From an uncultured Synergistales bacterium (GTDB lineage: Bacteria; Synergistota; Synergistia; Synergistales; Aminobacteriaceae): a stretch of 56,705 nucleotides of DNA. Where the stretch lies: NCBI GenBank assembly GCA_905233455.1, contig CAJOES010000007.1, positions 351-57,055 on the forward strand, written 5' to 3'. The position numbers were made by a program, and so were the translations under genes. Below the pieces are notes generated by a model. The model saw only the letters and a program-made list of their open reading frames with translations, did no database searches and was not told where the DNA came from. Shown piece after piece: positions 1-56,705 of the stretch. How positions within the stretch are numbered: position 1 is the first letter of the stretch; every line of letters starts with the position of its first letter.

Positions 1-1016
1 ACATCATACCAGCCCCGCACAAACCCTCCGTTCGCACGCTTCACGAGCTGGTATATTCCCGGCATCTGCCCTCCGTGAGTATGCCCGGACACCTGCAACG
101 CTACATTATGTTCTGCATTTTCGTGCGCAAATCCCGGCTGGTGATCCATCAGTATTACAGGCACACCTTCAGGGATGTCCCGGACTGCCGCATCAGTGTC
201 CGGTGCAGTCAGCCCCATTCGTCCCCCTGTAGGGTCAGGCTTGCCGGCTATTGCAATGCTGTCATCTCCCGAAGTGATTATCACGCTCTCATTCTCCAGC
301 ATTCTTATTCCCATATCAGCAAACTTCTTCATCCAGTTATTATAGTCGAAATAGTATTCATGATTGCCCGTAACACCGTACACACCGTATTTTGCCTTCA
401 AGTCCTTCAACGGCTCAAGGTCCGAATACCTCGCATTGACCGTGCCGTCAACAAAATCACCTGGCAATAATATTATGTCCGGGTTAAGCGCGTTAGTTCT
501 GTCGGTTATTGCCCGCACAAAATTTCTGTCGCTCAAAGTGTCAGCATGAATATCAACCATCACTGCAACCTTCAGCCCCTCAAGACTCCGGCCAAGCCCA
601 GAAATCTTTACGTCATGAGCATTAATGTCCGGAAGGCTCAAGGCATTATACGTTCCCCATACGGTAGAGAATACTGCTATCACGAACACCAGAGCTGAAG
701 CCATAGATGACGGGAAAGAACCTGCACCGGCTGTGAGTCTCCATGCAATGCGGACAATATCTTTTGTCAGCACCATAAAGACTGCAACAATCATGAAATT
801 GAATGCAAGGGTTACGCACATCAAAACGGCATACGGAAGCTCGATAACATCAAAGCCTGAAGCCGTCCTTCTGTACAAGAACGTTCTCGCGAGTCCTGAC
901 AGAAGAATCAATGACAGTAATATTTTCAGCCACATTGAAATTTTCAGCGGCAGTATCAGGCTCAATATCTCGTATAAACATACAGCAAGAGGAATCAACG
1001 CGAATAAGTTAAACAT
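1..1016 (-). CDS. Membrane-anchored metallophosphoesterase, partial (C-terminus beyond window start)
   Basis: The reverse strand is open from an ATG at 1016 to the window edge (338 codons, no stop). The first 125 or so residues hold about four hydrophobic segments. A calcineurin-like phosphoesterase domain follows with its metal-binding signatures in order: DIHAD (D155, H157), GDFVD (D187), GNHEYY (217-222) and, near the edge, SGHTHGGQ. This layout matches YkuE/YaeI-type membrane phosphoesterases, known or proposed to act on phospholipid or nucleotide-linked substrates; the substrate here cannot be told. An AAGGAG ribosome-binding site precedes the start. It lies downstream of three tRNA genes on the same strand and may share their transcript. 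A TATAAT on the minus strand (1050-1045) could be a local promoter, but no good -35 goes with it. Confidence 0.9.
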   Translation of the reverse strand, partial: MFNLFALIPLAVCLYEILSLILPLKISMWLKILLSLILLSGLARTFLYRRTASGFDVIELPYAVLMCVTLAFNFMIVAVFMVLTKDIVRIAWRLTAGAGSFPSSMASALVFVIAVFSTVWGTYNALSLPDINAHDVKISGLGRSLEGLKVAVMVDIHADTLSDRNFVRAITDRTNALNPDIILLPGDFVDGTVNARYSDLEPLKDLKAKYGVYGVTGNHEYYFDYNNWMKKFADMGIRMLENESVIITSGDDSIAIAGKPDPTGGRMGLTAPDTDAAVRDIPEGVPVILMDHQPGFAHENAEHNVALQVSGHTHGGQMPGIYQLVKRANGGFVRGWYD

Positions 1017-1086
1017 AAAAAATTTCACGCTCCTTATTGCAATTATTATACGTTACAGGGGAATAGTTATTGTTATGATTTAGGAT

Positions 1087-1163
1087 TGGTGGCGGCACCT
1101 GGAATCGAACCGGGGACACTGCGGGTATGAACCGCATGCTCTAGCCATCTGAGCTATGCCGCC
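1087..1163 (-). tRNA. tRNA-Met (CAT), elongator type
   Basis: Seventy-seven bases on the minus strand fold as a cloverleaf with acceptor GGCGGCA/TGCCGCC, a T-loop GTTCGATTC and encoded CCA. The anticodon loop TTCATAC gives CAT. The first acceptor pair is G1-C72, so it is not the initiator. A CAT anticodon could also belong to a lysidine-modified tRNA-Ile; the anticodon stem (TGCGG/CCGCA) resembles elongator Met, so Met is preferred. Confidence 0.93.
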
Positions 1164-1174
1164 TTATTTGGCAT

Positions 1175-1251
1175 TGGTGGCGGGGAAAGGATTTGAACCT
1201 TTGACCTTCGGGTTATGAGCCCGACGAGCTTCCAAACTGCTCCACCCCGCG
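1175..1251 (-). tRNA. Initiator tRNA-fMet (CAT)
   Basis: Seventy-seven bases on the minus strand, beginning CGCGGGG and ending with encoded CCA. Two initiator hallmarks are visible: an unpaired first acceptor position (C1 opposite C72) and three G-C pairs at the base of the anticodon stem (GGG before the CTCATAA loop, CCC after it). The neighbouring CAT tRNA lacks both. Confidence 0.95.
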
Positions 1252-1280
1252 ATATTATTATGTCAATTAGCTTTAGTATC

Positions 1281-1367
1281 TGGTGCCGGACGAGAGACTC
1301 GAACTCTCACGGACTTTACGCCCTCGGGATTTTAAGTCCCGTGTGTCTACCATTCCACCAGCCCGGC
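1281..1367 (-). tRNA. tRNA-Leu (TAA)
   Basis: Eighty-seven bases on the minus strand with acceptor GCCGGGC, encoded CCA, a class II long variable arm and anticodon loop CTTAAAA (anticodon TAA). It is the first of three tRNAs transcribed leftward. Confidence 0.94.
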
Positions 1368-1397
1368 GTTTACGCTGGTGTTTTAAGCACGAGGGTT

Positions 1398-1426
1398 ATT
1401 TTATCCCACTTGCTATTTTGCGTCAA
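1398..1426 (-). promoter_or_regulatory. Promoter of the tRNA-Leu/fMet/Met cluster
   Basis: On the minus strand TTGACG (1426-1421) is followed after 17 bases by TAAAAT (1403-1398), about 30 bases ahead of tRNA-Leu. The -35 box lies inside the last codons of rsmA, so the tRNAs can be transcribed independently of the upstream operon. Confidence 0.7.
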
Positions 1427-2183
1427 GATTCTGCGCGTTCATAGCACCGTAAATCTTCAGCCACTCATCACACGTAAGATCTTCTGCCCTCATGCTGCCG
1501 AACTCCCCCGCATCAGCAAAGCCCTTCAGGTTACCGGCCAGAGTCTTGCGCCTGTGCGCGAACCCCCGGTGCAGCAATTCGCTCCATGTATCCGAACACG
1601 CAAGATCCGTCCTGCGGTCTATGCGTATCTCAACTATTGCGGACTCAACTTTCGGGACCGGCCTGAAGCATTCACGCGGAACTTTACGGACGATTACAGC
1701 CCTTCCCACAGCTTCAACAGCAACGCCAAGAGGGTAGCGCGCTTTAGTGTCCGGCGGTGCAGTGAGCCTCTCCGCAGCTTCCTTCTGGAGCATGTACAGA
1801 TGATACGTCAGGCCAAGATGAGAATACTTCAGCAGATTCCAGATTAACGGCGTGGTTATGTTGTAGGGTATGTTCGCTATAACTTTTGACGGGAAAGGGC
1901 TCAATGAAGCATAATCAAACTTTACGGCATCACCCCAATGAAGAATCAGCCTGCTGTCATTTTCTGCAAGCTCCTCAAGCTCCGGCCTGAATCTTTCGTC
2001 AAGCTCCACAGCATGAAGGCATTTCACGCCCTCAGCCAGAAGCGCACGTGTCAGCACGCCGTGCCCCGGCCCTATCTCCAGAACACAATCACTATCACTG
2101 ACACCTGAACGCTTCACCATGAGAGCGAGAATGTTTTTATCCGTCAGGAAGTTCTGACCGTAACGTTTCAGCGCAGTAATCAT
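1413..2183 (-). CDS. rsmA: 16S rRNA (adenine-N6) dimethyltransferase RsmA/KsgA
   Basis: 256 residues, the family's usual length. It dimethylates the two adjacent adenines near the 3' end of 16S rRNA using S-adenosylmethionine, a late step of small-subunit maturation. Visible are the N-terminal YGQNFL segment, the SAM-binding motif EIGPGHGVLT and the catalytic motif NIPYNI. The ATG overlaps the stop of the upstream PAS-GGDEF gene by one base (TAATG), so it is the last gene of a five-gene minus-strand operon. Confidence 0.96.
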   Translation of the reverse strand: MITALKRYGQNFLTDKNILALMVKRSGVSDSDCVLEIGPGHGVLTRALLAEGVKCLHAVELDERFRPELEELAENDSRLILHWGDAVKFDYASLSPFPSKVIANIPYNITTPLIWNLLKYSHLGLTYHLYMLQKEAAERLTAPPDTKARYPLGVAVEAVGRAVIVRKVPRECFRPVPKVESAIVEIRIDRRTDLACSDTWSELLHRGFAHRRKTLAGNLKGFADAGEFGSMRAEDLTCDEWLKIYGAMNAQNLDAK

Positions 2184-3430
2184 TATTTCTTCCCTGCATA
2201 CACCGTGATATTTCCGCCATCACGCCTAGCCTTGAGCATAGAATCATACGCCGCACCGATGAACTCATTGACCGAAGAATATCCTCCCTCGCGGAGATCC
2301 GCCACGCCTGAACTTACAGCAATATCCTTCACGTTCTCCCGTATCTGCCCGGAAAGCACAACAGCCGCAGAACCTGAACAGTGAGCAAGTATCATGAACT
2401 CGTCCCCGCTCCAGCGTCCCATAGCAGACCGGGCATGCTCAGCAAGAAACTTCCTCGCTATGCCGACGAATTTCCGTATTATCCTGCTGCCAGCCTCCCA
2501 TCCCTGAGATTCATTGACTGCCCTGAAACCGTCAAGACATACAGCTATAAGGCTGAGATGCCTGTTATCCCTCAATGACGGCGAATATTCACGCAATATC
2601 ACGTGCTCTATTCCCCTGCGGTTAAGAATCCCTGTAGGCGAGTCAAACGTCAATAATCTGCGCAGCTGGTCATGTGTCCGGGTTATCTCCGTTATGTCCT
2701 CAAATGTAAGCATAACGGCTTCCGTTCCGTGCCACTTCACCGGGCTTGCGTGTATCACCATAAGGCGCGGTTCTGTCTCTTTCTCCGGCTGGTATTCATT
2801 CAGGGTCTCGTCATAATACATGAACGGGTAAAAGTTCTCGTGCTCTGCAAGTTCCGGTATCCTGCATTCAACGCTTCCGGACTTCTTCATGATTATGTGC
2901 ATTATGTCGGCAGGATTTGAGGTTTGCGCTATCTCCGTGATATTTCTTCCGACAAGGTTAATGTTTATCCCTGAAGACAGGAATTTATTTGCGGCCATGA
3001 ATACGCCTCGCGAGTCAACAACTCCTGCCCTGAACGGCACAGCTTCAAGCACTTCGGGATCACTGCGTATTATGGTTGCTGGTTTTCGGGATGCCTCAAA
3101 TTCTCCGGAAGGCATTATGCGTATCACAACACCTGCTATATTCCCGCTTATCTTCAGCGGCGAGGCAGTAAGCTCCCATGTCTTGCCGCGCTCCGTAAGT
3201 TCTATTGCACCGGTATCGCCAAGACATGCCGCAGTAAGCAGCTCGTGAAGTGTCCGGTCAAGTGCCGTAATCATCGGGGGGTAGCTTCTGCCCTCGTCGC
3301 ATATGTGCCCCAGAAGCCTTGACGCTACAGCCTTATAGCCGTTGGTGGCATGAAGCAGCTTGCCTTTGAGGTTCACCACACAGCAGAGAAGCCCCGGACA
3401 ACTGTCCAGGACTCCGCTCCATACGCTCAT
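2183..3430 (-). CDS. PAS-GGDEF protein, probable or degenerate diguanylate cyclase
   Basis: 415 residues with no transmembrane segment visible. The N-terminal two thirds look like PAS-type sensor domains (including a segment ending in MLTFEDITEITR, typical of a PAS C-cap). A GGDEF domain follows from about residue 250: FDSPTGILNRRG, LDGFRAVNES, then RWSGDEF as signature. The first signature Gly is Ser, the usual FKxIND is FRAVNE and the GH after it is GW, so the nucleotide site departs from consensus. No RxxD inhibitory site precedes the signature. SGDEF proteins can be active, but loss of activity is possible. It overlaps galE upstream by four bases (ATGA) and rsmA downstream by one, so it is translationally coupled to both. 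Confidence 0.85.
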   Translation of the reverse strand: MSVWSGVLDSCPGLLCCVVNLKGKLLHATNGYKAVASRLLGHICDEGRSYPPMITALDRTLHELLTAACLGDTGAIELTERGKTWELTASPLKISGNIAGVVIRIMPSGEFEASRKPATIIRSDPEVLEAVPFRAGVVDSRGVFMAANKFLSSGININLVGRNITEIAQTSNPADIMHIIMKKSGSVECRIPELAEHENFYPFMYYDETLNEYQPEKETEPRLMVIHASPVKWHGTEAVMLTFEDITEITRTHDQLRRLLTFDSPTGILNRRGIEHVILREYSPSLRDNRHLSLIAVCLDGFRAVNESQGWEAGSRIIRKFVGIARKFLAEHARSAMGRWSGDEFMILAHCSGSAAVVLSGQIRENVKDIAVSSGVADLREGGYSSVNEFIGAAYDSMLKARRDGGNITVYAGKK

Positions 3431-4422
3431 CTTTTGTCGTTGTAGCCGTTAGGATGGGACTTGTGCCACTTCCACGCAGAAGCAACAATATCTTCCATGC
3501 GGGTAATTTCGGGCTTCCAGTGCAGGATTTCATGTGCTTTCGTGCTGTCTGCAACAAGCCTTGCAGGGTCTCCGGCACGCCTTGCACCGATCTCTACGGG
3601 TATATCCTGCCCCGTTGCTGTCCTTGCCGCGTTTATCATCTCCATCACGGAATAACCGTCGCCGCTCCCCAAGTTGAAGATGCTGCTTTCACCGCCGCTG
3701 CGCAGATACTCAAGAGCCAGAATGTGCGCATGTGCGAGATCCTGAACGTGAACGTAATCGCGTATACATGTCCCGTCCTTCGTGGGGTAATCGTCGCCGT
3801 ACACCGTAACATGATTCCGCTTCCCTAACGGCACCTGAAGTATCAGCGGGATCAAATGTGTTTCCGGGTGGTGATCCTCGCCGATAGTCCCGTCATGCCA
3901 TGCACCTGCAACGTTGAAGTAGCGCAGTGATACATACTTTATGCCGTGCTGAAGGCCGACCCAGTGCATCATTTTCTCCATTATACGTTTGCTTTCTCCG
4001 TAGGGATTCGTGGGGTTGGTCTCGTCCGTCTCAAGTATCGGGAGCTTCTTGGGTTCGCCGTATGTTGCCGCTGTTGAGGAAAATATTATGCGCTTTACGT
4101 TGTTCCTCTGCATTGCTTCAAGCAGGGAAATCATTCCGCCGACGTTGTTGTCGAAGTATTTTAGCGGTTTCTCTACACTTTCACCGACAAGGGAATATGC
4201 ACAGAAATGCACGACTGCCTCAATGTCATTTTCCGTAAATATCTTGTCGAGAAGTCCGCCGTTCCTGATGTCCCCTTCGTAGAACTTTATACCCTCTGGA
4301 ACTGATGCCCTGTGCCCGGTTTCGAGGCTGTCAACTACGATAACTTCCTCGCCGTGTTCAGTGAATGCCCTGACGTTATGCGAACCGATATAGCCAGCTC
4401 CACCGCAAATCAATACTGCCAT
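3427..4422 (-). CDS. galE: UDP-glucose 4-epimerase GalE
   Basis: 331 residues, an extended short-chain dehydrogenase/reductase of normal GalE length. It interconverts UDP-glucose and UDP-galactose with bound NAD. Seen are the NAD-binding GGAGYIGSH (7-15), the Ser region FSSTAATYG (114-122) and the catalytic pair Tyr141/Lys145 in YGESK. The ribosome-binding site is AGAGGAGG. It lies between a secreted unknown protein and the PAS-GGDEF gene in an operon headed by a membrane glycosyltransferase, which suggests supply of UDP-galactose for an envelope glycan. Confidence 0.95.
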   Translation of the reverse strand: MAVLICGGAGYIGSHNVRAFTEHGEEVIVVDSLETGHRASVPEGIKFYEGDIRNGGLLDKIFTENDIEAVVHFCAYSLVGESVEKPLKYFDNNVGGMISLLEAMQRNNVKRIIFSSTAATYGEPKKLPILETDETNPTNPYGESKRIMEKMMHWVGLQHGIKYVSLRYFNVAGAWHDGTIGEDHHPETHLIPLILQVPLGKRNHVTVYGDDYPTKDGTCIRDYVHVQDLAHAHILALEYLRSGGESSIFNLGSGDGYSVMEMINAARTATGQDIPVEIGARRAGDPARLVADSTKAHEILHWKPEITRMEDIVASAWKWHKSHPNGYNDKR

Positions 4423-4439
4423 AAGTTTTACCTCCTCTG

Positions 4440-5174
4440 TTATCTTGTGTTGGGTATGGGATTGAATATAACGTCTCCCATTTCTATGCTCATATCAAAA
4501 CTGCTTTTCCTGTGTCCTACGTGCATTTTTCCCGGCATTCCCACAGATGACGGCCTGACTTCATCGTATATGCTGCTTCTTGAGACTCCGCCGGGTCTGT
4601 GGAGTTCCGGAGCATTCTTCACGCCGAACATATCTATCACCATTTTTGCCGAGTTAGCCCCGAATGACGGACTCGCCTGCCACCATTCCGGCCTGCCCTG
4701 TGTGCTGAAGAATACCGCATCAGAATCACTGCCGGATCCCATAGACGCAAGTATCTTTACCGGCCTGATAGAATTTCCGGAAATGTCTGCCGCCTTCATC
4801 CACGCATAATCACCGCCGAGCCACGCATAACCGCCCGGAGAGTCAAATACCGCAAGCTCCTTAGAGTTATTGCGCAGATACTGCCTCGCGCTTGAGTACT
4901 TCCCGACAGGAACACCGACCCATACTGCACCGCCTTCACGCACAACCTTTGAGGCAGACAGCCAGTCAGATGGGACATCACTGCCGAAGTACCTGCGCAG
5001 GCTGGCCGTGCCGGGATTCACGCCGCCGTTGAGATTCACCGCAGCAGCAAGACTGTACAGCCCGCCTATTACCCGGTGAAGCTCAGTATCCTGCTCGACC
5101 TCAGCATAAACAGGAAACACCATGCACAGCAAAACAGCCCAAACTACACAAAAAGCACAAAACCTTTTCATCAT
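4440..5174 (-). CDS. Secreted protein of unknown function
   Basis: 244 residues from the chosen ATG at 5174. A start at 5246 is possible in the same frame, but AAGGAG lies nine bases before 5174 and the sequence then begins with a clear signal peptide (MMKRF, a hydrophobic core, VYA). The mature part is rich in Gly, Ser and Trp and has no family I recognise. It follows a membrane glycosyltransferase gene by about 70 bases and precedes galE by 17, so it is probably co-expressed with surface-glycan functions. It could be a periplasmic partner of the glycosyltransferase, which is inference from position only. Confidence 0.75.
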   Translation of the reverse strand: MMKRFCAFCVVWAVLLCMVFPVYAEVEQDTELHRVIGGLYSLAAAVNLNGGVNPGTASLRRYFGSDVPSDWLSASKVVREGGAVWVGVPVGKYSSARQYLRNNSKELAVFDSPGGYAWLGGDYAWMKAADISGNSIRPVKILASMGSGSDSDAVFFSTQGRPEWWQASPSFGANSAKMVIDMFGVKNAPELHRPGGVSRSSIYDEVRPSSVGMPGKMHVGHRKSSFDMSIEMGDVIFNPIPNTR

Positions 5175-5242
5175 ATGAAGACGCTCCTTAGTATGAAATT
5201 TTTTCACTGCAATATATTTTTCACCGTTCATGCCGGGTTTTT

Positions 5243-6853
5243 TCACTGATTGCTCAGTAATAACGTATTTTCTGTTTCCATTATATGAAATACATTCTTG
5301 GGAAGGGGCGTATCAGGGTGCTTATCGTCCGGCATAATCAGAAACATCCGCTCCTTCCTGTCCCATAAGATATTTATCACAGCATCGCTTGCCGCAAATC
5401 TTTTCTCTGCAACACCGTCTGAAAGTTCCGCATCAATCAGTATAGAATTCCTCAGCGTGTAGAAATACACGGAAGGATAATTCACGCCGTACTGTATCAC
5501 CCAGTCTTTGCCCTCTATCCTGTCGCGCAGAGCCAGCCCTATATCACGCACCGAATATCTTTCTGCCGTCAGGTTGAAGACTCCCGCTAAAGGCATCAGG
5601 CACAATAAAGCCGCCGCAGGAACATTACGCACCCACTTTTCTATTTGCTTCGTCTTAGTGTAGTACCATGACGCAAACAGAAACAGCATCGTCAATAATA
5701 TCCACGGAATAAGCGACATCAACGCGGCACTTGCTACAGGCAGATCACGTGATACATACGGCATCAGAATATACAGCACGGGAACAATGATTATGATATT
5801 CAGCATTACGGACATTCTGACGGAGTAGAGATTTTTGCGGCCAAGCCATATATCCAGCTTGCGCCCGATCAGTGCCGACAATGCCGGGACACATGCACAC
5901 AGCGCGAGAATATCTCCCGACAACAGCGACGAAACTGCGAACACCAAAGCCCATACCAGCATAAAAAGTTCCGGGCTTCTCTGTGCAGGATACTCACGCG
6001 GGAATATCTCATACACCGCACGGATGATAAAGCCCTGAAACGGCACGAAACTCACGAACAGGAAAGCTATTATCCCCTGGAATCCCCCGAAAGAATATGA
6101 ATACGTATGACAGCGCATGAAGTGTATCACCTGCGGATTGACCAGAGCAAGCACAACGAAATACAGACCGCATAACGACACCGTAATTATTATTCCGCCC
6201 GGCCAAGTGAAAAAGTCCTTCAGCAGATCATAATCATCACACAGGAACGAATACACTATAACAGCCACGAAAGGCAGCAAGAATCCTTCAAACCCGTGTG
6301 CAATGAAAGCAAGAGACAATGACAGGTGAGCCAGTATCAGCCATCTTTTGTCGTCATGGGAACGCACAACCCCGGCCATAGAAAGAGCCGTGAGACATGA
6401 ATACACTGCGTGTGATGAGGCTAACTGCGACACAGCAAAGCACAGGGTCATTCCTGCACATATGCTTGAAGCCAGCCATGAACTGCGGGAAGATTCACTG
6501 CCAGCTGACTTGGCCGACATTGATGCGGCTAAAATCATTCCCAGTCCGGACAATGCAGACCAGAAACGCACAGCAAATTCTCCCCAGCCGAAAATACTCA
6601 CGGCTAAAGCTGACAGCCACCAAGTGCCGAGAGTGCTCCCGGACGTTAGGGACTCGCCTATCTTCGGCACGAAGTAATTTCCTGCGGCGTACATATGGAT
6701 ACTTACGGAAGCATTTATGCCTTCAACGGGGTCAATCAGCCCGTGATCGCCGATTCCCCTGAAGTACAGGTAGAAGAGAAGTGCTACGAATATATAAACC
6801 GGTTTACGCGACATTGCCCTGAACAAATTACCGACCTGCGCACGGTATAACAA
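5243..6853 (-). CDS. GT-C type membrane glycosyltransferase (ArnT/PMT-like)
   Basis: 536 residues with about ten or more hydrophobic segments. Near the N-terminus a luminal-loop region (GLIDPVEGINASVSIHMY) sits where ArnT and protein O-mannosyltransferases carry the catalytic acidic motif, followed by NYFVPKIGE and GTWWLSALAVSIFG. The family transfers sugar from an undecaprenyl-phosphate carrier to lipid A or protein on the outer face of the inner membrane; the acceptor here is unknown. A soluble C-terminal domain follows the membrane part. The listed start is a TTG with GAAAGG directly before it; an ATG at 6814 (MSRKPVYIF) is equally likely. It heads the operon with the secreted unknown, galE, PAS-GGDEF and rsmA. 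Confidence 0.8.
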   Translation of the reverse strand: MLYRAQVGNLFRAMSRKPVYIFVALLFYLYFRGIGDHGLIDPVEGINASVSIHMYAAGNYFVPKIGESLTSGSTLGTWWLSALAVSIFGWGEFAVRFWSALSGLGMILAASMSAKSAGSESSRSSWLASSICAGMTLCFAVSQLASSHAVYSCLTALSMAGVVRSHDDKRWLILAHLSLSLAFIAHGFEGFLLPFVAVIVYSFLCDDYDLLKDFFTWPGGIIITVSLCGLYFVVLALVNPQVIHFMRCHTYSYSFGGFQGIIAFLFVSFVPFQGFIIRAVYEIFPREYPAQRSPELFMLVWALVFAVSSLLSGDILALCACVPALSALIGRKLDIWLGRKNLYSVRMSVMLNIIIIVPVLYILMPYVSRDLPVASAALMSLIPWILLTMLFLFASWYYTKTKQIEKWVRNVPAAALLCLMPLAGVFNLTAERYSVRDIGLALRDRIEGKDWVIQYGVNYPSVYFYTLRNSILIDAELSDGVAEKRFAASDAVINILWDRKERMFLIMPDDKHPDTPLPKNVFHIMETENTLLLSNQ

Positions 6854-6942
6854 CCTTTCAATTTCTGTATAATGCGAAAATTTTTCGTGAGTTTTATTAT
6901 ATACTATCCAAGAAAATTTATATTACGGAGGATTTTTATATC
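6854..6942. promoter_or_regulatory. AT-rich divergent promoter region
   Basis: The 89 bases between the divergent glycosyltransferase and glutaredoxin genes hold a TATAAT on the plus strand (6868-6873) and one on the minus strand (6901-6896). Neither has a convincing -35 box. The plus-strand gene has a strong ACGGAGGA ribosome-binding site at 6925-6932. Confidence 0.45.
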
Positions 6943-7221
6943 ATGCGGAAAGTTACAGCGTTCTATATGGAGGGATGTCCGTATTGCAGGCAGGCCCGGC
7001 AGGCACTAAGCGAACTGGTGAAAGAGGACGGCAAATATAATTCAGCTGATATTGACTGGATAGAGGAGACACAGCACCCGGATATTGCAGATAAGTATGA
7101 TTATTACCGCGTGCCTTCAATGTTCATTGACGGGAAGAAGCTGTACGAGGCTCACCCCGGAGAAAGCTACGATGAATGCAAGGGTAACGTTAAGCGCGTC
7201 CTTGATGCGTCTATGGCATAA
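6943..7221 (+). CDS. Glutaredoxin-like thioredoxin-fold protein
   Basis: 92 residues forming one thioredoxin-fold domain. The redox motif CPYC lies at residues 12-15, directly after the first strand (KVTAFYMEG). A cis-proline region (RVPSMFIDGKK) and a Gly-containing C-terminal segment follow. It would reduce disulfides or act as a glutathione- or thioredoxin-reductase-coupled carrier; small CPYC proteins of this kind also serve in anaerobes. It is a single-gene plus-strand unit facing a minus-strand gene across a terminator. Confidence 0.88.
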   Translation: MRKVTAFYMEGCPYCRQARQALSELVKEDGKYNSADIDWIEETQHPDIADKYDYYRVPSMFIDGKKLYEAHPGESYDECKGNVKRVLDASMA

Positions 7222-7245
7222 CACGCACAGCAACAGCAAGAGCAC

Positions 7246-7280
7246 AAAAAAAATTCCCTCCAGCCGTTAAAGCCGGAGGG
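7246..7280 (-). terminator. Intrinsic terminator after the Synerg-CTERM protein gene
   Basis: A nine-pair stem (7256-7264 with 7272-7280) pairs fully only on the minus strand, where the plus-strand A/C mismatch becomes a wobble pair. On that strand it is followed by eight T. It ends the 7295-8515 transcript and may also slow transcription from the glutaredoxin side. Confidence 0.85.
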
Positions 7281-7294
7281 ATTCTTTATGTCCG

Positions 7295-8515
7295 TTACTT
7301 CCTGCGCAGTAATAACGCTCCTGCAATCATCAAAGCCATAATCCCGAAGCCGGAATTGCACATGCTTGACCCTCCGGAACTTTCTGCGTTTGCGGCGGGA
7401 GTCTTGGGAGCTTCACTGCTGGCTTTTGTCTCCTGCTTTGCTGTAGTTCCTGCAGTATTTCCCGGTGCAGGCACGTCAGGATTCTCGTATATGCTGAAGA
7501 CAGGTTTTATCACGGCACTTCCTGCAGAGTTAGTCGCTGTAATTGTTACCTCCTGAGCCTTCATGAGTGCCGCAGGTGTACCGGTTATGCTCAGTTCGGA
7601 CACGCCGTCGGAATCGTTCGACTCAATCTCAAGCCCGGCAGGGAGCTTGTCGACAGTCCAGCTTATGACTCCCGGCCCTTCAGCAGTGATCACAGCATCA
7701 ATATCTTCATCATACATTTTGCTGAAATATTCTTTAGTGAGTGTCTCAGCATTGTCCGTAATCACCGGAGCTACAGCAGCAAACTTCAGCGTGTAATCAT
7801 GTGATACAGTCTTCCCGCTCACGTCCTGCTCTGCTGTGAGGCGTATCTTTCTGGTGATTTCCTTCTTGTCCCTGCCGAAAGCCAGCCCTGCCTCACCCTC
7901 TCCGGCCTTCCATGTGCCGAATATCCTTCCCGTGTCGTAATCGAATTCGAGGCCGTCGGGAAGTTCCGTAAGGTATGTGCTGTCGAGTCCTTCCGATACT
8001 ATATCCCATGCTGATACGCCAGCCCCTGAAGGCGTGAATGAATATTCCTTCCCCCATGTGATTACTCCGGGTTCTGCGGCATTGATGGCGGCATCGGGAT
8101 ATATCTTCAGGCTGTAGGTTTTCTTGTCGGTATTGCCTTCCGTATCTGAGGCCGTTACTGTTACGGTGAACTCTCTCGGATTCGTGTCTGCTATTGCGGC
8201 GGCAGTGCCCCAAACGCACATTGAGGGGAACACTGCAAGATTCCCGCCCGCATTCATGGACGTACCTGCGAACCCGCTCCCTGAAGGCGTTATGGCAATA
8301 TCTACCCTGCTGGCATTCTCTGCCGAAAACATCAGCGGCGTATCATCGTAGGGTATTTCCGTACCGCCGATAACAGCACCGTCAATCAGGGTATTGACAT
8401 CAAGCAGTTCGGCTAAAGCACTGCCCGAAAGTCCTTCAGGTTCAATGACCTTTACGGCTGATGCTGACGACGCAAGCATTATCACGAACATTAAAGCAGT
8501 TACTATTTTCTTCAT
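7295..8515 (-). CDS. Secreted Ig-like protein with Synerg-CTERM sorting signal
   Basis: 406 residues. A signal peptide (first 20 residues, ending SASA) is followed by Ig-like modules of the He_PIG type (LPDGLEFDYDTGRIFGTW, LPAGLEIESND with SITGTP), then a Ser/Thr/Ala/Pro-rich linker and the tail MCNSGFGIMALMIAGALLL plus RRK. That tail matches what is known as Synerg-CTERM: a Cys-Asn-x-Gly-Phe-Gly box, a hydrophobic helix and a short basic end, read as a sorting and anchoring signal in Synergistota. The module at about residues 153-255 (WGK start, GTWK, AEQD, KTVSHDY) is clearly related to one in the giant protein at 11735-21025. Likely a surface or outer-membrane anchored protein of unknown ligand. 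Confidence 0.85.
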   Translation of the reverse strand: MKKIVTALMFVIMLASSASAVKVIEPEGLSGSALAELLDVNTLIDGAVIGGTEIPYDDTPLMFSAENASRVDIAITPSGSGFAGTSMNAGGNLAVFPSMCVWGTAAAIADTNPREFTVTVTASDTEGNTDKKTYSLKIYPDAAINAAEPGVITWGKEYSFTPSGAGVSAWDIVSEGLDSTYLTELPDGLEFDYDTGRIFGTWKAGEGEAGLAFGRDKKEITRKIRLTAEQDVSGKTVSHDYTLKFAAVAPVITDNAETLTKEYFSKMYDEDIDAVITAEGPGVISWTVDKLPAGLEIESNDSDGVSELSITGTPAALMKAQEVTITATNSAGSAVIKPVFSIYENPDVPAPGNTAGTTAKQETKASSEAPKTPAANAESSGGSSMCNSGFGIMALMIAGALLLRRK

Positions 8516-8555
8516 ATTTCATGCAACCTCCTAGTGATAGAAATTTTAGCACTTC

Positions 8556-9656
8556 TCATTTACGGGATTTTTTACGGCTCGTCTTCTTGGTGCTTACTGA
8601 ATTTCTTTGAGCCTGTTTCTGTTTAGTATTTTCGGAAGTCTTCACAGCTTTCTTTGCGGTGTAAGTATTCCCCTCTATCCTGCACAGTCCTTCAGTTCCT
8701 CCGGTGATTTCTCCTGCGTGCTGTGCCCCGCTCATGATGACTGATCCCGCAGTGTTATTCCTGACTGTGCTTTCAATGACCTTCCCGGCAACTCCTCCTG
8801 CCCAGTGTTCAGACTTGAGCGAGCCGCCTGAAGTGCTGCCCGTTATAGTTGTGTATGATGCGAATCCCGCTGTCCCTCCTGCGTATGACTCTCTAGGTTC
8901 ATAGCCGTAATATGCCTCCTGTGCGGTGAATGTCCGTATGGCGGCCGATGAAGTGCAGTTAGCGATCAGCCCCCCGTCAGAGTACCCGACAATGCCGCCC
9001 GCGTAAGATGATTTCCCGCCCGCTGATATTGTGCCGGTGAAAGTGCAATTCTCTATAGCACCGCCCTCAAGCCGTCCCGCTATTCCTCCTGCACAGACGT
9101 CTGCAATGAATGCCGCATTAATGTCAATGCTTACACTTGCCGTGCAGTCCCTGATTATCCCGCCTGAAGAAACCATGGCTGCAATTCCGCCAGTTGTAGA
9201 CTGGGATTTTATTGGTGCTATCCCTTTCACACTGCAGTTATGTATTATCCCTGATACCAGACGGGTCGCTATTCCTGCAAAATCCCCGTGAAGCAGGTTG
9301 AGATTCTTTACCGCAAAGCCGTCGGTCTCTATATAGTCAAATAATGTAATGTATGAAGTTATCGTGTGCCCGCATCCGTCAAAATGTCCGGTGAAAGGTT
9401 TGTCTTTGCTGCCTATGAGAGCCGGCGACTGTGTCAGATCCCTTGACAGCTTGTAATATCTTCCTGCAGGTTCTTTACCGGTTTCTATACGTACGGACAG
9501 CACTAACATATCCCTTGCATTCCTTATGATATATGCAGTCTCTTCCGTTAAGCCGTCTTCAGCGTCATCGTAATAATAATAGGCATCCTTTGCTTCTGTT
9601 TCATACGCAGTCATGGCGAGAAACAGCAGAATATACACAGCAAATTTCTTCAGCAT
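8556..9656 (-). CDS. Secreted GLUG-repeat right-handed beta-helix protein
   Basis: 366 residues with a signal peptide (MLKKFAVYILLFLAMTA). An N-terminal FTGHFDGCGHTI motif is the usual entry of GLUG/parallel beta-helix proteins. At least five turns of the pattern GGIAG..GG.I.NCT..G.I follow. Such folds occur in adhesins and polysaccharide-binding surface proteins. The C-terminus is very basic (KKTSRKKSRK) with no membrane anchor or sorting signal, which is odd for a surface protein. The genes on both sides point the same way. Exact function unknown. Confidence 0.75.
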   Translation of the reverse strand: MLKKFAVYILLFLAMTAYETEAKDAYYYYDDAEDGLTEETAYIIRNARDMLVLSVRIETGKEPAGRYYKLSRDLTQSPALIGSKDKPFTGHFDGCGHTITSYITLFDYIETDGFAVKNLNLLHGDFAGIATRLVSGIIHNCSVKGIAPIKSQSTTGGIAAMVSSGGIIRDCTASVSIDINAAFIADVCAGGIAGRLEGGAIENCTFTGTISAGGKSSYAGGIVGYSDGGLIANCTSSAAIRTFTAQEAYYGYEPRESYAGGTAGFASYTTITGSTSGGSLKSEHWAGGVAGKVIESTVRNNTAGSVIMSGAQHAGEITGGTEGLCRIEGNTYTAKKAVKTSENTKQKQAQRNSVSTKKTSRKKSRK

Positions 9657-9670
9657 GATTATTTATCCTC

Positions 9671-9707
9671 AAAAATAAAAAATTCCCTCCGGCATAAAAC
9701 CAGAGGG
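9671..9707 (-). terminator. Intrinsic terminator of hpf
   Basis: On the minus strand an eight-pair stem (9700-9707 with 9685-9692, one wobble) with a seven-base loop is followed by a T-rich tract to 9671. It directly follows the hpf stop and separates hpf from the beta-helix gene. Confidence 0.85.
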
Positions 9708-9721
9708 ATAAATATTATTTC

Positions 9722-10255
9722 CTATCTTACAGGCTCAAGAAGCCCGTAACCGTTCTCCTTGCGTTTGTACACAACGTTGATCTCGCCGGTGTCCGCATTC
9801 TGGAACATGAAGAACGCATGACCAACAAGCTCCATCTGCATTATTGCCTCTTCCGTGCTCATCGGGTGAACCTGTACCTTCTTCACCTTGTCGATAACCG
9901 GAGCATCACTGACAGGCTCTGCAGCTTCCTCAACACTGAACGAGAACTCCTCGCCCGCACCAAGCTGCGCCCTGTCCTTAAGGTATGAATTGTATTTCTT
10001 GATCCTGCGCTCAAGGTTCTTCAATGACTGGTCAAATGCCGTCCTCATGTCAGTAGCGTCCTCTTCTGCCCTGAGTATTACACCGTTGGCATTGGCCGTA
10101 GTCTCAACGTTGAAACTGCCCTTGTGATGCGTAACTACTATCTGACAGTTCAGGATCTTGCGGAAAAACTTTTCCAGCTTTGAGATCTTCTTCTCCATAT
10201 ATTCACGGAGCTTCCCGTCAATCTCTGCACCGCGCTGAACAAACCGAACTTCCAT
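9722..10255 (-). CDS. hpf: Ribosome hibernation promoting factor, long form
   Basis: 177 residues, the length of long HPF. The N-terminal S30AE/YfiA domain (VRFVQRGAEI to about residue 100) binds the 30S decoding region. After an acidic linker comes the C-terminal dimerisation domain (VQVHPMSTEEAIMQMELVGHAFFMF), which pairs two ribosomes into inactive 100S dimers in stationary phase. A GGAGGTG ribosome-binding site precedes the ATG. A minus-strand TATAAT (10302-10297) in the 54-base gap to the aroB-like gene may give it an independent promoter. It ends in its own terminator. Confidence 0.95.
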   Translation of the reverse strand: MEVRFVQRGAEIDGKLREYMEKKISKLEKFFRKILNCQIVVTHHKGSFNVETTANANGVILRAEEDATDMRTAFDQSLKNLERRIKKYNSYLKDRAQLGAGEEFSFSVEEAAEPVSDAPVIDKVKKVQVHPMSTEEAIMQMELVGHAFFMFQNADTGEINVVYKRKENGYGLLEPVR

Positions 10256-10309
10256 GATATATATCGCACCTCCTGAATAAATGTTGTGGTGTCAGTATTA
10301 TATTACATT

Positions 10310-11386
10310 TCATCTGTTCATGCCCGCTGAAATAATCCCTTCAAGCTCCTCGCTCTTTACCTTCCTCACCTCACAGCGTCCGATCTCAGCAGGCACAACC
10401 ATATCTACGATCCCGCCCCAAGACCTGCGCGCCGCCTGTGCAATCTCTGACGGCCTGAATGAATTTGTGTTGTCGGGAAGATTATTCCTGTTCAGCGCAC
10501 CTATAATCCTTTTCGCAGTCTCCTCACTGCACCAGCCCATTTTTGCGCTCGCCATTGCAGTAATACCGATACCCTGAGCCGTAGCAATCCCGTGCTGAAC
10601 GTCATAGCTGCTGAGCGAGCATATAGCACTGCCGACAACGCACCCCAGCTTCAAGCCTCTGATCCTCTCATCATTGCCGGAAATGCCTGCACGGAACTTT
10701 ATGCACTCCTCGATGATGCGCTCAATGTTCCCGTCAGCCTCTCCGCGCTCGAATATCCTGAACATGTCCTCACCGCACACAATAGAAGTCTTCAGTGCCT
10801 CAGCAACCCCGCTCCTGTATTCATCCGGCGGAAGCGTCTTCAGCGAGTCCGTATCGCACAGCACCAGAGAGGGACTGTATGACATTCCGGCGAGATTCCC
10901 CCCTGCGTTAAGGTTGAGCCTTGCGTGCCCTCCTGCTGAAGCCTTCACCATTGCGGCAAGAGTCGTCGGAACAAGCACGAGCCTTACCCCGTTCATGTAG
11001 CACCCTGCGGCAAATCCTGCAGCATCACACACAACACACCCGCCCAATGCAACAACACAGCACCTTTCAGACAGGCCAAGACGCGCCATATCTTCAAGGA
11101 GTTTCGCTACAGTCTGGAAGTTCTTTGCGGGTTCATGGGAATCTATCAGCAGTTCGCATATCCTCAGCTTTGTCCCTTCAGGCCGGGGGCATTCCTGAAA
11201 GTTCATGATGACTTTCTGCAGGTAAAGCCCCGAAACCTTTTCGTCCGTGATGAGCAGAACCTCATGTTCCGTATCATCTTCAAGCCTCAGTATCTCGATT
11301 CCTAAGCGTTCAATCAGTCCCCTGCGTATCTTGACGCTGTAACCTGAAGCTGTATTCTCCGTGCTGACCTTTACGTTTGCCGGCAT
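10310..11386 (-). CDS. AroB-like (3-dehydroquinate synthase family) protein with altered active site
   Basis: 358 residues from the ATG at 11386, which has AGGGGA seven bases upstream. A longer open frame reaches 11512 but runs through the attenuator hairpins, so it is rejected. The fold is that of 3-dehydroquinate synthase: ALGGCVVCDAAGFAA, VPTTLAAMV, LKTLPPDEYRSGVAEALK and VQHGIATAQG align along its length. Several catalytic positions are changed. The usual GGGVVGD is GGCVVCD; the Asp of QVDSSVGGKT is Lys148; its GGK Lys is His154; the GKN Lys is Gly163; GHTFGH is GCVVGS (249-254). The Glu and Lys of SGVAEALK and the His of QHG (265) remain. Normal dehydroquinate synthase activity is therefore doubtful. 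The leader upstream encodes an aromatic-rich attenuator, tying expression to aromatic amino acid supply. Confidence 0.85.
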   Translation of the reverse strand: MPANVKVSTENTASGYSVKIRRGLIERLGIEILRLEDDTEHEVLLITDEKVSGLYLQKVIMNFQECPRPEGTKLRICELLIDSHEPAKNFQTVAKLLEDMARLGLSERCCVVALGGCVVCDAAGFAAGCYMNGVRLVLVPTTLAAMVKASAGGHARLNLNAGGNLAGMSYSPSLVLCDTDSLKTLPPDEYRSGVAEALKTSIVCGEDMFRIFERGEADGNIERIIEECIKFRAGISGNDERIRGLKLGCVVGSAICSLSSYDVQHGIATAQGIGITAMASAKMGWCSEETAKRIIGALNRNNLPDNTNSFRPSEIAQAARRSWGGIVDMVVPAEIGRCEVRKVKSEELEGIISAGMNR

Positions 11387-11416
11387 TACATATTCCCCTT
11401 CCGTGAATGTGCATAC

Positions 11417-11454
11417 AAAAACACCTTCCGGATTCTTTGACTGTCCAGAAGGTG
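11417..11454 (-). terminator. Attenuator terminator before the aroB-like gene
   Basis: On the minus strand CACCTTCTGG (11454-11445) pairs over ten positions with CCGGAAGGTG (11431-11422), leaving a 13-base loop. TTTTT (11421-11417) follows directly. It lies 30 bases before the ATG of the aroB-like gene and can only reduce transcription into that gene. Confidence 0.88.
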
Positions 11455-11546
11455 CTGTAATGGTTTCAGTTTCGCTGTGTATGTGGTGTTGCCAGTGCCT
11501 TATGTCAGCCAAAGAGTATTAACCCTCCGGTAAAAGTACCAGAAGG
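11417..11546 (-). promoter_or_regulatory. Transcription attenuator with alternative hairpins (aromatic-responsive)
   Basis: Four segments on the minus strand behave like regions 1-4 of a trp-type attenuator. Segment 1 is CCTTCTGGTA (11546-11537), segment 2 TACCGGAGGG (11532-11523), segment 3 CACCTTCTGG (11454-11445), segment 4 CCGGAAGGTG (11431-11422). 1:2 gives a ten-pair stem with a four-base loop; 3:4 is the terminator. Segment 3 repeats CCTTCTGG of segment 1, so 2:3 can pair over eight positions as an antiterminator. The aromatic codons of the leader peptide lie on and just before segment 1, so a ribosome stalled there would free segment 2 and allow read-through. Pairings are read by eye; mechanism is by analogy with trp/phe attenuators. 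Confidence 0.85.
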
Positions 11547-11607
11547 AAGGGCTAAAGTAGAATTTCTTTGCTGACTTATTGTTATTCACTGTAATTGATT
11601 TCTCCAT
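11500..11607 (-). CDS. Aromatic-rich leader peptide of the aroB-like gene
   Basis: A 35-codon open frame, too short for routine gene finding. Residues 16-26 read FYFSPSFWYFY, with eight of eleven aromatic and all three aromatic amino acids present; Trp33 follows shortly before TAA at 11502-11500. The ATG (11607) has no clear ribosome-binding site. A GTG at codon 7 is in the same frame with GGAG twelve bases upstream, so the true start may be either. It sits between a promoter and the attenuator terminator. Its role would be to sense charged tRNA-Phe, -Tyr and -Trp by ribosome pausing; the peptide itself need not have a function. Confidence 0.82.
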   Translation of the reverse strand: MEKSITVNNNKSAKKFYFSPSFWYFYRRVNTLWLT

Positions 11608-11631
11608 TTTCAGAAAATTTCAAGTACACAA

Positions 11632-11660
11632 ATAATCACACACCAACGCAAAAATGTCAA
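11632..11660 (-). promoter_or_regulatory. Promoter of the aroB-like leader transcript
   Basis: TTGACA (11660-11655) and GATTAT (11637-11632) are spaced by 17 bases on the minus strand. Transcription would begin near 11625, about 18 bases before the leader-peptide ATG and just after the terminator of the giant gene. Confidence 0.75.
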
Positions 11661-11665
11661 GCAAC

Positions 11666-11695
11666 AAAAAACCCCGCCGGTTTATGGCCAGCGGG
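11666..11695 (-). terminator. Terminator of the giant Ig-like protein gene
   Basis: On the minus strand an eight-pair stem (11695-11688 with 11680-11673, one wobble) with a seven-base loop is followed by G and six T. It lies 40 bases after the stop of the 3096-codon gene. Confidence 0.88.
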
Positions 11696-11734
11696 ATTCT
11701 TGTTACTTGTTAATGCTTCTGATTAGGTTTCAGC

Positions 11735-14700
11735 TTACTCCGTTTCAGTTTCAGCCTCTGCCGCCTCTTCAGCCGCCTTCTTGAGCGCGTCCACTGTCAG
11801 AACGTCGCCCTCTTCAAGATTCTCTGCGTCGTCCTTAGCACCGGCAGTGTTGCTGACCTTCACCGCGATTACTGGTGCATATTTCTTGTCCGCATAGAAC
11901 CACGTATTGACTGTTACGACCCTGCTTGCAGGTACAGCCGTGATGTCTCCGGTCTCATCATAGAATATGGTGCTTCCTTCCTCATCATCAAGTGCCTTTC
12001 CTACAGGGAACGGGAAGTATACCAGCTCTGCACCGACAGGAGCGTCCTCAGCAAGTGCAATGTTCGTGATCTCATGCAGTCCATCTTCCTCTGCCTGCAT
12101 CTCCGGAAGTATCGCAATGATCTGGTAGCCTTCCTCAATGAACCATGATTTCTGGGTGTCGCTGAGGTCTGCTTCAGTCCTTGCCCTGCCGAATGTCAGT
12201 GTTCCGGCGTGCTCTTCTGCTTCTGCTTTGGGTTCAGTCTGTGCTTCCTGCTCGGCTTCTGCTTCAGTGCCGGTTTCAGGCGCGCTTTCACTCTCCGGAG
12301 CGTCCTTATCAGACTGTGTGCTCGCCGGGGTTACAGTTATGGCTATTGGGAATTCCTTGGATACATTCTTGCCAGAGCTGTTTGTAGCCTGAACTGTTAA
12401 TGTATCCGTTGTTGCAGACATACCCTTTGCAGCTGTTACCGTTACTGTAGCTTTATTTCCAAAAGTATTATTTTCCTTAGGAACATTCAGCTTTGCCGTA
12501 ACACCTTTCTGACTGGGCTTGCCTGTTATCTTCCACGAAATCTTCGAGTCGCCCGTAGCCTCCGTTGCAGACGAAAGCTTCAGATTGATAGTGGCATCCT
12601 TCTTATCTTTTGCCGTAGGTTTAAGCTCTACCGCCGCAGTTCCTGAAGATACTTCGATTACAGGTTTAGGATCGTAAACTGCAACCTTTACGCTTCCGTT
12701 GGCCTTAGTGCCGTAGTTCTCCATATCGAACTTGACGCTTATACCCTTTGTTGCTGTAGGCTTTTTGGTGGTCGCAAACATGCCATATCCGTCAGCAGTG
12801 GTGGTTATAGTCGTAGAGAAGCCAGCATTCTTCAGTGCGTCTATGGTCTTCGTGTCCGATATTGAGTACTGGATGTTAGAGTCTGCAGAAACTGCGTCAG
12901 TCTTAATCAGTGCCTTTGCAACTCCGTAGTTATCTTCCGACAAGTAGAATTCCAGCGTTTTTGACGTAACTTTCGGCTTTGTTCCCTTGATACCAACCCT
13001 GAACTGCAGAGGATCGCTCTTTCCGGCATCGTTATACGCCACAGCATAGACATCCATAGACGCATATTTCTTAGTAGTAGGGTCATATGTTGCTTTCGTA
13101 GCTACACCATTTCCTGTGCTCAGTACACCGTTCTTATCTAACGAGAGTCCGTACGGCGCAAGAGCACTTGCGGCATCCTTAGAACTTGCGGCTAACACAG
13201 TGTTTCCGATCTTCACGCTGTCAACATACCATCTGATGCCGTTTCCGCTGGTAGAGCCTTTAACCCCTCCCTTGAGGCTGAGCTTCTTGTTGATCTCAAA
13301 TTCCTTGCCCACGTAGTTGACCGTGATCTGAGGCTTCATCAGAGCTTTGATCGTGATGGTCTTCTTCGCAGTTGCACCGGTTGAATTGTTCTTCGCCGTA
13401 AGGGTTATCTTGCTCGTAGTCTCTTGTCCGGCTTTAGGAGTTCCGCCGATTATGTAGAACATACCGTCAGCAGGCTTTGCATTGCTGTAGGATTTGAAAG
13501 CATCAACAGAAACAGAAGTAATGTAGATACCGTTCTTTGCATTAGCCGGTAACTTGTTCTGCCTTAAATTATCCACTACTTCAGATATCGGATCAAGCTT
13601 CTGCGAAGAGGTTACGGTGATCGGGTTGTCTCCTTTTACGAAGAAGACGTACTTCACGCCGTCTAGGTTAACCTTTTGCATTGATCCCTTAATCCTTAAG
13701 GTGGCTACACCTTCTATGTTATCACCTGAAATTTTCTCGCCGTCCACCTCAGTGGCAAAAGTAACCTCGCCTGATGTCGTAGGTATGCGCTGGAACTTAA
13801 AGCCTTTTGCATCCTTGCTGAACGCATTAGCATTGAACCATATCTCCGGTGCCTGGATTGGATCGATATTCAGCTTCACGTTCGCAGTAACAGGCTTCTT
13901 CTTGCTGTCCGTATCCCAGTTCTCCATACGGATAGTTACAGGAAGCCCCTTGAATGCCACGCTGTCATCAACACTCACCAGATACTGATCGGTTAATTTG
14001 CTCCTGTCCATAGAGACGAAGCCGTTCATATCCTTGTCATTACGATCACTGCCGTAACGCAGCAGCTTGATATGACCCGTGCCTGTCAGTCCGTCCGCAT
14101 AGAATGCGAGCCTTGTGGGGTTGTCCATGATTTGATCGTCTATACCATTATTACCATCATTAATAATGCCCCAGAGAGTAATATTACCGTCTTCATTCGC
14201 ATCATAGAAGGTAGCATTCTCCTTGTCGTGATAAGTGATGTCTATGCTTGCAGTGGCAGGATACTTCGTGCCGAATATCTTGTTGGCGGTCTTTCCGTCA
14301 ATGTATGCAGCCATTCTGATGGGCTTTGATCCTGTAGTTTCAAATGTCCAGTCATGAGAAGTCTCCTTAGAGCCTGCCGTAACAAACGTCTTCGTCGCGA
14401 GCTTCGGTGATGCAGCCTTTACATTGATTGTGAAATCCTTGCTGGCTCTCACGCCGTGGTTATGTGCGATGACCTTAATCGTGAGTTTTCCGCTATCCGG
14501 CATTCTGTCAATACTGCCAGTTATGATCGGTTTCGCAGGGTTGGAGTTGTCAACATACAGGTAGCTGTGCCTCTGGACGAACGACAGGTTCTTGCTGCCC
14601 TCACGGAGCTTATGGCCAATAGTCTGATCACCGCTCTTCACATCATCCCACACACGGGGATCATCAGAAACCAGATAGAAAGCGTTCTGATAATCGCCAT

Positions 14701-17700
14701 CTTTATCGCCATAATCTAGTTCTGCTTCGTAGTAGTTAGGACCGTACTTGTTAAGTTGCGGAAAACTCTCATCCTTAACAAAATAAGTGGAAGCATACAC
14801 AGGATACTTGCCGGAGTTCATCATGTTTTCTGCGTCTTCTCCATATGTTGCGTTCACCTCATCGTACTCATAATACGGCTGGTATGTTTCATAGTTCTCA
14901 GCGAGTACATCATCATATATCAGCCTTATATCCCAGCTCTGAACCTCCGTGTCAGAAACGAGTGCAGAACTCTTGTAGACCTTGTCCACAGTTATATCGC
15001 TGATCTTCAGTTTCTCGGAGATTACAGGTACACCATGTACCCAGATATTTGCACTGACCTGAGCGGATATATCCTTGTCGAAGCTGTTTGCGGCAGTGAT
15101 AACGTACGTTACCTCCCCGTATACAGGCTTCTTGCCCTTAGCTGAAGTTGTAGTAGCCGCTGTGAACGTTCCGCTTATGGTTGCATACGACTCTACATCG
15201 TTGCTCTTAGGGTTAGGAGTAAGCTTAACGCCTTCAGGAAGATTCGCCGCAGACCAGTTGACGGGCCCGGGATACGCCTTAAGTATTACCTTGTCGTAAC
15301 TCTTACCGACCGCTATGTCTCCGCTGGTCAGAACACCTTCATATACGTCGATGGATATTGTCTTAGTGCCGACGCTTATCGGAATCTCTGCACTGCTGAT
15401 GCCTGCATCGTTCTCTGCCCAGAATATGTACTTCTTAAGAGGAGTTATCTTTTTCGGTTTACCGTAGACTAATACATAGTCCGCATAATAATCATCAGTA
15501 CGGTCATCACTCGAGGCATAATAGGTATCTGTACCTGCAAGGCCTTCAGGAAGATAGCCGGGCTCTGCATTATAGCCAGGATCATCAACTGCTTTGTCGT
15601 TCTGGCCTACAGCATCTTTGCCGCTGAAATCCTTCTGCTTTGAGTAGAAGCCTGACCTCTTGATCGTACCGCCGCTTGACATCTTGATGATTGCCTGAGA
15701 CAGATCTTTGCTCGTCTCTTCGGTTGTTGTATAGTCGTTGCTCCAAATGAAAGCGAAATTCTCTGCCTCAAATGAAATCTCTGGCGGAACAAGTATGAAG
15801 TTCAGCTCTATATCCTTTGAGACCGTCCTTCCTGATCCTTCAGCAACCAGCCTTACGGTTTTTACCAGTTCATCATTGCCTGTGCCGGTAGTACCGCCGC
15901 CGAAATCAATAGGAGTATTGATGCCCTGCTTCCATGTGCCGTTGATGGAGGCTTCTTTGTCCTTATAGGAGAATACCAGGTCGTTGCTTTCGAGCTTTAC
16001 CCCGCTGTCGGCGGATATATAGCTCCACGTAACAGCATCCTTGAAGCCGGTTGCCTTAATGTTGATTGATGCCCCCTTGCCCCATACAACGTCATAGCTT
16101 GCGGGCTGTTCAATCTTCGGGGAAGGCAAAACCGTAATCTTGAACTTAGGCGAAATAGTACCCAAAGCATTACTGACAGTGATGGTTATCTCTTTGTCCG
16201 CAGATTCTGTCGGCGTACCGGTGATGTGAATCGTTCTCGTTCCGTTCTTTTTATTGGCATCTTCAGCAGCAGGCTGGTCTAAGTCATCGCTTATCGTCAT
16301 ACCTTCAGGAAGCTGTTCGTTGATTGCGTCCGTGTCGATTTCCAGAGGCAGTGTGCCAGTGAACGTAAACTTAAAGAGATATGATGTAATGTCATCTGAA
16401 AGTTCCTCGCCTACATAAAGACCGTTCTCGAACTGCCAATCCGTATACTCATAGTCGTATTTCTTGCCTATGTTGTCGTCTTCTTTGAGTTCCGAATCCA
16501 TTACAGGTGCTTTTGCCCCAGTTACAGATACGGTGAAGTCCTTGCTTGCAGTTGGTTTCGTATCAGCACTGACCGTAGCCTGAACCCTGATGACAAAATC
16601 CTTGTCGTATGATACGCCGTTAGCTGCATCAACTTTGAGCTGTCCGTTGTCCTGCAAAACAAGTCCCATAGCTTTGAGCTTCTTTTCGCCGGATATGACC
16701 TTGAACGAAATATCTGATGAAGGAGCAATGTCCGTGTAGGGATTCAGCTTGACTTTGTACGTGTAATCCTTGCTGGTCAATTCGCTTATACCAAGCGGGA
16801 TCTCGAACTTTGTCTGGCTCGCGTCAAATACCGGGCTGGGATATTCAAGAGTCGTGATATTGAAGCGGACTCTCTTAGAGCCTAACGCGTTGGAGACATC
16901 GAAACTGATCGGATGCGTACCTGCGTCTTCCTTGTATTTAGGCGTTCCGTAAATGGTGATTGTCCTTGAACCGTTCTTGCCGTTTGCGTCTGTACCGTCC
17001 GGAATATCCTCGCTGTAATCTACTTCCAGTTTGTCGGGAAGCTGTTTGTCGAAATTCCCTATATTCAGCGGTAGAGTGCCCTTGAACGTCAGCGTGAAGT
17101 ACTTCTTGCCTGCGGGGCTGTCCTTGCTGATCTCATCACCGACATAAAGTCCTCCTGCAACACTGTAATTATTATTGTAGAGGGCTTTATGGTATTCAGT
17201 ATCGTAGAGCTTGCCCAAGTCCGTAGTTCCGGAAGTAAGATCAAGCGTTGAATCGATATCCGGGGATGTTGCGCCGGTAATATTGATTGTGAAGTCCTTG
17301 CTTGCAACCGGTTTCGTATCCCTGCTGACCGTTACCTTGACCCTGAAGCTGAAGCTCTTATCGTAGGATATAAGCCTTCCTGCCTTATCGGGCGAAAGTT
17401 TGCCGTGAACGTCCATGCTGAGTCCGATTAAATCGAAGCTGCCCTTGCCGGTATCAAGCGTGAAGATCATATCTTTGTCGAGGTCTATAGAAGCATTGTA
17501 GGCTTTAAGGTTGATCTTGAAGCTTTCTCCGAGTGCAGAACTGCCAAGCGGAATATTGAACGTTGCATTGGCCGGGGTGTCCGCAAATTCCGGTGCAGGG
17601 TATCTTAGTACCGACATCTTGAATTCCATGCGCTTGCTGCCCACGCTGTTGGAGACATCGAAGCTGATCGGGAATACTTTTGCTGCTCCTGCCTGTACGT

Positions 17701-20700
17701 CCTTAGAGTCCGGTATGCCGCCGATCTTGACTATTCTTGAACCGTTCTTTTCGTTGTCGGTATTCGGGGTGTCAGTGCCGTAGTCTATGGACATGCCGTG
17801 AGGAAGCTGATGATCGAAGCTCGTTATATTCAGCGGCAGAGTGCCCTTGAACGTGAACGTAAAGTACTTCTTGTATGTCTCACTGTCCTTGTTGAGCGGG
17901 TCTCCGACATAAAGTCCGTTATTGTGTTCGTTGACTTCCTGATCATGCAGTACGCCGATGTCAGTGCCGGAATTTATGACAAATTTCTTGTCTGCGCTGA
18001 GTTCCGGTGCTGTTCCGCCTTCAACATGTATTTTGAATTCCTTTTCTGCTGAAGGGAACGTATCCTTGCTTACCGTAATTTTGACCTTCATTGTGAAGTC
18101 CTTGTCATACGATACGCCGGTGGTGTCCGCTGAAACAAACAGTTTTCCGTCTGCGCTCAGTGCAACGCCTATCTTGTCGAGGCTGTCCGCAGCATCCGAG
18201 GTGAAGATGAATGTAACATCGTCTGAAGGAGCAGAGTACTTATCCATAGAGACATAGAAGAACTGATTTTTATCACCCAGCGTGAATGTGAATTCGCCTT
18301 TCTGCTGTCTGGTGAATACCGGTTTCGGGTATGCAAGCGTAGTCATCTTGTAGGTTCTGGAGATGGTTTCAGCCGCATCGGTTGCAGTAACCGTTACTGT
18401 GTGGTCTCCGCTGTCGGAAGACTGAGGAATGCCTCCGAGCTTCACGACCCTGTAGCCGTTCTTACCGTTGTAGCCGTCCTTGTCGTATGAGACCTCTTCG
18501 CCGTAATCCACAGAAACACCTGCAGGAAGCCCCTTGAAGTCAACGCTTATCGGAAGTATGCCTTCAAACTTGAACGTAAGATATTTCTTAGCCCCATTGC
18601 TGGAAGTATTGATACGATCACCGGTGTAGAGTCCGTTATTGAACTTATGATCTTCATTATCATAGAGCTTGCCGAGATCTTCACCCGGCTCTACGTCGTC
18701 CGGTGAAAGCATCGCAAAGGTTTTTCCACCTTCAATGTGTATGGTGTATTCCTGTTCGTTATAGCTGTAATTAGGATTGCCTTTGCTTACCGTTGCCTTT
18801 ACCTTAAATTTGAAGTCATCAGCGTAGGATACTTTTTCAACTCCCAGTGCTTTAACCAAGTTCCCCTGCTTATCAATATCAATGCCTATTTTGTCAAAAT
18901 AACTTCTGCCGTCTGTAAGAGAGAAAACCATATCTTTACTGGTTGCAGTGGCATTGTATATATCAAGAGAAATCTTATGCGGAATATTATCAAGGCTGGT
19001 AGCACCGAGCGGAATGTTGTAGGTTAACTGCCTGTTCGGATAGACCTGATCAAATGTCGGCTTCGGGTAATAAAGCCTAGTTATTTTATAACTTTGTGTT
19101 TTTGTTCCGGCTTTTTTAGTAACAGCATCAAAGTACTTCAGCGTTATTGTATCCTCTTTAGAGTTGGCCGTTCCGAAGTCCTTAGAGGTAATTGTACCTC
19201 TGAGAGTAACTATCCTGTAGCCGTTCCTGCCGTTTGAGCCGTCAGAATCAATCGAAACGTCCTGGCTGTAATCCGCGCTTAAGCCTCCAGGAAGTTTGCC
19301 GAAGTCCGCACTGATGGGCAGAGTACCGACAATCTTGAACGTAAGGTAATTGTAGTCATAATTATCCTCGTCTTTGCTGGTGAGAGGCTGGCCGACATAA
19401 AATCCGTTATGGTAATTCTTGTCGTACAGCTTGCTTATGTCCGTATCTGCCGCCACTCTGTCCGGAGAAACTATCTTAAGCTCCTGAGTACCAGTAATCT
19501 TTATGGTGAATTCCTGCGTTTTAGACGGTTTTTGATCTCTACTGACAGTTACTTTAACGCTGAAGTTGAAGTTTGCATCGTAGGATATTGGCACGCCTTC
19601 TTTGTCTGGAGACAGTCTGCCGTGTTTGTCCATGCTGAGTCCTATTTTTGCAAAATTCGCCTGACCTGATGCAAGTTCAAAGATCATATCTGCACTTGTT
19701 GCAGGTGCGGGGTAGGCATCCGGTGAAATCTGGTACGAAGCATCAAGGCTTGTAGCACCGAGCGGGATCTCGAACACTTTCTGGCTGTTGTCAAATGTCG
19801 GGGCAGGATACTTCAGTGTCGTTATCTTGAACTGCTGCGTAGTATTAGCGGTCTTGACATCGTTGGAGACATTCAGCTTTATTGTACTCGTCGTATTGTT
19901 GGTGGGCTTGCCGCTGATCGTAATCAGTTTGTAGCCGTTCTTTCCGCCGAAGCCGTCGCTTTCGTCAGAAACGTCCGGGCTAATGTTTTGCGTCAAGCCG
20001 CTCGGAAGACTATCTATCCTTGCATGAATGGGCAGAGTACCCGTAACCTTGAACGTAAGATACTTCTTGTAGTTATCGGTAAAATTGCCGTCAGTGTCCT
20101 TGCTGGCTATCTCGTCTCCTACATAAAGCCCTCCGCCGTACGGGTCGAACAGCTTGCCGAGATCTGAGTCTGCTGCTACCTCCGGCGATACTATAGCAGG
20201 TTCTTTGATGCCGGTAATATTGATGGTGAACTCATCCTGAACGAAAGGCTTAGGCTGCTTGTTTACTGTAGCTCTGATCTTGATTTTGTTTTTAGTATTG
20301 AGAGCCTGATCATAAGATACACCTTTTGCTACAGCCTTGGCATCAGCCGACACATAGCCTTCTTTGTCCAAACTGAGTCCGAGTTTCTTAAGAAGATTCT
20401 CGCCGTATTCATCCGTACTGTAGATTATAGTTGTGCCTAGATAGTCTTTCACAGGTATTTGCTTCCTGAACTCTTTACTGCCAAGCGGTATAGTCAATGT
20501 CTTGTTTTCGTCTGCGAATTCAGGCTTGCCCTTAGCCCACGGTTCTATTGTCAGTGTGAAACTGTCCGAGAGGTTGTTATTTTTATCTTTTACGGTAACC
20601 GTGTATGTCCCTGCGCTTACGTCATTGGGAGAAACCAGCAGTTTAGCTACTATGCCATAGTAGGATTTATCATCGATAGTAGTCTTTGTAGCACCGTCTG

Positions 20701-21025
20701 ACTCATTGAAGTACAGGTGAGAATTAGCCAGCCTTCCTTTCCCTTGATCGACGGACAGCTCGATTTTATCGAAGCTTCCGGAAGCATCATTGTCGCCGCT
20801 TTTGATGGTTACTTCCGGAACTTTAAGCCCGCCTTCGGCATCAGCAGACAGTCTAACGATCGCAACCTTAATATCCTTGCTGGTCTCGCGGATGGTTCTG
20901 GCTGTAGAAGATTCCGAGCCTTTGTCTATGCTGATTAACACATAATTGCTATCAGCAAAAGCCGGAATGCCTGAAACGAAAATTAGCCCAACTAAAATAG
21001 TCAGACCTAACAAGCGTTTTATCAT
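11735..21025 (-). CDS. Giant secreted Ig-like repeat protein
   Basis: 3096 residues. The ATG at 21025 has AAGGAGG eight bases upstream and begins a signal peptide (about 24 residues, ending AFA). Roughly residues 170-1640 hold six tandem units of about 245 residues. Each has an IPLG strand, ISYDxxF, a VTVSRD-type strand, DLGKLYD, a GLYVGD box (near residues 297, 539, 795, 1033, 1290 and 1533), LTFKxxGTLP, NGKNGYR and an LxYPxP ending. More He_PIG/cadherin-like Ig modules follow; one near 1640-1740 (WGKG, GTWKQG, GSGRTVSKD) matches the Synerg-CTERM protein. Near the C-terminus an acidic Glu/Ala-rich linker leads to a distinct domain (WFIEEGYQIIAILP, VTVNTWFYADKKYAPVIAV) and an acidic tail, with no membrane anchor visible. 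Probably a surface fibre, S-layer-like protein or adhesin; export route and ligand are unknown. Confidence 0.85.
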   Translation of the reverse strand: MIKRLLGLTILVGLIFVSGIPAFADSNYVLISIDKGSESSTARTIRETSKDIKVAIVRLSADAEGGLKVPEVTIKSGDNDASGSFDKIELSVDQGKGRLANSHLYFNESDGATKTTIDDKSYYGIVAKLLVSPNDVSAGTYTVTVKDKNNNLSDSFTLTIEPWAKGKPEFADENKTLTIPLGSKEFRKQIPVKDYLGTTIIYSTDEYGENLLKKLGLSLDKEGYVSADAKAVAKGVSYDQALNTKNKIKIRATVNKQPKPFVQDEFTINITGIKEPAIVSPEVAADSDLGKLFDPYGGGLYVGDEIASKDTDGNFTDNYKKYLTFKVTGTLPIHARIDSLPSGLTQNISPDVSDESDGFGGKNGYKLITISGKPTNNTTSTIKLNVSNDVKTANTTQQFKITTLKYPAPTFDNSQKVFEIPLGATSLDASYQISPDAYPAPATSADMIFELASGQANFAKIGLSMDKHGRLSPDKEGVPISYDANFNFSVKVTVSRDQKPSKTQEFTIKITGTQELKIVSPDRVAADTDISKLYDKNYHNGFYVGQPLTSKDEDNYDYNYLTFKIVGTLPISADFGKLPGGLSADYSQDVSIDSDGSNGRNGYRIVTLRGTITSKDFGTANSKEDTITLKYFDAVTKKAGTKTQSYKITRLYYPKPTFDQVYPNRQLTYNIPLGATSLDNIPHKISLDIYNATATSKDMVFSLTDGRSYFDKIGIDIDKQGNLVKALGVEKVSYADDFKFKVKATVSKGNPNYSYNEQEYTIHIEGGKTFAMLSPDDVEPGEDLGKLYDNEDHKFNNGLYTGDRINTSSNGAKKYLTFKFEGILPISVDFKGLPAGVSVDYGEEVSYDKDGYNGKNGYRVVKLGGIPQSSDSGDHTVTVTATDAAETISRTYKMTTLAYPKPVFTRQQKGEFTFTLGDKNQFFYVSMDKYSAPSDDVTFIFTSDAADSLDKIGVALSADGKLFVSADTTGVSYDKDFTMKVKITVSKDTFPSAEKEFKIHVEGGTAPELSADKKFVINSGTDIGVLHDQEVNEHNNGLYVGDPLNKDSETYKKYFTFTFKGTLPLNITSFDHQLPHGMSIDYGTDTPNTDNEKNGSRIVKIGGIPDSKDVQAGAAKVFPISFDVSNSVGSKRMEFKMSVLRYPAPEFADTPANATFNIPLGSSALGESFKINLKAYNASIDLDKDMIFTLDTGKGSFDLIGLSMDVHGKLSPDKAGRLISYDKSFSFRVKVTVSRDTKPVASKDFTINITGATSPDIDSTLDLTSGTTDLGKLYDTEYHKALYNNNYSVAGGLYVGDEISKDSPAGKKYFTLTFKGTLPLNIGNFDKQLPDKLEVDYSEDIPDGTDANGKNGSRTITIYGTPKYKEDAGTHPISFDVSNALGSKRVRFNITTLEYPSPVFDASQTKFEIPLGISELTSKDYTYKVKLNPYTDIAPSSDISFKVISGEKKLKAMGLVLQDNGQLKVDAANGVSYDKDFVIRVQATVSADTKPTASKDFTVSVTGAKAPVMDSELKEDDNIGKKYDYEYTDWQFENGLYVGEELSDDITSYLFKFTFTGTLPLEIDTDAINEQLPEGMTISDDLDQPAAEDANKKNGTRTIHITGTPTESADKEITITVSNALGTISPKFKITVLPSPKIEQPASYDVVWGKGASINIKATGFKDAVTWSYISADSGVKLESNDLVFSYKDKEASINGTWKQGINTPIDFGGGTTGTGNDELVKTVRLVAEGSGRTVSKDIELNFILVPPEISFEAENFAFIWSNDYTTTEETSKDLSQAIIKMSSGGTIKRSGFYSKQKDFSGKDAVGQNDKAVDDPGYNAEPGYLPEGLAGTDTYYASSDDRTDDYYADYVLVYGKPKKITPLKKYIFWAENDAGISSAEIPISVGTKTISIDVYEGVLTSGDIAVGKSYDKVILKAYPGPVNWSAANLPEGVKLTPNPKSNDVESYATISGTFTAATTTSAKGKKPVYGEVTYVITAANSFDKDISAQVSANIWVHGVPVISEKLKISDITVDKVYKSSALVSDTEVQSWDIRLIYDDVLAENYETYQPYYEYDEVNATYGEDAENMMNSGKYPVYASTYFVKDESFPQLNKYGPNYYEAELDYGDKDGDYQNAFYLVSDDPRVWDDVKSGDQTIGHKLREGSKNLSFVQRHSYLYVDNSNPAKPIITGSIDRMPDSGKLTIKVIAHNHGVRASKDFTINVKAASPKLATKTFVTAGSKETSHDWTFETTGSKPIRMAAYIDGKTANKIFGTKYPATASIDITYHDKENATFYDANEDGNITLWGIINDGNNGIDDQIMDNPTRLAFYADGLTGTGHIKLLRYGSDRNDKDMNGFVSMDRSKLTDQYLVSVDDSVAFKGLPVTIRMENWDTDSKKKPVTANVKLNIDPIQAPEIWFNANAFSKDAKGFKFQRIPTTSGEVTFATEVDGEKISGDNIEGVATLRIKGSMQKVNLDGVKYVFFVKGDNPITVTSSQKLDPISEVVDNLRQNKLPANAKNGIYITSVSVDAFKSYSNAKPADGMFYIIGGTPKAGQETTSKITLTAKNNSTGATAKKTITIKALMKPQITVNYVGKEFEINKKLSLKGGVKGSTSGNGIRWYVDSVKIGNTVLAASSKDAASALAPYGLSLDKNGVLSTGNGVATKATYDPTTKKYASMDVYAVAYNDAGKSDPLQFRVGIKGTKPKVTSKTLEFYLSEDNYGVAKALIKTDAVSADSNIQYSISDTKTIDALKNAGFSTTITTTADGYGMFATTKKPTATKGISVKFDMENYGTKANGSVKVAVYDPKPVIEVSSGTAAVELKPTAKDKKDATINLKLSSATEATGDSKISWKITGKPSQKGVTAKLNVPKENNTFGNKATVTVTAAKGMSATTDTLTVQATNSSGKNVSKEFPIAITVTPASTQSDKDAPESESAPETGTEAEAEQEAQTEPKAEAEEHAGTLTFGRARTEADLSDTQKSWFIEEGYQIIAILPEMQAEEDGLHEITNIALAEDAPVGAELVYFPFPVGKALDDEEGSTIFYDETGDITAVPASRVVTVNTWFYADKKYAPVIAVKVSNTAGAKDDAENLEEGDVLTVDALKKAAEEAAEAETETE

Positions 21026-21031
21026 GTGTTA

Positions 21032-21304
21032 AACCTCCTTGTCCTTTCTTATTTTTGTTATTGAGGGGATAAATTTTGTGTAAATACTCCTCAAGCCGTA
21101 AAAACCTCTTCCATTAAGGATAAGGTTTTTCCATATGTGCGCGTGTCTGGTATTAATGATTATCCACCTTCCTTTGAGATACCGTTTCAGTAATTTTGCA
21201 TTATCGCTTCCTTTTCCTTCTGCAATGTCCTCCTCCTGAATCGTATTGCAGTCAGAGCCGGTTGCGTCTGCATGACTACTTTGAAATTTTTGCTGCCTTA
21301 AGGC
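21032..21304 (-). other. Unassigned open frame and structured leader upstream of the giant gene
   Basis: An in-frame TAA at 21307-21305 and the next one at 21031-21029 enclose 91 open codons on the minus strand with no ATG or GTG start. The last 65 codons follow an AGGAGGAGG with an ATT at 21226. The translation (for example KLLKRYLKGRWIIINTRHAH) looks protein-like but matches nothing I know. A hairpin AAAAACCT...AGGTTTTT (21100-21130) lies inside and could act as a terminator in either direction. The region could be a gene remnant, a gene with a rare start, or just the untranslated leader of the giant gene. Its stop overlaps the giant gene's ribosome-binding site. Confidence 0.3.
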
Positions 21305-21520
21305 TTAACGGCAGCCCTCCAACCTCCTAGACGCTGTAAAATTACTCCTCCTAGTAGGGATTTTCGGCTGTGGTAGCAATAATCTGTAATTTTTTCTTAA
21401 GATAATTTTGTACGCAAGTATAAGTATGCGTTATCTATATCATATCTTTATGTATATTTCATGAATGCCTGCGGAGAGAAGATACCGGAGATAATAATTT
21501 GAAGGCGTGTGTGTTTGTGT
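21305..21520. other. Intergenic region without recognisable gene
   Basis: No supported open frame or RNA gene. On the minus strand there are two more AGGAGG-like purine boxes (around 21325 and 21348) and a GCTGCC/GGCAGC hairpin near 21291-21314. The left part is AT-rich around 21400-21460. No convincing promoter for the giant gene was found here. Confidence 0.4.
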
Positions 21521-22066
21521 TGTGTGCGGAGGCTTGGCCTTCTGTTTGTGTGTTGTGCCTTGTGTAATGTTTAGGCTTTGTGCTCTGAGTTATGCGTGAG
21601 GGATTGAAGGTCATCGCTGGTGTGCCTCTCTCTGCGTATGTATTGTGTTTGGCGTAAGGCTTGGGGGTTAGTGCTTCCGTCGCAGTGTGCAGGTGTAGGC
21701 TTATGCTTTGCGCTCTGGGTTATGCGCGAGGGCTTGAAGGTTATTGCTGGTGTGAGTCTCTCTGCGTGTGTATTGTGTCCGGTGTGATGTTTATGGCTTC
21801 GTGCTTCCCTGTAGTGTGCAGGTGTAGGCTTATGCTTTGCGCTCTGGGTTATGCGCGATGGGTTGAAGGTCATTGCTGGTGTGAGTCTCTCTGCGTGTGT
21901 TGTGTCCGGCGTAAGGCTTGGGGCTTAGTGCTCCTGCTGTGGTGTGTAGGTGAAGGTCTTGTAGCTTTGCGCTCTGGGTTATGCGTGAGGACTTGAAGGT
22001 CATCGCTGGTGTATGAGTCTCTCTGCGTATGGTGTGTCCGGCGTAAGGCTTGGGGCTTAGTGCTCC
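21521..22066. repeat. GT-rich tandem repeat array, unit about 130 bp
   Basis: Four full copies and a fifth partial copy begin near 21521, 21644, 21774, 21901 and 22032, a period of 123-131 bp. Shared landmarks are TGTGTCCGGCGTAAGGCTTG, GCTCTGGGTTATGCG (near 21581, 21711, 21840, 21970) and GAGTCTCTCTGCGTGTG. The first copy is the most divergent. The plus strand is strongly rich in G and T. Minus-strand open frames crossing the array encode variants of RITQSAKHKPTPAH, but the period is not a stable multiple of three and the frame changes between copies, so they are not taken as genes. The last partial copy ends where the ribosome-binding site of the cupin gene begins. Confidence 0.88.
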
Positions 22067-22082
22067 AGGAGGCAAAAGCAAA

Positions 22083-22463
22083 ATGGTTCGCGATGTAGTT
22101 TGCACTGATGTTGAAGGCATTGCAGGGGGAACAGGCCCGGCGAAGATGTATCATGTTCTCTCGAAGGACGAGCTTAATGGGCACGGAAGACTCTATGCGC
22201 GCGTGATTCTTCCTTCCGGGTCAGCGGTAGGGTGGCATCAGCATATCCATGACACTGAACCCTATTATGTGCTCAAAGGCGAGGGAGACTTCTACGAGGC
22301 TGATACGGAAGACGGTGAAAGGAAACATACGAAGGTTCATGCGGGGCAGGTGTGCATTATCCGTGTAGGGCAGTGGCACTGCATGGAGAATCATTCAGGG
22401 GCTGACCTTGAGATGATGGCCTTGATCTACAATGAGCCGGGTTATGACAACAGGGAGCTGTAA
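22083..22463 (+). CDS. Small single-domain cupin protein
   Basis: 126 residues from the ATG at 22083, which follows AGGAGG (22067-22072) by ten bases. An upstream in-frame start at 22050 lies inside the repeat array and is rejected. Both cupin motifs are present: GWHQHIHDTEPYYVLKGEG (metal-binding His-x-His and Glu) and VGQWHCMENHSG (the third His). Small cupins of this type bind a metal and act as isomerases, sugar-binding proteins or dioxygenase-like enzymes; substrate cannot be assigned. It stands alone between the repeat array and the str operon promoter. Confidence 0.85.
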   Translation: MVRDVVCTDVEGIAGGTGPAKMYHVLSKDELNGHGRLYARVILPSGSAVGWHQHIHDTEPYYVLKGEGDFYEADTEDGERKHTKVHAGQVCIIRVGQWHCMENHSGADLEMMALIYNEPGYDNREL

Positions 22464-22656
22464 TTTTCGAATCTGATTTATTTTTTATCTCTGTGCTTTA
22501 AGCGGCGGTGTGCTTTTACGTTGTGTTTTTGTAGTTGAAAATGTAGTTGAAAAATTCTTCTTTGTCCCTGAAATGATGCAGTGATGGTTTGTTCTGTATT
22601 TATGTGTAATCTTGCAGGCTATTATATTACATTGGTCTGCTTGCAGGTCATCATAA
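22464..22656. other. Intergenic region before the str promoter
   Basis: No gene or clear terminator seen. A short direct repeat TGTAGTTGAAAA occurs twice around 22530-22553. Confidence 0.4.
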
Positions 22657-22687
22657 AATAATTTTCCGCAAACCTGCGCAAATTATT
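22657..22687. repeat. Near-perfect palindrome over the str operon -35 box
   Basis: AATAATTT (22657-22664) and CGCA (22667-22670) are mirrored by TGCG (22675-22678) and AAATTATT (22680-22687) around AACC. The right arm overlaps the first two bases of the TTGACA of the rpsL promoter, the place expected for an operator or a UP-like element. Confidence 0.55.
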
Positions 22688-22715
22688 GACATTCAGGGAT
22701 TGTGTTTGCTAAGAT
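22686..22715 (+). promoter_or_regulatory. Promoter of the str-S10-spc-alpha operon
   Basis: TTGACA (22686-22691), an 18-base spacer and TAAGAT (22710-22715). It is the only good promoter upstream of rpsL, and the gaps downstream are short enough that the whole ribosomal cluster could be read from it. Confidence 0.75.
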
Positions 22716-22744
22716 TATCAGGCTGTTTTGACATAGATAGCGAA

Positions 22745-22777
22745 AGGAGGGAAATCTGCTGTTAGTGAAGCAGATTT
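22745..22777 (+). promoter_or_regulatory. Shine-Dalgarno and stem-loop ahead of the rpsL start
   Basis: A strong AGGAGGG (22746-22751) is followed by a perfect nine-pair stem AAATCTGCT/AGCAGATTT (22752-22760, 22769-22777) with an eight-base loop. The GTG start is at 22792, too far from the AGGAGG unless the stem forms and brings them closer. The other candidate site, AGAGG at 22784-22788, is weak and close. A regulatory role in translation of the operon is inferred. Confidence 0.5.
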
Positions 22778-22791
22778 GACAGCAGAGGCTT

Positions 22792-23169
22792 GTGCCAACA
22801 ATTAATCAGTTAGTGCGTTTAGGACGCGAAGAGAAGAAGAGCAAGAGCAATTCTCCGGCATTGCAGGGGAATCCGGCCAAGAGGGGAGTATGCACCCGTG
22901 TATACACGATAACCCCCAAGAAGCCGAACTCAGCATTACGCAAGGTTGCGCGTGTAAGACTGACCAACGGAATCGAAGTTACTTCATACATTCCCGGAAT
23001 AGGACACAACCTGCAGGAACACTCAGTAGTTCTCGTCAGGGGCGGGCGTGTGAAGGATCTTCCCGGTGTACGTTACCATATAATTAGAGGAACATTGGAC
23101 TGCGGCGGAGTGGAGAACAGGAAACGCAGCCGTTCAAAGTATGGTGCACGCAGACCTAAAGCGAACTAG
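22792..23169 (+). CDS. rpsL: 30S ribosomal protein S12
   Basis: 125 residues, GTG start. S12 sits at the decoding centre of the small subunit. The conserved core [20 protein letters not shown] and the loop [18 protein letters not shown] are intact. The lysines tied in other bacteria to streptomycin sensitivity are unchanged in PKKPNS and RVKDLPG. First gene of the str operon; rpsG follows after 16 bases. Confidence 0.98.
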
Positions 23170-23185
23170 AGAGGACTGACGTAAA

Positions 23186-23656
23186 ATGCCGAGAAAAGGA
23201 CATGTAAAGAAGAGGCCGCCACAGCCGGATATAAGATTCAACAACCCGGCCGCCGGAAGGTTCATCAGTGCGCTGATGATGGGCGGGAAACGCAGTATCG
23301 CCGAGAAAATATTTTACGGTGCGCTTGAAGGTGCTGCGGAGAAGCTGGGCGTTGAACCCTTTGAGGTATTCGAGACTGCCATGAAGAACGTTACCCCTAA
23401 CATTGAGGTGCGTCCGAGAAGGGTCGGCGGTGCTACGTATCAGGTTCCGGTTGAAGTTACTCCGGAGCGCGGCGTGCAGCTGTCGATTCGCTGGATAGTC
23501 ATGTATGCTAAAGCGAAAAAGGGAATGCCCATGCACGAAAGGCTCATGCGGGAGCTTATGGATGCCTACAAGAACGAAGGAGCTTCAATCAAGAGACGTG
23601 ATGACACTCACAGAATGGCGGAAGCTAACCGGGCATTTGCACATTACCGCTGGTAG
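23186..23656 (+). CDS. rpsG: 30S ribosomal protein S7
   Basis: 156 residues, full length. S7 nucleates folding of the 3' domain of 16S rRNA and in E. coli is the translational repressor of the str operon. Seen are the N-terminal MPRKGHVKKR, the core VEPFEVFETAMKNVTPNIEV and the conserved end ANRAFAHYRW. It lies between rpsL and fusA in the canonical order. Confidence 0.98.
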   Translation: MPRKGHVKKRPPQPDIRFNNPAAGRFISALMMGGKRSIAEKIFYGALEGAAEKLGVEPFEVFETAMKNVTPNIEVRPRRVGGATYQVPVEVTPERGVQLSIRWIVMYAKAKKGMPMHERLMRELMDAYKNEGASIKRRDDTHRMAEANRAFAHYRW

Positions 23657-23692
23657 CAGGTAAAAATCTTATTATATGCAGGTGTAATTTTT

Positions 23693-25756
23693 TTGCAGGA
23701 TATATCAAGAGTTCGTAATATCGGTATAGCGGCTCACATAGATGCTGGGAAAACCACGACGAGCGAGCGCATACTGTATTACACAGGAAGTAATTACAAA
23801 GTCGGCGAAGTTCATGAAGGCACAGCCACTATGGACTGGATGGAGCAGGAACGTGAAAGAGGCATTACAATCACGAGTGCTGCTACTACGTGTGCATGGA
23901 AGGATCACACTATCAATTTGATTGATACGCCAGGCCACGTGGATTTTACAGTTGAAGTAGAGCGGTCTATGAGAGTACTTGACGGTGCTGTGGCAGTGTT
24001 TTGCGCGGTAGGCGGAGTCGAACCCCAGTCCGAAACAGTATGGCGGCAGGCAGACAAATATCACGTTCCGAGAATTGCGTTCGTCAACAAGATGGACAGA
24101 ATCGGCGCGGATTTTGCGGCTGTAGTGAAGGCCATGCACGACAGGTTAGGGGCAAATGCTATACCGCTTCAGCTCCCGATCGGTGCGGAAGATGACTTTG
24201 CCGGAGTAGTAGATTTGATTGAACAGAAGGCGTTTTATTTCTCCGGCGTGCTTGGCCAGCCCCCTGCTGAAGGAGCAATCCCGGCAGAACTGGCACTGAC
24301 GGCGAAACAGGGACGGGACAACATCATAGAGGCACTGTCAGATTTCAGCGATGACATCATGACACTGTATCTTGAAGGGAAACCCGTAGGTTCTGAGCTT
24401 ATACGCAAGACTTTGCGCGAGGCAGTCATCAATCTTAAGGCTGTACCTGTATTGTGCGGTTCAGCGTTCAAGAATAAGTGCGTAGAGCCTCTGCTTGATG
24501 CAGTCGTTGAGTACCTGCCCAGCCCGATAGACCTTCCGCCGGTCAAGGGAGTATCACCGGCAAATCCCGATGAAGTCATCGAACGCCACAGCAGGAACGA
24601 CGAGCCTTTCACTGCATTAGCGTTTAAGGTTGCAGTTGATCCGTTCTTGGGCAAACTGTTTTTCCTGAGAGTCTACAGCGGGAAGCTAGATAAAGGCAGT
24701 TCGCTGTACAACCCTACATCAGGACAGCGTGAACGTATCGGACGCATAATGAGAATGCACTCAAACAAGCGCGAGGATATTGACTCGATGGAAGCCGGAA
24801 TGATAGTAGCAGTACCGTCATTGAAGGCCACGAAGACAGGAGATACCCTTTGCGACGAGGCTAACCCGATAGTTCTTGAGAGCCTTGAATTCCCTGAACC
24901 CGTAATTTCTCTTGCCGTTGAACCGGCTACACAGCAGGACAAAGTTAAACTCTCTAAGGGCTTGACGGCACTTGCTGATGAAGATCCTACTTTTAAGGTG
25001 CACAACGACGAGGAGAGCGGGCAGACGGTAATATCAGGAATGGGAGAACTTCACCTAGAGATTATCGTAGACAGGCTGAAACGTGAATTCGGCGTTGATG
25101 TCAAGGTCGGCAATCCCCAGGTAGCATACAGGGAGGCCATACGGAAGCCTGCACGTGCTGAAGGCAAATATATACGTCAGTCAGGCGGGCGCGGTCAGTA
25201 CGGTCATGTTGTGTTTGAGATTGAACCGCTTGAAGACGGCAAATATGAGTTTGAGGACAAAATCGTCGGCGGAGTCATACCGAAAGAGTTCATTGCGGCA
25301 GTCGAGAAGGGGCTTGAAGAGGCGGTGCAGTCAGGAGTTCTCGGCGGGTATCCTGTTATCGGCGTAAAGGTTGCGCTTGTTGACGGGTCATATCACGAGG
25401 TAGACAGCTCCGAAATGGCATTCAAGATTGCGGCTTCAATGGGCTTCAAGGAGGCAATGAAGAAGGCAGACCCCGTATTGATGGAGCCTGTTATGTCGGT
25501 GGAAGTAGTAACGCCTGAAGAGTACGTAGGCGACGTTATCGGGGATCTCTCATCGAGGCGCGGACGCATTGACGGAATGGACATGCGGGCAAACGCAAGG
25601 ATTATCCGGGCTTTTGTGCCGTTAGTCGGAATGTTCGGCTATGCTACAGACCTGAGAAGCAAAACATCAGGACGTGCGAATTATTCGATGCAGTTTGATC
25701 ACTATGAACAGACCCCGGCAGAAGTCAGTGAAAAGATTTTGCAGGGAAGGATTTAA
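23693..25756 (+). CDS. fusA: Elongation factor G
   Basis: 687 residues, TTG start with AGGTG upstream. This translational GTPase drives ribosome translocation and, with RRF, recycling. G-domain motifs are AHIDAGKTT (G1), RGITI (G2), DTPGHVDF (G3) and NKMDR (G4). Domains II-V follow, including the ARGxYGHV-type region (GGRGQYGHV) of domain IV. A single complete copy in the str operon, with tuf 30 bases downstream. Confidence 0.98.
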
Positions 25757-25786
25757 TTTATACATTAAAGGAGAGTTTTTAGAGTT

Positions 25787-26989
25787 ATGGCAAAAGAGAA
25801 ATTTGAGCGCAACAAGCCTCACTTGAATATCGGAACGATCGGACATATTGACCACGGCAAAACCACTCTTACAGCGGCAATCACAAAGTGCCTTGCTACA
25901 GAGAGCTATGCAGAGTTCACAGCATATGACATGATCGACAAAGCCCCCGAAGAGAGAGAGCGCGGAATCACGATCAACATTGCGCACGTGGAGTATCAGA
26001 CGGACAAGAGGCACTATGCACATATCGACTGCCCCGGCCACGCTGACTACATCAAGAACATGATCACCGGAGCTGCCCAGATGGACGGAGCAATCCTCGT
26101 CGTATCAGCCGCAGACGGCCCGATGCCCCAGACCCGTGAGCACGTTCTGCTTGCCCGTCAGGTCAACGTTCCCGCGCTTGTAGTGTTCATGAACAAGACA
26201 GACCAGGTTGACGATCCCGAACTTCTTGACCTCGTAGAGATGGAAGTCCGCGAACTCCTCAACAAATATGAGTTCCCCGGCGATGATATTCCCATCATTC
26301 GCGGTTCAGCACTTGAAGTTCTCGAGAAGGGCACAGGCAAAAAGGATGATCCTATCTGCAAGTGCATTTATGACCTTATGGACGCTTGCGACAACTTCAT
26401 TCCTGATCCTGTACGCGACGTTGATAAGCCGTTCCTTATGCCCATTGAGGACGTGTTCACCATCACAGGACGCGGCACAGTCGTAACCGGCAGGGTTGAG
26501 CGCGGAATCATCAAGGCCGGCGAGGAAGTTGCAATAGTCGGTATGACCAGAGACACAAGAAAGACAGTTGCGACATCACTCGAAATGTTCAGGAAGATTC
26601 TTGATGACGCACAGGCAGGAGACAACGTAGGCGTGCTTCTTCGCGGAATCGACAAGGACGAGGTACAGCGCGGACAGGTTCTCGCAAAGCCCGGCAGCAT
26701 TACTCCTCACACAAAGTTCAAGGGCGAAGTTTACGTCCTCAAGAAGGAAGAAGGCGGAAGGCATACACCGTTCTTCGCAGGGTACAAGCCGCAGTTCTAC
26801 TTCAGGACTACAGACGTTACCGGCAACATCAAACTTCCTGAGGGTGTAGAGATGGTAATGCCCGGAGACAACGCAACGTTTGAGGTTGAGCTGATTGTGC
26901 CGATAGCTATGGATGAGGGACTCCGCTTCGCAGTTCGTGAAGGCGGTCATACAGTAGGTGCAGGGGTTGTAACCCAGATAATAGAGTAA
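25787..26989 (+). CDS. tuf: Elongation factor Tu
   Basis: 400 residues, ATG with AAAGGAGAG upstream. It delivers aminoacyl-tRNA to the ribosomal A site. Motifs: GHIDHGKTT (G1), RGITI (G2), DCPGHADY (G3), NKTDQ (G4; family consensus NKxD) and GSALE (G5), then beta-barrel domains II and III with RTTDVTG and the [13 protein letters not shown] end. It is linked to rpsJ by only seven bases, joining the str and S10 operons. Confidence 0.98.
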
Positions 26990-26996
26990 ATCAATC

Positions 26997-27302
26997 ATGG
27001 CACGCAAAATCCGCATTAGGCTTAAGTCGTTTGATCACCGTGTGCTTGACACATCAGCGGCACAGATCGCAGAGACTGCACAGAGTACCGGCGCGAGGGT
27101 TTCAGGGCCTATCCCGCTTCCTACAGAGGTAGGCAGGATTACGATCCTGAAATCACCTCACAAGGACAAGGACGCTCGCGAGCAGTTTGAGATGAGGACG
27201 CACAAGAGGTTAATCGATATTATTGACCCAACACAAAAGACTATGGACGCTCTGATGCAGTTAAACCTTGCATCGGGTGTGGACATACAGATTAAATTTT
27301 AG
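26997..27302 (+). CDS. rpsJ: 30S ribosomal protein S10
   Basis: 101 residues. First gene of the S10 block; S10 is a head protein of the small subunit and also NusE, partner of NusB in antitermination. Conserved segments [15 protein letters not shown] and [15 protein letters not shown] with RTHKRLIDI near the end are present. Confidence 0.98.
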
Positions 27303-27323
27303 CGTTAAGGAGAAATAGCAATT

Positions 27324-27950
27324 ATGTCAATAGGGATTCTGGGGAAGAAACTCGGAATGACACAGATTTATGACTCGGAAGGACAGGCCGTAGCTGTTAC
27401 GGTCGTCCTTGCCGGGCCGTGCTCCGTTGTTGCTCTGAGAACCCCTGAACAGAACGGTTATTCCGCCGTTCTTCTCGGCTTCGGGGCTGTGAAGGCTCAT
27501 AAGCTGTCCAAACCGCAAAAGGTAATGTTCGAGAAACTGAAGCTCGAACCCAAGAAGACACTTCGGGAATTCAGGATTGATGACGTGAAGGGCTATGAAG
27601 TCGGCCAGGAAATAAAGGCTGACCTGTTTGCTGCCGGAGAGAAAATCAACGTTAAGGGTATCTCAAAGGGTAAAGGTTTCGCCGGAGTCATCAAGCGTCA
27701 TCATTTCGGAGGTCAGCAGTTCAGTCATGGTACTTCGGTCGAACACAGGCACGGAGGATCAAGCGGCGCAATATCGTATCCCGGCAGGGTATTTCCCGGA
27801 AAGAGAATGCCCGGACACATGGGAAGCGATAAGGTTACCGTAAAGAACCTAACCGTTATGGCCGTAGACGCTGAGAACAATTTACTTCTCGTAAAAGGTG
27901 CAGTTCCAGGCTCAAAGAACAGCCTGCTAGCCCTCTACAAGAAAGCATAA
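27324..27950 (+). CDS. rplC: 50S ribosomal protein L3
   Basis: 208 residues. One of the first proteins to bind 23S rRNA; its central extension reaches towards the peptidyl transferase centre. The start GILGKKLGMTQIY and the conserved FSHGTSVEHRHGGSSG and GKRMPGHMG segments are seen. AAGGAG ribosome-binding site. Confidence 0.98.
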   Translation: MSIGILGKKLGMTQIYDSEGQAVAVTVVLAGPCSVVALRTPEQNGYSAVLLGFGAVKAHKLSKPQKVMFEKLKLEPKKTLREFRIDDVKGYEVGQEIKADLFAAGEKINVKGISKGKGFAGVIKRHHFGGQQFSHGTSVEHRHGGSSGAISYPGRVFPGKRMPGHMGSDKVTVKNLTVMAVDAENNLLLVKGAVPGSKNSLLALYKKA

Positions 27951-27964
27951 GGAGGGATATAACT

Positions 27965-28591
27965 ATGCCGTTCGTAAAAGTATTTGAGTTCACAGGAGAA
28001 CGTGCCGGAGAAATGGAGCTGTCTGAAAGGGTCTTCAACACTCCCGTACATATGGCCGCGATTCATCAGGTAGTCGTTGCGCATCTGGCCAACTGCCGTC
28101 AGGGTACTGCCAGCACAAAGACACGCGGTGATGTTTCCGGAGGCGGCAAAAAGCCATGGAGGCAGAAGCACACAGGCCGGGCACGTCAGGGAAGCACACG
28201 CTCGCCCATCTGGGTACACGGCGGAGTTGCGCACGGCCCGCACCCGAGGGACTATCATCAGAAGGTCAACAAAAAGGTGAACAGGCTTGCACTCAGGAGC
28301 GTGCTGTCCGATAAGGTTCGCGAGGATCTTATGTTTGTGGTGAAGGGTTTTGACGCAATCGAGAAGCCTTCAACCAAGAACATGAAGAATCTGTTCACGG
28401 CACTCGGTGTAGGCAAAACGTTGGTCATCTACCACAATAACGGCCTCAACGTAACAAAGTCCGTAAGCAATCTGCCCGGAGCTAAGAGCATCAATGTGGC
28501 CAGCATTAATGTGTATGACATTCTGAACGCCAAAAATCTTATAGTAACGCCCGAAGTTGTTGCAAAGATTGAGGAGGTATATTCCAGATGA
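27965..28591 (+). CDS. rplD: 50S ribosomal protein L4
   Basis: 208 residues. It binds 23S rRNA domain I and lines the exit tunnel with its extended loop (GGGKKPWRQKHTGRARQGS is the conserved basic loop). In E. coli L4 also represses the S10 operon. The stop overlaps the rplW start by four bases (ATGA). Confidence 0.98.
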   Translation: MPFVKVFEFTGERAGEMELSERVFNTPVHMAAIHQVVVAHLANCRQGTASTKTRGDVSGGGKKPWRQKHTGRARQGSTRSPIWVHGGVAHGPHPRDYHQKVNKKVNRLALRSVLSDKVREDLMFVVKGFDAIEKPSTKNMKNLFTALGVGKTLVIYHNNGLNVTKSVSNLPGAKSINVASINVYDILNAKNLIVTPEVVAKIEEVYSR

Positions 28592-28884
28592 ATCTGACTG
28601 CGCACGATATAATCATTCGCCCGATAATAACGGAAAAGTCGAGTTCATTAATGGGACTGAATAAATACACGTTCGAGGTGCACAAGAGCGCAAATAAAAT
28701 TCAGATCCGCAAGGCTGTTGAGGAAGTCTTTAATGTGAAGGTAGATGGAGTGAACACCGTCAACGTTAAGGGCAAGTTACGCAGAAGGGGCATGAACAAA
28801 GGCTATACGCGCTCATGGAAGAAAGCAATAGTTTCACTGAAGCCGGATCAGCGCATAGAGTTCTTTGAAGGTGCTTCGATTTAA
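28588..28884 (+). CDS. rplW: 50S ribosomal protein L23
   Basis: 98 residues. It sits at the tunnel exit and is a docking site for trigger factor and SRP. Conserved: [12 protein letters not shown] near the N-terminus, [12 protein letters not shown] in the loop and KKAIVSLKP near the end. Overlaps rplD by four bases. Confidence 0.97.
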
Positions 28885-28904
28885 GTACAGGAGATTTACA
28901 CGAC

Positions 28905-29732
28905 ATGTCAATAAAACAGTTCAAGCCGTACACTCCCGCCCGTCGTCATATGTCGATTCAGGGCAGGGAAGACATAACGGCAGATAAACCTGAACGTTCG
29001 CTTGTAGTCCATCTCCGCAAGCACGGCGGCCGCAACAATACCGGCAGAATCACCATGCGGCATATCGGAGGCGGACACAGGAGGGCATACAGGATAATAG
29101 ATTTCAAGCGTGAGAAAATCGGCGTTCCCGGAAAGGTAGCAACGGTTGAATATGATCCCAACCGCAATGCACGTATAGCACTGATTCATTATGCTGACGG
29201 CGATAAACGCTATATCATCATGCCTAAGGGGCTGAATGTCGGAGATACGATTTACTCAGGCCCTGAAAGCGACATTACTCCCGGCAATGCACTGAAGCTG
29301 AAGGATATTCCGGTCGGTACGGTAATCCATAACATAGAGATGCAGCCCGGATGCGGCGCGAAACTGGTACGTTCTGCAGGAACTTCCGCGCAGTTGATGT
29401 CGAAGGAAGGCAAATACGCGTATATCAGAATGCCCAGCGGCGAACTCAGGCTTATACTTCTTGAGTGCATGGCTACGGTAGGGCAGGTCGGCAATGAGGA
29501 TTACGACAATATTTCTCTCGGCAAAGCAGGAAAAACACGCTGGCTCGGCCGTCGTCCCCACGTTCGCGGAATGGTCATGAACCCCGTAGATCACCCTATG
29601 GGCGGCGGTGAAGGAAAATCAAAATCCAACAAGCACCCCGTATCGCCTTGGGGAACTCCTGCAAAGGGTTACAGGACACGGAAGCGCAAGCCTACCGACA
29701 GGCTGATAATCCGCAGACGCTATGACAAGTAA
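28905..29732 (+). CDS. rplB: 50S ribosomal protein L2
   Basis: 275 residues. Universal protein needed for subunit joining and peptidyl transferase activity. The conserved C-terminal segment [18 protein letters not shown] carries the essential His. Ends in a basic tail. Confidence 0.98.
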
Positions 29733-29748
29733 AGGAGCTGAAGAATAA

Positions 29749-30018
29749 ATGCGCTCAACGAAAAAAGGGCCTTTTGTTGAACAGAGGCTTCTTGACAGAG
29801 TAGAAGCAATGAACGTTTCCGGCAGCAAGAAGGTAATAAAAACATGGTCGAGACGTTCTACAGTAGTGCCGCAGATGATAGGGCACACTATAGCCGTACA
29901 TAACGGACGTATGCACCTGCCTGTGTATATCAGTGAGAACATGGTCGGCCATAAACTTGGCGAATTTGCCCCGACAAGGAAATTCGGGCATCACGCCGGA
30001 CAGGATAAGAAGAAGTAG
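29749..30018 (+). CDS. rpsS: 30S ribosomal protein S19
   Basis: 89 residues. Head protein that forms a complex with S13 and contacts A-site tRNA and the intersubunit bridge. Seen: [30 protein letters not shown] and [15 protein letters not shown]. Confidence 0.98.
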
Positions 30019-30028
30019 GTAGCAAGTC

Positions 30029-30376
30029 ATGCCTGAGATAAAGACAGCAACAGCTAAGACCGTCAACGCAAGGATTTCACCGTATAAAGTCCGTCAGGTT
30101 CTGGAGCTTATACGCGGAAAGACTGCAGAGAAGGCCGTAGTGATACTAAAATTCAGCGACAAGAAGGCAGCCCGCATAATATTGAAGGTGCTGAACAGTG
30201 CTATGGCGAACGCAGAGCATAATTACGGAATGGATCTCGACAAACTTTATGTCCATGAGGCATATGCGAATCAGGGTCCTGTGATGAAGAGATTCCGTCC
30301 TGTCTCAATGGGACGCGCGCATCCGTATGTGCACAAGACATCGCACGTAACGATAACGCTCGGCGAACGTCAGTAG
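30029..30376 (+). CDS. rplV: 50S ribosomal protein L22
   Basis: 115 residues. Its beta-hairpin lines the exit tunnel near the macrolide site. Conserved: ARISPYKVRQVLELIRGK, LNSAMANAEHN and GRAHPYVHKTSHVTI in the hairpin region. Confidence 0.98.
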   Translation: MPEIKTATAKTVNARISPYKVRQVLELIRGKTAEKAVVILKFSDKKAARIILKVLNSAMANAEHNYGMDLDKLYVHEAYANQGPVMKRFRPVSMGRAHPYVHKTSHVTITLGERQ

Positions 30377-30393
30377 GAGGAAATATATTCAGA

Positions 30394-31077
30394 ATGGGAC
30401 AGAAAGTACACCCAGTAGGATACCGTCTCGGAGTGTCAAGCGAATGGCAGGCGAGATGGTATGCCGACAAGAAACATTACGCAAAGAAGTTGCACGAAGA
30501 TCTGAAGCTGCGTAAATACATAATGAAGAAGTGGGAAGGCGCAGGAATCTCACGCATAGAGATTGAGCGTGTCGGGCCTGTGGTGCGTTTCACGATTCAT
30601 ACAGCAAGGCCGGGCGTTGTCATCGGCCGCGGCGGCAATGAGATTCAGAACATCAAGAATGAACTTCAGGCCATAACCGGCGGAAAAGTCATGGTGAACG
30701 TTCACGAGATCAAGAATCCTGACGTTGAAGCCCAGCTTGTAGCAGAGGGTATCGCCAGTTCTCTTGAACGCAGGGTATCATTCAGACGCGCAATGAAGCA
30801 GGCAATATTCCGCGCCACAAAAGCCGGGGTAAAGGGCATAAAGGCTCAGGTTGCCGGGCGTTTGGGCGGTGCAGAAATCGCCCGTACAGAATGGTACAAC
30901 GAGGGACAGCTCCCGCTTTCGACGATCAAGGCCGATATAGATTACGGTTTCTCCGAAGCAGTTACTATGTATGGAGTCATCGGGTGCAAGGTATGGATTT
31001 ACCGCGACCGCAAAAACGAGAAGGCTCAAGCTCCTGCACGTCCTGCACGGAACAGGCCCGCAAATAAGGGGGCATAG
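30394..31077 (+). CDS. rpsC: 30S ribosomal protein S3
   Basis: 227 residues. Part of the mRNA entry channel with helicase activity. An N-terminal KH domain with [13 protein letters not shown] and a C-terminal domain with [20 protein letters not shown] are seen. The tail is Ala/Arg/Pro-rich. Confidence 0.98.
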
Positions 31078-31082
31078 CCGTT

Positions 31083-31499
31083 ATGTTAATGCCAAGCCGC
31101 GTGAAATTCCGCAAGTCCCACAGGTCTCCTTTGAGGGGAATCTCTAAGGGCGGGACAACAATAGCATTCGGTGATTACGGTATACAGGCACTCGAAAATG
31201 TCTGGCTCACAGCAAGGCAGATTGAAGCGACCCGTGTAGCTATATCCCGTAAGATGAAGAAGGGCGGTAAAATCTGGATTCGCGTATTCCCTGACAGGCC
31301 GTACACCAAGAAGCCTCTTGAAACCCGTATGGGAAAAGGCAAAGGTGCGCCGGAGTTCTGGGTTGCCGCAGTCAAAAGAGGCCGCGTGCTGTTCGAGTTC
31401 TCCGGAATACCTGAGGATGTCGCACAGGAAGCCTTCAGGACAGCCAGCCATAAACTGCCCGTGAAAGTTCGCTTTGTACGCAGCGGGGGGAGTGATTAG
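31083..31499 (+). CDS. rplP: 50S ribosomal protein L16
   Basis: 138 residues. Organises A-site tRNA binding on the large subunit. [14 protein letters not shown] at the start, [10 protein letters not shown] and the [13 protein letters not shown] motif are conserved. Only six bases separate it from rpsC. Confidence 0.98.
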
Positions 31500-31503
31500 C
31501 CTG

Positions 31504-31734
31504 ATGGACGCAAGCGTGAAGCCGGACAAGCTGAGGGAATTAACCAGCGAAGAGATAGCCGGAAAAATCAAGGAATACAAAACAGAATTATTCAACCTGC
31601 GTTTTCAGAATGCTATCGGACACTTGAAGAATACAAGCCGTATACGTGAAGTCAGAAAGACTATTGCACGGCTCTTGACGATAGCGACTGAGAAGGCCGT
31701 TACAGAAAAGGAAGCAGCAGACAATGCCGAGTAA
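31504..31734 (+). CDS. rpmC: 50S ribosomal protein L29
   Basis: 76 residues from the ATG at 31504; the frame is open further upstream, but those codons lie inside rplP. It forms a two-helix hairpin near the tunnel exit beside L23. [13 protein letters not shown] and [14 protein letters not shown] are family-typical. About ten acidic/Ala-rich residues extend the C-terminus beyond the usual end. Overlaps rpsQ by 11 bases. Confidence 0.95.
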
Positions 31735-32014
31735 AGTACGCACGGGTGTAGTTGTCAGCAACAAGATGGACAAAACGATTATAGTCCGTGTTGAACGCAT
31801 GGCAGAGCATCCGTTATATGGAAAGAGAATAAAGCGCGCAAAAAAATATGTAGCTCATGATGCAGAAAACATTTGCGGCATGGGGGACGAGGTAAGAATC
31901 CGCGAGACAAGGCCGTTGAGCAAAACTAAACGCTGGGAACTCGTCGAGATTACACGCAAAGCTCCTGTGTTCGGAACAGAAGCGGCAGAAGTTCTTGAGG
32001 AGGGCAACGAATAA
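31724..32014 (+). CDS. rpsQ: 30S ribosomal protein S17
   Basis: 96 residues. Primary 16S rRNA-binding OB-fold protein. Conserved [19 protein letters not shown] and [20 protein letters not shown]. About ten extra residues at the C-terminus. It shares one base with rplN (TAATG). Confidence 0.97.
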
Positions 32015-32382
32015 TGATTCAGCTCACTACAGTACTTAACGTTGCAGATAATTCCGGGGCAAGAAAGCTGTTCTGCATTCAGGTAATGGGCGGGAGCAAG
32101 AGGCGTTACGGCACTATAGGCGATGTTATCGTCGCGTCAGTCCGTGAGGCCATACCCAACAGCAATATCCCTAAAGGCAGCGTGGTGAAAGCGGTAATAG
32201 TACGCACAAAGAAAGAGATCCGCCGCCGGGACGGGACATACGTAAGGTTTGATGACAATGCGGCAGTATTGATTGATGCCAACGGTGAACCCAGGGGAAC
32301 TCGTATTTTCGGACCTGTCGGGCGTGAACTGAGGGCAAAGAAATATATGCGCATATTGTCGCTTGCTCCTGAAGTGGTATAG
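32014..32382 (+). CDS. rplN: 50S ribosomal protein L14
   Basis: 122 residues, exactly the usual length. Forms an intersubunit bridge and is the binding site of silencing factor Rsf[13 protein letters not shown] at the start and DDNAAVLID with [11 protein letters not shown] near the end are conserved. Confidence 0.98.
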
Positions 32383-32394
32383 GAGATTGACACC

Positions 32395-32724
32395 ATGACA
32401 GTAAGATTAAAGAAGAATGACCGCGTGAAAGTCATCACCGGCAAAGACAAAGGCAAGGAAGGAAAGATCATCCGCAGAGTTCCTGAACGCGACCTTGTTG
32501 TTGTCGAGGGCGTGAATATGGTATCGCGCCACGTAAGGCCGAGCCAGAATAATCCCCAGTCCGGCATCATCAAGCAGGAAGCTCCGATTTATGCCAGCAA
32601 GGTAATGCTTGTGTGCCCTCAGTGCGGAAAGGCTACAAGGGTCGGCTCGTCATTCCTTGAGAACGGGAAGAAAGTCCGTGTGTGCAAGAAATGCGGAGAA
32701 ATCATCGACAGGGGAGGGCTTTAA
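32395..32724 (+). CDS. rplX: 50S ribosomal protein L24
   Basis: 109 residues. Early assembly protein with an N-terminal KOW motif ([17 protein letters not shown]). Four cysteines form two CxxC pairs near the C-terminus (CPQC and CKKC); this zinc-ribbon-like arrangement is common among bacterial L24 proteins. Confidence 0.97.
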
Positions 32725-32727
32725 TCC

Positions 32728-33285
32728 ATGACACCGAGAATGCTCGAAAAGTACAAAAATGAAGTGTCTCCTGCCCTTCTCCGTGAGTTCGGCTACAAGA
32801 ACGTTATGCAGCTGCCCAAGATCGAAAAGATAGTCGTGAATATCGGTGTCGGTGATGCAAAACTCGACATAAAGTTTATGGACGCGGCAATCAGTGAGCT
32901 TAGGGCAATAACAGGACAGCAGCCGTTGCTGAAGAGGGCGAAGAAGTCAATCGCCGGATTCAAGGTTCGCCAGAATATGCCCGTAGCCTGTGCAGTAACG
33001 CTCAGGGGAGCAAAAATGTGGGAGTTCCTTGACAGGCTGATATCTCTTGCGCTTCCCGGAATCAAAGACTTTCAGGGAGTTTCGCGCAGAGGGTTTGACG
33101 GCAGGGGAAATTACAATCTCGGTTTGAGGGAACAGCTGATTTTCCCGGAGATAAGTTATGACAAAGTTATACGTTCACGCGGTATGAATGTCTCTATAGT
33201 AACAACAGCAAAGAGTGATGAAGAAGCCTTTGCACTGCTGAAGGGACTCGGTATGCCGTTCAGGACAGGAAACCAGGGGGTATAA
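32728..33285 (+). CDS. rplE: 50S ribosomal protein L5
   Basis: 185 residues. Binds 5S rRNA and contacts P-site tRNA. Seen are [31 protein letters not shown] and the C-terminal [18 protein letters not shown]. Confidence 0.98.
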
Positions 33286-33293
33286 ATCACAAA

Positions 33294-33479
33294 ATGGCAA
33301 GAAAAGCAATGAAGTACAAAGCAACACTCCCCCCGAAGTTCAGCACAAGAAGATATAACAGATGCCCGTTGTGCGGCAGGATTCACGGCTATATCAGAAT
33401 GTTTGACATGTGCCGCTGCTGCTTCCGGAAGATGGCCCGCGAGGGAGTTTTCCCCGGTGTCGTTAAATCGAGCTGGTAA
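33294..33479 (+). CDS. rpsN: 30S ribosomal protein S14, zinc-binding type Z
   Basis: 61 residues, the short zinc form. Two Cys pairs, CPLC and CRCC, make the zinc ribbon. The start [10 protein letters not shown] and end VVKSSW are typical of type Z S14. No zinc-free paralogue is seen in this window. Confidence 0.97.
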
Positions 33480-33493
33480 GGGGGCAGATTCAG

Positions 33494-33898
33494 TTGTACG
33501 TTAATGACCCTGTAGCAGATATGCTCACGAGAATACGCAACGCCAACATGATCTATTCAGAGAGCGTTGACGTTCCTTCAAGCAAGATGAAGTTAGCCCT
33601 TGCGAGAATACTCAAGGACGAGGGCTACATAAAGAATTTCAGGATGATCACAGACCCGGCAAAACCGTATACAGAGATAAGAATATATTTATCATACGGG
33701 GCAAACAGGGAGAGGGTCATTCAGGGACTCCGCAGGATCAGCAAGCCCGGCAGGAGAATTTACGTCGGCAGGGACAAATTACCCGTAGTTATGGGCGGTC
33801 TTGGCCTCGCAATCCTCTCAACGTCAAAAGGACTGAAGACCGGTGCTGAAGCGAACAAGCTCGGTCTTGGCGGAGAAGTCCTCTGCTATGTCTGGTAG
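33494..33898 (+). CDS. rpsH: 30S ribosomal protein S8
   Basis: 134 residues with a TTG start. In E. coli S8 is the translational repressor of the spc operon. Conserved: [14 protein letters not shown] and the C-terminal [13 protein letters not shown] with GGEVLCYVW. Confidence 0.97.
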
Positions 33899-33909
33899 GA
33901 GGTGCTGAT

Positions 33910-34449
33910 ATGTCCCGTATAGGATTCAAGGCAGTACCTGTACCCAAAGGAGCAGGGGTAACGGTAAGCGGAAATGACATAATAGTTAAAGGCCCTAAAG
34001 GAGAACTCAAGGCTAAGTTAATGCCCGGGATCGTTGTTGATGTTGAGGAAGCACAGGTAAAAGTTACGCGCACCAACGACGAGAAGCAGACTAAAGCATG
34101 GCACGGAATGACCAGAGCATTAATCGCCAACATGGTAACGGGAGTTACGGCAGGTTTCTCCAAGACGATGGAAATTGTCGGTGTAGGCTGGAGGGCAGCA
34201 CTTCAGGGAAAGAAGCTCGTATTGAATCTGGGCTATTCCCACCCTATAGAGTTTGACCCGCCCGAAGGCATAGAGATAGTTGTAGAGAACCCGATAAAGT
34301 TTCACGTCAGGGGCATAGACAAAGAACTTGTAGGACAGACATGCGCCCTGATCAAAGAGTTCAGGCCGCCGGAACCTTATCACGGCAAGGGAATTCGTTT
34401 CGAGAATGAATATATCCTCCGCAAGGCCGGGAAGACTGGGGCGAAGTAA
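33910..34449 (+). CDS. rplF: 50S ribosomal protein L6
   Basis: 179 residues. Two related alpha/beta domains near the factor-binding site. VKGPKGEL in the first domain and the C-terminal IKEFRPPEPYHGKGIRFENE are family signatures. Confidence 0.98.
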   Translation: MSRIGFKAVPVPKGAGVTVSGNDIIVKGPKGELKAKLMPGIVVDVEEAQVKVTRTNDEKQTKAWHGMTRALIANMVTGVTAGFSKTMEIVGVGWRAALQGKKLVLNLGYSHPIEFDPPEGIEIVVENPIKFHVRGIDKELVGQTCALIKEFRPPEPYHGKGIRFENEYILRKAGKTGAK

Positions 34450-34455
34450 TTTATC

Positions 34456-34821
34456 ATGAAGAAGAAAAGCAGAAATGATATGCGCGTTATAAGGCATGAA
34501 AGACTCCGCAGGACGCTTTCCGGAACAGCAGAAAGACCGCGTCTTGCAGTGTTCAGAAGCCTCAAGAATATTTACGTTCAGGTTATAGACGACGAGAAAG
34601 GCCACACGCTAGCATCAGCCTCAACTCTGGAGAAAGCATTACAGCCGGAATTGAAGGGACACTGCAACGTTGAAGCCGCAAAGGTCATCGGGAAGACTAT
34701 AGCTGAACGGGCAAAGGCTAAAGGGATCAACAATGTTGTGTTTGATCGCGGAGGTCATGCGTATTTAGGCAAGGTTATGGCAGTAGCTGATGCTGCACGT
34801 GAAGGAGGGCTTGTATTCTGA
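34456..34821 (+). CDS. rplR: 50S ribosomal protein L18
   Basis: 121 residues. Binds 5S rRNA in the central protuberance. [19 protein letters not shown] and [25 protein letters not shown] (the latter in two parts) are conserved. It shares one base with rpsE (TGATG). Confidence 0.97.
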
Positions 34822-35360
34822 TGCCCAGAAGAAACGATACAGAGGCCGTAGAGTTTCAGGAGCGCGTAGTTGCGATTAACCGTGTCAGCAAGGTCGTCAA
34901 GGGAGGCAAACGCTTCCGTTTTGCAGTGCTTGTTGTTGTCGGTGATGGCATTTCGCAGGTAGGAACCGGGATCGGCAAGGCAAAGGAAATAGCTGAGGCA
35001 GTCCGCAAGGGAATCGAGAAGGCAAAGAAGAACATGGTAACAGTACGCCATGCAGGAAACACGATACCTCACCCGGTAGTCGGTGAGTTCGGTGCTGCAC
35101 GCGTGTTGCTTAAGCCTTCACCGGAAGGAACCGGAGTTATCGCAGGCGGTGTTGTCCGCGCAATAATGGAACTTGGCGGAGTCAAGGACGTTGTTACGAA
35201 GGTTACCGGCAGGACATCAAACGCAATCAACGTGGCACATGCAACCCTTGAGGCCATAAAGATAACAAGGACTGAGGACGAGATAATGAAGCTCAGAGGG
35301 CTTGCCGGTGAAGAGAATGAAGAAGCTGCTGCTGAAACTGAAGCAGTTATAGGGGAGTGA
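34821..35360 (+). CDS. rpsE: 30S ribosomal protein S5
   Basis: 179 residues. Fidelity and mRNA helicase protein of the small subunit. FQERVVAINRVSKVVKGG, GAARVLLKPSPEGTGVIAGG and GRTSNAINVAHATLEA are conserved. It carries an acidic C-terminal tail (EENEEAAAETEAVIGE). Confidence 0.98.
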   Translation: MPRRNDTEAVEFQERVVAINRVSKVVKGGKRFRFAVLVVVGDGISQVGTGIGKAKEIAEAVRKGIEKAKKNMVTVRHAGNTIPHPVVGEFGAARVLLKPSPEGTGVIAGGVVRAIMELGGVKDVVTKVTGRTSNAINVAHATLEAIKITRTEDEIMKLRGLAGEENEEAAAETEAVIGE

Positions 35361-35365
35361 TTCAC

Positions 35366-35548
35366 ATGGCGAAGATTAAAGCAAAGTGGATCAAGAGCGC
35401 AATTAGTTTCCCCGAAAGACAGAAACGCACGATAAAGGCACTCGGCTTCAGGAAGCTCAATTCTGAGGTAGAGCATGACGACACGCCGCAGATACGCGGA
35501 ATGATTGAGCACGTGCGCCATCTGGTGAAATGGGAGGTGATTGAATGA
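35366..35548 (+). CDS. rpmD: 50S ribosomal protein L30
   Basis: 60 residues from the ATG at 35366 (MAKIKAKWIKS), preceded by GGGGAG within the end of rpsE. The conserved SAISFPERQKRTIKALGFRKL segment (shown in part by position 12-32) and VRHLVKWE end match L30. Confidence 0.96.
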   Translation: MAKIKAKWIKSAISFPERQKRTIKALGFRKLNSEVEHDDTPQIRGMIEHVRHLVKWEVIE

Positions 35549-35994
35549 TCACGCTGCATGATTTACACCCTGCGAAGGGTTCAACGCACAAGGCCAAGAG
35601 ACTGGGACAGGGGCCCGGAAGCGGAAAGGGCAAGACTGCGGGCAAAGGCAACAAGGGCGACAAGTCAAGAACCGGCGGCGGAGTTCGTCCGGGATTTGAG
35701 GGAGGCCAGATGCCTTTAACCAGAAGGACACCCAAGCGCGGATTCAACAATGCACGTTTCGCAAAAGTCTTCCAGCCTGTAAATCTTGGGACGCTTGCAG
35801 ACAAATTTGATGCCGGTACGGAGATAACTCCGGAGGTTATGTTTGATGCAAGGGTTATACGCAAAAAGAATGTGCCCGTGAAAATTCTTGCCAACGGTGA
35901 TTTGAAGAAATCATTGAAGATAAAAGCGGCGGCATTCAGTGAAGAGGCAGTAAAGAAGATAGAAGCTGCCGGCGGAACTCACGAGGTAATATAA
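35545..35994 (+). CDS. rplO: 50S ribosomal protein L15
   Basis: 149 residues. Late-assembly protein. The Gly-rich basic N-terminal half (RLGQGPGSGKGKTAGKG, GFEGGQMPLTRRTPKRGF) is characteristic. It overlaps rpmD by four bases, and its TAA is directly followed by the secY ATG. Confidence 0.98.
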   Translation: MITLHDLHPAKGSTHKAKRLGQGPGSGKGKTAGKGNKGDKSRTGGGVRPGFEGGQMPLTRRTPKRGFNNARFAKVFQPVNLGTLADKFDAGTEITPEVMFDARVIRKKNVPVKILANGDLKKSLKIKAAAFSEEAVKKIEAAGGTHEVI

Positions 35995-37296
35995 ATGTTC
36001 GGGTCTCTGGGTGATATATTCAGGTTACCAGATCTGAAACGCAGAATTTTCTTCACGCTGTTTATACTGTTCATCTTCAGGCTTGGGGCTTATATCCCCA
36101 GTCCTGGAGTTGACCGTGCCGCTATGGCCAGCCTTTTTGCGTCAGGAGGCGGCATAATGGACTTCCTGAACCTGTTTTCGGGCGGAGCTTTGAGCAGGTT
36201 CGGAATATTCTCGCTCGGCGTTGCTCCCTACATTAACTCAAGCATCGTCATGCAGCTGCTTGTAGTCATTTTCCCGTATCTGGAGAAACTGCAGAAAGAC
36301 TCTGCTGACGGGCACAAGAAAATAGTTCAGTGGACACGTTACGGCGCGGTGCTCTTTGCACTGGTTCAGGCTATCGGAATGACGGCATGGCTGAGGGGCT
36401 TGGGCATCATGCAGGGCGGAGTATTCGACTGGCTTTTAGTGGTGATTACGCTTGTTGCAGGATCAATGGCGGTAATGTGGCTCGGCGAGGAACTCACGGA
36501 TCACGGCATCGGCAACGGAATATCACTGCTCATCTTTGCGGGTATCGTTGCGCGTATACCTGAAGCAATCCTGCAGACATGGAGCATGGTGCGTTTAGGC
36601 TCTCTCAGCGTCGTAGCATTGCTGCTCGGAATTATCCTTATGGTAGTAGTTGTTGCTGGCTGTATCCTTCTGCAGGAAGGGCAGAGAAGACTCCCTGTGC
36701 AGTACGCTAAAAGAGTCGTGGGGAACAAGATTTACGGCGGGCAGAGCACATTCATTCCGCTGAAGGTCAATCAGGCAGGAGTTATCCCGATAATCTTTGC
36801 GAGTTCGCTGCTGATATTCCCCTACACCATAGCAAATTATTTCACTGACAGTTCAGTGGGAAGATTCTTTAGTGCGTTATTTGCACCGAACAGCATTTTT
36901 TATATTCTGTGCGATGTTGCGCTGATTATATTCTTCTCATATTTCTATACGGCAGTAGTATTCAATCCCACCGACATAGCCGGGAACATGAAGAAATACG
37001 GCGGGTTCATTTTGGGCATAAGGCCGGGACAGCCCACTTCAGACTATATTACGAGAGTCATGGAGCGCATAACTCTCGGCGGTGCTGTATTCCTTGCCAT
37101 CATTGCACTTATCCCAAACGTTATGTCTTCAGTTCTGAACGTCCGGAGCTTCTACTTCGGAGGCACGGCAGTATTGATCGTTGTCGGTGTTGCAATGGAT
37201 ACGATTAACCAGATAGAAGCCCAGCTGCTGATGCGCCATTATGACGGAATATTGAAGAAGTCCGGCGGCGGCCGCAAGGGTCTTCTCAGAGGTTAA
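35995..37296 (+). CDS. secY: Protein translocase subunit SecY
   Basis: 433 residues with ten hydrophobic segments. This is the channel of the Sec translocon in the inner membrane. FIFRLGAYIPSPGV at the first helix, the plug-region NLFSGGALSRF, and the cytoplasmic loop GNKIYGGQSTFIPLKVN are typical. It would export the many signal-peptide proteins of this window. Located in the usual rplO-secY-adk order with no spacing from rplO. Confidence 0.98.
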   Translation: MFGSLGDIFRLPDLKRRIFFTLFILFIFRLGAYIPSPGVDRAAMASLFASGGGIMDFLNLFSGGALSRFGIFSLGVAPYINSSIVMQLLVVIFPYLEKLQKDSADGHKKIVQWTRYGAVLFALVQAIGMTAWLRGLGIMQGGVFDWLLVVITLVAGSMAVMWLGEELTDHGIGNGISLLIFAGIVARIPEAILQTWSMVRLGSLSVVALLLGIILMVVVVAGCILLQEGQRRLPVQYAKRVVGNKIYGGQSTFIPLKVNQAGVIPIIFASSLLIFPYTIANYFTDSSVGRFFSALFAPNSIFYILCDVALIIFFSYFYTAVVFNPTDIAGNMKKYGGFILGIRPGQPTSDYITRVMERITLGGAVFLAIIALIPNVMSSVLNVRSFYFGGTAVLIVVGVAMDTINQIEAQLLMRHYDGILKKSGGGRKGLLRG

Positions 37297-37300
37297 GATC

Positions 37301-37915
37301 ATGAGGCTTGTATTATTAGGTGCGCCTGGTGCCGGGAAAGGTACTCAGGCCGTTTTCCTTAAAGAACGCAAGGGATTAGCCCATATATCAACGGGGGATA
37401 TTTTCCGCCATAACCTGAAGAATAATACCCCGCTCGGCATTGAGGCCAAAAAATATATGGATGCAGGACAGTTAGTGCCTGATGAAGTCGTGATGAAGAT
37501 GGTCGGCGAGACTCTTGACGGTTTCGGCGATGGTGAAGGCTTCATGCTTGACGGTTTCCCGCGTACTGTTGCACAGGCAGAGTTCCTTGAAGGCAGGACG
37601 AAACTTGACGGCGTGATACTCTTCAAGATCGATGATGAAGCTATCGTGAAGCGTCTGCTTGGCCGTGCTGTGTGCAGGGACTGCGGAAACATCACCAACA
37701 TACACGAACACGACAAATGCCCTTCATGCGGCGGAGAGTTATACCGCAGGGATGATGACAACGAGGAGACAGTCAGGAACCGCCTGAAAGTCTTTCACGA
37801 ACAGACAGAAGCATTAATTGATTTCTACCGTGCAAGAAACCTTCTGCGTGAAATCAATGCTGACGGACTGCCTGAAGAAATTTTTGCACGTGTCCTTGAG
37901 CAGCTCGAATCATGA
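37301..37915 (+). CDS. adk: Adenylate kinase
   Basis: 204 residues. Converts AMP and ATP to two ADP. P-loop GAPGAGKGTQ, the AMP-binding GDIFRHNL and DGFPRTVAQAE are present. The lid carries two CxxC pairs (CRDC and CPSC), the zinc-binding lid found in Gram-positive and some other bacteria. Overlaps map by four bases. Confidence 0.98.
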   Translation: MRLVLLGAPGAGKGTQAVFLKERKGLAHISTGDIFRHNLKNNTPLGIEAKKYMDAGQLVPDEVVMKMVGETLDGFGDGEGFMLDGFPRTVAQAEFLEGRTKLDGVILFKIDDEAIVKRLLGRAVCRDCGNITNIHEHDKCPSCGGELYRRDDDNEETVRNRLKVFHEQTEALIDFYRARNLLREINADGLPEEIFARVLEQLES

Positions 37916-38691
37916 TAAAGATCAAGAAGCCCGAAGAGATTGCACAGATGAGGATTGCAGGACGGGTTACGGCAGAAGTGCTTGATATTATGCGTGAAGC
38001 TGTCCGTCCCGGCATCACTACAGGCGAACTCGACAGGCTCGCGGAAGAACACATACGCAGGAACAACGGCATCCCTGCATTCAAGAACTACAGGCCAGGT
38101 TCAGACATGACACCGTTTCCCGGCACTATCTGCGCATCAGTGAATGATGAGGTAGTTCACGGGATTCCCGATTTCAGCAGAGTTCTGGAGGAAGGGGACA
38201 TCATAAGCGTAGATGTCGGTGCATACGTCAGCGGCTGGTGCGGAGATGCCGCCTGCACGTATCCGGTAGGCGAAATCAGCCCGGAACGCAAAAGACTGCT
38301 TGAAGTTACGGAGGACTCGCTCAACAGGGCAATAGCTCAGGCACTCGCTGGCAACACGTTAGGTGATATAGGCCATGCAGTTGAAGGCTATGTTGTTCCG
38401 CTGGGTTATGGAGTCGTCCGGGACTACACAGGGCACGGAATAGGCAGGAAGATGCACGAAGCCCCCCAGATACCGAATTTCGGCAAAGCTGGGCAGGGTA
38501 TGACGCTCAAGGCTGGCATGACTATAGCTATTGAGCCAATGATTATGTCCGGGCGCGAAGATGTGCGCGTCGGGGCTAACGGCTGGACAGTTCTGACAGT
38601 TGACGGTTCTGATGCAGCCCATTTTGAACGTACGGTTGCAGTTCTTGAAGACGGCCCGGAGATATTAACGAAATGGCAGAGCTTCAGGTAG
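37912..38691 (+). CDS. map: Methionine aminopeptidase, type I
   Basis: 259 residues. Removes the initiator Met from nascent proteins. The metal ligands lie in DVGAYVSGWCGDAA (two Asp), GHGIGRKMHEAP (His), TIAIEPMI (Glu) and the final Glu of HFERTVAV. The N-terminal KPEEIAQMRIAGRVTAE is typical of type Ia. It overlaps the KOW gene by 19 bases. Confidence 0.97.
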   Translation: MIKIKKPEEIAQMRIAGRVTAEVLDIMREAVRPGITTGELDRLAEEHIRRNNGIPAFKNYRPGSDMTPFPGTICASVNDEVVHGIPDFSRVLEEGDIISVDVGAYVSGWCGDAACTYPVGEISPERKRLLEVTEDSLNRAIAQALAGNTLGDIGHAVEGYVVPLGYGVVRDYTGHGIGRKMHEAPQIPNFGKAGQGMTLKAGMTIAIEPMIMSGREDVRVGANGWTVLTVDGSDAAHFERTVAVLEDGPEILTKWQSFR

Positions 38692-38930
38692 GCCAGATAG
38701 TTATATCACGGCAGGGAAAAGATGCAGGACTGCTTTATGTGGTGTCAGGGTTTGAGCCTGACGGAAGGGCTGATTTAATCAGGCCGGACAGATTCAACAC
38801 GACGCACCCGAAGAAGAAGAATCCTTTGCATTTGCAATCTACGTTAAAGCGCGCTGAAGAATTACTACAATACATAAAGGCAGGCAAAGACATTGACCGG
38901 GGATATTTTTTTAGGAGTGTAGGGAATTAA
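38673..38930 (+). CDS. KOW-domain protein related to L14e/L19e-type RNA-binding proteins
   Basis: 85 residues. An N-terminal KOW-like fold ([19 protein letters not shown]) and [11 protein letters not shown] resemble the small 'RNA-binding KOW' or L14e-like protein found between map and infA in many Firmicutes and relatives. Its role is not known; the position inside the ribosomal operon suggests binding to ribosomal or messenger RNA. It overlaps map by 19 bases and infA by one. Confidence 0.85.
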
Positions 38931-39157
38931 TGGCAAATTCCGGCAAAGAGGACGTAATCGAAGTAAAGGGCGTAATTTCTGAACCGTTGCCCAACGCTAT
39001 GTTCAGGGTTGAACTGGAGAACGGGCACAGGGTTTTGGCTCATGTCAGCGGAAAAATGAGAATGCACTTCATCAGGATTTTACCGGGTGATAAGGTGCTT
39101 GTAGAGATCTCCCCATACGATTTAACGCGGGGCAGAATAATATATCGCTATAAATAA
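38930..39157 (+). CDS. infA: Translation initiation factor IF-1
   Basis: 75 residues. A single OB-fold protein that occupies the A site during initiation. [40 protein letters not shown] and [15 protein letters not shown] are conserved. Start overlaps the KOW gene stop (TAATG). Confidence 0.98.
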
Positions 39158-39175
39158 CAAGGTGGTAATAGAAAC

Positions 39176-39301
39176 ATGAAAGTAGGGCCTTCAGTAAAGC
39201 CTATATGTGAATATTGCAGGGTAATCCGCCGTCATGGAGTGGTGCGTGTAATATGCTCGCGCAACCCCAGACACAAACAGCGTCAGGGAGTAAGGAGGTA
39301 A
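39176..39301 (+). CDS. rpmJ: 50S ribosomal protein L36
   Basis: 41 codons, short enough to be missed by routine open-frame lists. [20 protein letters not shown] is the classic start; Cys11, Cys14, Cys27 and His33 are the zinc ligands. The common end KQRQG is followed here by Val-Arg-Arg, because the TAA (39299-39301) lies after the AAGGAGG that serves rpsM. AAGGTGG precedes the ATG. Confidence 0.95.
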
Positions 39302-39305
39302 TCAT

Positions 39306-39686
39306 ATGCCGAGAATAGCGGGAGTAGACCTGCCGAGAGAAAAGAGAGTAGAGATCGGCTTGACGTACATTTTCGGGATCGGCCTCAAGACTGCCCAGAA
39401 TATACTTGCGGCGACGGGCGTTAATCCTGACATCAGGGTAAAGGATCTCAGCGAAGAGGATTCCCAGAAGCTGCGCCGTGAGATTGAGGACAACTATAAG
39501 GTTGAGGGAGACCTCCGCAGGGAGATCTCGATGAACATCAAGAGGCTTATAGATATTGGGTGCTACAGGGGACAGCGTCATCGTCTCGGGCTTCCTGTCA
39601 GGGGTCAGCGCACGAAGACTAACGCAAGGACACGCAAAGGCCCAAGAAGGACAGTTGCGAACAAGAAAGTAGCGACAAAGGGCTAA
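39306..39686 (+). CDS. rpsM: 30S ribosomal protein S13
   Basis: 126 residues. Head protein contacting P-site tRNA and forming intersubunit bridges. [20 protein letters not shown], the GIG motif with [11 protein letters not shown], and [18 protein letters not shown] near the end are conserved. Confidence 0.98.
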
Positions 39687-39710
39687 AATCAGTCAGGAGG
39701 TAAATGAAAG

Positions 39711-40109
39711 TTGGCTAAAAGGACTGCCCAGGCTCGGAAGGGCAAGAGGCGCGAGAAGAAAAATATAAATTACGGAGTGGCGCATATATATTCCACGTTC
39801 AACAACACAATACTGTGCATCAGCGACAGGGGCGGGAATATCATCACTTGGGCATCAGGCGGCAATGTCGGCTTCAAGGGTGCGAGAAAGTCTACTCCGT
39901 TTGCGGCGCAGATTGCTGCCCAGCAGGTAGCTAAGGGTGCGCAGGATCAGGGAGTGCAGGAAATTGATGTTGTCGTAAAAGGGCCGGGGCCGGGACGTGA
40001 GAGCGCGATTCGTGCACTTCAGGCGGCCGGGCTTCAGGTGAACCTCATCAAGGATGCTACGCCGATCCCGCACAACGGATGCAGACCTCCCAAGAGGAGA
40101 CGCGTCTAA
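39711..40109 (+). CDS. rpsK: 30S ribosomal protein S11
   Basis: 132 residues with a TTG start ten bases after AGGAGG. An ATG nearer to that site (39704) opens only a four-codon frame ending at 39718 and overlapping the true start. Conserved: [32 protein letters not shown] and [15 protein letters not shown]. The next gene is rpoA, not rpsD. Confidence 0.97.
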
Positions 40110-40141
40110 TATTTTTTGTCATGCAAAGGAGATCCTGAAAT

Positions 40142-41272
40142 TTGGAGAATACAAGATTTAAGGTTTATTTTGAGGAAAAATCTCAGGATTACGGAAGGCT
40201 GTATCTTGAGCCACTCGAACGCGGTTACGGTGATACACTCGGAAATGCCTTGAGGAGATTGCTGCTGTCATCTATCAGGGGAGCTGCCGTTACAGCAGTC
40301 AAGATTGATGGTGTGCTGCATGAGTTCAGCACAATAAAGGGAGTTCGCGAGGACGTAATAGAAATCCTCATGAACCTGAAGCATATTCCCATCAAGGCCA
40401 AGACTGCAAAGAGTGAAGTTAATGAAGACGGCTTCAAGATTATCACATTGGATTCTGATGACCTGCCGAAAGATTTCTTTACGCGCACAGAGAATCCAGG
40501 AGTGATTACAGCTAAAGACATGCCGTGGGATAATGATTTCGAGTTCTACGGTGACGGCGTATTATGCACGCTTGAGCCGGGAGCGCATCTGCTCATGGAA
40601 ATATACGTTGAGCAGGGAGTAGGTTATCTCTCGGCTGAACGCGAAAGACCCTCACAGCCCCCTCTTCCGGTTGATGCAATGCTGGCTGATGCAATATTCT
40701 CACCGGTCAGGCGCGTCAATTACGAGATTGAACCGGCAAGGGTAGGGCAGAGCATAGACTATGAGCGGCTGATTATCGAGGTATGGACTAACGGCGCGGT
40801 TACCCCTGAAGAAGCAGTAGGTCAGGCGGCAAGGATCGCGCAGGACTACTTCGGCGAGATCGCTGAAACTGTAGGATCAGCACCGCAGGTTCAGAGAGTC
40901 GTTGAACCCGTGCCAGAACCTGCAGTGGCTGACAGCGGGACTGAAGACACGGACGAGTCTGAACAGTTCAATCACCCGATACATGAGCTTGAATTGTCCA
41001 TCAGGAGCGAAAATTGTCTGCTTCGCGGAGGCATTCAGACGGTAGGGGATCTGCTGCAGAAATCACGTGATGACCTGCTGAAGATCCGCAATCTCGGCAA
41101 AATATCCCTCACTGAAATTGAGGCGAAATTAGCGAGTTTCGGCTATGCGCTCAAACCCAGTGCAGGCAAGTCCGCATCTGAAGGAGACACAGCAGAAGAA
41201 CCGGCAGGAGAACAGCCCGGAGCTGAATACACCGGAACAACAGAAGAACAGGGAGGTGCAACAGAGAATTGA
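40142..41272 (+). CDS. rpoA: DNA-directed RNA polymerase subunit alpha
   Basis: 376 residues, TTG start. The N-terminal dimerisation domain holds RGYGDTLGNALRRLLLSSI and the C-terminal domain HPIHELELSIRSENCLLRG, joined by an acidic linker (residues about 255-280). After the usual end of the C-terminal domain (about residue 338) an extra acidic, Gly/Glu-rich tail of roughly 38 residues follows, making the protein longer than the common 310-330. Its stop overlaps the TTG start of rplQ. Confidence 0.98.
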   Translation: MENTRFKVYFEEKSQDYGRLYLEPLERGYGDTLGNALRRLLLSSIRGAAVTAVKIDGVLHEFSTIKGVREDVIEILMNLKHIPIKAKTAKSEVNEDGFKIITLDSDDLPKDFFTRTENPGVITAKDMPWDNDFEFYGDGVLCTLEPGAHLLMEIYVEQGVGYLSAERERPSQPPLPVDAMLADAIFSPVRRVNYEIEPARVGQSIDYERLIIEVWTNGAVTPEEAVGQAARIAQDYFGEIAETVGSAPQVQRVVEPVPEPAVADSGTEDTDESEQFNHPIHELELSIRSENCLLRGGIQTVGDLLQKSRDDLLKIRNLGKISLTEIEAKLASFGYALKPSAGKSASEGDTAEEPAGEQPGAEYTGTTEEQGGATEN

Positions 41273-41640
41273 GACATAATGTAGACCACAGGACACTCGG
41301 ACGCTACGGAAGCCACAGAAGGCTCATGCTCGGCAACATGGCCGCAAGCCTTTTCCTGAACGGCAGTATCACTACCACCGTAACGAGGGCAAAAGAACTC
41401 CGCAGGGTTGCAGAGAAACTTATCACCCGTGCAAGAGGCGGCAGTGTCCATGATATTCGCGTAGTTTTCTCGAAGATGCCTCACAAGCAGGCAGCTACGA
41501 AACTTTTTGCGGAGATTGCTCCCAAGTATAAGAGCTTCGACAAGGGAGGATATACCCGCATAGTAAAACTTGGAGCACGCAAAGGCGACGGCTCACCGAT
41601 GGCAGTGATAGAACTTGTTGACAGAGAAGAACAGAAATAA
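41269..41640 (+). CDS. rplQ: 50S ribosomal protein L17
   Basis: 123 residues, TTG start overlapping the rpoA stop (TTGA). Conserved: RHNVDHRTLGRYGSHRR (usually RKLGR), MAASLFLNGSITTTVTRAKE and the C-terminal GDGSPMAVIELVD. Last ribosomal gene of the cluster; the ECF ATPase start lies within it. Confidence 0.97.
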   Translation: MRHNVDHRTLGRYGSHRRLMLGNMAASLFLNGSITTTVTRAKELRRVAEKLITRARGGSVHDIRVVFSKMPHKQAATKLFAEIAPKYKSFDKGGYTRIVKLGARKGDGSPMAVIELVDREEQK

Positions 41641-43288
41641 TACGCCGTTAATCGAGGTGCAGTCTGTTTCGTTCTCATACGATGCAAAACATACGGGACG
41701 TGCGTTAAACCGCGTCTCGTTTTTTGTAGCTAAGAATGAGAGAGTTGCTATACTCGGTCATAACGGTTCAGGAAAATCAACGCTCGTAAAGATATTAGGC
41801 GGCTTGCAGTCTCCCACTGAAGGTGTTTGCATGGTGAACGGCAAAGATATTCAGGATATGGACTTCAGGGAACTGCGCGGAATTATCGGTATGGTGTTTC
41901 AGGACCCGGAGAATCAGATTGTTGCGGCAATGGTTGAGGATGACGTGGCTTTTGCTCCGGAGAACCAGGGACTCCCGCCGGAAGAGATTCAGTCCCGCGT
42001 GGATACTGCCCTTGAACGCGTCAACATGACCCGTAAGCAGGGTGCTTCGGTTTCTGCGCTTTCAGGCGGGGAGAAGCAGAGGATCGCGCTTGCCGGGGCT
42101 TTGGCGGCAAAAGTTGAGTGCCTGATACTAGATGAAGCTACGGCTATGCTTGACCCTAAAGGACGGCTTGACATTGAGGCGGCATTGCGTGAGCTTCATG
42201 CAGGCGGAATGACTATCATTCAGGTTACACACCAGATAGAAGCAGAGAACTTTGACGACATACAGCGGGTTATAGTTCTAGGCAAGGGCGAAATCATCTG
42301 GCAGGGAATAACTGAAGAATTCTGGGGAGCGGCTGAAGGCTTAGGTTTTGACCTTCCTGACGAGTTCAAAGCACGGAAATATATAGACTCTCTTGGCCTT
42401 ACCTTCCCGGACAGCTTCACCTCAATTACTCCGCCGGCACCGAAACATACACGCAAGACAGACGGGGCGGAAAAGTTCAGGATTGAGGGGCTGTCATTCA
42501 GGTACGATGAAGCCTCATACGCTCTCAGGGAGATTGATGCGGAGATTCCTGCGGGACAATGGCTGTCAGTAATAGGCAGGACAGGTTCGGGAAAATCTAC
42601 GCTCGTCCAGCACTTGAATGCACTCTACAAGATTCAGGAAGGCAGGATATATTTTGACGGCTCGGAACTCCCGCAGAAGGGCGCGGAAGTTCACGCACTG
42701 CGGCAGAAAGTCGGGCTTGTGTTCCAGAATCCAGAAGATCAGCTGTTCTCACCTACAGTACGCGAGGAATTAGCTTTTGCTCCAAGCAATGCAGGCTTCA
42801 GGGGAAAAGAACTCGATGATGCGATCATGTGCGGCCTGAAATGCTCCAGTCTTCCGGAAAGTTTCCTTGAACGCAACCCCATAGCATTATCCGGCGGTGA
42901 AAGAAGGCTTGTAGCTATTGCGTCAGTATTGTCGGCAAAACCTGACTGCGTAGTCCTCGATGAACCTCTTGCAGGGCTTGATGCGTCATACCAGAAAAAA
43001 ATACTCTCCATGCTTGCAGGACTCCGTGATGACGGCAGGACTGTAATTACTATCTCCCATGACCTGAATATGGCGTTGAACTGCAGCGACAGGATACTGA
43101 TACTCAAGGACAGCAAAAAGGTTCAGGAGGGCACGCCGGAAGAATGCCTTGAAGCGCTCATGAATATACTTGAGCCGGAAGGATGGCCGGACGTTCTCAG
43201 GCTGTCGAATGAGATCAGGAAGCTCAACAAAAATTTTCCGTTACTCTATAACTATCAGGAATTCATATCATGTATTTCACAAATATAA
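41615..43288 (+). CDS. ECF transporter ATPase, EcfA1-EcfA2 fusion
   Basis: 557 residues carrying two complete ABC ATPase domains, where most bacteria have two genes (ecfA1 and ecfA2). Domain 1: Walker A GHNGSGKST (48-56), signature LSGGEKQR (149-156), Walker B LILDEA (170-175). Domain 2: Walker A GRTGSGKST (321-329), signature LSGGERR (425-431), Walker B VVLDE (446-450). It powers vitamin or metal uptake together with EcfT and separate substrate-binding S proteins. The TTG start has no clear ribosome-binding site and lies in rplQ. The ATP sites both look intact. ecfT follows with a 19-base overlap. Confidence 0.93.
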   Translation: MLTEKNRNNTPLIEVQSVSFSYDAKHTGRALNRVSFFVAKNERVAILGHNGSGKSTLVKILGGLQSPTEGVCMVNGKDIQDMDFRELRGIIGMVFQDPENQIVAAMVEDDVAFAPENQGLPPEEIQSRVDTALERVNMTRKQGASVSALSGGEKQRIALAGALAAKVECLILDEATAMLDPKGRLDIEAALRELHAGGMTIIQVTHQIEAENFDDIQRVIVLGKGEIIWQGITEEFWGAAEGLGFDLPDEFKARKYIDSLGLTFPDSFTSITPPAPKHTRKTDGAEKFRIEGLSFRYDEASYALREIDAEIPAGQWLSVIGRTGSGKSTLVQHLNALYKIQEGRIYFDGSELPQKGAEVHALRQKVGLVFQNPEDQLFSPTVREELAFAPSNAGFRGKELDDAIMCGLKCSSLPESFLERNPIALSGGERRLVAIASVLSAKPDCVVLDEPLAGLDASYQKKILSMLAGLRDDGRTVITISHDLNMALNCSDRILILKDSKKVQEGTPEECLEALMNILEPEGWPDVLRLSNEIRKLNKNFPLLYNYQEFISCISQI

Positions 43289-44037
43289 CTTTAGGACAGT
43301 ACATACCGACAGGATCATTTATCCATAAATTAGACCCCAGAGCAAAATTATTCTCGCTGTTGTTCATCATCTCCGCAATATTCCCCGCCAAAAATATTTT
43401 TGCCCTAGCCTTTTGGACTGCACTTTTTGTTCTTGTCGTATATGCGTCAAAAATCTCATGGCATATCATATTGAGGGCAGCACGTCCGGTTCTGTTCCTT
43501 GTAGTGTTCACGTTCATATTCAACCTTATAGCAGTATCATTCAGCAAGGATTTCACGCAGGGACTCATACGGGCGGCCTTCATGTCATCACGATTGCTGC
43601 TGCTGATGCTTTTTGCCGTAATGCTTCCCCTAACCACTGCACCGCTTGAGCTGGCAGACGGGCTTGATGCGTTACTGCGTCCCCTTGAGCGTATCGGGTT
43701 TCCGGCACATGAATCCGCAATGATGATAGGTATGGCGTTAAGGTTCATTCCATTGCTGATGCAGGAGACGGATAAAATCATTCGTGCTCAGTTGTCGAGA
43801 GGCGCAAGACTGGATCAGGGCAATATCTTCCGCAGGGTTATGGCATTCATTCCAGTATTGATCCCGCTGTTCATTATCATCTTCAGGAGAGCGGACGAGA
43901 TTGCTTTGGCTATGGAAGCAAGAGGATATGACGGCGGGGCAGGAAGGACGAGAAGAAAGCCGTTAGTATGGAAGCATGTTGACACTGTTGCAGTGATATT
44001 GTGTGCTTTCACTGCCGCAGCTTTTATGTTCCTGTAA
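43270..44037 (+). CDS. ecfT: ECF transporter transmembrane protein EcfT
   Basis: 255 residues with five or six hydrophobic segments. EcfT couples the ATPases to the S component in the membrane. The two coupling-helix motifs with Ala-Arg-Gly character are visible as LSRGARL and EARGYDG. IHKLDPRAKL at the N-terminus is typical. No S component gene is in the window, so this is likely a shared group II ECF module serving several vitamins, among them perhaps thiamine precursors. Confidence 0.95.
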   Translation: MYFTNITLGQYIPTGSFIHKLDPRAKLFSLLFIISAIFPAKNIFALAFWTALFVLVVYASKISWHIILRAARPVLFLVVFTFIFNLIAVSFSKDFTQGLIRAAFMSSRLLLLMLFAVMLPLTTAPLELADGLDALLRPLERIGFPAHESAMMIGMALRFIPLLMQETDKIIRAQLSRGARLDQGNIFRRVMAFIPVLIPLFIIIFRRADEIALAMEARGYDGGAGRTRRKPLVWKHVDTVAVILCAFTAAAFMFL

Positions 44038-44102
44038 ACTTTATGATACTATTATAGTTATCCTAAAATCTTTAATATATTTTCGGAGGTGCGTTTATTC
44101 CT

Positions 44103-44819
44103 ATGGATAAAACCATGAAGCTCCGCATTATATACGGAACTATTTTTCTTATCGCGTTATGGATGGGCATTACGTTTCTCCGCCGCATAATGGGCGGCAT
44201 GGACAACAGAAGGACGCAAAATGATGCGGCACATTACGAGATGATGTCCAACATGTACAAGGGAGCACCAAGAGAACGCGGACACATTGTATTCTTAGGT
44301 GATGACACTACGGAAGCACTGAACTTCCAGAAACTACTGCCTTCAATGTTCATACTGAACAGGGGAATAGCCAGCGACACAACCGAAGGAGTCTTAAACA
44401 GGCTTGGTGAAGTAGTATCACTGACACCGAGCAAGCTGTTTATCCTGATAGGCGCAAATGACATAGCAAACGGACTCTCAACACAGGCAACAGCAGACAA
44501 CATCAAAAAAATTGTCGAACAGGTCAAAGAGGATACGCCCAAGACAAGAATATATCTTCAGGGGCTTCTGCCATCAAGAACTAGGGAACGTCCAGACGCA
44601 AAGGTCAGGGATCTCAATCATAAACTTCAATTCGTAGCAATGGAAGCTGAATGCACGTACATAGACCTTTTTCCAGCATTCACTTCCGGAAGCCGCCTGA
44701 ACTGGGATTACTCGCTTGACGGACTTCACCTGACTGATGCAGGAGTCGCGAAATGGCTTGAGTACCTTAAACCGTACCTTGAGGAAGAAATTACAGATGA
44801 TGAGGAGGAATTATACTGA
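44103..44819 (+). CDS. Membrane-anchored SGNH-hydrolase-like protein lacking the catalytic serine
   Basis: 238 residues. One N-terminal membrane helix (residues about 7-30) is followed by an SGNH/GDSL domain. Block I reads FLGDDTTE: the nucleophile Ser is Asp68. The other blocks stay intact: RGIASDT, IGANDIANG (Asn119) and LDGLHLTD with Asp and His. It is closely related to the gene at 45436, which keeps the Ser. It is probably a pseudoenzyme or binding protein; a different reaction cannot be excluded. A TCGGAGG ribosome-binding site precedes the ATG, and the stop overlaps the next gene. Confidence 0.82.
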   Translation: MDKTMKLRIIYGTIFLIALWMGITFLRRIMGGMDNRRTQNDAAHYEMMSNMYKGAPRERGHIVFLGDDTTEALNFQKLLPSMFILNRGIASDTTEGVLNRLGEVVSLTPSKLFILIGANDIANGLSTQATADNIKKIVEQVKEDTPKTRIYLQGLLPSRTRERPDAKVRDLNHKLQFVAMEAECTYIDLFPAFTSGSRLNWDYSLDGLHLTDAGVAKWLEYLKPYLEEEITDDEEELY

Positions 44820-45436
44820 TGCCGAAAATATTACTGCTTAACGGAAGCCCTAACCGCGAAGGCTGTACGTATACAGCATTGAAGGAAGTTGCGGACACTC
44901 TGAACAAGCATGGAGTAGAGACGGAAATAATACATGTCGGGAATAAGCCCATACAGGACTGCATTGCGTGTATGCACTGCCAGAAGGCCGGGGACAGAAA
45001 ATGCGTATTCAGCAATGATGCCGTGAATGAGGTTATCGCCAAACTTGCCGAAGCTGATGGACTCGTTGCAGGGTCTCCGGTGTACTACTCAGGGCCTACA
45101 GGGCGTATATGCTCGTTCCTTGACCGGGTATTCTTTGCGGGCGGTGAAATCATGCCGGGAAAAATCGGTGCCGCAGTCGTGTCATGCCGCAGGGGAGGAG
45201 CTACAGCCGCCTTCAACCGTCTCAATCTGTATTTCTCTATGAACAACATGATCATAGCAACGTCGCAGTACTGGAATCAGGTTCACGGGTTCACGCCTGA
45301 TGACGTGCGCAAGGATATTGAAGGAATGCAGACCATGAGGACTCTCGGTCAAAATATTGCGTGGCTTCTCAGGGGCATGAAGGATAATCCCCTGCCGGAG
45401 TATGAACCTGCAACATTCACCAACTTCATACGTTAA
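44819..45436 (+). CDS. NADPH-dependent FMN reductase-like flavoprotein
   Basis: 205 residues with a flavodoxin-like fold. LLNGSPNREGCTYTAL is the FMN phosphate loop, ACMHCQ a Cys motif seen in iron-sulfur flavoproteins and related reductases, and AGSPVYYSGPTG the second flavin loop. It would reduce quinones or other acceptors with NAD(P)H. It shares single-base junctions with an SGNH gene on each side, so the three form one translational unit. Confidence 0.87.
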   Translation: MPKILLLNGSPNREGCTYTALKEVADTLNKHGVETEIIHVGNKPIQDCIACMHCQKAGDRKCVFSNDAVNEVIAKLAEADGLVAGSPVYYSGPTGRICSFLDRVFFAGGEIMPGKIGAAVVSCRRGGATAAFNRLNLYFSMNNMIIATSQYWNQVHGFTPDDVRKDIEGMQTMRTLGQNIAWLLRGMKDNPLPEYEPATFTNFIR

Positions 45437-45954
45437 TGAATACCGGACAGATATTATTCTTAGGGGACAGCATAACTGAAGGCTGCAATTTCAAAGAGCT
45501 TCTGCCGTTTCAAGTAATCAACAGGGGCATAGCTGGAGATGTAACCTTTGGTGTTCTAAACAGACTTGACGAGGTTATATCGCTGAGGCCAAGAAAATTA
45601 TTCCTGCTCATAGGCATTAATGATATTGGCTCAGGAATTGGCACAGGTGCAATAGCAGGTAATATCAGGCAAATCATCTCGCGTCTTCATGACGGCACGC
45701 CGGAGACAAAAATATACCTGCAGAGCCTTTTCCCGACAAGGGGACGCACAGAACGTCCTAATTCACGCATTCAGGAACTCAACGCAGAGCTGAAAGACAT
45801 TGCGGAAGAAATGAACTGCACGTATATTGACCTGTACCCGTTGTTGCTGATTGATGGCGAACTGGGATCTGAATACACACTTGACGGCCTTCACCTTACG
45901 GGACTGGGCTATAACCGGTGGCTGGATTTCCTGAGACCGTATCTGGACGAATGA
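45436..45954 (+). CDS. SGNH/GDSL hydrolase (acetylhydrolase type)
   Basis: 172 residues, no signal peptide. All four blocks are present: FLGDSITEG with Ser12, the Gly of RGIAGD, IGINDIG with Asn62, and the Asp150/His153 pair in LDGLHLTG. It resembles platelet-activating-factor acetylhydrolase-like esterases that remove acetyl or acyl groups from sugars or lipids; substrate unknown. The stop overlaps the truA ATG. Confidence 0.9.
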   Translation: MNTGQILFLGDSITEGCNFKELLPFQVINRGIAGDVTFGVLNRLDEVISLRPRKLFLLIGINDIGSGIGTGAIAGNIRQIISRLHDGTPETKIYLQSLFPTRGRTERPNSRIQELNAELKDIAEEMNCTYIDLYPLLLIDGELGSEYTLDGLHLTGLGYNRWLDFLRPYLDE

Positions 45955-46718
45955 ATTACGCCGCGAAGATAAGCTATATCGGGAAAAATTATGCGGGATG
46001 GCAGGTTCAGCCTGATGCTTTAAGCGTTCAGGAAGTCATTGAGGGAGTGCTGGCGAAGATTGCCGGTGCTCCCGTCCGCATTACCGGGGCAGGAAGGACG
46101 GACAAAGGCGTTAATGCTTTGGGGCAGGTTGCGTCATTTGAGCTGGAGAAAGTTTTTGCTCCCGACAAATTACGGCTCGCAATGAATTTTTACCTTCCTG
46201 AAGACATACGCATAATGAAGGTATACATCACCGACAGCAATTTTGACGCAAGAAGAAGCGCGTTGTCCCGTGAGTATAAATATTTTATTTGGCACGGGTC
46301 TGTGTGTCCTCCAATGCTCAATAATTTTGTGTGGTGGCGCAAGGGGATTCATGACTGGGATATGGATACTGCGCGCAGGGCATGTACGCTCATACAGGGA
46401 CGGCATAACTTCAGGGCGTTCTGCCGGGCCGGGGAATGCCCGGAAGACCCATACAGGACGATAGACAGCCTGAAACTGCGCAACAGGGGCAGACTCTCTG
46501 TCATCAGCGTTAAGGCACAATCATTCCTCACCAACATGGTGCGCATAATCGTCGGGAATGTGAATGATGTCGCGCTGGGAAAAAGGGATATTGCGTGGCT
46601 TGAAGGCTTGCTGTCCGGCGGTGAGAGGATTGAATCTGCGATGACTGCTCCGGCCTGCGGGCTGTGGTTCTGGAGAGCGAATTATGATAACGAATTGAAA
46701 CGGAGGCTTGAATCATGA
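45951..46718 (+). CDS. truA: tRNA pseudouridine38-40 synthase
   Basis: 255 residues from the ATG at 45951 that overlaps the previous stop (ATGA). An upstream frame start at 45918 is inside the SGNH gene. It isomerises U38-U40 in tRNA anticodon arms. The catalytic Asp51 lies in GRTDKGVNALGQ. truA commonly follows ecfT in other phyla; here three genes separate them. Confidence 0.95.
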   Translation: MNYAAKISYIGKNYAGWQVQPDALSVQEVIEGVLAKIAGAPVRITGAGRTDKGVNALGQVASFELEKVFAPDKLRLAMNFYLPEDIRIMKVYITDSNFDARRSALSREYKYFIWHGSVCPPMLNNFVWWRKGIHDWDMDTARRACTLIQGRHNFRAFCRAGECPEDPYRTIDSLKLRNRGRLSVISVKAQSFLTNMVRIIVGNVNDVALGKRDIAWLEGLLSGGERIESAMTAPACGLWFWRANYDNELKRRLES

Positions 46719-46993
46719 GTGAAGTTGTTGCTATTTCTGCGGAAAGACAGATTACTATCCCGATGGAATTTTTTACGCTTTTCAATTTTGGCGAGCAGGC
46801 AAAACTCACGCTGCTCGGCAACGGTATATTAATGCAGCCTGCAAACGTTGATGATGCAAATTCTGACATAAACAGGAGACGGCAGGAGCTTAACCGCTAT
46901 ATGGGCAATGGTGAAAAAACATTTTACATGGATGCACAGGAATATGTAAGGGAGCTAAGAGACTGTGAACGGAATTTTCAGACTCTTTCTTGA
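46715..46993 (+). CDS. AbrB-family antitoxin-like protein
   Basis: 92 residues. The first 45 resemble a swapped-hairpin AbrB domain (SAERQITIPMEFFTLFNF, LGNGILMQP), the DNA-binding part of VapB/MazE-type antitoxins. The rest is hydrophilic and would bind the toxin. It overlaps truA by four bases and the PIN fragment by 29. With a broken toxin partner it may now act only as a regulator, or be on its way out. Confidence 0.72.
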   Translation: MSEVVAISAERQITIPMEFFTLFNFGEQAKLTLLGNGILMQPANVDDANSDINRRRQELNRYMGNGEKTFYMDAQEYVRELRDCERNFQTLS

Positions 46994-47165
46994 TACTGCG
47001 CCTGTGATTTATTTTCTGGATAATGATTTGAGATATGCGGAAAAAGTAAGATCTATACTTGATGATGCAATTATTGTCAGTTACGATGCGTTACGCTGGA
47101 AGAATAAAAATAATGAGAACCTTGCAGTTTACACAGGGTTCTCATTCCGTTATCGTCTTAAGTGA
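46965..47165 (+). pseudogene. Truncated PIN-domain toxin (VapC-like)
   Basis: 66 codons from a GTG start. Residues 6-32 (RLFLDTAPVIYFLDND and the following helix) are a good PIN N-terminus with the first catalytic Asp. A normal PIN domain needs about 130 residues with three more acidic residues; here the sequence leaves the family after about residue 35 and stops. The downstream part therefore looks deleted, its place taken by the end of the csp transcription unit. Confidence 0.7.
47104..47146 (-). terminator. Probable terminator of the cold-shock gene
   Basis: Ten perfectly paired bases (47112-47121 and 47137-47146) form a stem with a 15-base loop. On the minus strand it is followed by a T-rich tract (ATTTTTATT). 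It lies about 80 bases after the csp stop and inside the toxin remnant. Confidence 0.6.
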
Positions 47166-47226
47166 TTTTTGTCTTCTTGTCTTATCTGCTGGTGTAGTTT
47201 TCGCGGTTCGTGCAGGAGACTTAATA

Positions 47227-47430
47227 CTACGACAGCTTCACAACGTTGGCAGCCTGAGGGCCTTTCTCTCCGTTGACCACGTCAAAAGAAACCTTCTGAC
47301 CTTCATTGAGAGTCTTGAAGCCCTCGCCCTTGATTGCGCTGAAATGAACGAAGACATCCTTACCCTCGTCAGCGGTAATGAATCCGTACCCTTTGCTTTC
47401 GTTAAACCATTTAACGGTTCCCTGTGCCAT
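47227..47430 (-). CDS. Cold-shock protein (CspA family)
   Basis: 67 residues, the standard single OB-fold. RNA-binding motifs RNP1 KGYGFI (13-18) and RNP2 VFVHF (26-30) are intact. It melts RNA secondary structure and acts as an RNA chaperone. AGGAGG precedes the ATG. The predicted transcript start near 47513 gives an untranslated leader of about 80 bases, a length typical of cold-shock mRNAs. Confidence 0.96.
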
Positions 47431-47519
47431 AAAAATAAAGCCTCCTGAAAATGTGATAAATAAAATTGCTTAACATGTAAATCTTCATAAAAAATCCACA
47501 AGCTAATTAATATAGGTAA

Positions 47520-47548
47520 AGATTACAATTTTGAAGCGTTAATGTCAA
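47520..47548 (-). promoter_or_regulatory. Promoter of the cold-shock gene
   Basis: On the minus strand TTGACA (47548-47543), a 17-base spacer and TAATCT (47525-47520). The -10 keeps the three most conserved positions. Confidence 0.6.
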
Positions 47549-47569
47549 GCCCAATTAATGACCCTGCAA

Positions 47570-47578
47570 TGATATAAT
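47570..47578 (+). promoter_or_regulatory. Extended -10 promoter of the thiamine operon
   Basis: TGATATAAT (47570-47578) is a consensus extended -10 element; no good -35 is seen. It lies just before the TPP riboswitch. Confidence 0.6.
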
Positions 47579-47593
47579 GATCGCATAAATTCA

Positions 47594-47684
47594 AATGGGA
47601 GCTTGTATTACAGGCTGAGAGTCTGCTACAGAAGCAGAGACCATCATAACCTGATCCGGATAATGCCGGCGGAGGGAACTCTTC
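47594..47684 (+). promoter_or_regulatory. TPP riboswitch (THI element)
   Basis: The conserved blocks occur in order: GGGAGC, GGCTGAGAG, GACC, then ACCTGATCCGGATAATGCC and GGCGGAGGGAA. It binds thiamine pyrophosphate and represses downstream genes. No terminator is visible between it and thiM, so control is more likely at translation initiation of thiM (ribosome-binding site GGGAGG at 47722-47727). The five genes that follow are all for thiamine salvage. Confidence 0.93.
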
Positions 47685-47735
47685 AATTCAGCCTTCAGTA
47701 TATATACAGCCCCATACATACAGGGAGGAAATATC

Positions 47736-48551
47736 ATGTTAGGTGTATATCTCGACAATGTCCGCAAAGTCTCGCCGCTAATCCACAACATCACAAATTA
47801 TGTTACGGTCAATGATGTCGCAAATGTCCTGTTAGCCTGCGGAGCAAGTCCGATAATGGCCGACGATCCCGACGACGCAGAAGAGATTACCGCCATCTGC
47901 AGCGGTCTCAACATCAACATAGGTACGCTCAACACACGCACGATAGCATCAATGTTCCGGGCCGGAGCAAAAGCCCAAGAGCTTGGCCACGCGCTGCTGC
48001 TTGACCCTGTAGGAGCAGGAGCAAGCACATTACGCACAAAGACAGCGTTAGACCTCGTGAAGTCCCTGAAGTTTGACGTTATTCGGGGCAATGCTTCAGA
48101 GATCAAGACACTTGCACTCGGAACGGGAACAACTCACGGCGTAGACGCGGACAAGGCTGATGCAGTGAGTGATGACAACCTTGCGTTCATGGCTGATTTC
48201 GTGAGGGATTTTGCGCGCTCAACCGGGAGCATTATCGCACTCACCGGCGCAATAGATCTCGTTGCAGACGCTTCAAGGTGCTTCGTGATACGCAACGGAC
48301 GGCCAGAGATGGGACGCATTACCGGGACGGGCTGTCAGCTCTCCGGAATCATGACTGCATTCACCGCGGCGAATCCTGAGCACAAATTAGAGGCTGCTGC
48401 TTCTGCTGTGGCTGTGATGGGGCTTGCCGGAGAACTGGCATTCAACGCGCATAACGGCAACGCAACCTACAGGAACAAGATCATAGACGCAATATATTTC
48501 TTCACCGGCGACGTGATTGACGGAGGTGCACGCTATGAGATTCTCCAGTGA
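47736..48551 (+). CDS. thiM: Hydroxyethylthiazole kinase
   Basis: 271 residues, ribokinase-like fold. Phosphorylates the thiazole alcohol for thiamine salvage. Conserved: SPLIHNITNYVTVNDVAN, LDPVGAGAS, IRGNASEI and the anion-hole TGTGCQLSG. First gene after the TPP riboswitch. It overlaps thiE by 17 bases. Confidence 0.96.
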   Translation: MLGVYLDNVRKVSPLIHNITNYVTVNDVANVLLACGASPIMADDPDDAEEITAICSGLNINIGTLNTRTIASMFRAGAKAQELGHALLLDPVGAGASTLRTKTALDLVKSLKFDVIRGNASEIKTLALGTGTTHGVDADKADAVSDDNLAFMADFVRDFARSTGSIIALTGAIDLVADASRCFVIRNGRPEMGRITGTGCQLSGIMTAFTAANPEHKLEAAASAVAVMGLAGELAFNAHNGNATYRNKIIDAIYFFTGDVIDGGARYEILQ

Positions 48552-49167
48552 GCATTTGAGGCTTTACGCTGTAACTGACCGTACATGGCTCAACGGCAGA
48601 AGTCTGGCTGAAGCGGTGAGATTGTCGCTTGACGGAGGCGCAACGATGATTCAGCTTAGGGAGAAGGATTTACCATATGAGGCGTTCAAGTATCAGGCTC
48701 TGGAGATTCAGGCATTATGCAGGGAATACAGCGTCCCGTTCATCATCAACGACAACGTGAACTTAGCGTGTGATATTGGTGCTGACGGCGTGCACGTCGG
48801 GCAGAGTGATATGGAGGCAGGCAATGTCCGGGCACTTATCGGGAGCGGAAAGATTCTCGGCGTGTCTGCGCGTACAGTTCAGGAGGCAGTTACGGCAGAA
48901 TCGCGGGGAGCAGACTATATCGGGGCAGGTGCGGTGTTTCATACCGGCTCAAAGTCTGATGCAGTAGACATCACGCACGAGACTTTACGGCAGATATGCA
49001 GTGCCGTCAAAATTCCTGTCGTTGCGATCGGCGGCATCAATGCGGGGAATATCCTTCAGCTTGCAGGTTCAGGCATTAAGGGCGTGGCTGTGATCAGCGC
49101 GGTATATGCGGCTGAAGACATCACGGAATCAGCGCGGGAACTCCGGAGGCTTGCCGGTGAGCTTTAA
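48535..49167 (+). CDS. thiE: Thiamine-phosphate synthase
   Basis: 210 residues from the ATG at 48535, which has GGAGG eight bases upstream; an in-frame start 18 bases earlier lacks one. Joins HMP pyrophosphate and thiazole phosphate to thiamine phosphate on a TIM barrel. Seen: LYAVTDRTWLNGR, IQLREKDLP, IINDNVNLAC, GADGVHVGQSD and AIGGINAGN. Confidence 0.96.
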   Translation: MRFSSEHLRLYAVTDRTWLNGRSLAEAVRLSLDGGATMIQLREKDLPYEAFKYQALEIQALCREYSVPFIINDNVNLACDIGADGVHVGQSDMEAGNVRALIGSGKILGVSARTVQEAVTAESRGADYIGAGAVFHTGSKSDAVDITHETLRQICSAVKIPVVAIGGINAGNILQLAGSGIKGVAVISAVYAAEDITESARELRRLAGEL

Positions 49168-49816
49168 GGGCGCAGTATTCGATGCGGACGGTACGCTCAT
49201 TGACTCTATGGGAATGTGGCGGAGTCTCGGCAGGAGGTATCTGCATTCACTCGGCATTGAGACGGAACAAAGGTTAGACTCTGTTCTTTATGCTATGTCG
49301 TTTGAGCAGGGCTGTGAATATCTCCGTAAACATTACCTGAAGAAAAATTCTGCTGATGATATACGGGCAGGAATATTCGCTATGATTGGGGACTTTTACC
49401 GGTATGAAGTGAAGCTCAAGCCTAGCATAACTGGTTATCTTGAGCATTTGAGGCAAAGAAATATCCCTATGGTTATTGCTACTGTAGGTGATAGGGAATT
49501 ACTGACGGCAGCACTTGAACGCAACAACATAGCAGAATATTTCAGTGCAATCTTCACGGGAGGGGAACTCAACACAACGAAGCATGAACCGGAGATATAT
49601 TTTGCCTGTGCGGAGTATCTTGGCCTTGAGCCGGAGAATATTGCAGTGTTTGAGGACGCTCTTTATGCCATAAGGACAGCTAGGAAAGCAGGTTTTGTTG
49701 TGTACGGTGTACGTGATGATTCTAATCTATACGACACAGAAGACATAAAAGCAGAAGCAGATTACTATATAGAGGAGTGGAAGAATGAAGACAGCTTTGA
49801 CGGTTGCAGGCAGTGA
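49157..49816 (+). CDS. HAD-family phosphatase in the thiamine operon
   Basis: 219 residues from the GTG at 49157 (GGAGG eight bases upstream), overlapping thiE by 11 bases. HAD motifs: FDADGTLID with the nucleophile Asp, IATVGDRE (Thr, motif II), TKHEPEIYF (Lys, motif III) and VFEDALYAI (Asp, motif IV). A cap domain lies between motifs I and II. Its place between thiE and thiD, with thiN but no thiL seen, suggests it dephosphorylates thiamine phosphate to thiamine. That role is known for some HAD proteins in other organisms but is inference here. Confidence 0.85.
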   Translation: MSFKGAVFDADGTLIDSMGMWRSLGRRYLHSLGIETEQRLDSVLYAMSFEQGCEYLRKHYLKKNSADDIRAGIFAMIGDFYRYEVKLKPSITGYLEHLRQRNIPMVIATVGDRELLTAALERNNIAEYFSAIFTGGELNTTKHEPEIYFACAEYLGLEPENIAVFEDALYAIRTARKAGFVVYGVRDDSNLYDTEDIKAEADYYIEEWKNEDSFDGCRQ

Positions 49817-50570
49817 TAGTTCAGGGGGGGCAGGGATTCAGGCGGACATAAAGACTATGACAATGAACGGCGTGTACGCAATGAGCGCGGTAACTGCACT
49901 GACAGCACAGAACACTGAAGGGGTTACTGGAATACTTGAAGTATCACCGGACTTCCTGAAGCAGGAGCTTGACGCAGTATTCACGGACATATTTCCGGAC
50001 GCGGTAAAAACCGGAATGGTATCCAGTTCGGCACTGATTCACATCATAGCGGAATCACTCAAGCACTACAACGCACGAAATATCGTAGTTGATCCCGTGA
50101 TGGTATCTACCAGCGGTGCAAGGCTTATCGCTGAAGATGCGGTGAAGACTCTTGCGGATGAATTGCTGCCGCTTGCAGTTGTCGCAACTCCCAACATTCC
50201 GGAGGCAGAAATATTGTCGGGAATGAAGATTGACGGCAGGGACTCAATGACTGAGGCGGCACGGAAGATTAACGCGCTTTACTGCTGTGCGGTGCTCGTG
50301 AAGGGCGGGCACAGCGTCAATGATGCGAATGATTTGCTGTGCACAGGGCATGACGGCCTTACGTGGTTTTACGGCGAACGCGTCAATAATCCCAACACGC
50401 ATGGAACAGGCTGTACTCTCTCCAGTGCAATAGCGGCTAATCTGGCTAAAGGCTTCACGCTTGAGGAGTCTGTACGGCGGGCAAAAGAATATATTTCCGG
50501 TGCTCTCGGTGCAATGCTGGATTTAGGGAAAGGTTCAGGGCCGCTGAATCACATGTTCTGCCTGAGATGA
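49785..50570 (+). CDS. thiD: Hydroxymethylpyrimidine/phosphomethylpyrimidine kinase
   Basis: 261 residues. Phosphorylates HMP twice to HMP pyrophosphate, the substrate of ThiE. Conserved: TVAGSDSSGGAGIQADIKT, VDPVMVSTSGA, ATPNIPEAEIL, LVKGGH and NTHGTGCTLSSA. It overlaps the HAD gene by 32 bases and thiN by four. Confidence 0.96.
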   Translation: MKTALTVAGSDSSGGAGIQADIKTMTMNGVYAMSAVTALTAQNTEGVTGILEVSPDFLKQELDAVFTDIFPDAVKTGMVSSSALIHIIAESLKHYNARNIVVDPVMVSTSGARLIAEDAVKTLADELLPLAVVATPNIPEAEILSGMKIDGRDSMTEAARKINALYCCAVLVKGGHSVNDANDLLCTGHDGLTWFYGERVNNPNTHGTGCTLSSAIAANLAKGFTLEESVRRAKEYISGALGAMLDLGKGSGPLNHMFCLR

Positions 50571-51190
50571 GAAGGTGTGTTATCATCGGCGGGGCAGAGA
50601 TACGTAACTATGATGCCGTGAGGAAGTATCTTGTTCCTGAAGATTACTGCATATACTGTGATTGCGGGCTGAAGCATGCCGGGGCTTTAGGGTATGCTCC
50701 GGATCTGGTGATTGGCGATTTCGACTCACACGCAATGCCTGAAGACCTGCATAACGTTATAGTTCTGCCGACAGTGAAAGATGATACGGATACGATTTTT
50801 GCCGTGAAGGAAGCGTTGCGCAGGGGCTATGATGATTTCGTGCTTGTAGGCGTAACGGGCGGGAAACTGGATCACACTCTGGGCAATGTCTATGCTTTGA
50901 TGATGCTGAAATCTCACGGGGCAAAGGCCATGATAGTTGATGACTATTCGGAGATTGAGATTATTTCTGCCGGTGAAGTCAGGCATGTCGGGAAAGGCTG
51001 CCGGTTTTTCTCCCTGCTCAACATTTCCGGCACGGCAAAGGGAATCACCATCACGGGAGCAAAATATAATCTCAATGACGCAGAAATCACGAGCGAATAC
51101 CAGTACGGCATCAGCAATGAGGTATCCGGAGACGAGGCAGTGATTACCCTGAAGGAAGGAAATTTATTGCTTATACGCGTAAGAATATAG
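50567..51190 (+). CDS. thiN: Thiamine pyrophosphokinase
   Basis: 207 residues. Transfers pyrophosphate from ATP to free thiamine to give TPP. Conserved: DCGLKHA, LVIGDFDS, KDDTDT and GVTGGKLDHTLGN. Last gene of the riboswitch-controlled operon. As it acts on thiamine rather than thiamine phosphate, the pathway needs a phosphatase, for which the HAD gene is the candidate. Confidence 0.95.
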   Translation: MRRCVIIGGAEIRNYDAVRKYLVPEDYCIYCDCGLKHAGALGYAPDLVIGDFDSHAMPEDLHNVIVLPTVKDDTDTIFAVKEALRRGYDDFVLVGVTGGKLDHTLGNVYALMMLKSHGAKAMIVDDYSEIEIISAGEVRHVGKGCRFFSLLNISGTAKGITITGAKYNLNDAEITSEYQYGISNEVSGDEAVITLKEGNLLLIRVRI

Positions 51191-51221
51191 TTGATTTTTC
51201 TTATGGGGGGGGGGGTATAAT
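51191..51221 (+). promoter_or_regulatory. Promoter with an eleven-G tract in the spacer
   Basis: TTGATT (51191-51196) and TATAAT (51216-51221) are separated by 19 bases, of which 51205-51215 are eleven consecutive G adjoining the -10 box. The next gene starts at 51266. Slippage in such a tract changes promoter spacing; nine G would give the preferred 17. The promoter of the paralogue at 51672 has the same hexamers without the tract. Confidence 0.7.
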
Positions 51222-51265
51222 CCTTTACATTTTAGAATTTCTTTTATGGAGGATTATATTTTATC

Positions 51266-51664
51266 ATGAAAAAACTTGCTGTGCTTATTGTGTTGTCTCT
51301 GGCCGTTATGTTTCTTTCCGCATATGCAGTTTCAGCCGCCCCTGCATCTGATTTCGATTTTGTGCGTTTTGCGAAGGAAAAAGTATTGACGGATTTTCAC
51401 CCTACAGCAAAACCAGCAAAAGCAGTAGCCGAATACACAGAAGCCCCGTTTGAGAGAGAACCGGGTATAACAAGGGCTAAGGTTCATATGTATTATTCCG
51501 GCTGGCTCAGGAAACATGAAATGCTTGTTGAAATGGATTTGAACAAGTCAGATAGATCTATCAAAGTAGCAGTTCTGAATGACAGCAACGGCATGAATCT
51601 TTTAGGTAACAGTATCTTCAAGGAAAATCAATGGATAAGCCTTGCTTCTATAGGCTGGAATTAA
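51266..51664 (+). CDS. Small secreted protein, paralogue A (unknown function)
   Basis: 132 residues. A signal peptide of about 25 residues ends AVSAA. The mature protein begins with the block DFDFVRFAKEKVLTDFHPT and has YYSGWLRKHEMLVEMDL and FKENQWISL, all matched in the paralogue at 51739. I do not recognise the family. The two genes, the same length, are adjacent copies with promoters of the same type; this one is read from the poly-G promoter. Location periplasmic or extracellular by its signal peptide. Confidence 0.85.
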   Translation: MKKLAVLIVLSLAVMFLSAYAVSAAPASDFDFVRFAKEKVLTDFHPTAKPAKAVAEYTEAPFEREPGITRAKVHMYYSGWLRKHEMLVEMDLNKSDRSIKVAVLNDSNGMNLLGNSIFKENQWISLASIGWN

Positions 51665-51671
51665 AATAGCA

Positions 51672-51701
51672 TTGATTTTTGACCGGTTAGGAGACTATAA
51701 T
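51672..51701 (+). promoter_or_regulatory. Promoter of paralogue B
   Basis: TTGATT (51672-51677), an 18-base spacer and TATAAT (51696-51701), 38 bases before the start of the second small secreted protein. Confidence 0.65.
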
Positions 51702-51738
51702 TTTTGCTCAAATTATTAGTTCAATGGAGGTTTTGACT

Positions 51739-52137
51739 ATGAGAAAAACTTTATTGCTGTTTGCTTTAGTTCTTGCGTTTGCAGTTTGCATTTCCGGTTC
51801 TGCAATGGCCGCAGTATCAAGTGATTTTGACTTCCTGCGCTTTGCGAAAGAGAAAGTTTTGCCCGACTTCCACCCGACAGTGAAACTTGAAGACGCAACA
51901 GCCGAATACGACAAAGAACCTGCAGAGAAAGAAGACGGGGTAACAAGCGCAAGAGTCCGTATGTTCTACAAGGGCTGGATACGCAAGCATGAGATGCTTT
52001 CAGAGATAGACCTTCGCCCCGAAGCCGGTTTAATCAAAGTTACGGTGCTGATGGACTCTAACGGGACTAACTTGACGGGAAGCAAAGTATTCAAGGAAAA
52101 TACTTGGGTTGAGCTTTCTTCTCTTGAGTGGGAATAA
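51739..52137 (+). CDS. Small secreted protein, paralogue B (unknown function)
   Basis: 132 residues from the ATG at 51739, with GGAGG eight bases upstream; a start at 51724 contains that ribosome-binding site and is rejected. The signal peptide ends AMAA. Shared blocks with paralogue A: DFDFLRFAKEKVLPDFHPT, GWIRKHEMLSEIDL, DSNGTNLTGS and FKENTW. Family unknown. It has a constant 18-base promoter spacer, so it may be expressed when paralogue A is off. Confidence 0.85.
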   Translation: MRKTLLLFALVLAFAVCISGSAMAAVSSDFDFLRFAKEKVLPDFHPTVKLEDATAEYDKEPAEKEDGVTSARVRMFYKGWIRKHEMLSEIDLRPEAGLIKVTVLMDSNGTNLTGSKVFKENTWVELSSLEWE

Positions 52138-52155
52138 CTGAATAATGACTTTTTG

Positions 52156-52194
52156 CAGGCATCGGTTAAATACCGGTGTCTGTTTTTTATTTTT
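52156..52194 (+). terminator. Terminator after the small secreted paralogue pair
   Basis: A ten-pair stem (52156-52165 with 52173-52182, two wobble pairs) and seven-base loop is followed by TTTTTTATTTTT. It ends the paralogue B transcript. Confidence 0.9.
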
Positions 52195-52199
52195 ATGTT

Positions 52200-52940
52200 A
52201 TGACAAAACAGGATTTTATATCGCTCTTAAAGCGCAAGTTGTCTTCAATGCTTATGGTGCTTATACCTGCATTCATCATAATGATTATACTTGTAGGAGT
52301 ATTGTGGCTTCTGCGTTACTCTCTGCCGGAAGAATGGGTTAATGCCGCAATGTATTACGTGCAGAATCCTTCAGAACTGCGCGCGCTCGGTGAGGGGTCT
52401 GAATGGCTGTTTGTGCTGATACAGATACTGCAGGTAGTGATTGCGCCGATACCCGGACAGGCGGCGGCATTCGCTGGAGGATTCATATTCGGCTTCTGGA
52501 AGGGCTGGGCTTTGACCACGTTCGGACTTGTTGTCGGGAGCTTCATTGCTATGGTGCTTGCCCGGCTTCTGGGGATTGGGCTTGTCCGCAAAATTGTTCC
52601 GGCCTCAGTCATAAAGCGTTTCGATTCTGTAATATCTGACGGCGGATATATGACATTCTTCATGATATTTCTTCTGCCCGCATTGCCTGATGATGCAGTG
52701 TGCTTCCTTGCAGGACTCACGAAACTAAAGCTCCTGCCTCTGACTCTCGTATCACTTGTTGGCCGTGCTCCGGGAATGGCTGTGCTGTCTCTAACGGGCG
52801 CGGGATTCGCGGGAGGATTCGGACTTAGTGTTCAGATACTCTTTGCGGTCATGATGGTAATATCGGTTCTGCTGTGGCTGTTCTGGGAAGTGATAGAGGC
52901 GTGGGTATATGACTTCCTGAAGATTAAGCGTTCACAGTAA
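52200..52940 (+). CDS. TVP38/TMEM64 (VTT, DedA-like) membrane protein
   Basis: 246 residues from the ATG at 52200; a GTG at 52176 in the same frame lies inside the terminator stem. About six hydrophobic segments. The VTT core is seen as PIPGQAAAFAGGFIFGFWKG, then a second repeat-like half with LPDDAVCFLAGLT. Members of this family move or flip lipids in the inner membrane. There is no ribosome-binding site, and the T-tract of a terminator directly precedes the start, so how it is expressed is unclear. It meets the phospholipase gene tail to tail with a nine-base overlap. Confidence 0.85.
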   Translation: MTKQDFISLLKRKLSSMLMVLIPAFIIMIILVGVLWLLRYSLPEEWVNAAMYYVQNPSELRALGEGSEWLFVLIQILQVVIAPIPGQAAAFAGGFIFGFWKGWALTTFGLVVGSFIAMVLARLLGIGLVRKIVPASVIKRFDSVISDGGYMTFFMIFLLPALPDDAVCFLAGLTKLKLLPLTLVSLVGRAPGMAVLSLTGAGFAGGFGLSVQILFAVMMVISVLLWLFWEVIEAWVYDFLKIKRSQ

Positions 52941-54029
52941 AGGCGACAGCAACCGTCCTGCTTTTTCTTTCATTCTCTGGATCAGCGGGCGGTTCTTTCT
53001 GCCTGACGGTAATTCTTCCGTGCAGTGCTCAAGGTCTCTAATGAATACCCCTTCAAGCTCCCTGACGATATTTTCCGAATACACGAAAGCCTGAACCTCA
53101 TAGTTTACCCTGAAACTTAAAGTATCAAGGTTAGCCGTACCGACTGATGCAACGCCGTAATCAGCAATAAGTGTCTTTGCGTGTATGAACCTGTCCCTGT
53201 ATATGAATATCCTGATGCCGTGCCTGAGCAGCCCGTCAATGTATGACTGTGAAGCCCATGATGCAAGCATATGATTTGAATTTGACGGTATGATGATTCT
53301 AACGTCAACACCTCTCGCTGAAGCCCCGTGCAGTGCGTCAAGAAACCTTTTATCCGGCACAAGGTATGGCGTAGTGATCCATATCCTGTCCTGTGCACCG
53401 GAAATCACCCGTATATACTCATCTGCTACAGCCCTGAAGTATTTTCCCGTTCCGCTCGCTGCGATCTTCACCGGGACATTTCCGGCATCAATGGCTTCTG
53501 CGTTATTTTGTTCGTGATGGATACCCCCTGACATATTCCACATGTCCGCAAAAATCCTGTCCAGCACCGAAACAGCTCCGCCCTCAATCATCAGGTGAGT
53601 ATCTCTCCACTGGCGCAGGTATATATTTCCGATATTCACTCCGCCAAGCAGCCCCGTATGTCCGTCTGCCGTAATGATTTTACGGTGATCCCGGTGGATT
53701 ATTCCGGCTCTGAGATTGCGCAGTGTCAGCGGCATGAAACTTTGAACCTGCACCCCTGCCTCACGCAATTCCGCAATGAACTTCCGGCCAAGTCTCCAGC
53801 TCCCTAAAGCATCAAACAGAACACGGACATTAACTCCTGCCCTTGAACGCTCCGTAAGAATATCCTTTATGCTGTTCCCTGTCTCGTCATCGCATATCAG
53901 AAAGTACTCAAGGTTTATGCTGTGCTTTGCATTGATGAGAGTATTCTTGATGGCAGAAAAAGTTTCTCCGCCGTCAAGAAGAAGTTTAACGCTATTGTTT
54001 GATGTAATTTCCGGTGATTGAGTTCGCAT
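52932..54029 (-). CDS. Phospholipase D family protein, probable cardiolipin synthase
   Basis: 365 residues with two HKD motifs: HRKIITAD (His115) and HAKTLIAD (His283), each followed by Gly/Asn-rich loops (GGVNIGN, GTANLD). This is the arrangement of ClsB/ClsC-type cardiolipin synthases without the N-terminal membrane helices of ClsA. It would join two phosphatidylglycerols or act on a related phospholipid at the inner membrane. No ribosome-binding site is seen; a TATAAT on the minus strand (54042-54037) lies so close that the mRNA might be leaderless. Confidence 0.87.
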   Translation of the reverse strand: MRTQSPEITSNNSVKLLLDGGETFSAIKNTLINAKHSINLEYFLICDDETGNSIKDILTERSRAGVNVRVLFDALGSWRLGRKFIAELREAGVQVQSFMPLTLRNLRAGIIHRDHRKIITADGHTGLLGGVNIGNIYLRQWRDTHLMIEGGAVSVLDRIFADMWNMSGGIHHEQNNAEAIDAGNVPVKIAASGTGKYFRAVADEYIRVISGAQDRIWITTPYLVPDKRFLDALHGASARGVDVRIIIPSNSNHMLASWASQSYIDGLLRHGIRIFIYRDRFIHAKTLIADYGVASVGTANLDTLSFRVNYEVQAFVYSENIVRELEGVFIRDLEHCTEELPSGRKNRPLIQRMKEKAGRLLSPLL

Positions 54030-54102
54030 ATACCGTATTATATTCTATGAGACCGTTTATAGCTGTTATGATATTGCAATTCATAAAAAGAAAAATTAAA
54101 AT

Positions 54103-54120
54103 TGTCAAGATATTTTGACA
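54103..54120. repeat. Inverted repeat TGTCAA-N6-TTGACA
   Basis: Perfect six-base arms (54103-54108 and 54115-54120) around GATATT lie just before the ribosome-binding site of the aminotransferase gene. A possible operator; TTGACA is not followed by a -10 box at the right distance. Confidence 0.4.
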
Positions 54121-54143
54121 TTGAAAGGATATGAGAACCAATC

Positions 54144-55322
54144 ATGCACAGACTCAGCGACAGGGTAGGAACATTCACAGACTCTGTAATTCGCAGAATG
54201 ACAAGAATATGCAACAAATACGGGGCAATAAATCTCTCTCAGGGTTTCCCCGACTGGGATCCGCCTCAGGAAATGCTTGATGCCCTAGAGAAAGCCGCAA
54301 AGACAGGCCCGCATCAGTACGCAATAACATTCGGAGCAAAGAACTTCAGGGACGCAATATGTGCCAAGCAGAGCAAAGCTATCGGACGCGACATTGACCC
54401 GGAAACAGAAATAGTTATTACGTGCGGTTCAACGGAAGCAATGATGTCCGCAATGATGACTGTATGCAACCCCGGCGATAAGGTATTGGTATTCTCGCCG
54501 TTCTATGAGAATTACGGTGCAGACGCTATACTTTCAGGAGCAAGCCCGATATATGTTCCGTTAGTGCCTCCTACCTACAATTACGACATAAGCATAATCG
54601 AAAACGGCTTCAAGGACGGGGCAAAGGCAATAGTAATCTGCAACCCCTCGAACCCCTGCGGAAAAGTCTTCACGGTTGAAGAATTAACGGAGATCGGCAA
54701 CCTTGCAGTGAAATACGGAGCATACATCATCACCGACGAAGTATACGAGCACATAATATTTGAGCCGTACAAGCACGTTATTGCGGCAGGGCTTCCGGGG
54801 CTGTTCGATCATGTCATAACCTGCAATTCACTCTCCAAAACCTACTCTATCACCGGCTGGCGTTTGGGCTATCTCATCGGGCCGGCAGAAGTCGTTGACG
54901 GCGCGCGGAAAGTTCATGACTTCCTGACCGTTGGAGCAGCTGCACCACTTCAGGAGGCGGCAGTGAGGGCGTTCCAGCTTCCTGAGAGCTACTACAAGGA
55001 ACTGCAGGAGAAATATACCCGCAAACGCAATCTGTTCATTGACGGCCTCGACAGAATCGGGCTGAAGCATAACGTTCCGCAGGGATCATATTTCGTGATG
55101 GTGGACGTTGCTGACTTCTTCGAGCTTCCGCAGTTCAAGGGATGGACTGACCTTGAGTTCTGCGAATGGATCATAAAGAATATCGGCGTTGCGGCAGTGC
55201 CCGGGTCAAGTTTCTTCCGTGAACCGATCAACAACCTTATACGCTTCCATTTTGCCCGTTCGGACGAGACCCTGAACGAGTGCATAAAGAGGCTCGGCAA
55301 ACTAAAGGACTTGCTGAACTAG
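54144..55322 (+). CDS. Pyridoxal-phosphate aminotransferase, class I/II
   Basis: 392 residues, fold type I. PLP-binding Lys232 lies in NSLSKTYSITGWRLG; the ring-stacking and hydrogen-bonding residues are in NPSNPCGKVF and TDEVYEH (Asp198). NLSQGFPDW near the N-terminus is typical of the aspartate/methionine/kynurenine aminotransferase subgroup. The amino donor cannot be fixed from sequence; glutamine-, aspartate- or aromatic-type activity are all possible. AAAGGAT upstream is the likely ribosome-binding site. Confidence 0.92.
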   Translation: MHRLSDRVGTFTDSVIRRMTRICNKYGAINLSQGFPDWDPPQEMLDALEKAAKTGPHQYAITFGAKNFRDAICAKQSKAIGRDIDPETEIVITCGSTEAMMSAMMTVCNPGDKVLVFSPFYENYGADAILSGASPIYVPLVPPTYNYDISIIENGFKDGAKAIVICNPSNPCGKVFTVEELTEIGNLAVKYGAYIITDEVYEHIIFEPYKHVIAAGLPGLFDHVITCNSLSKTYSITGWRLGYLIGPAEVVDGARKVHDFLTVGAAAPLQEAAVRAFQLPESYYKELQEKYTRKRNLFIDGLDRIGLKHNVPQGSYFVMVDVADFFELPQFKGWTDLEFCEWIIKNIGVAAVPGSSFFREPINNLIRFHFARSDETLNECIKRLGKLKDLLN

Positions 55323-55333
55323 CATAAATTTTC

Positions 55334-56413
55334 ATGAGCGTATTAATTGCCATGAGCGGAGGTGTTGATTCCAGCGTCTCCGCTTATTTGATGACAAAGA
55401 AACACGATACATGCAGGGGTGCTACTATGCTTTTGTATCTCAATGAAGCATTAGGTATATCCAGCCGGCATCCCTGCTGTTCACGTGAAAATATTATTGA
55501 TGCAAAGGCAGTATGTGATGTCTTAGGGATTGAGCACGAGATATTGAACTACATGAATGACTTTGAGGAGCGGGTCATACGCAAATTCGCGGACACATAC
55601 GAACACGGAGGAACGCCTAACCCCTGCATAGACTGCAACAGGTACATGAAGTTTGAATCCATGCTTCAGCACGCCGGAAATTTGGGACTGGAGAAGATTG
55701 CAACGGGGCATTACGCAAAGATTGAGCTCACGCCTTCAGGCCGGTATATCCTGCGGAAGGCAAAAGACTTATCGCGTGATCAGAGCTATGTGCTGTACAT
55801 GCTGACACAGGAGCAGTTATCGCGCACGGAATTTCCGTTAGGGTCAATGCTGAAGCCTGAAGTCCGGGATTTGGCCGGGAGTCTTGGGTTCGCGAATGCA
55901 CGGAAGCATGACTCACAGGATATATGCTTTGTGCCTGACGGTGATTACGGTAGCTTCATCGGTAGCTATACGGGCAGTGAGTATCCGTCAGGGGACTTCG
56001 TGGACACTGCGGGGAAAGTTATCGGGCGGCACAAGGGAATCATACACTACACGGCAGGACAGCGAAGGGGCTTAGGGGTTGCGGCAAAATCGCGGCTGTA
56101 TGTTGCCGGGATTGATGCGGAACGGAACACTATAACGCTTGCTCCGGAGAATGATGCGAGGCTCTATGCGCGGGGAGTCATTGCACGGGGGATAAACCTT
56201 GTTGCTGCTGACGGGCTGAATGCGCCGGTGAATGCGTATGTGAAGACTCGCTACAGGCAGAAGGAAGTACCTGCAAGGATTGAGCAGACTGGCAGTGATG
56301 AGCTGAGGATAGAGTTTGCGGAGAGGCAGAGAGTCCCGGCTGTGGGCCAGGCGGCTGTTGTGTATGACGGTGATGTTGTTGTAGGAGGAGGGACGATTGA
56401 AGAAATTTTGTAG
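55334..56413 (+). CDS. mnmA: tRNA-specific 2-thiouridylase MnmA
   Basis: 359 residues. Thiolates U34 of tRNA-Lys, -Glu and -Gln using ATP and a persulfide relay. The ATP-binding PP-loop SGGVDSSVSAYL is at the N-terminus. The catalytic cysteines are Cys98 in TPNPCIDCNRYMKF and Cys198 in SQDICFVPDGDY. A stretch after the PP-loop with Cys-Cys (HPCCSRENI) is characteristic of a subgroup. A C-terminal beta-barrel domain follows. It lies 11 bases after the aminotransferase and is probably co-transcribed. Confidence 0.95.
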   Translation: MSVLIAMSGGVDSSVSAYLMTKKHDTCRGATMLLYLNEALGISSRHPCCSRENIIDAKAVCDVLGIEHEILNYMNDFEERVIRKFADTYEHGGTPNPCIDCNRYMKFESMLQHAGNLGLEKIATGHYAKIELTPSGRYILRKAKDLSRDQSYVLYMLTQEQLSRTEFPLGSMLKPEVRDLAGSLGFANARKHDSQDICFVPDGDYGSFIGSYTGSEYPSGDFVDTAGKVIGRHKGIIHYTAGQRRGLGVAAKSRLYVAGIDAERNTITLAPENDARLYARGVIARGINLVAADGLNAPVNAYVKTRYRQKEVPARIEQTGSDELRIEFAERQRVPAVGQAAVVYDGDVVVGGGTIEEIL

Positions 56414-56416
56414 CAT

Positions 56417-56446
56417 GAAAAAAGAGCCTTCCGTGTGGAAGACTCT
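56417..56446 (-). terminator. Intrinsic terminator of the partial gene at the right edge
   Basis: On the minus strand ten pairs (one wobble), a four-base loop and a T-tract (56423-56418). The plus-strand version has a C/A mismatch and no T-tract, so it serves the minus-strand gene, though it may also slow transcription from mnmA. Confidence 0.85.
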
Positions 56447-56488
56447 AATATATTGGTTGGCTGTAGGTTTATAGCTTCGTCATTGTCA

Positions 56489-56705
56489 TTAATGTACTCT
56501 CATGTACACTGTTTCTTGAGAATCACCAGTATACGCTGTTGTACTGCCTGCCGCCCCTAATAGACCATCCTCGGTAGCGCGGCCTATCAGTTTATTAATG
56601 GTATTGGTATCTGTTGTCCCAACCGCGTATCCTGCGTACCATCCTTTGTCTGTTCCTTCTACTACAGTGTACTTACCCTTTATTTTGTCGAATGTAGCTT
56701 TGTCG
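56489..56705 (-). CDS. C-terminal part of an unknown protein (N-terminus beyond window)
   Basis: The minus strand is open from the window edge to TAA at 56491-56489, giving the last 71 residues. They include FDKIKGKYTVVEGTDKGW, YAGYAVGTTDTN and a final ETVYMRVH. Rich in Thr, Gly and aromatic residues, with no membrane helix or sorting signal. The style suggests a secreted or surface protein, but no family is recognised. A good terminator follows. Confidence 0.6.
   Translation of the reverse strand, partial: DKATFDKIKGKYTVVEGTDKGWYAGYAVGTTDTNTINKLIGRATEDGLLGAAGSTTAYTGDSQETVYMRVH

Follow-up and report, generated by a model that had tools for sequence, protein, structure and literature searches.

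On the minus strand of the window, the whole 56,705-nucleotide stretch of DNA analyzed here, a ribosome-mediated attenuator responsive to Phe, Tyr, and Trp most probably derives from an operon of aromatic amino acid biosynthesis (aro operon) and has been kept, after loss of the pathway, before a repurposed gene of the 3-dehydroquinate synthase (DHQS) fold; we put the probability of this reading at roughly 0.8. Judged by architecture, conservation, and covariation, all read from sequence, the attenuator itself is genuine. The mechanism of attenuation is already known, and what is new is the setting, in which an attenuator persists despite the loss of its pathway and has had its pairings restored by compensatory mutations. 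The elements of the attenuator and the genes downstream of it are listed in Table 1.

Table 1. Features of the attenuator and of the genes that follow it (positions in the whole window).
Feature	Position	Strand	Remarks
Promoter	11632..11660	(-)	TTGACA 11660-11655, spacer 17 nt, GATTAT 11637-11632 preceded by TG; 10/12 match to consensus
Leader ribosome-binding site, GGAG	11602..11605	(-)	similar distance to start in nearly all leaders
Leader open reading frame (ORF)	11500..11589	(-)	GTG start, 29 codons VNNNKSAKKFYFSPSFWYFYRRVNTLWLT, TAA 11502-11500; homologous peptide in 30 leaders
Segment 1	11566..11574	(-)	TCAGCAAAG; pairing partner is segment 2
Aromatic codons FYF...FWYFY	11530..11562	(-)	predicted stall region
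1:2 hairpin, inner part	11524..11545	(-)	CTTCTGG 11545-11539 : CCGGAGG 11530-11524
Segment 2	11498..11514	(-)	CTTTGGCTG 11514-11506 and AAGG 11501-11498
Segment 3	11435..11454	(-)	terminator 5' arm CACCTTCTGGA 11454-11444 and loop CAGTCAAAG 11443-11435
Segment 4	11422..11432	(-)	terminator 3' arm TCCGGAAGGTG; 98.2% of cells paired
U-tract of intrinsic terminator	11417..11421	(-)	TTTTT
AroB-like (DHQS-fold) gene	10310..11386	(-)	358 aa, catalytic residues lost
Candidate -10 of hpf's own promoter	10297..10302	(-)	TATAAT, conserved in the aroB-like/hpf gap
hpf	9722..10255	(-)	ribosome hibernation promoting factor, long form; directly follows the aroB-like gene

The 231-nt attenuator region folds more stably than 200 of 200 shuffled versions (z = -3.5), and its terminator hairpin (11454-11422; 11-12 bp, -17.7 kcal/mol) is followed by the TTTTT tract. 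The upstream DNA of congeneric aroB-like orthologs can be aligned from promoter through terminator, and in this alignment TTGACA and TGt.ATtATT are kept in nearly all relatives. No Rfam family, including T-box, Trp_leader, Phe_leader, and riboswitches, matched positions 11417-11660 above the gathering threshold; a TPP riboswitch lies elsewhere in the window (47585-47695; RF00059, 64.6 bits). A further terminator-like site at 11701-11667 belongs to the neighboring upstream gene, which codes for a 3096-aa protein with a repeated pattern (window 11735-21025). Relatives carry genes other than this one upstream of the attenuator, LarE-like in some as read from translations.

The sequence-only reading had begun the leader at ATG 11607, giving 35 codons, and comparison with relatives rules this start out: the ATG is generally absent from them, a few (e.g., L038) having one there or nearby, and their leaders start with GTG, TTG, or ATG at the site of GTG 11589, about 13 nt downstream of GGAG. 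From this conserved start the leader has 29 codons, and the aromatic stretch described earlier is present in it at codons 10-20 instead of 16-26. Nine of the 29 codons are aromatic, compared with 9.1% in the window's proteins (binomial P = 8e-4). Over 30 leaders, the reading frame contains on average 9.1 aromatic codons (of 30.6), and the two alternative frames contain 2.4 and 3.2; the totals are 134 F, 81 Y, and 57 W. The proposed reading of Phe, Tyr, and Trp codons by the leader is supported and conserved across relatives. Aromatic codons are conserved in number rather than in exact position. Conservation of the leader peptide is high around (F/R)WY..(F)QR, which is explained by the WY/QR codons building the covarying inner 1:2 hairpin.

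Of 43 genomes of the genus, which belongs to the Synergistaceae of the ruminant gut, 30 have a homologous leader 5' of the aroB-like gene. The genomes compared are draft metagenome-assembled genomes (MAGs), obtained from a search of 61 genomes for the AroB-like protein and, for additional ones, from a search for hpf. The same or closely related loci occur in Synergistaceae MAGs from the gut of goat, sheep, deer, and reindeer, two of which are labeled uncultured Fretibacterium.

Covariation was assessed in a 30-sequence leader alignment, in which kinship among the species means that the shuffle counts given here are not probabilities. The terminator hairpin and U-tract are present in all leader copies; 98.2% of cells in the 3:4 pairing are paired, 10 of them double-change cells, and 0/500 shuffles were as good. 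For the 2:3 antiterminator, in which CTTTGGCTG pairs with the segment 3 loop CAGTCAAAG and AAGG (11501-11498) with CCTT of the terminator 5' arm, the corresponding values are 91.7% and 15, matched by 0/500 shuffles on either percentage or score. The 1:2 helices are paired in 84.1% of cells, and their inner hairpin in 91.4%, with a double change at 2 pairs. Compensatory changes in the 2:3 pairing can also be recognized by eye (L023, TTCGGCTG:CAGTCGAA; L008, CTGTATGCTG:CAGTAAACAG), and L003 carries a matched deletion in both of its sides. Duplexes between segments 2 and 3 of the same species are stronger than cross-species ones (-19.4 versus -15.4 kcal/mol; 0/5000 permutations), as is also true of the 28 aroB-like leaders alone, with the two aro-operon copies left out (0/10000 permutations).

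An antiterminator had previously been proposed on the basis of CCTTCTGG, which occurs twice on the minus strand of the attenuator region. Its pairing with CCGGAGGG is possible yet not conserved as a pair: it gives no covariation signal (77.9% paired versus 77.6% in shuffles), its duplex energy is no better within than across species (P = 0.83), and we rejected it, the pairing with covariation support being that of 11514-11506 with 11443-11435 together with AAGG:CCTT. The remainder of the architecture in the sequence-only reading stands, since promoter, 1:2 hairpin over the aromatic codons, and terminator with TTTTT are all found on the minus strand, and the alignment of orthologous upstream regions that it had proposed revealed conserved aromatic leader codons and covariation in the paired segments. 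The element has the aromatic leader ORF, 3:4 terminator, 2:3 antiterminator, and 1:2 hairpin of a trp/phe-type attenuator, the class to which it had been assigned, although the 1:2 hairpin, whose expected role is to free the terminator when the leader is not translated, is weaker in several species; the leader is conserved in relatives, and compensatory change is seen in terminator, 1:2 hairpin, and antiterminator.

The signal sensed would be a shortage of charged tRNA-Phe, tRNA-Tyr, and tRNA-Trp. With sufficient aromatic amino acids, the ribosome is expected to reach the stop codon and cover segment 2, whereupon the 3:4 hairpin and the U-tract would stop transcription near 11417. Under shortage, it would stall on the aromatic codons and occlude segment 1, and the free segment 2 could then pair with segment 3 ahead of segment 4 synthesis, allowing RNA polymerase to continue into the aroB-like gene. 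Ribosome stalling and termination in vivo are what we infer here from the sequence. In folding tests by ribosome position, the probability of upstream pairing of segment 3, computed before segment 4 is made, was 0.69 with a stalled ribosome, 0.14 with the ribosome at the stop codon, and 0.36 without a ribosome, the last state being ambiguous (0.6-0.8) in several species. Once segment 4 is present, the terminator beats the antiterminator at equilibrium, with a mean probability of 0.94 also when the ribosome is stalled. Equilibrium folding favors the terminator in nearly all states and is therefore uninformative as a test of the switch, which, because the terminator wins at equilibrium, must act kinetically during transcription. 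Kinetic operation of this kind is accepted for E. coli trp.

The protein encoded downstream is homologous to AroB (TIGR01357; DHQS domains PF01761/PF24621), and its TIGR01357 score of 195.8 is below the equivalog cut-off of 305. When the AroB-like proteins (pseudo-AroB) were aligned with solved DHQS, K152, H271, and H275 (A. nidulans numbering), which we take to be metal-binding and catalytic residues of DHQS, proved to be lost in 26/26 aligned sequences, the window protein having H, C, and S in their place; R264 is lost too and K250 nearly always, and E194 and H287 are nearly always kept. G019, a congener that has retained the pathway, encodes a canonical AroB. According to the predicted model (pLDDT 83), for which the best PDB matches are all DHQS (TM about 0.8-0.87), the DHQS fold is retained. 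Pseudo-AroB is monophyletic (100/100), its stem measuring about 1 change per site, and groups with the AroB of G019 and the AroBs of g28 operons (100/99). Values of dN/dS between 0.06 and 0.15 in 13 pairs show purifying selection on the gene, which rules out a decaying pseudogene and indicates that the protein is in use; we propose that it has been repurposed for a role other than DHQS catalysis. Two apparent in-frame stops among the aroB-like genes lie near the C-terminus. At L025 and L026 (genomes G007 and G020), the protein is 236 aa long, with the C-terminal domain gone and a dN/dS of 0.086; from these forms, its present function may be carried by the N-terminal domain.

Chorismate synthase (PF01264), detected in 14/14 control genomes, is present in 4 of the 43 congeneric genomes (G019, G021, G036, and G064), and the search found it neither in the window's genome nor in 38 of 42 congeners. 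EPSP synthase exceeds the cut-off in 3/43 (G019, G021, and G036), all of which retain chorismate synthase, with a fragment in G064; no match over the cut-off was found in the window's genome, and the matches of about 100 bits in nearly all other genomes are read as MurA. B. subtilis-type DAHP synthase is over its cut-off only in G019 and G064 among the congeneric genomes and was likewise not found at that level in the window's genome, the remaining weak matches being read as KdsA. Aromatic auxotrophy is thus probable in the organisms without the pathway, which may draw on anthranilate or indole. Most congeneric genomes keep aroE-like genes, and 25 keep trpB over the cut-off; in those inspected, other trp genes adjoin it and trpE does not, which suggests that tryptophan is made from imported anthranilate or indole. 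Loci with trpB and trpA together with trpC/trpD, several also with trpF (L105, L106, L107, L108, and L110-L113), occur in G022, G035, G031, and G033, in which chorismate synthase is absent and no trpE is adjacent; only trpB-trpA was seen at the trp locus of G000 (L104), a genome also without chorismate synthase. In G019, an aro operon without attenuator (contig C247, L090) has aroA followed by two short fragments, each matching the end of EPSP synthase (positions 322-413), which are partial duplications.

Genes downstream of an attenuator usually make or charge the amino acid sensed. This is not the case in the window, where the idea that the attenuator serves a working common-pathway gene is contradicted by the absent pathway genes and an AroB-like protein without catalytic residues, and it is the case in relatives, where homologous leaders head whole aro operons; the earlier argument that an attenuator of this type fits common-pathway genes thus proved true of them. 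A leader of this type immediately precedes tyrA-aroA-aroC-pheA-aroK in G021 and G036. A covariance model gave a single strong match in each of 32 congeners out of 43; 30 of these matches lie ahead of the aroB-like gene, and the other 2 are the aro-operon leaders of G021 and G036. Weak matches (about 35 bits) in G036 and G034 were judged to be ordinary terminators of other genes. When the search was extended to the 183 genomes of the class, the model added seven further genomes, for which gene names were read from translations: G099, G100, and G101, of the same family, with the attenuator before aroF-tyrA-aroB-aroA-aroC-pheA (plus aroE in G100); G122, G123, and G126, of another family, before a similar aro operon; and G173, before a gene start resembling aroF. 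The simplest history consistent with this distribution would be that an aro operon was under attenuation, that the pathway was lost in most of the genus, and that the attenuator and a changed aroB were kept.

Wherever the available sequence extends far enough, hpf comes next after the aroB-like gene, the one exception being G013 (L094, L095), which keeps the attenuator and the aroB-like gene and has hpf behind a metK-like gene on a different contig. The gap between the aroB-like gene and hpf is mostly 36-83 bp, no terminator was found in it in the window, and a terminator-like site follows hpf at 9708-9684. The motif AATGTAATATAATA is conserved just before hpf in the gap of relatives, and TATAAT also precedes hpf in genomes without the aroB-like gene, in which hpf has no attenuator. 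The TATAAT conserved in the gap and likewise found upstream of unlinked hpf genes suggests a separate promoter for hpf, which makes hpf less probable as the sole target of the attenuator. Read-through from the attenuator may extend into hpf and add to this promoter-like site, in which case a shortage of aromatic amino acids would be coupled to ribosome hibernation.

Homology of the downstream gene to AroB and the homologous attenuators of real aro operons in relatives are what one would see if the attenuator controlled a working aroB of the host's own common aromatic pathway; this is extremely unlikely given a score far from the equivalog cut-off (195.8 versus 305), the loss of K152, H271, and H275 in all orthologs, and a genome in which aroC is absent and neither EPSP synthase nor B. 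subtilis-type DAHP synthase exceeds its cut-off. The lost pathway and a catalytically degenerate protein on a long stem (about 1 change per site) would also suit an inherited remnant with no present regulatory effect, kept by chance. Compensatory changes in both the 2:3 and 3:4 pairings within the pathway-less clade, the advantage of own over cross-species duplexes (0/10000 permutations), and the retention of promoter, leader frame, and U-tract make such a remnant highly improbable. We regard it as quite unlikely, too, that the leader is a TnaC-like nascent-chain arrest peptide sensing a ligand and not a shortage of charged tRNA: the conservation around (F/R)WY..(F)QR speaks for it, but the WY/QR codons sit in the covarying inner 1:2 hairpin, the number of aromatic codons is conserved rather than their exact positions, and the 1-2-3-4 alternatives are compatible with a stall at any aromatic codon.

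More doubtful than probable is the view that hpf is now the main selected target, aromatic starvation being tied to ribosome hibernation by read-through across the aroB-like gene. Linkage of the two genes in all sufficient genomes except G013, the short gap, with no terminator found in that of the window, and the retention of leader and hpf in G007 and G020, whose AroB-like protein is shortened to 236 aa, agree with it; against it stand the conserved TATAAT that points to a promoter of hpf's own, the genomes without the aroB-like gene that have hpf without an attenuator, the attenuator and aroB-like gene kept without hpf in G013, and purifying selection on the AroB-like protein itself. Similarly tentative, and rather unlikely as it stands, is the broader proposal that the attenuator outlived its pathway and was recruited in aromatic-auxotrophic gut bacteria to induce a repurposed DHQS pseudoenzyme and HPF together, as a ribosome-stalling switch from starvation to hibernation.

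The element shares with classical trp/phe-type ribosome-mediated attenuators (E. coli trpL and pheL; proteobacterial his, leu, ilv, and thr) a short leader ORF rich in regulatory codons, the mutually exclusive 1:2, 2:3, and 3:4 pairings, and an intrinsic terminator before the structural gene. It differs from the classical cases in that the leader mixes Phe, Tyr, and Trp codons, segment 2 finds its antiterminator partner mostly within the loop of the terminator, the system belongs to Synergistota, and the gene controlled does not serve a functioning biosynthetic pathway in the host. The attenuators of complete aro operons in other Synergistota, L159, L160, and L162 (aroF-tyrA-aroB-aroA-aroC-pheA), L161, L163, L164, L092, and L093, were detected with the same covariance model or formed part of it and, like the element in the window, have an aromatic leader, a terminator, and a place directly before the first gene. 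Those operons carry the pathway genes, and their AroB, if they have one, is of the canonical type, whereas the window has only an aroB-like relic followed by hpf. With the 3-dehydroquinate synthase AroB, the window protein has fold and sequence homology in common; unlike AroB, it is without the catalytic Lys/His and scores below the equivalog cut-off. Attenuators of the classical kind have been described upstream of genes for biosynthesis and for tRNA synthetases (e.g., PMC1262725; PMC9413887). Within a literature coverage that is incomplete and no proof of novelty, we found no published attenuator before aroB or aro operons in this phylum and none controlling hpf. In S. aureus, hpf is under nutrient-dependent CodY control (PMC6256015), which ties a nutrient signal to the hibernation factor, as is likewise proposed for the window; CodY, however, is a DNA-binding regulator and not a leader-peptide attenuator, and in the window the link to hpf consists of gene order alone.

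Textbook attenuators serve biosynthetic operons, whereas compensatory mutations have preserved the present one in about 30 species that lack the pathway, offering a testable case of a regulatory RNA that outlasts its pathway and is reused. The relatives show that in Synergistota entire aro operons stand behind classical attenuators of the aromatic type. As a caution, a gene annotated as "aroB" in such genomes is not equivalent to a working pathway, and the gene order downstream gives a hint that amino acid shortage may be linked to ribosome hibernation.
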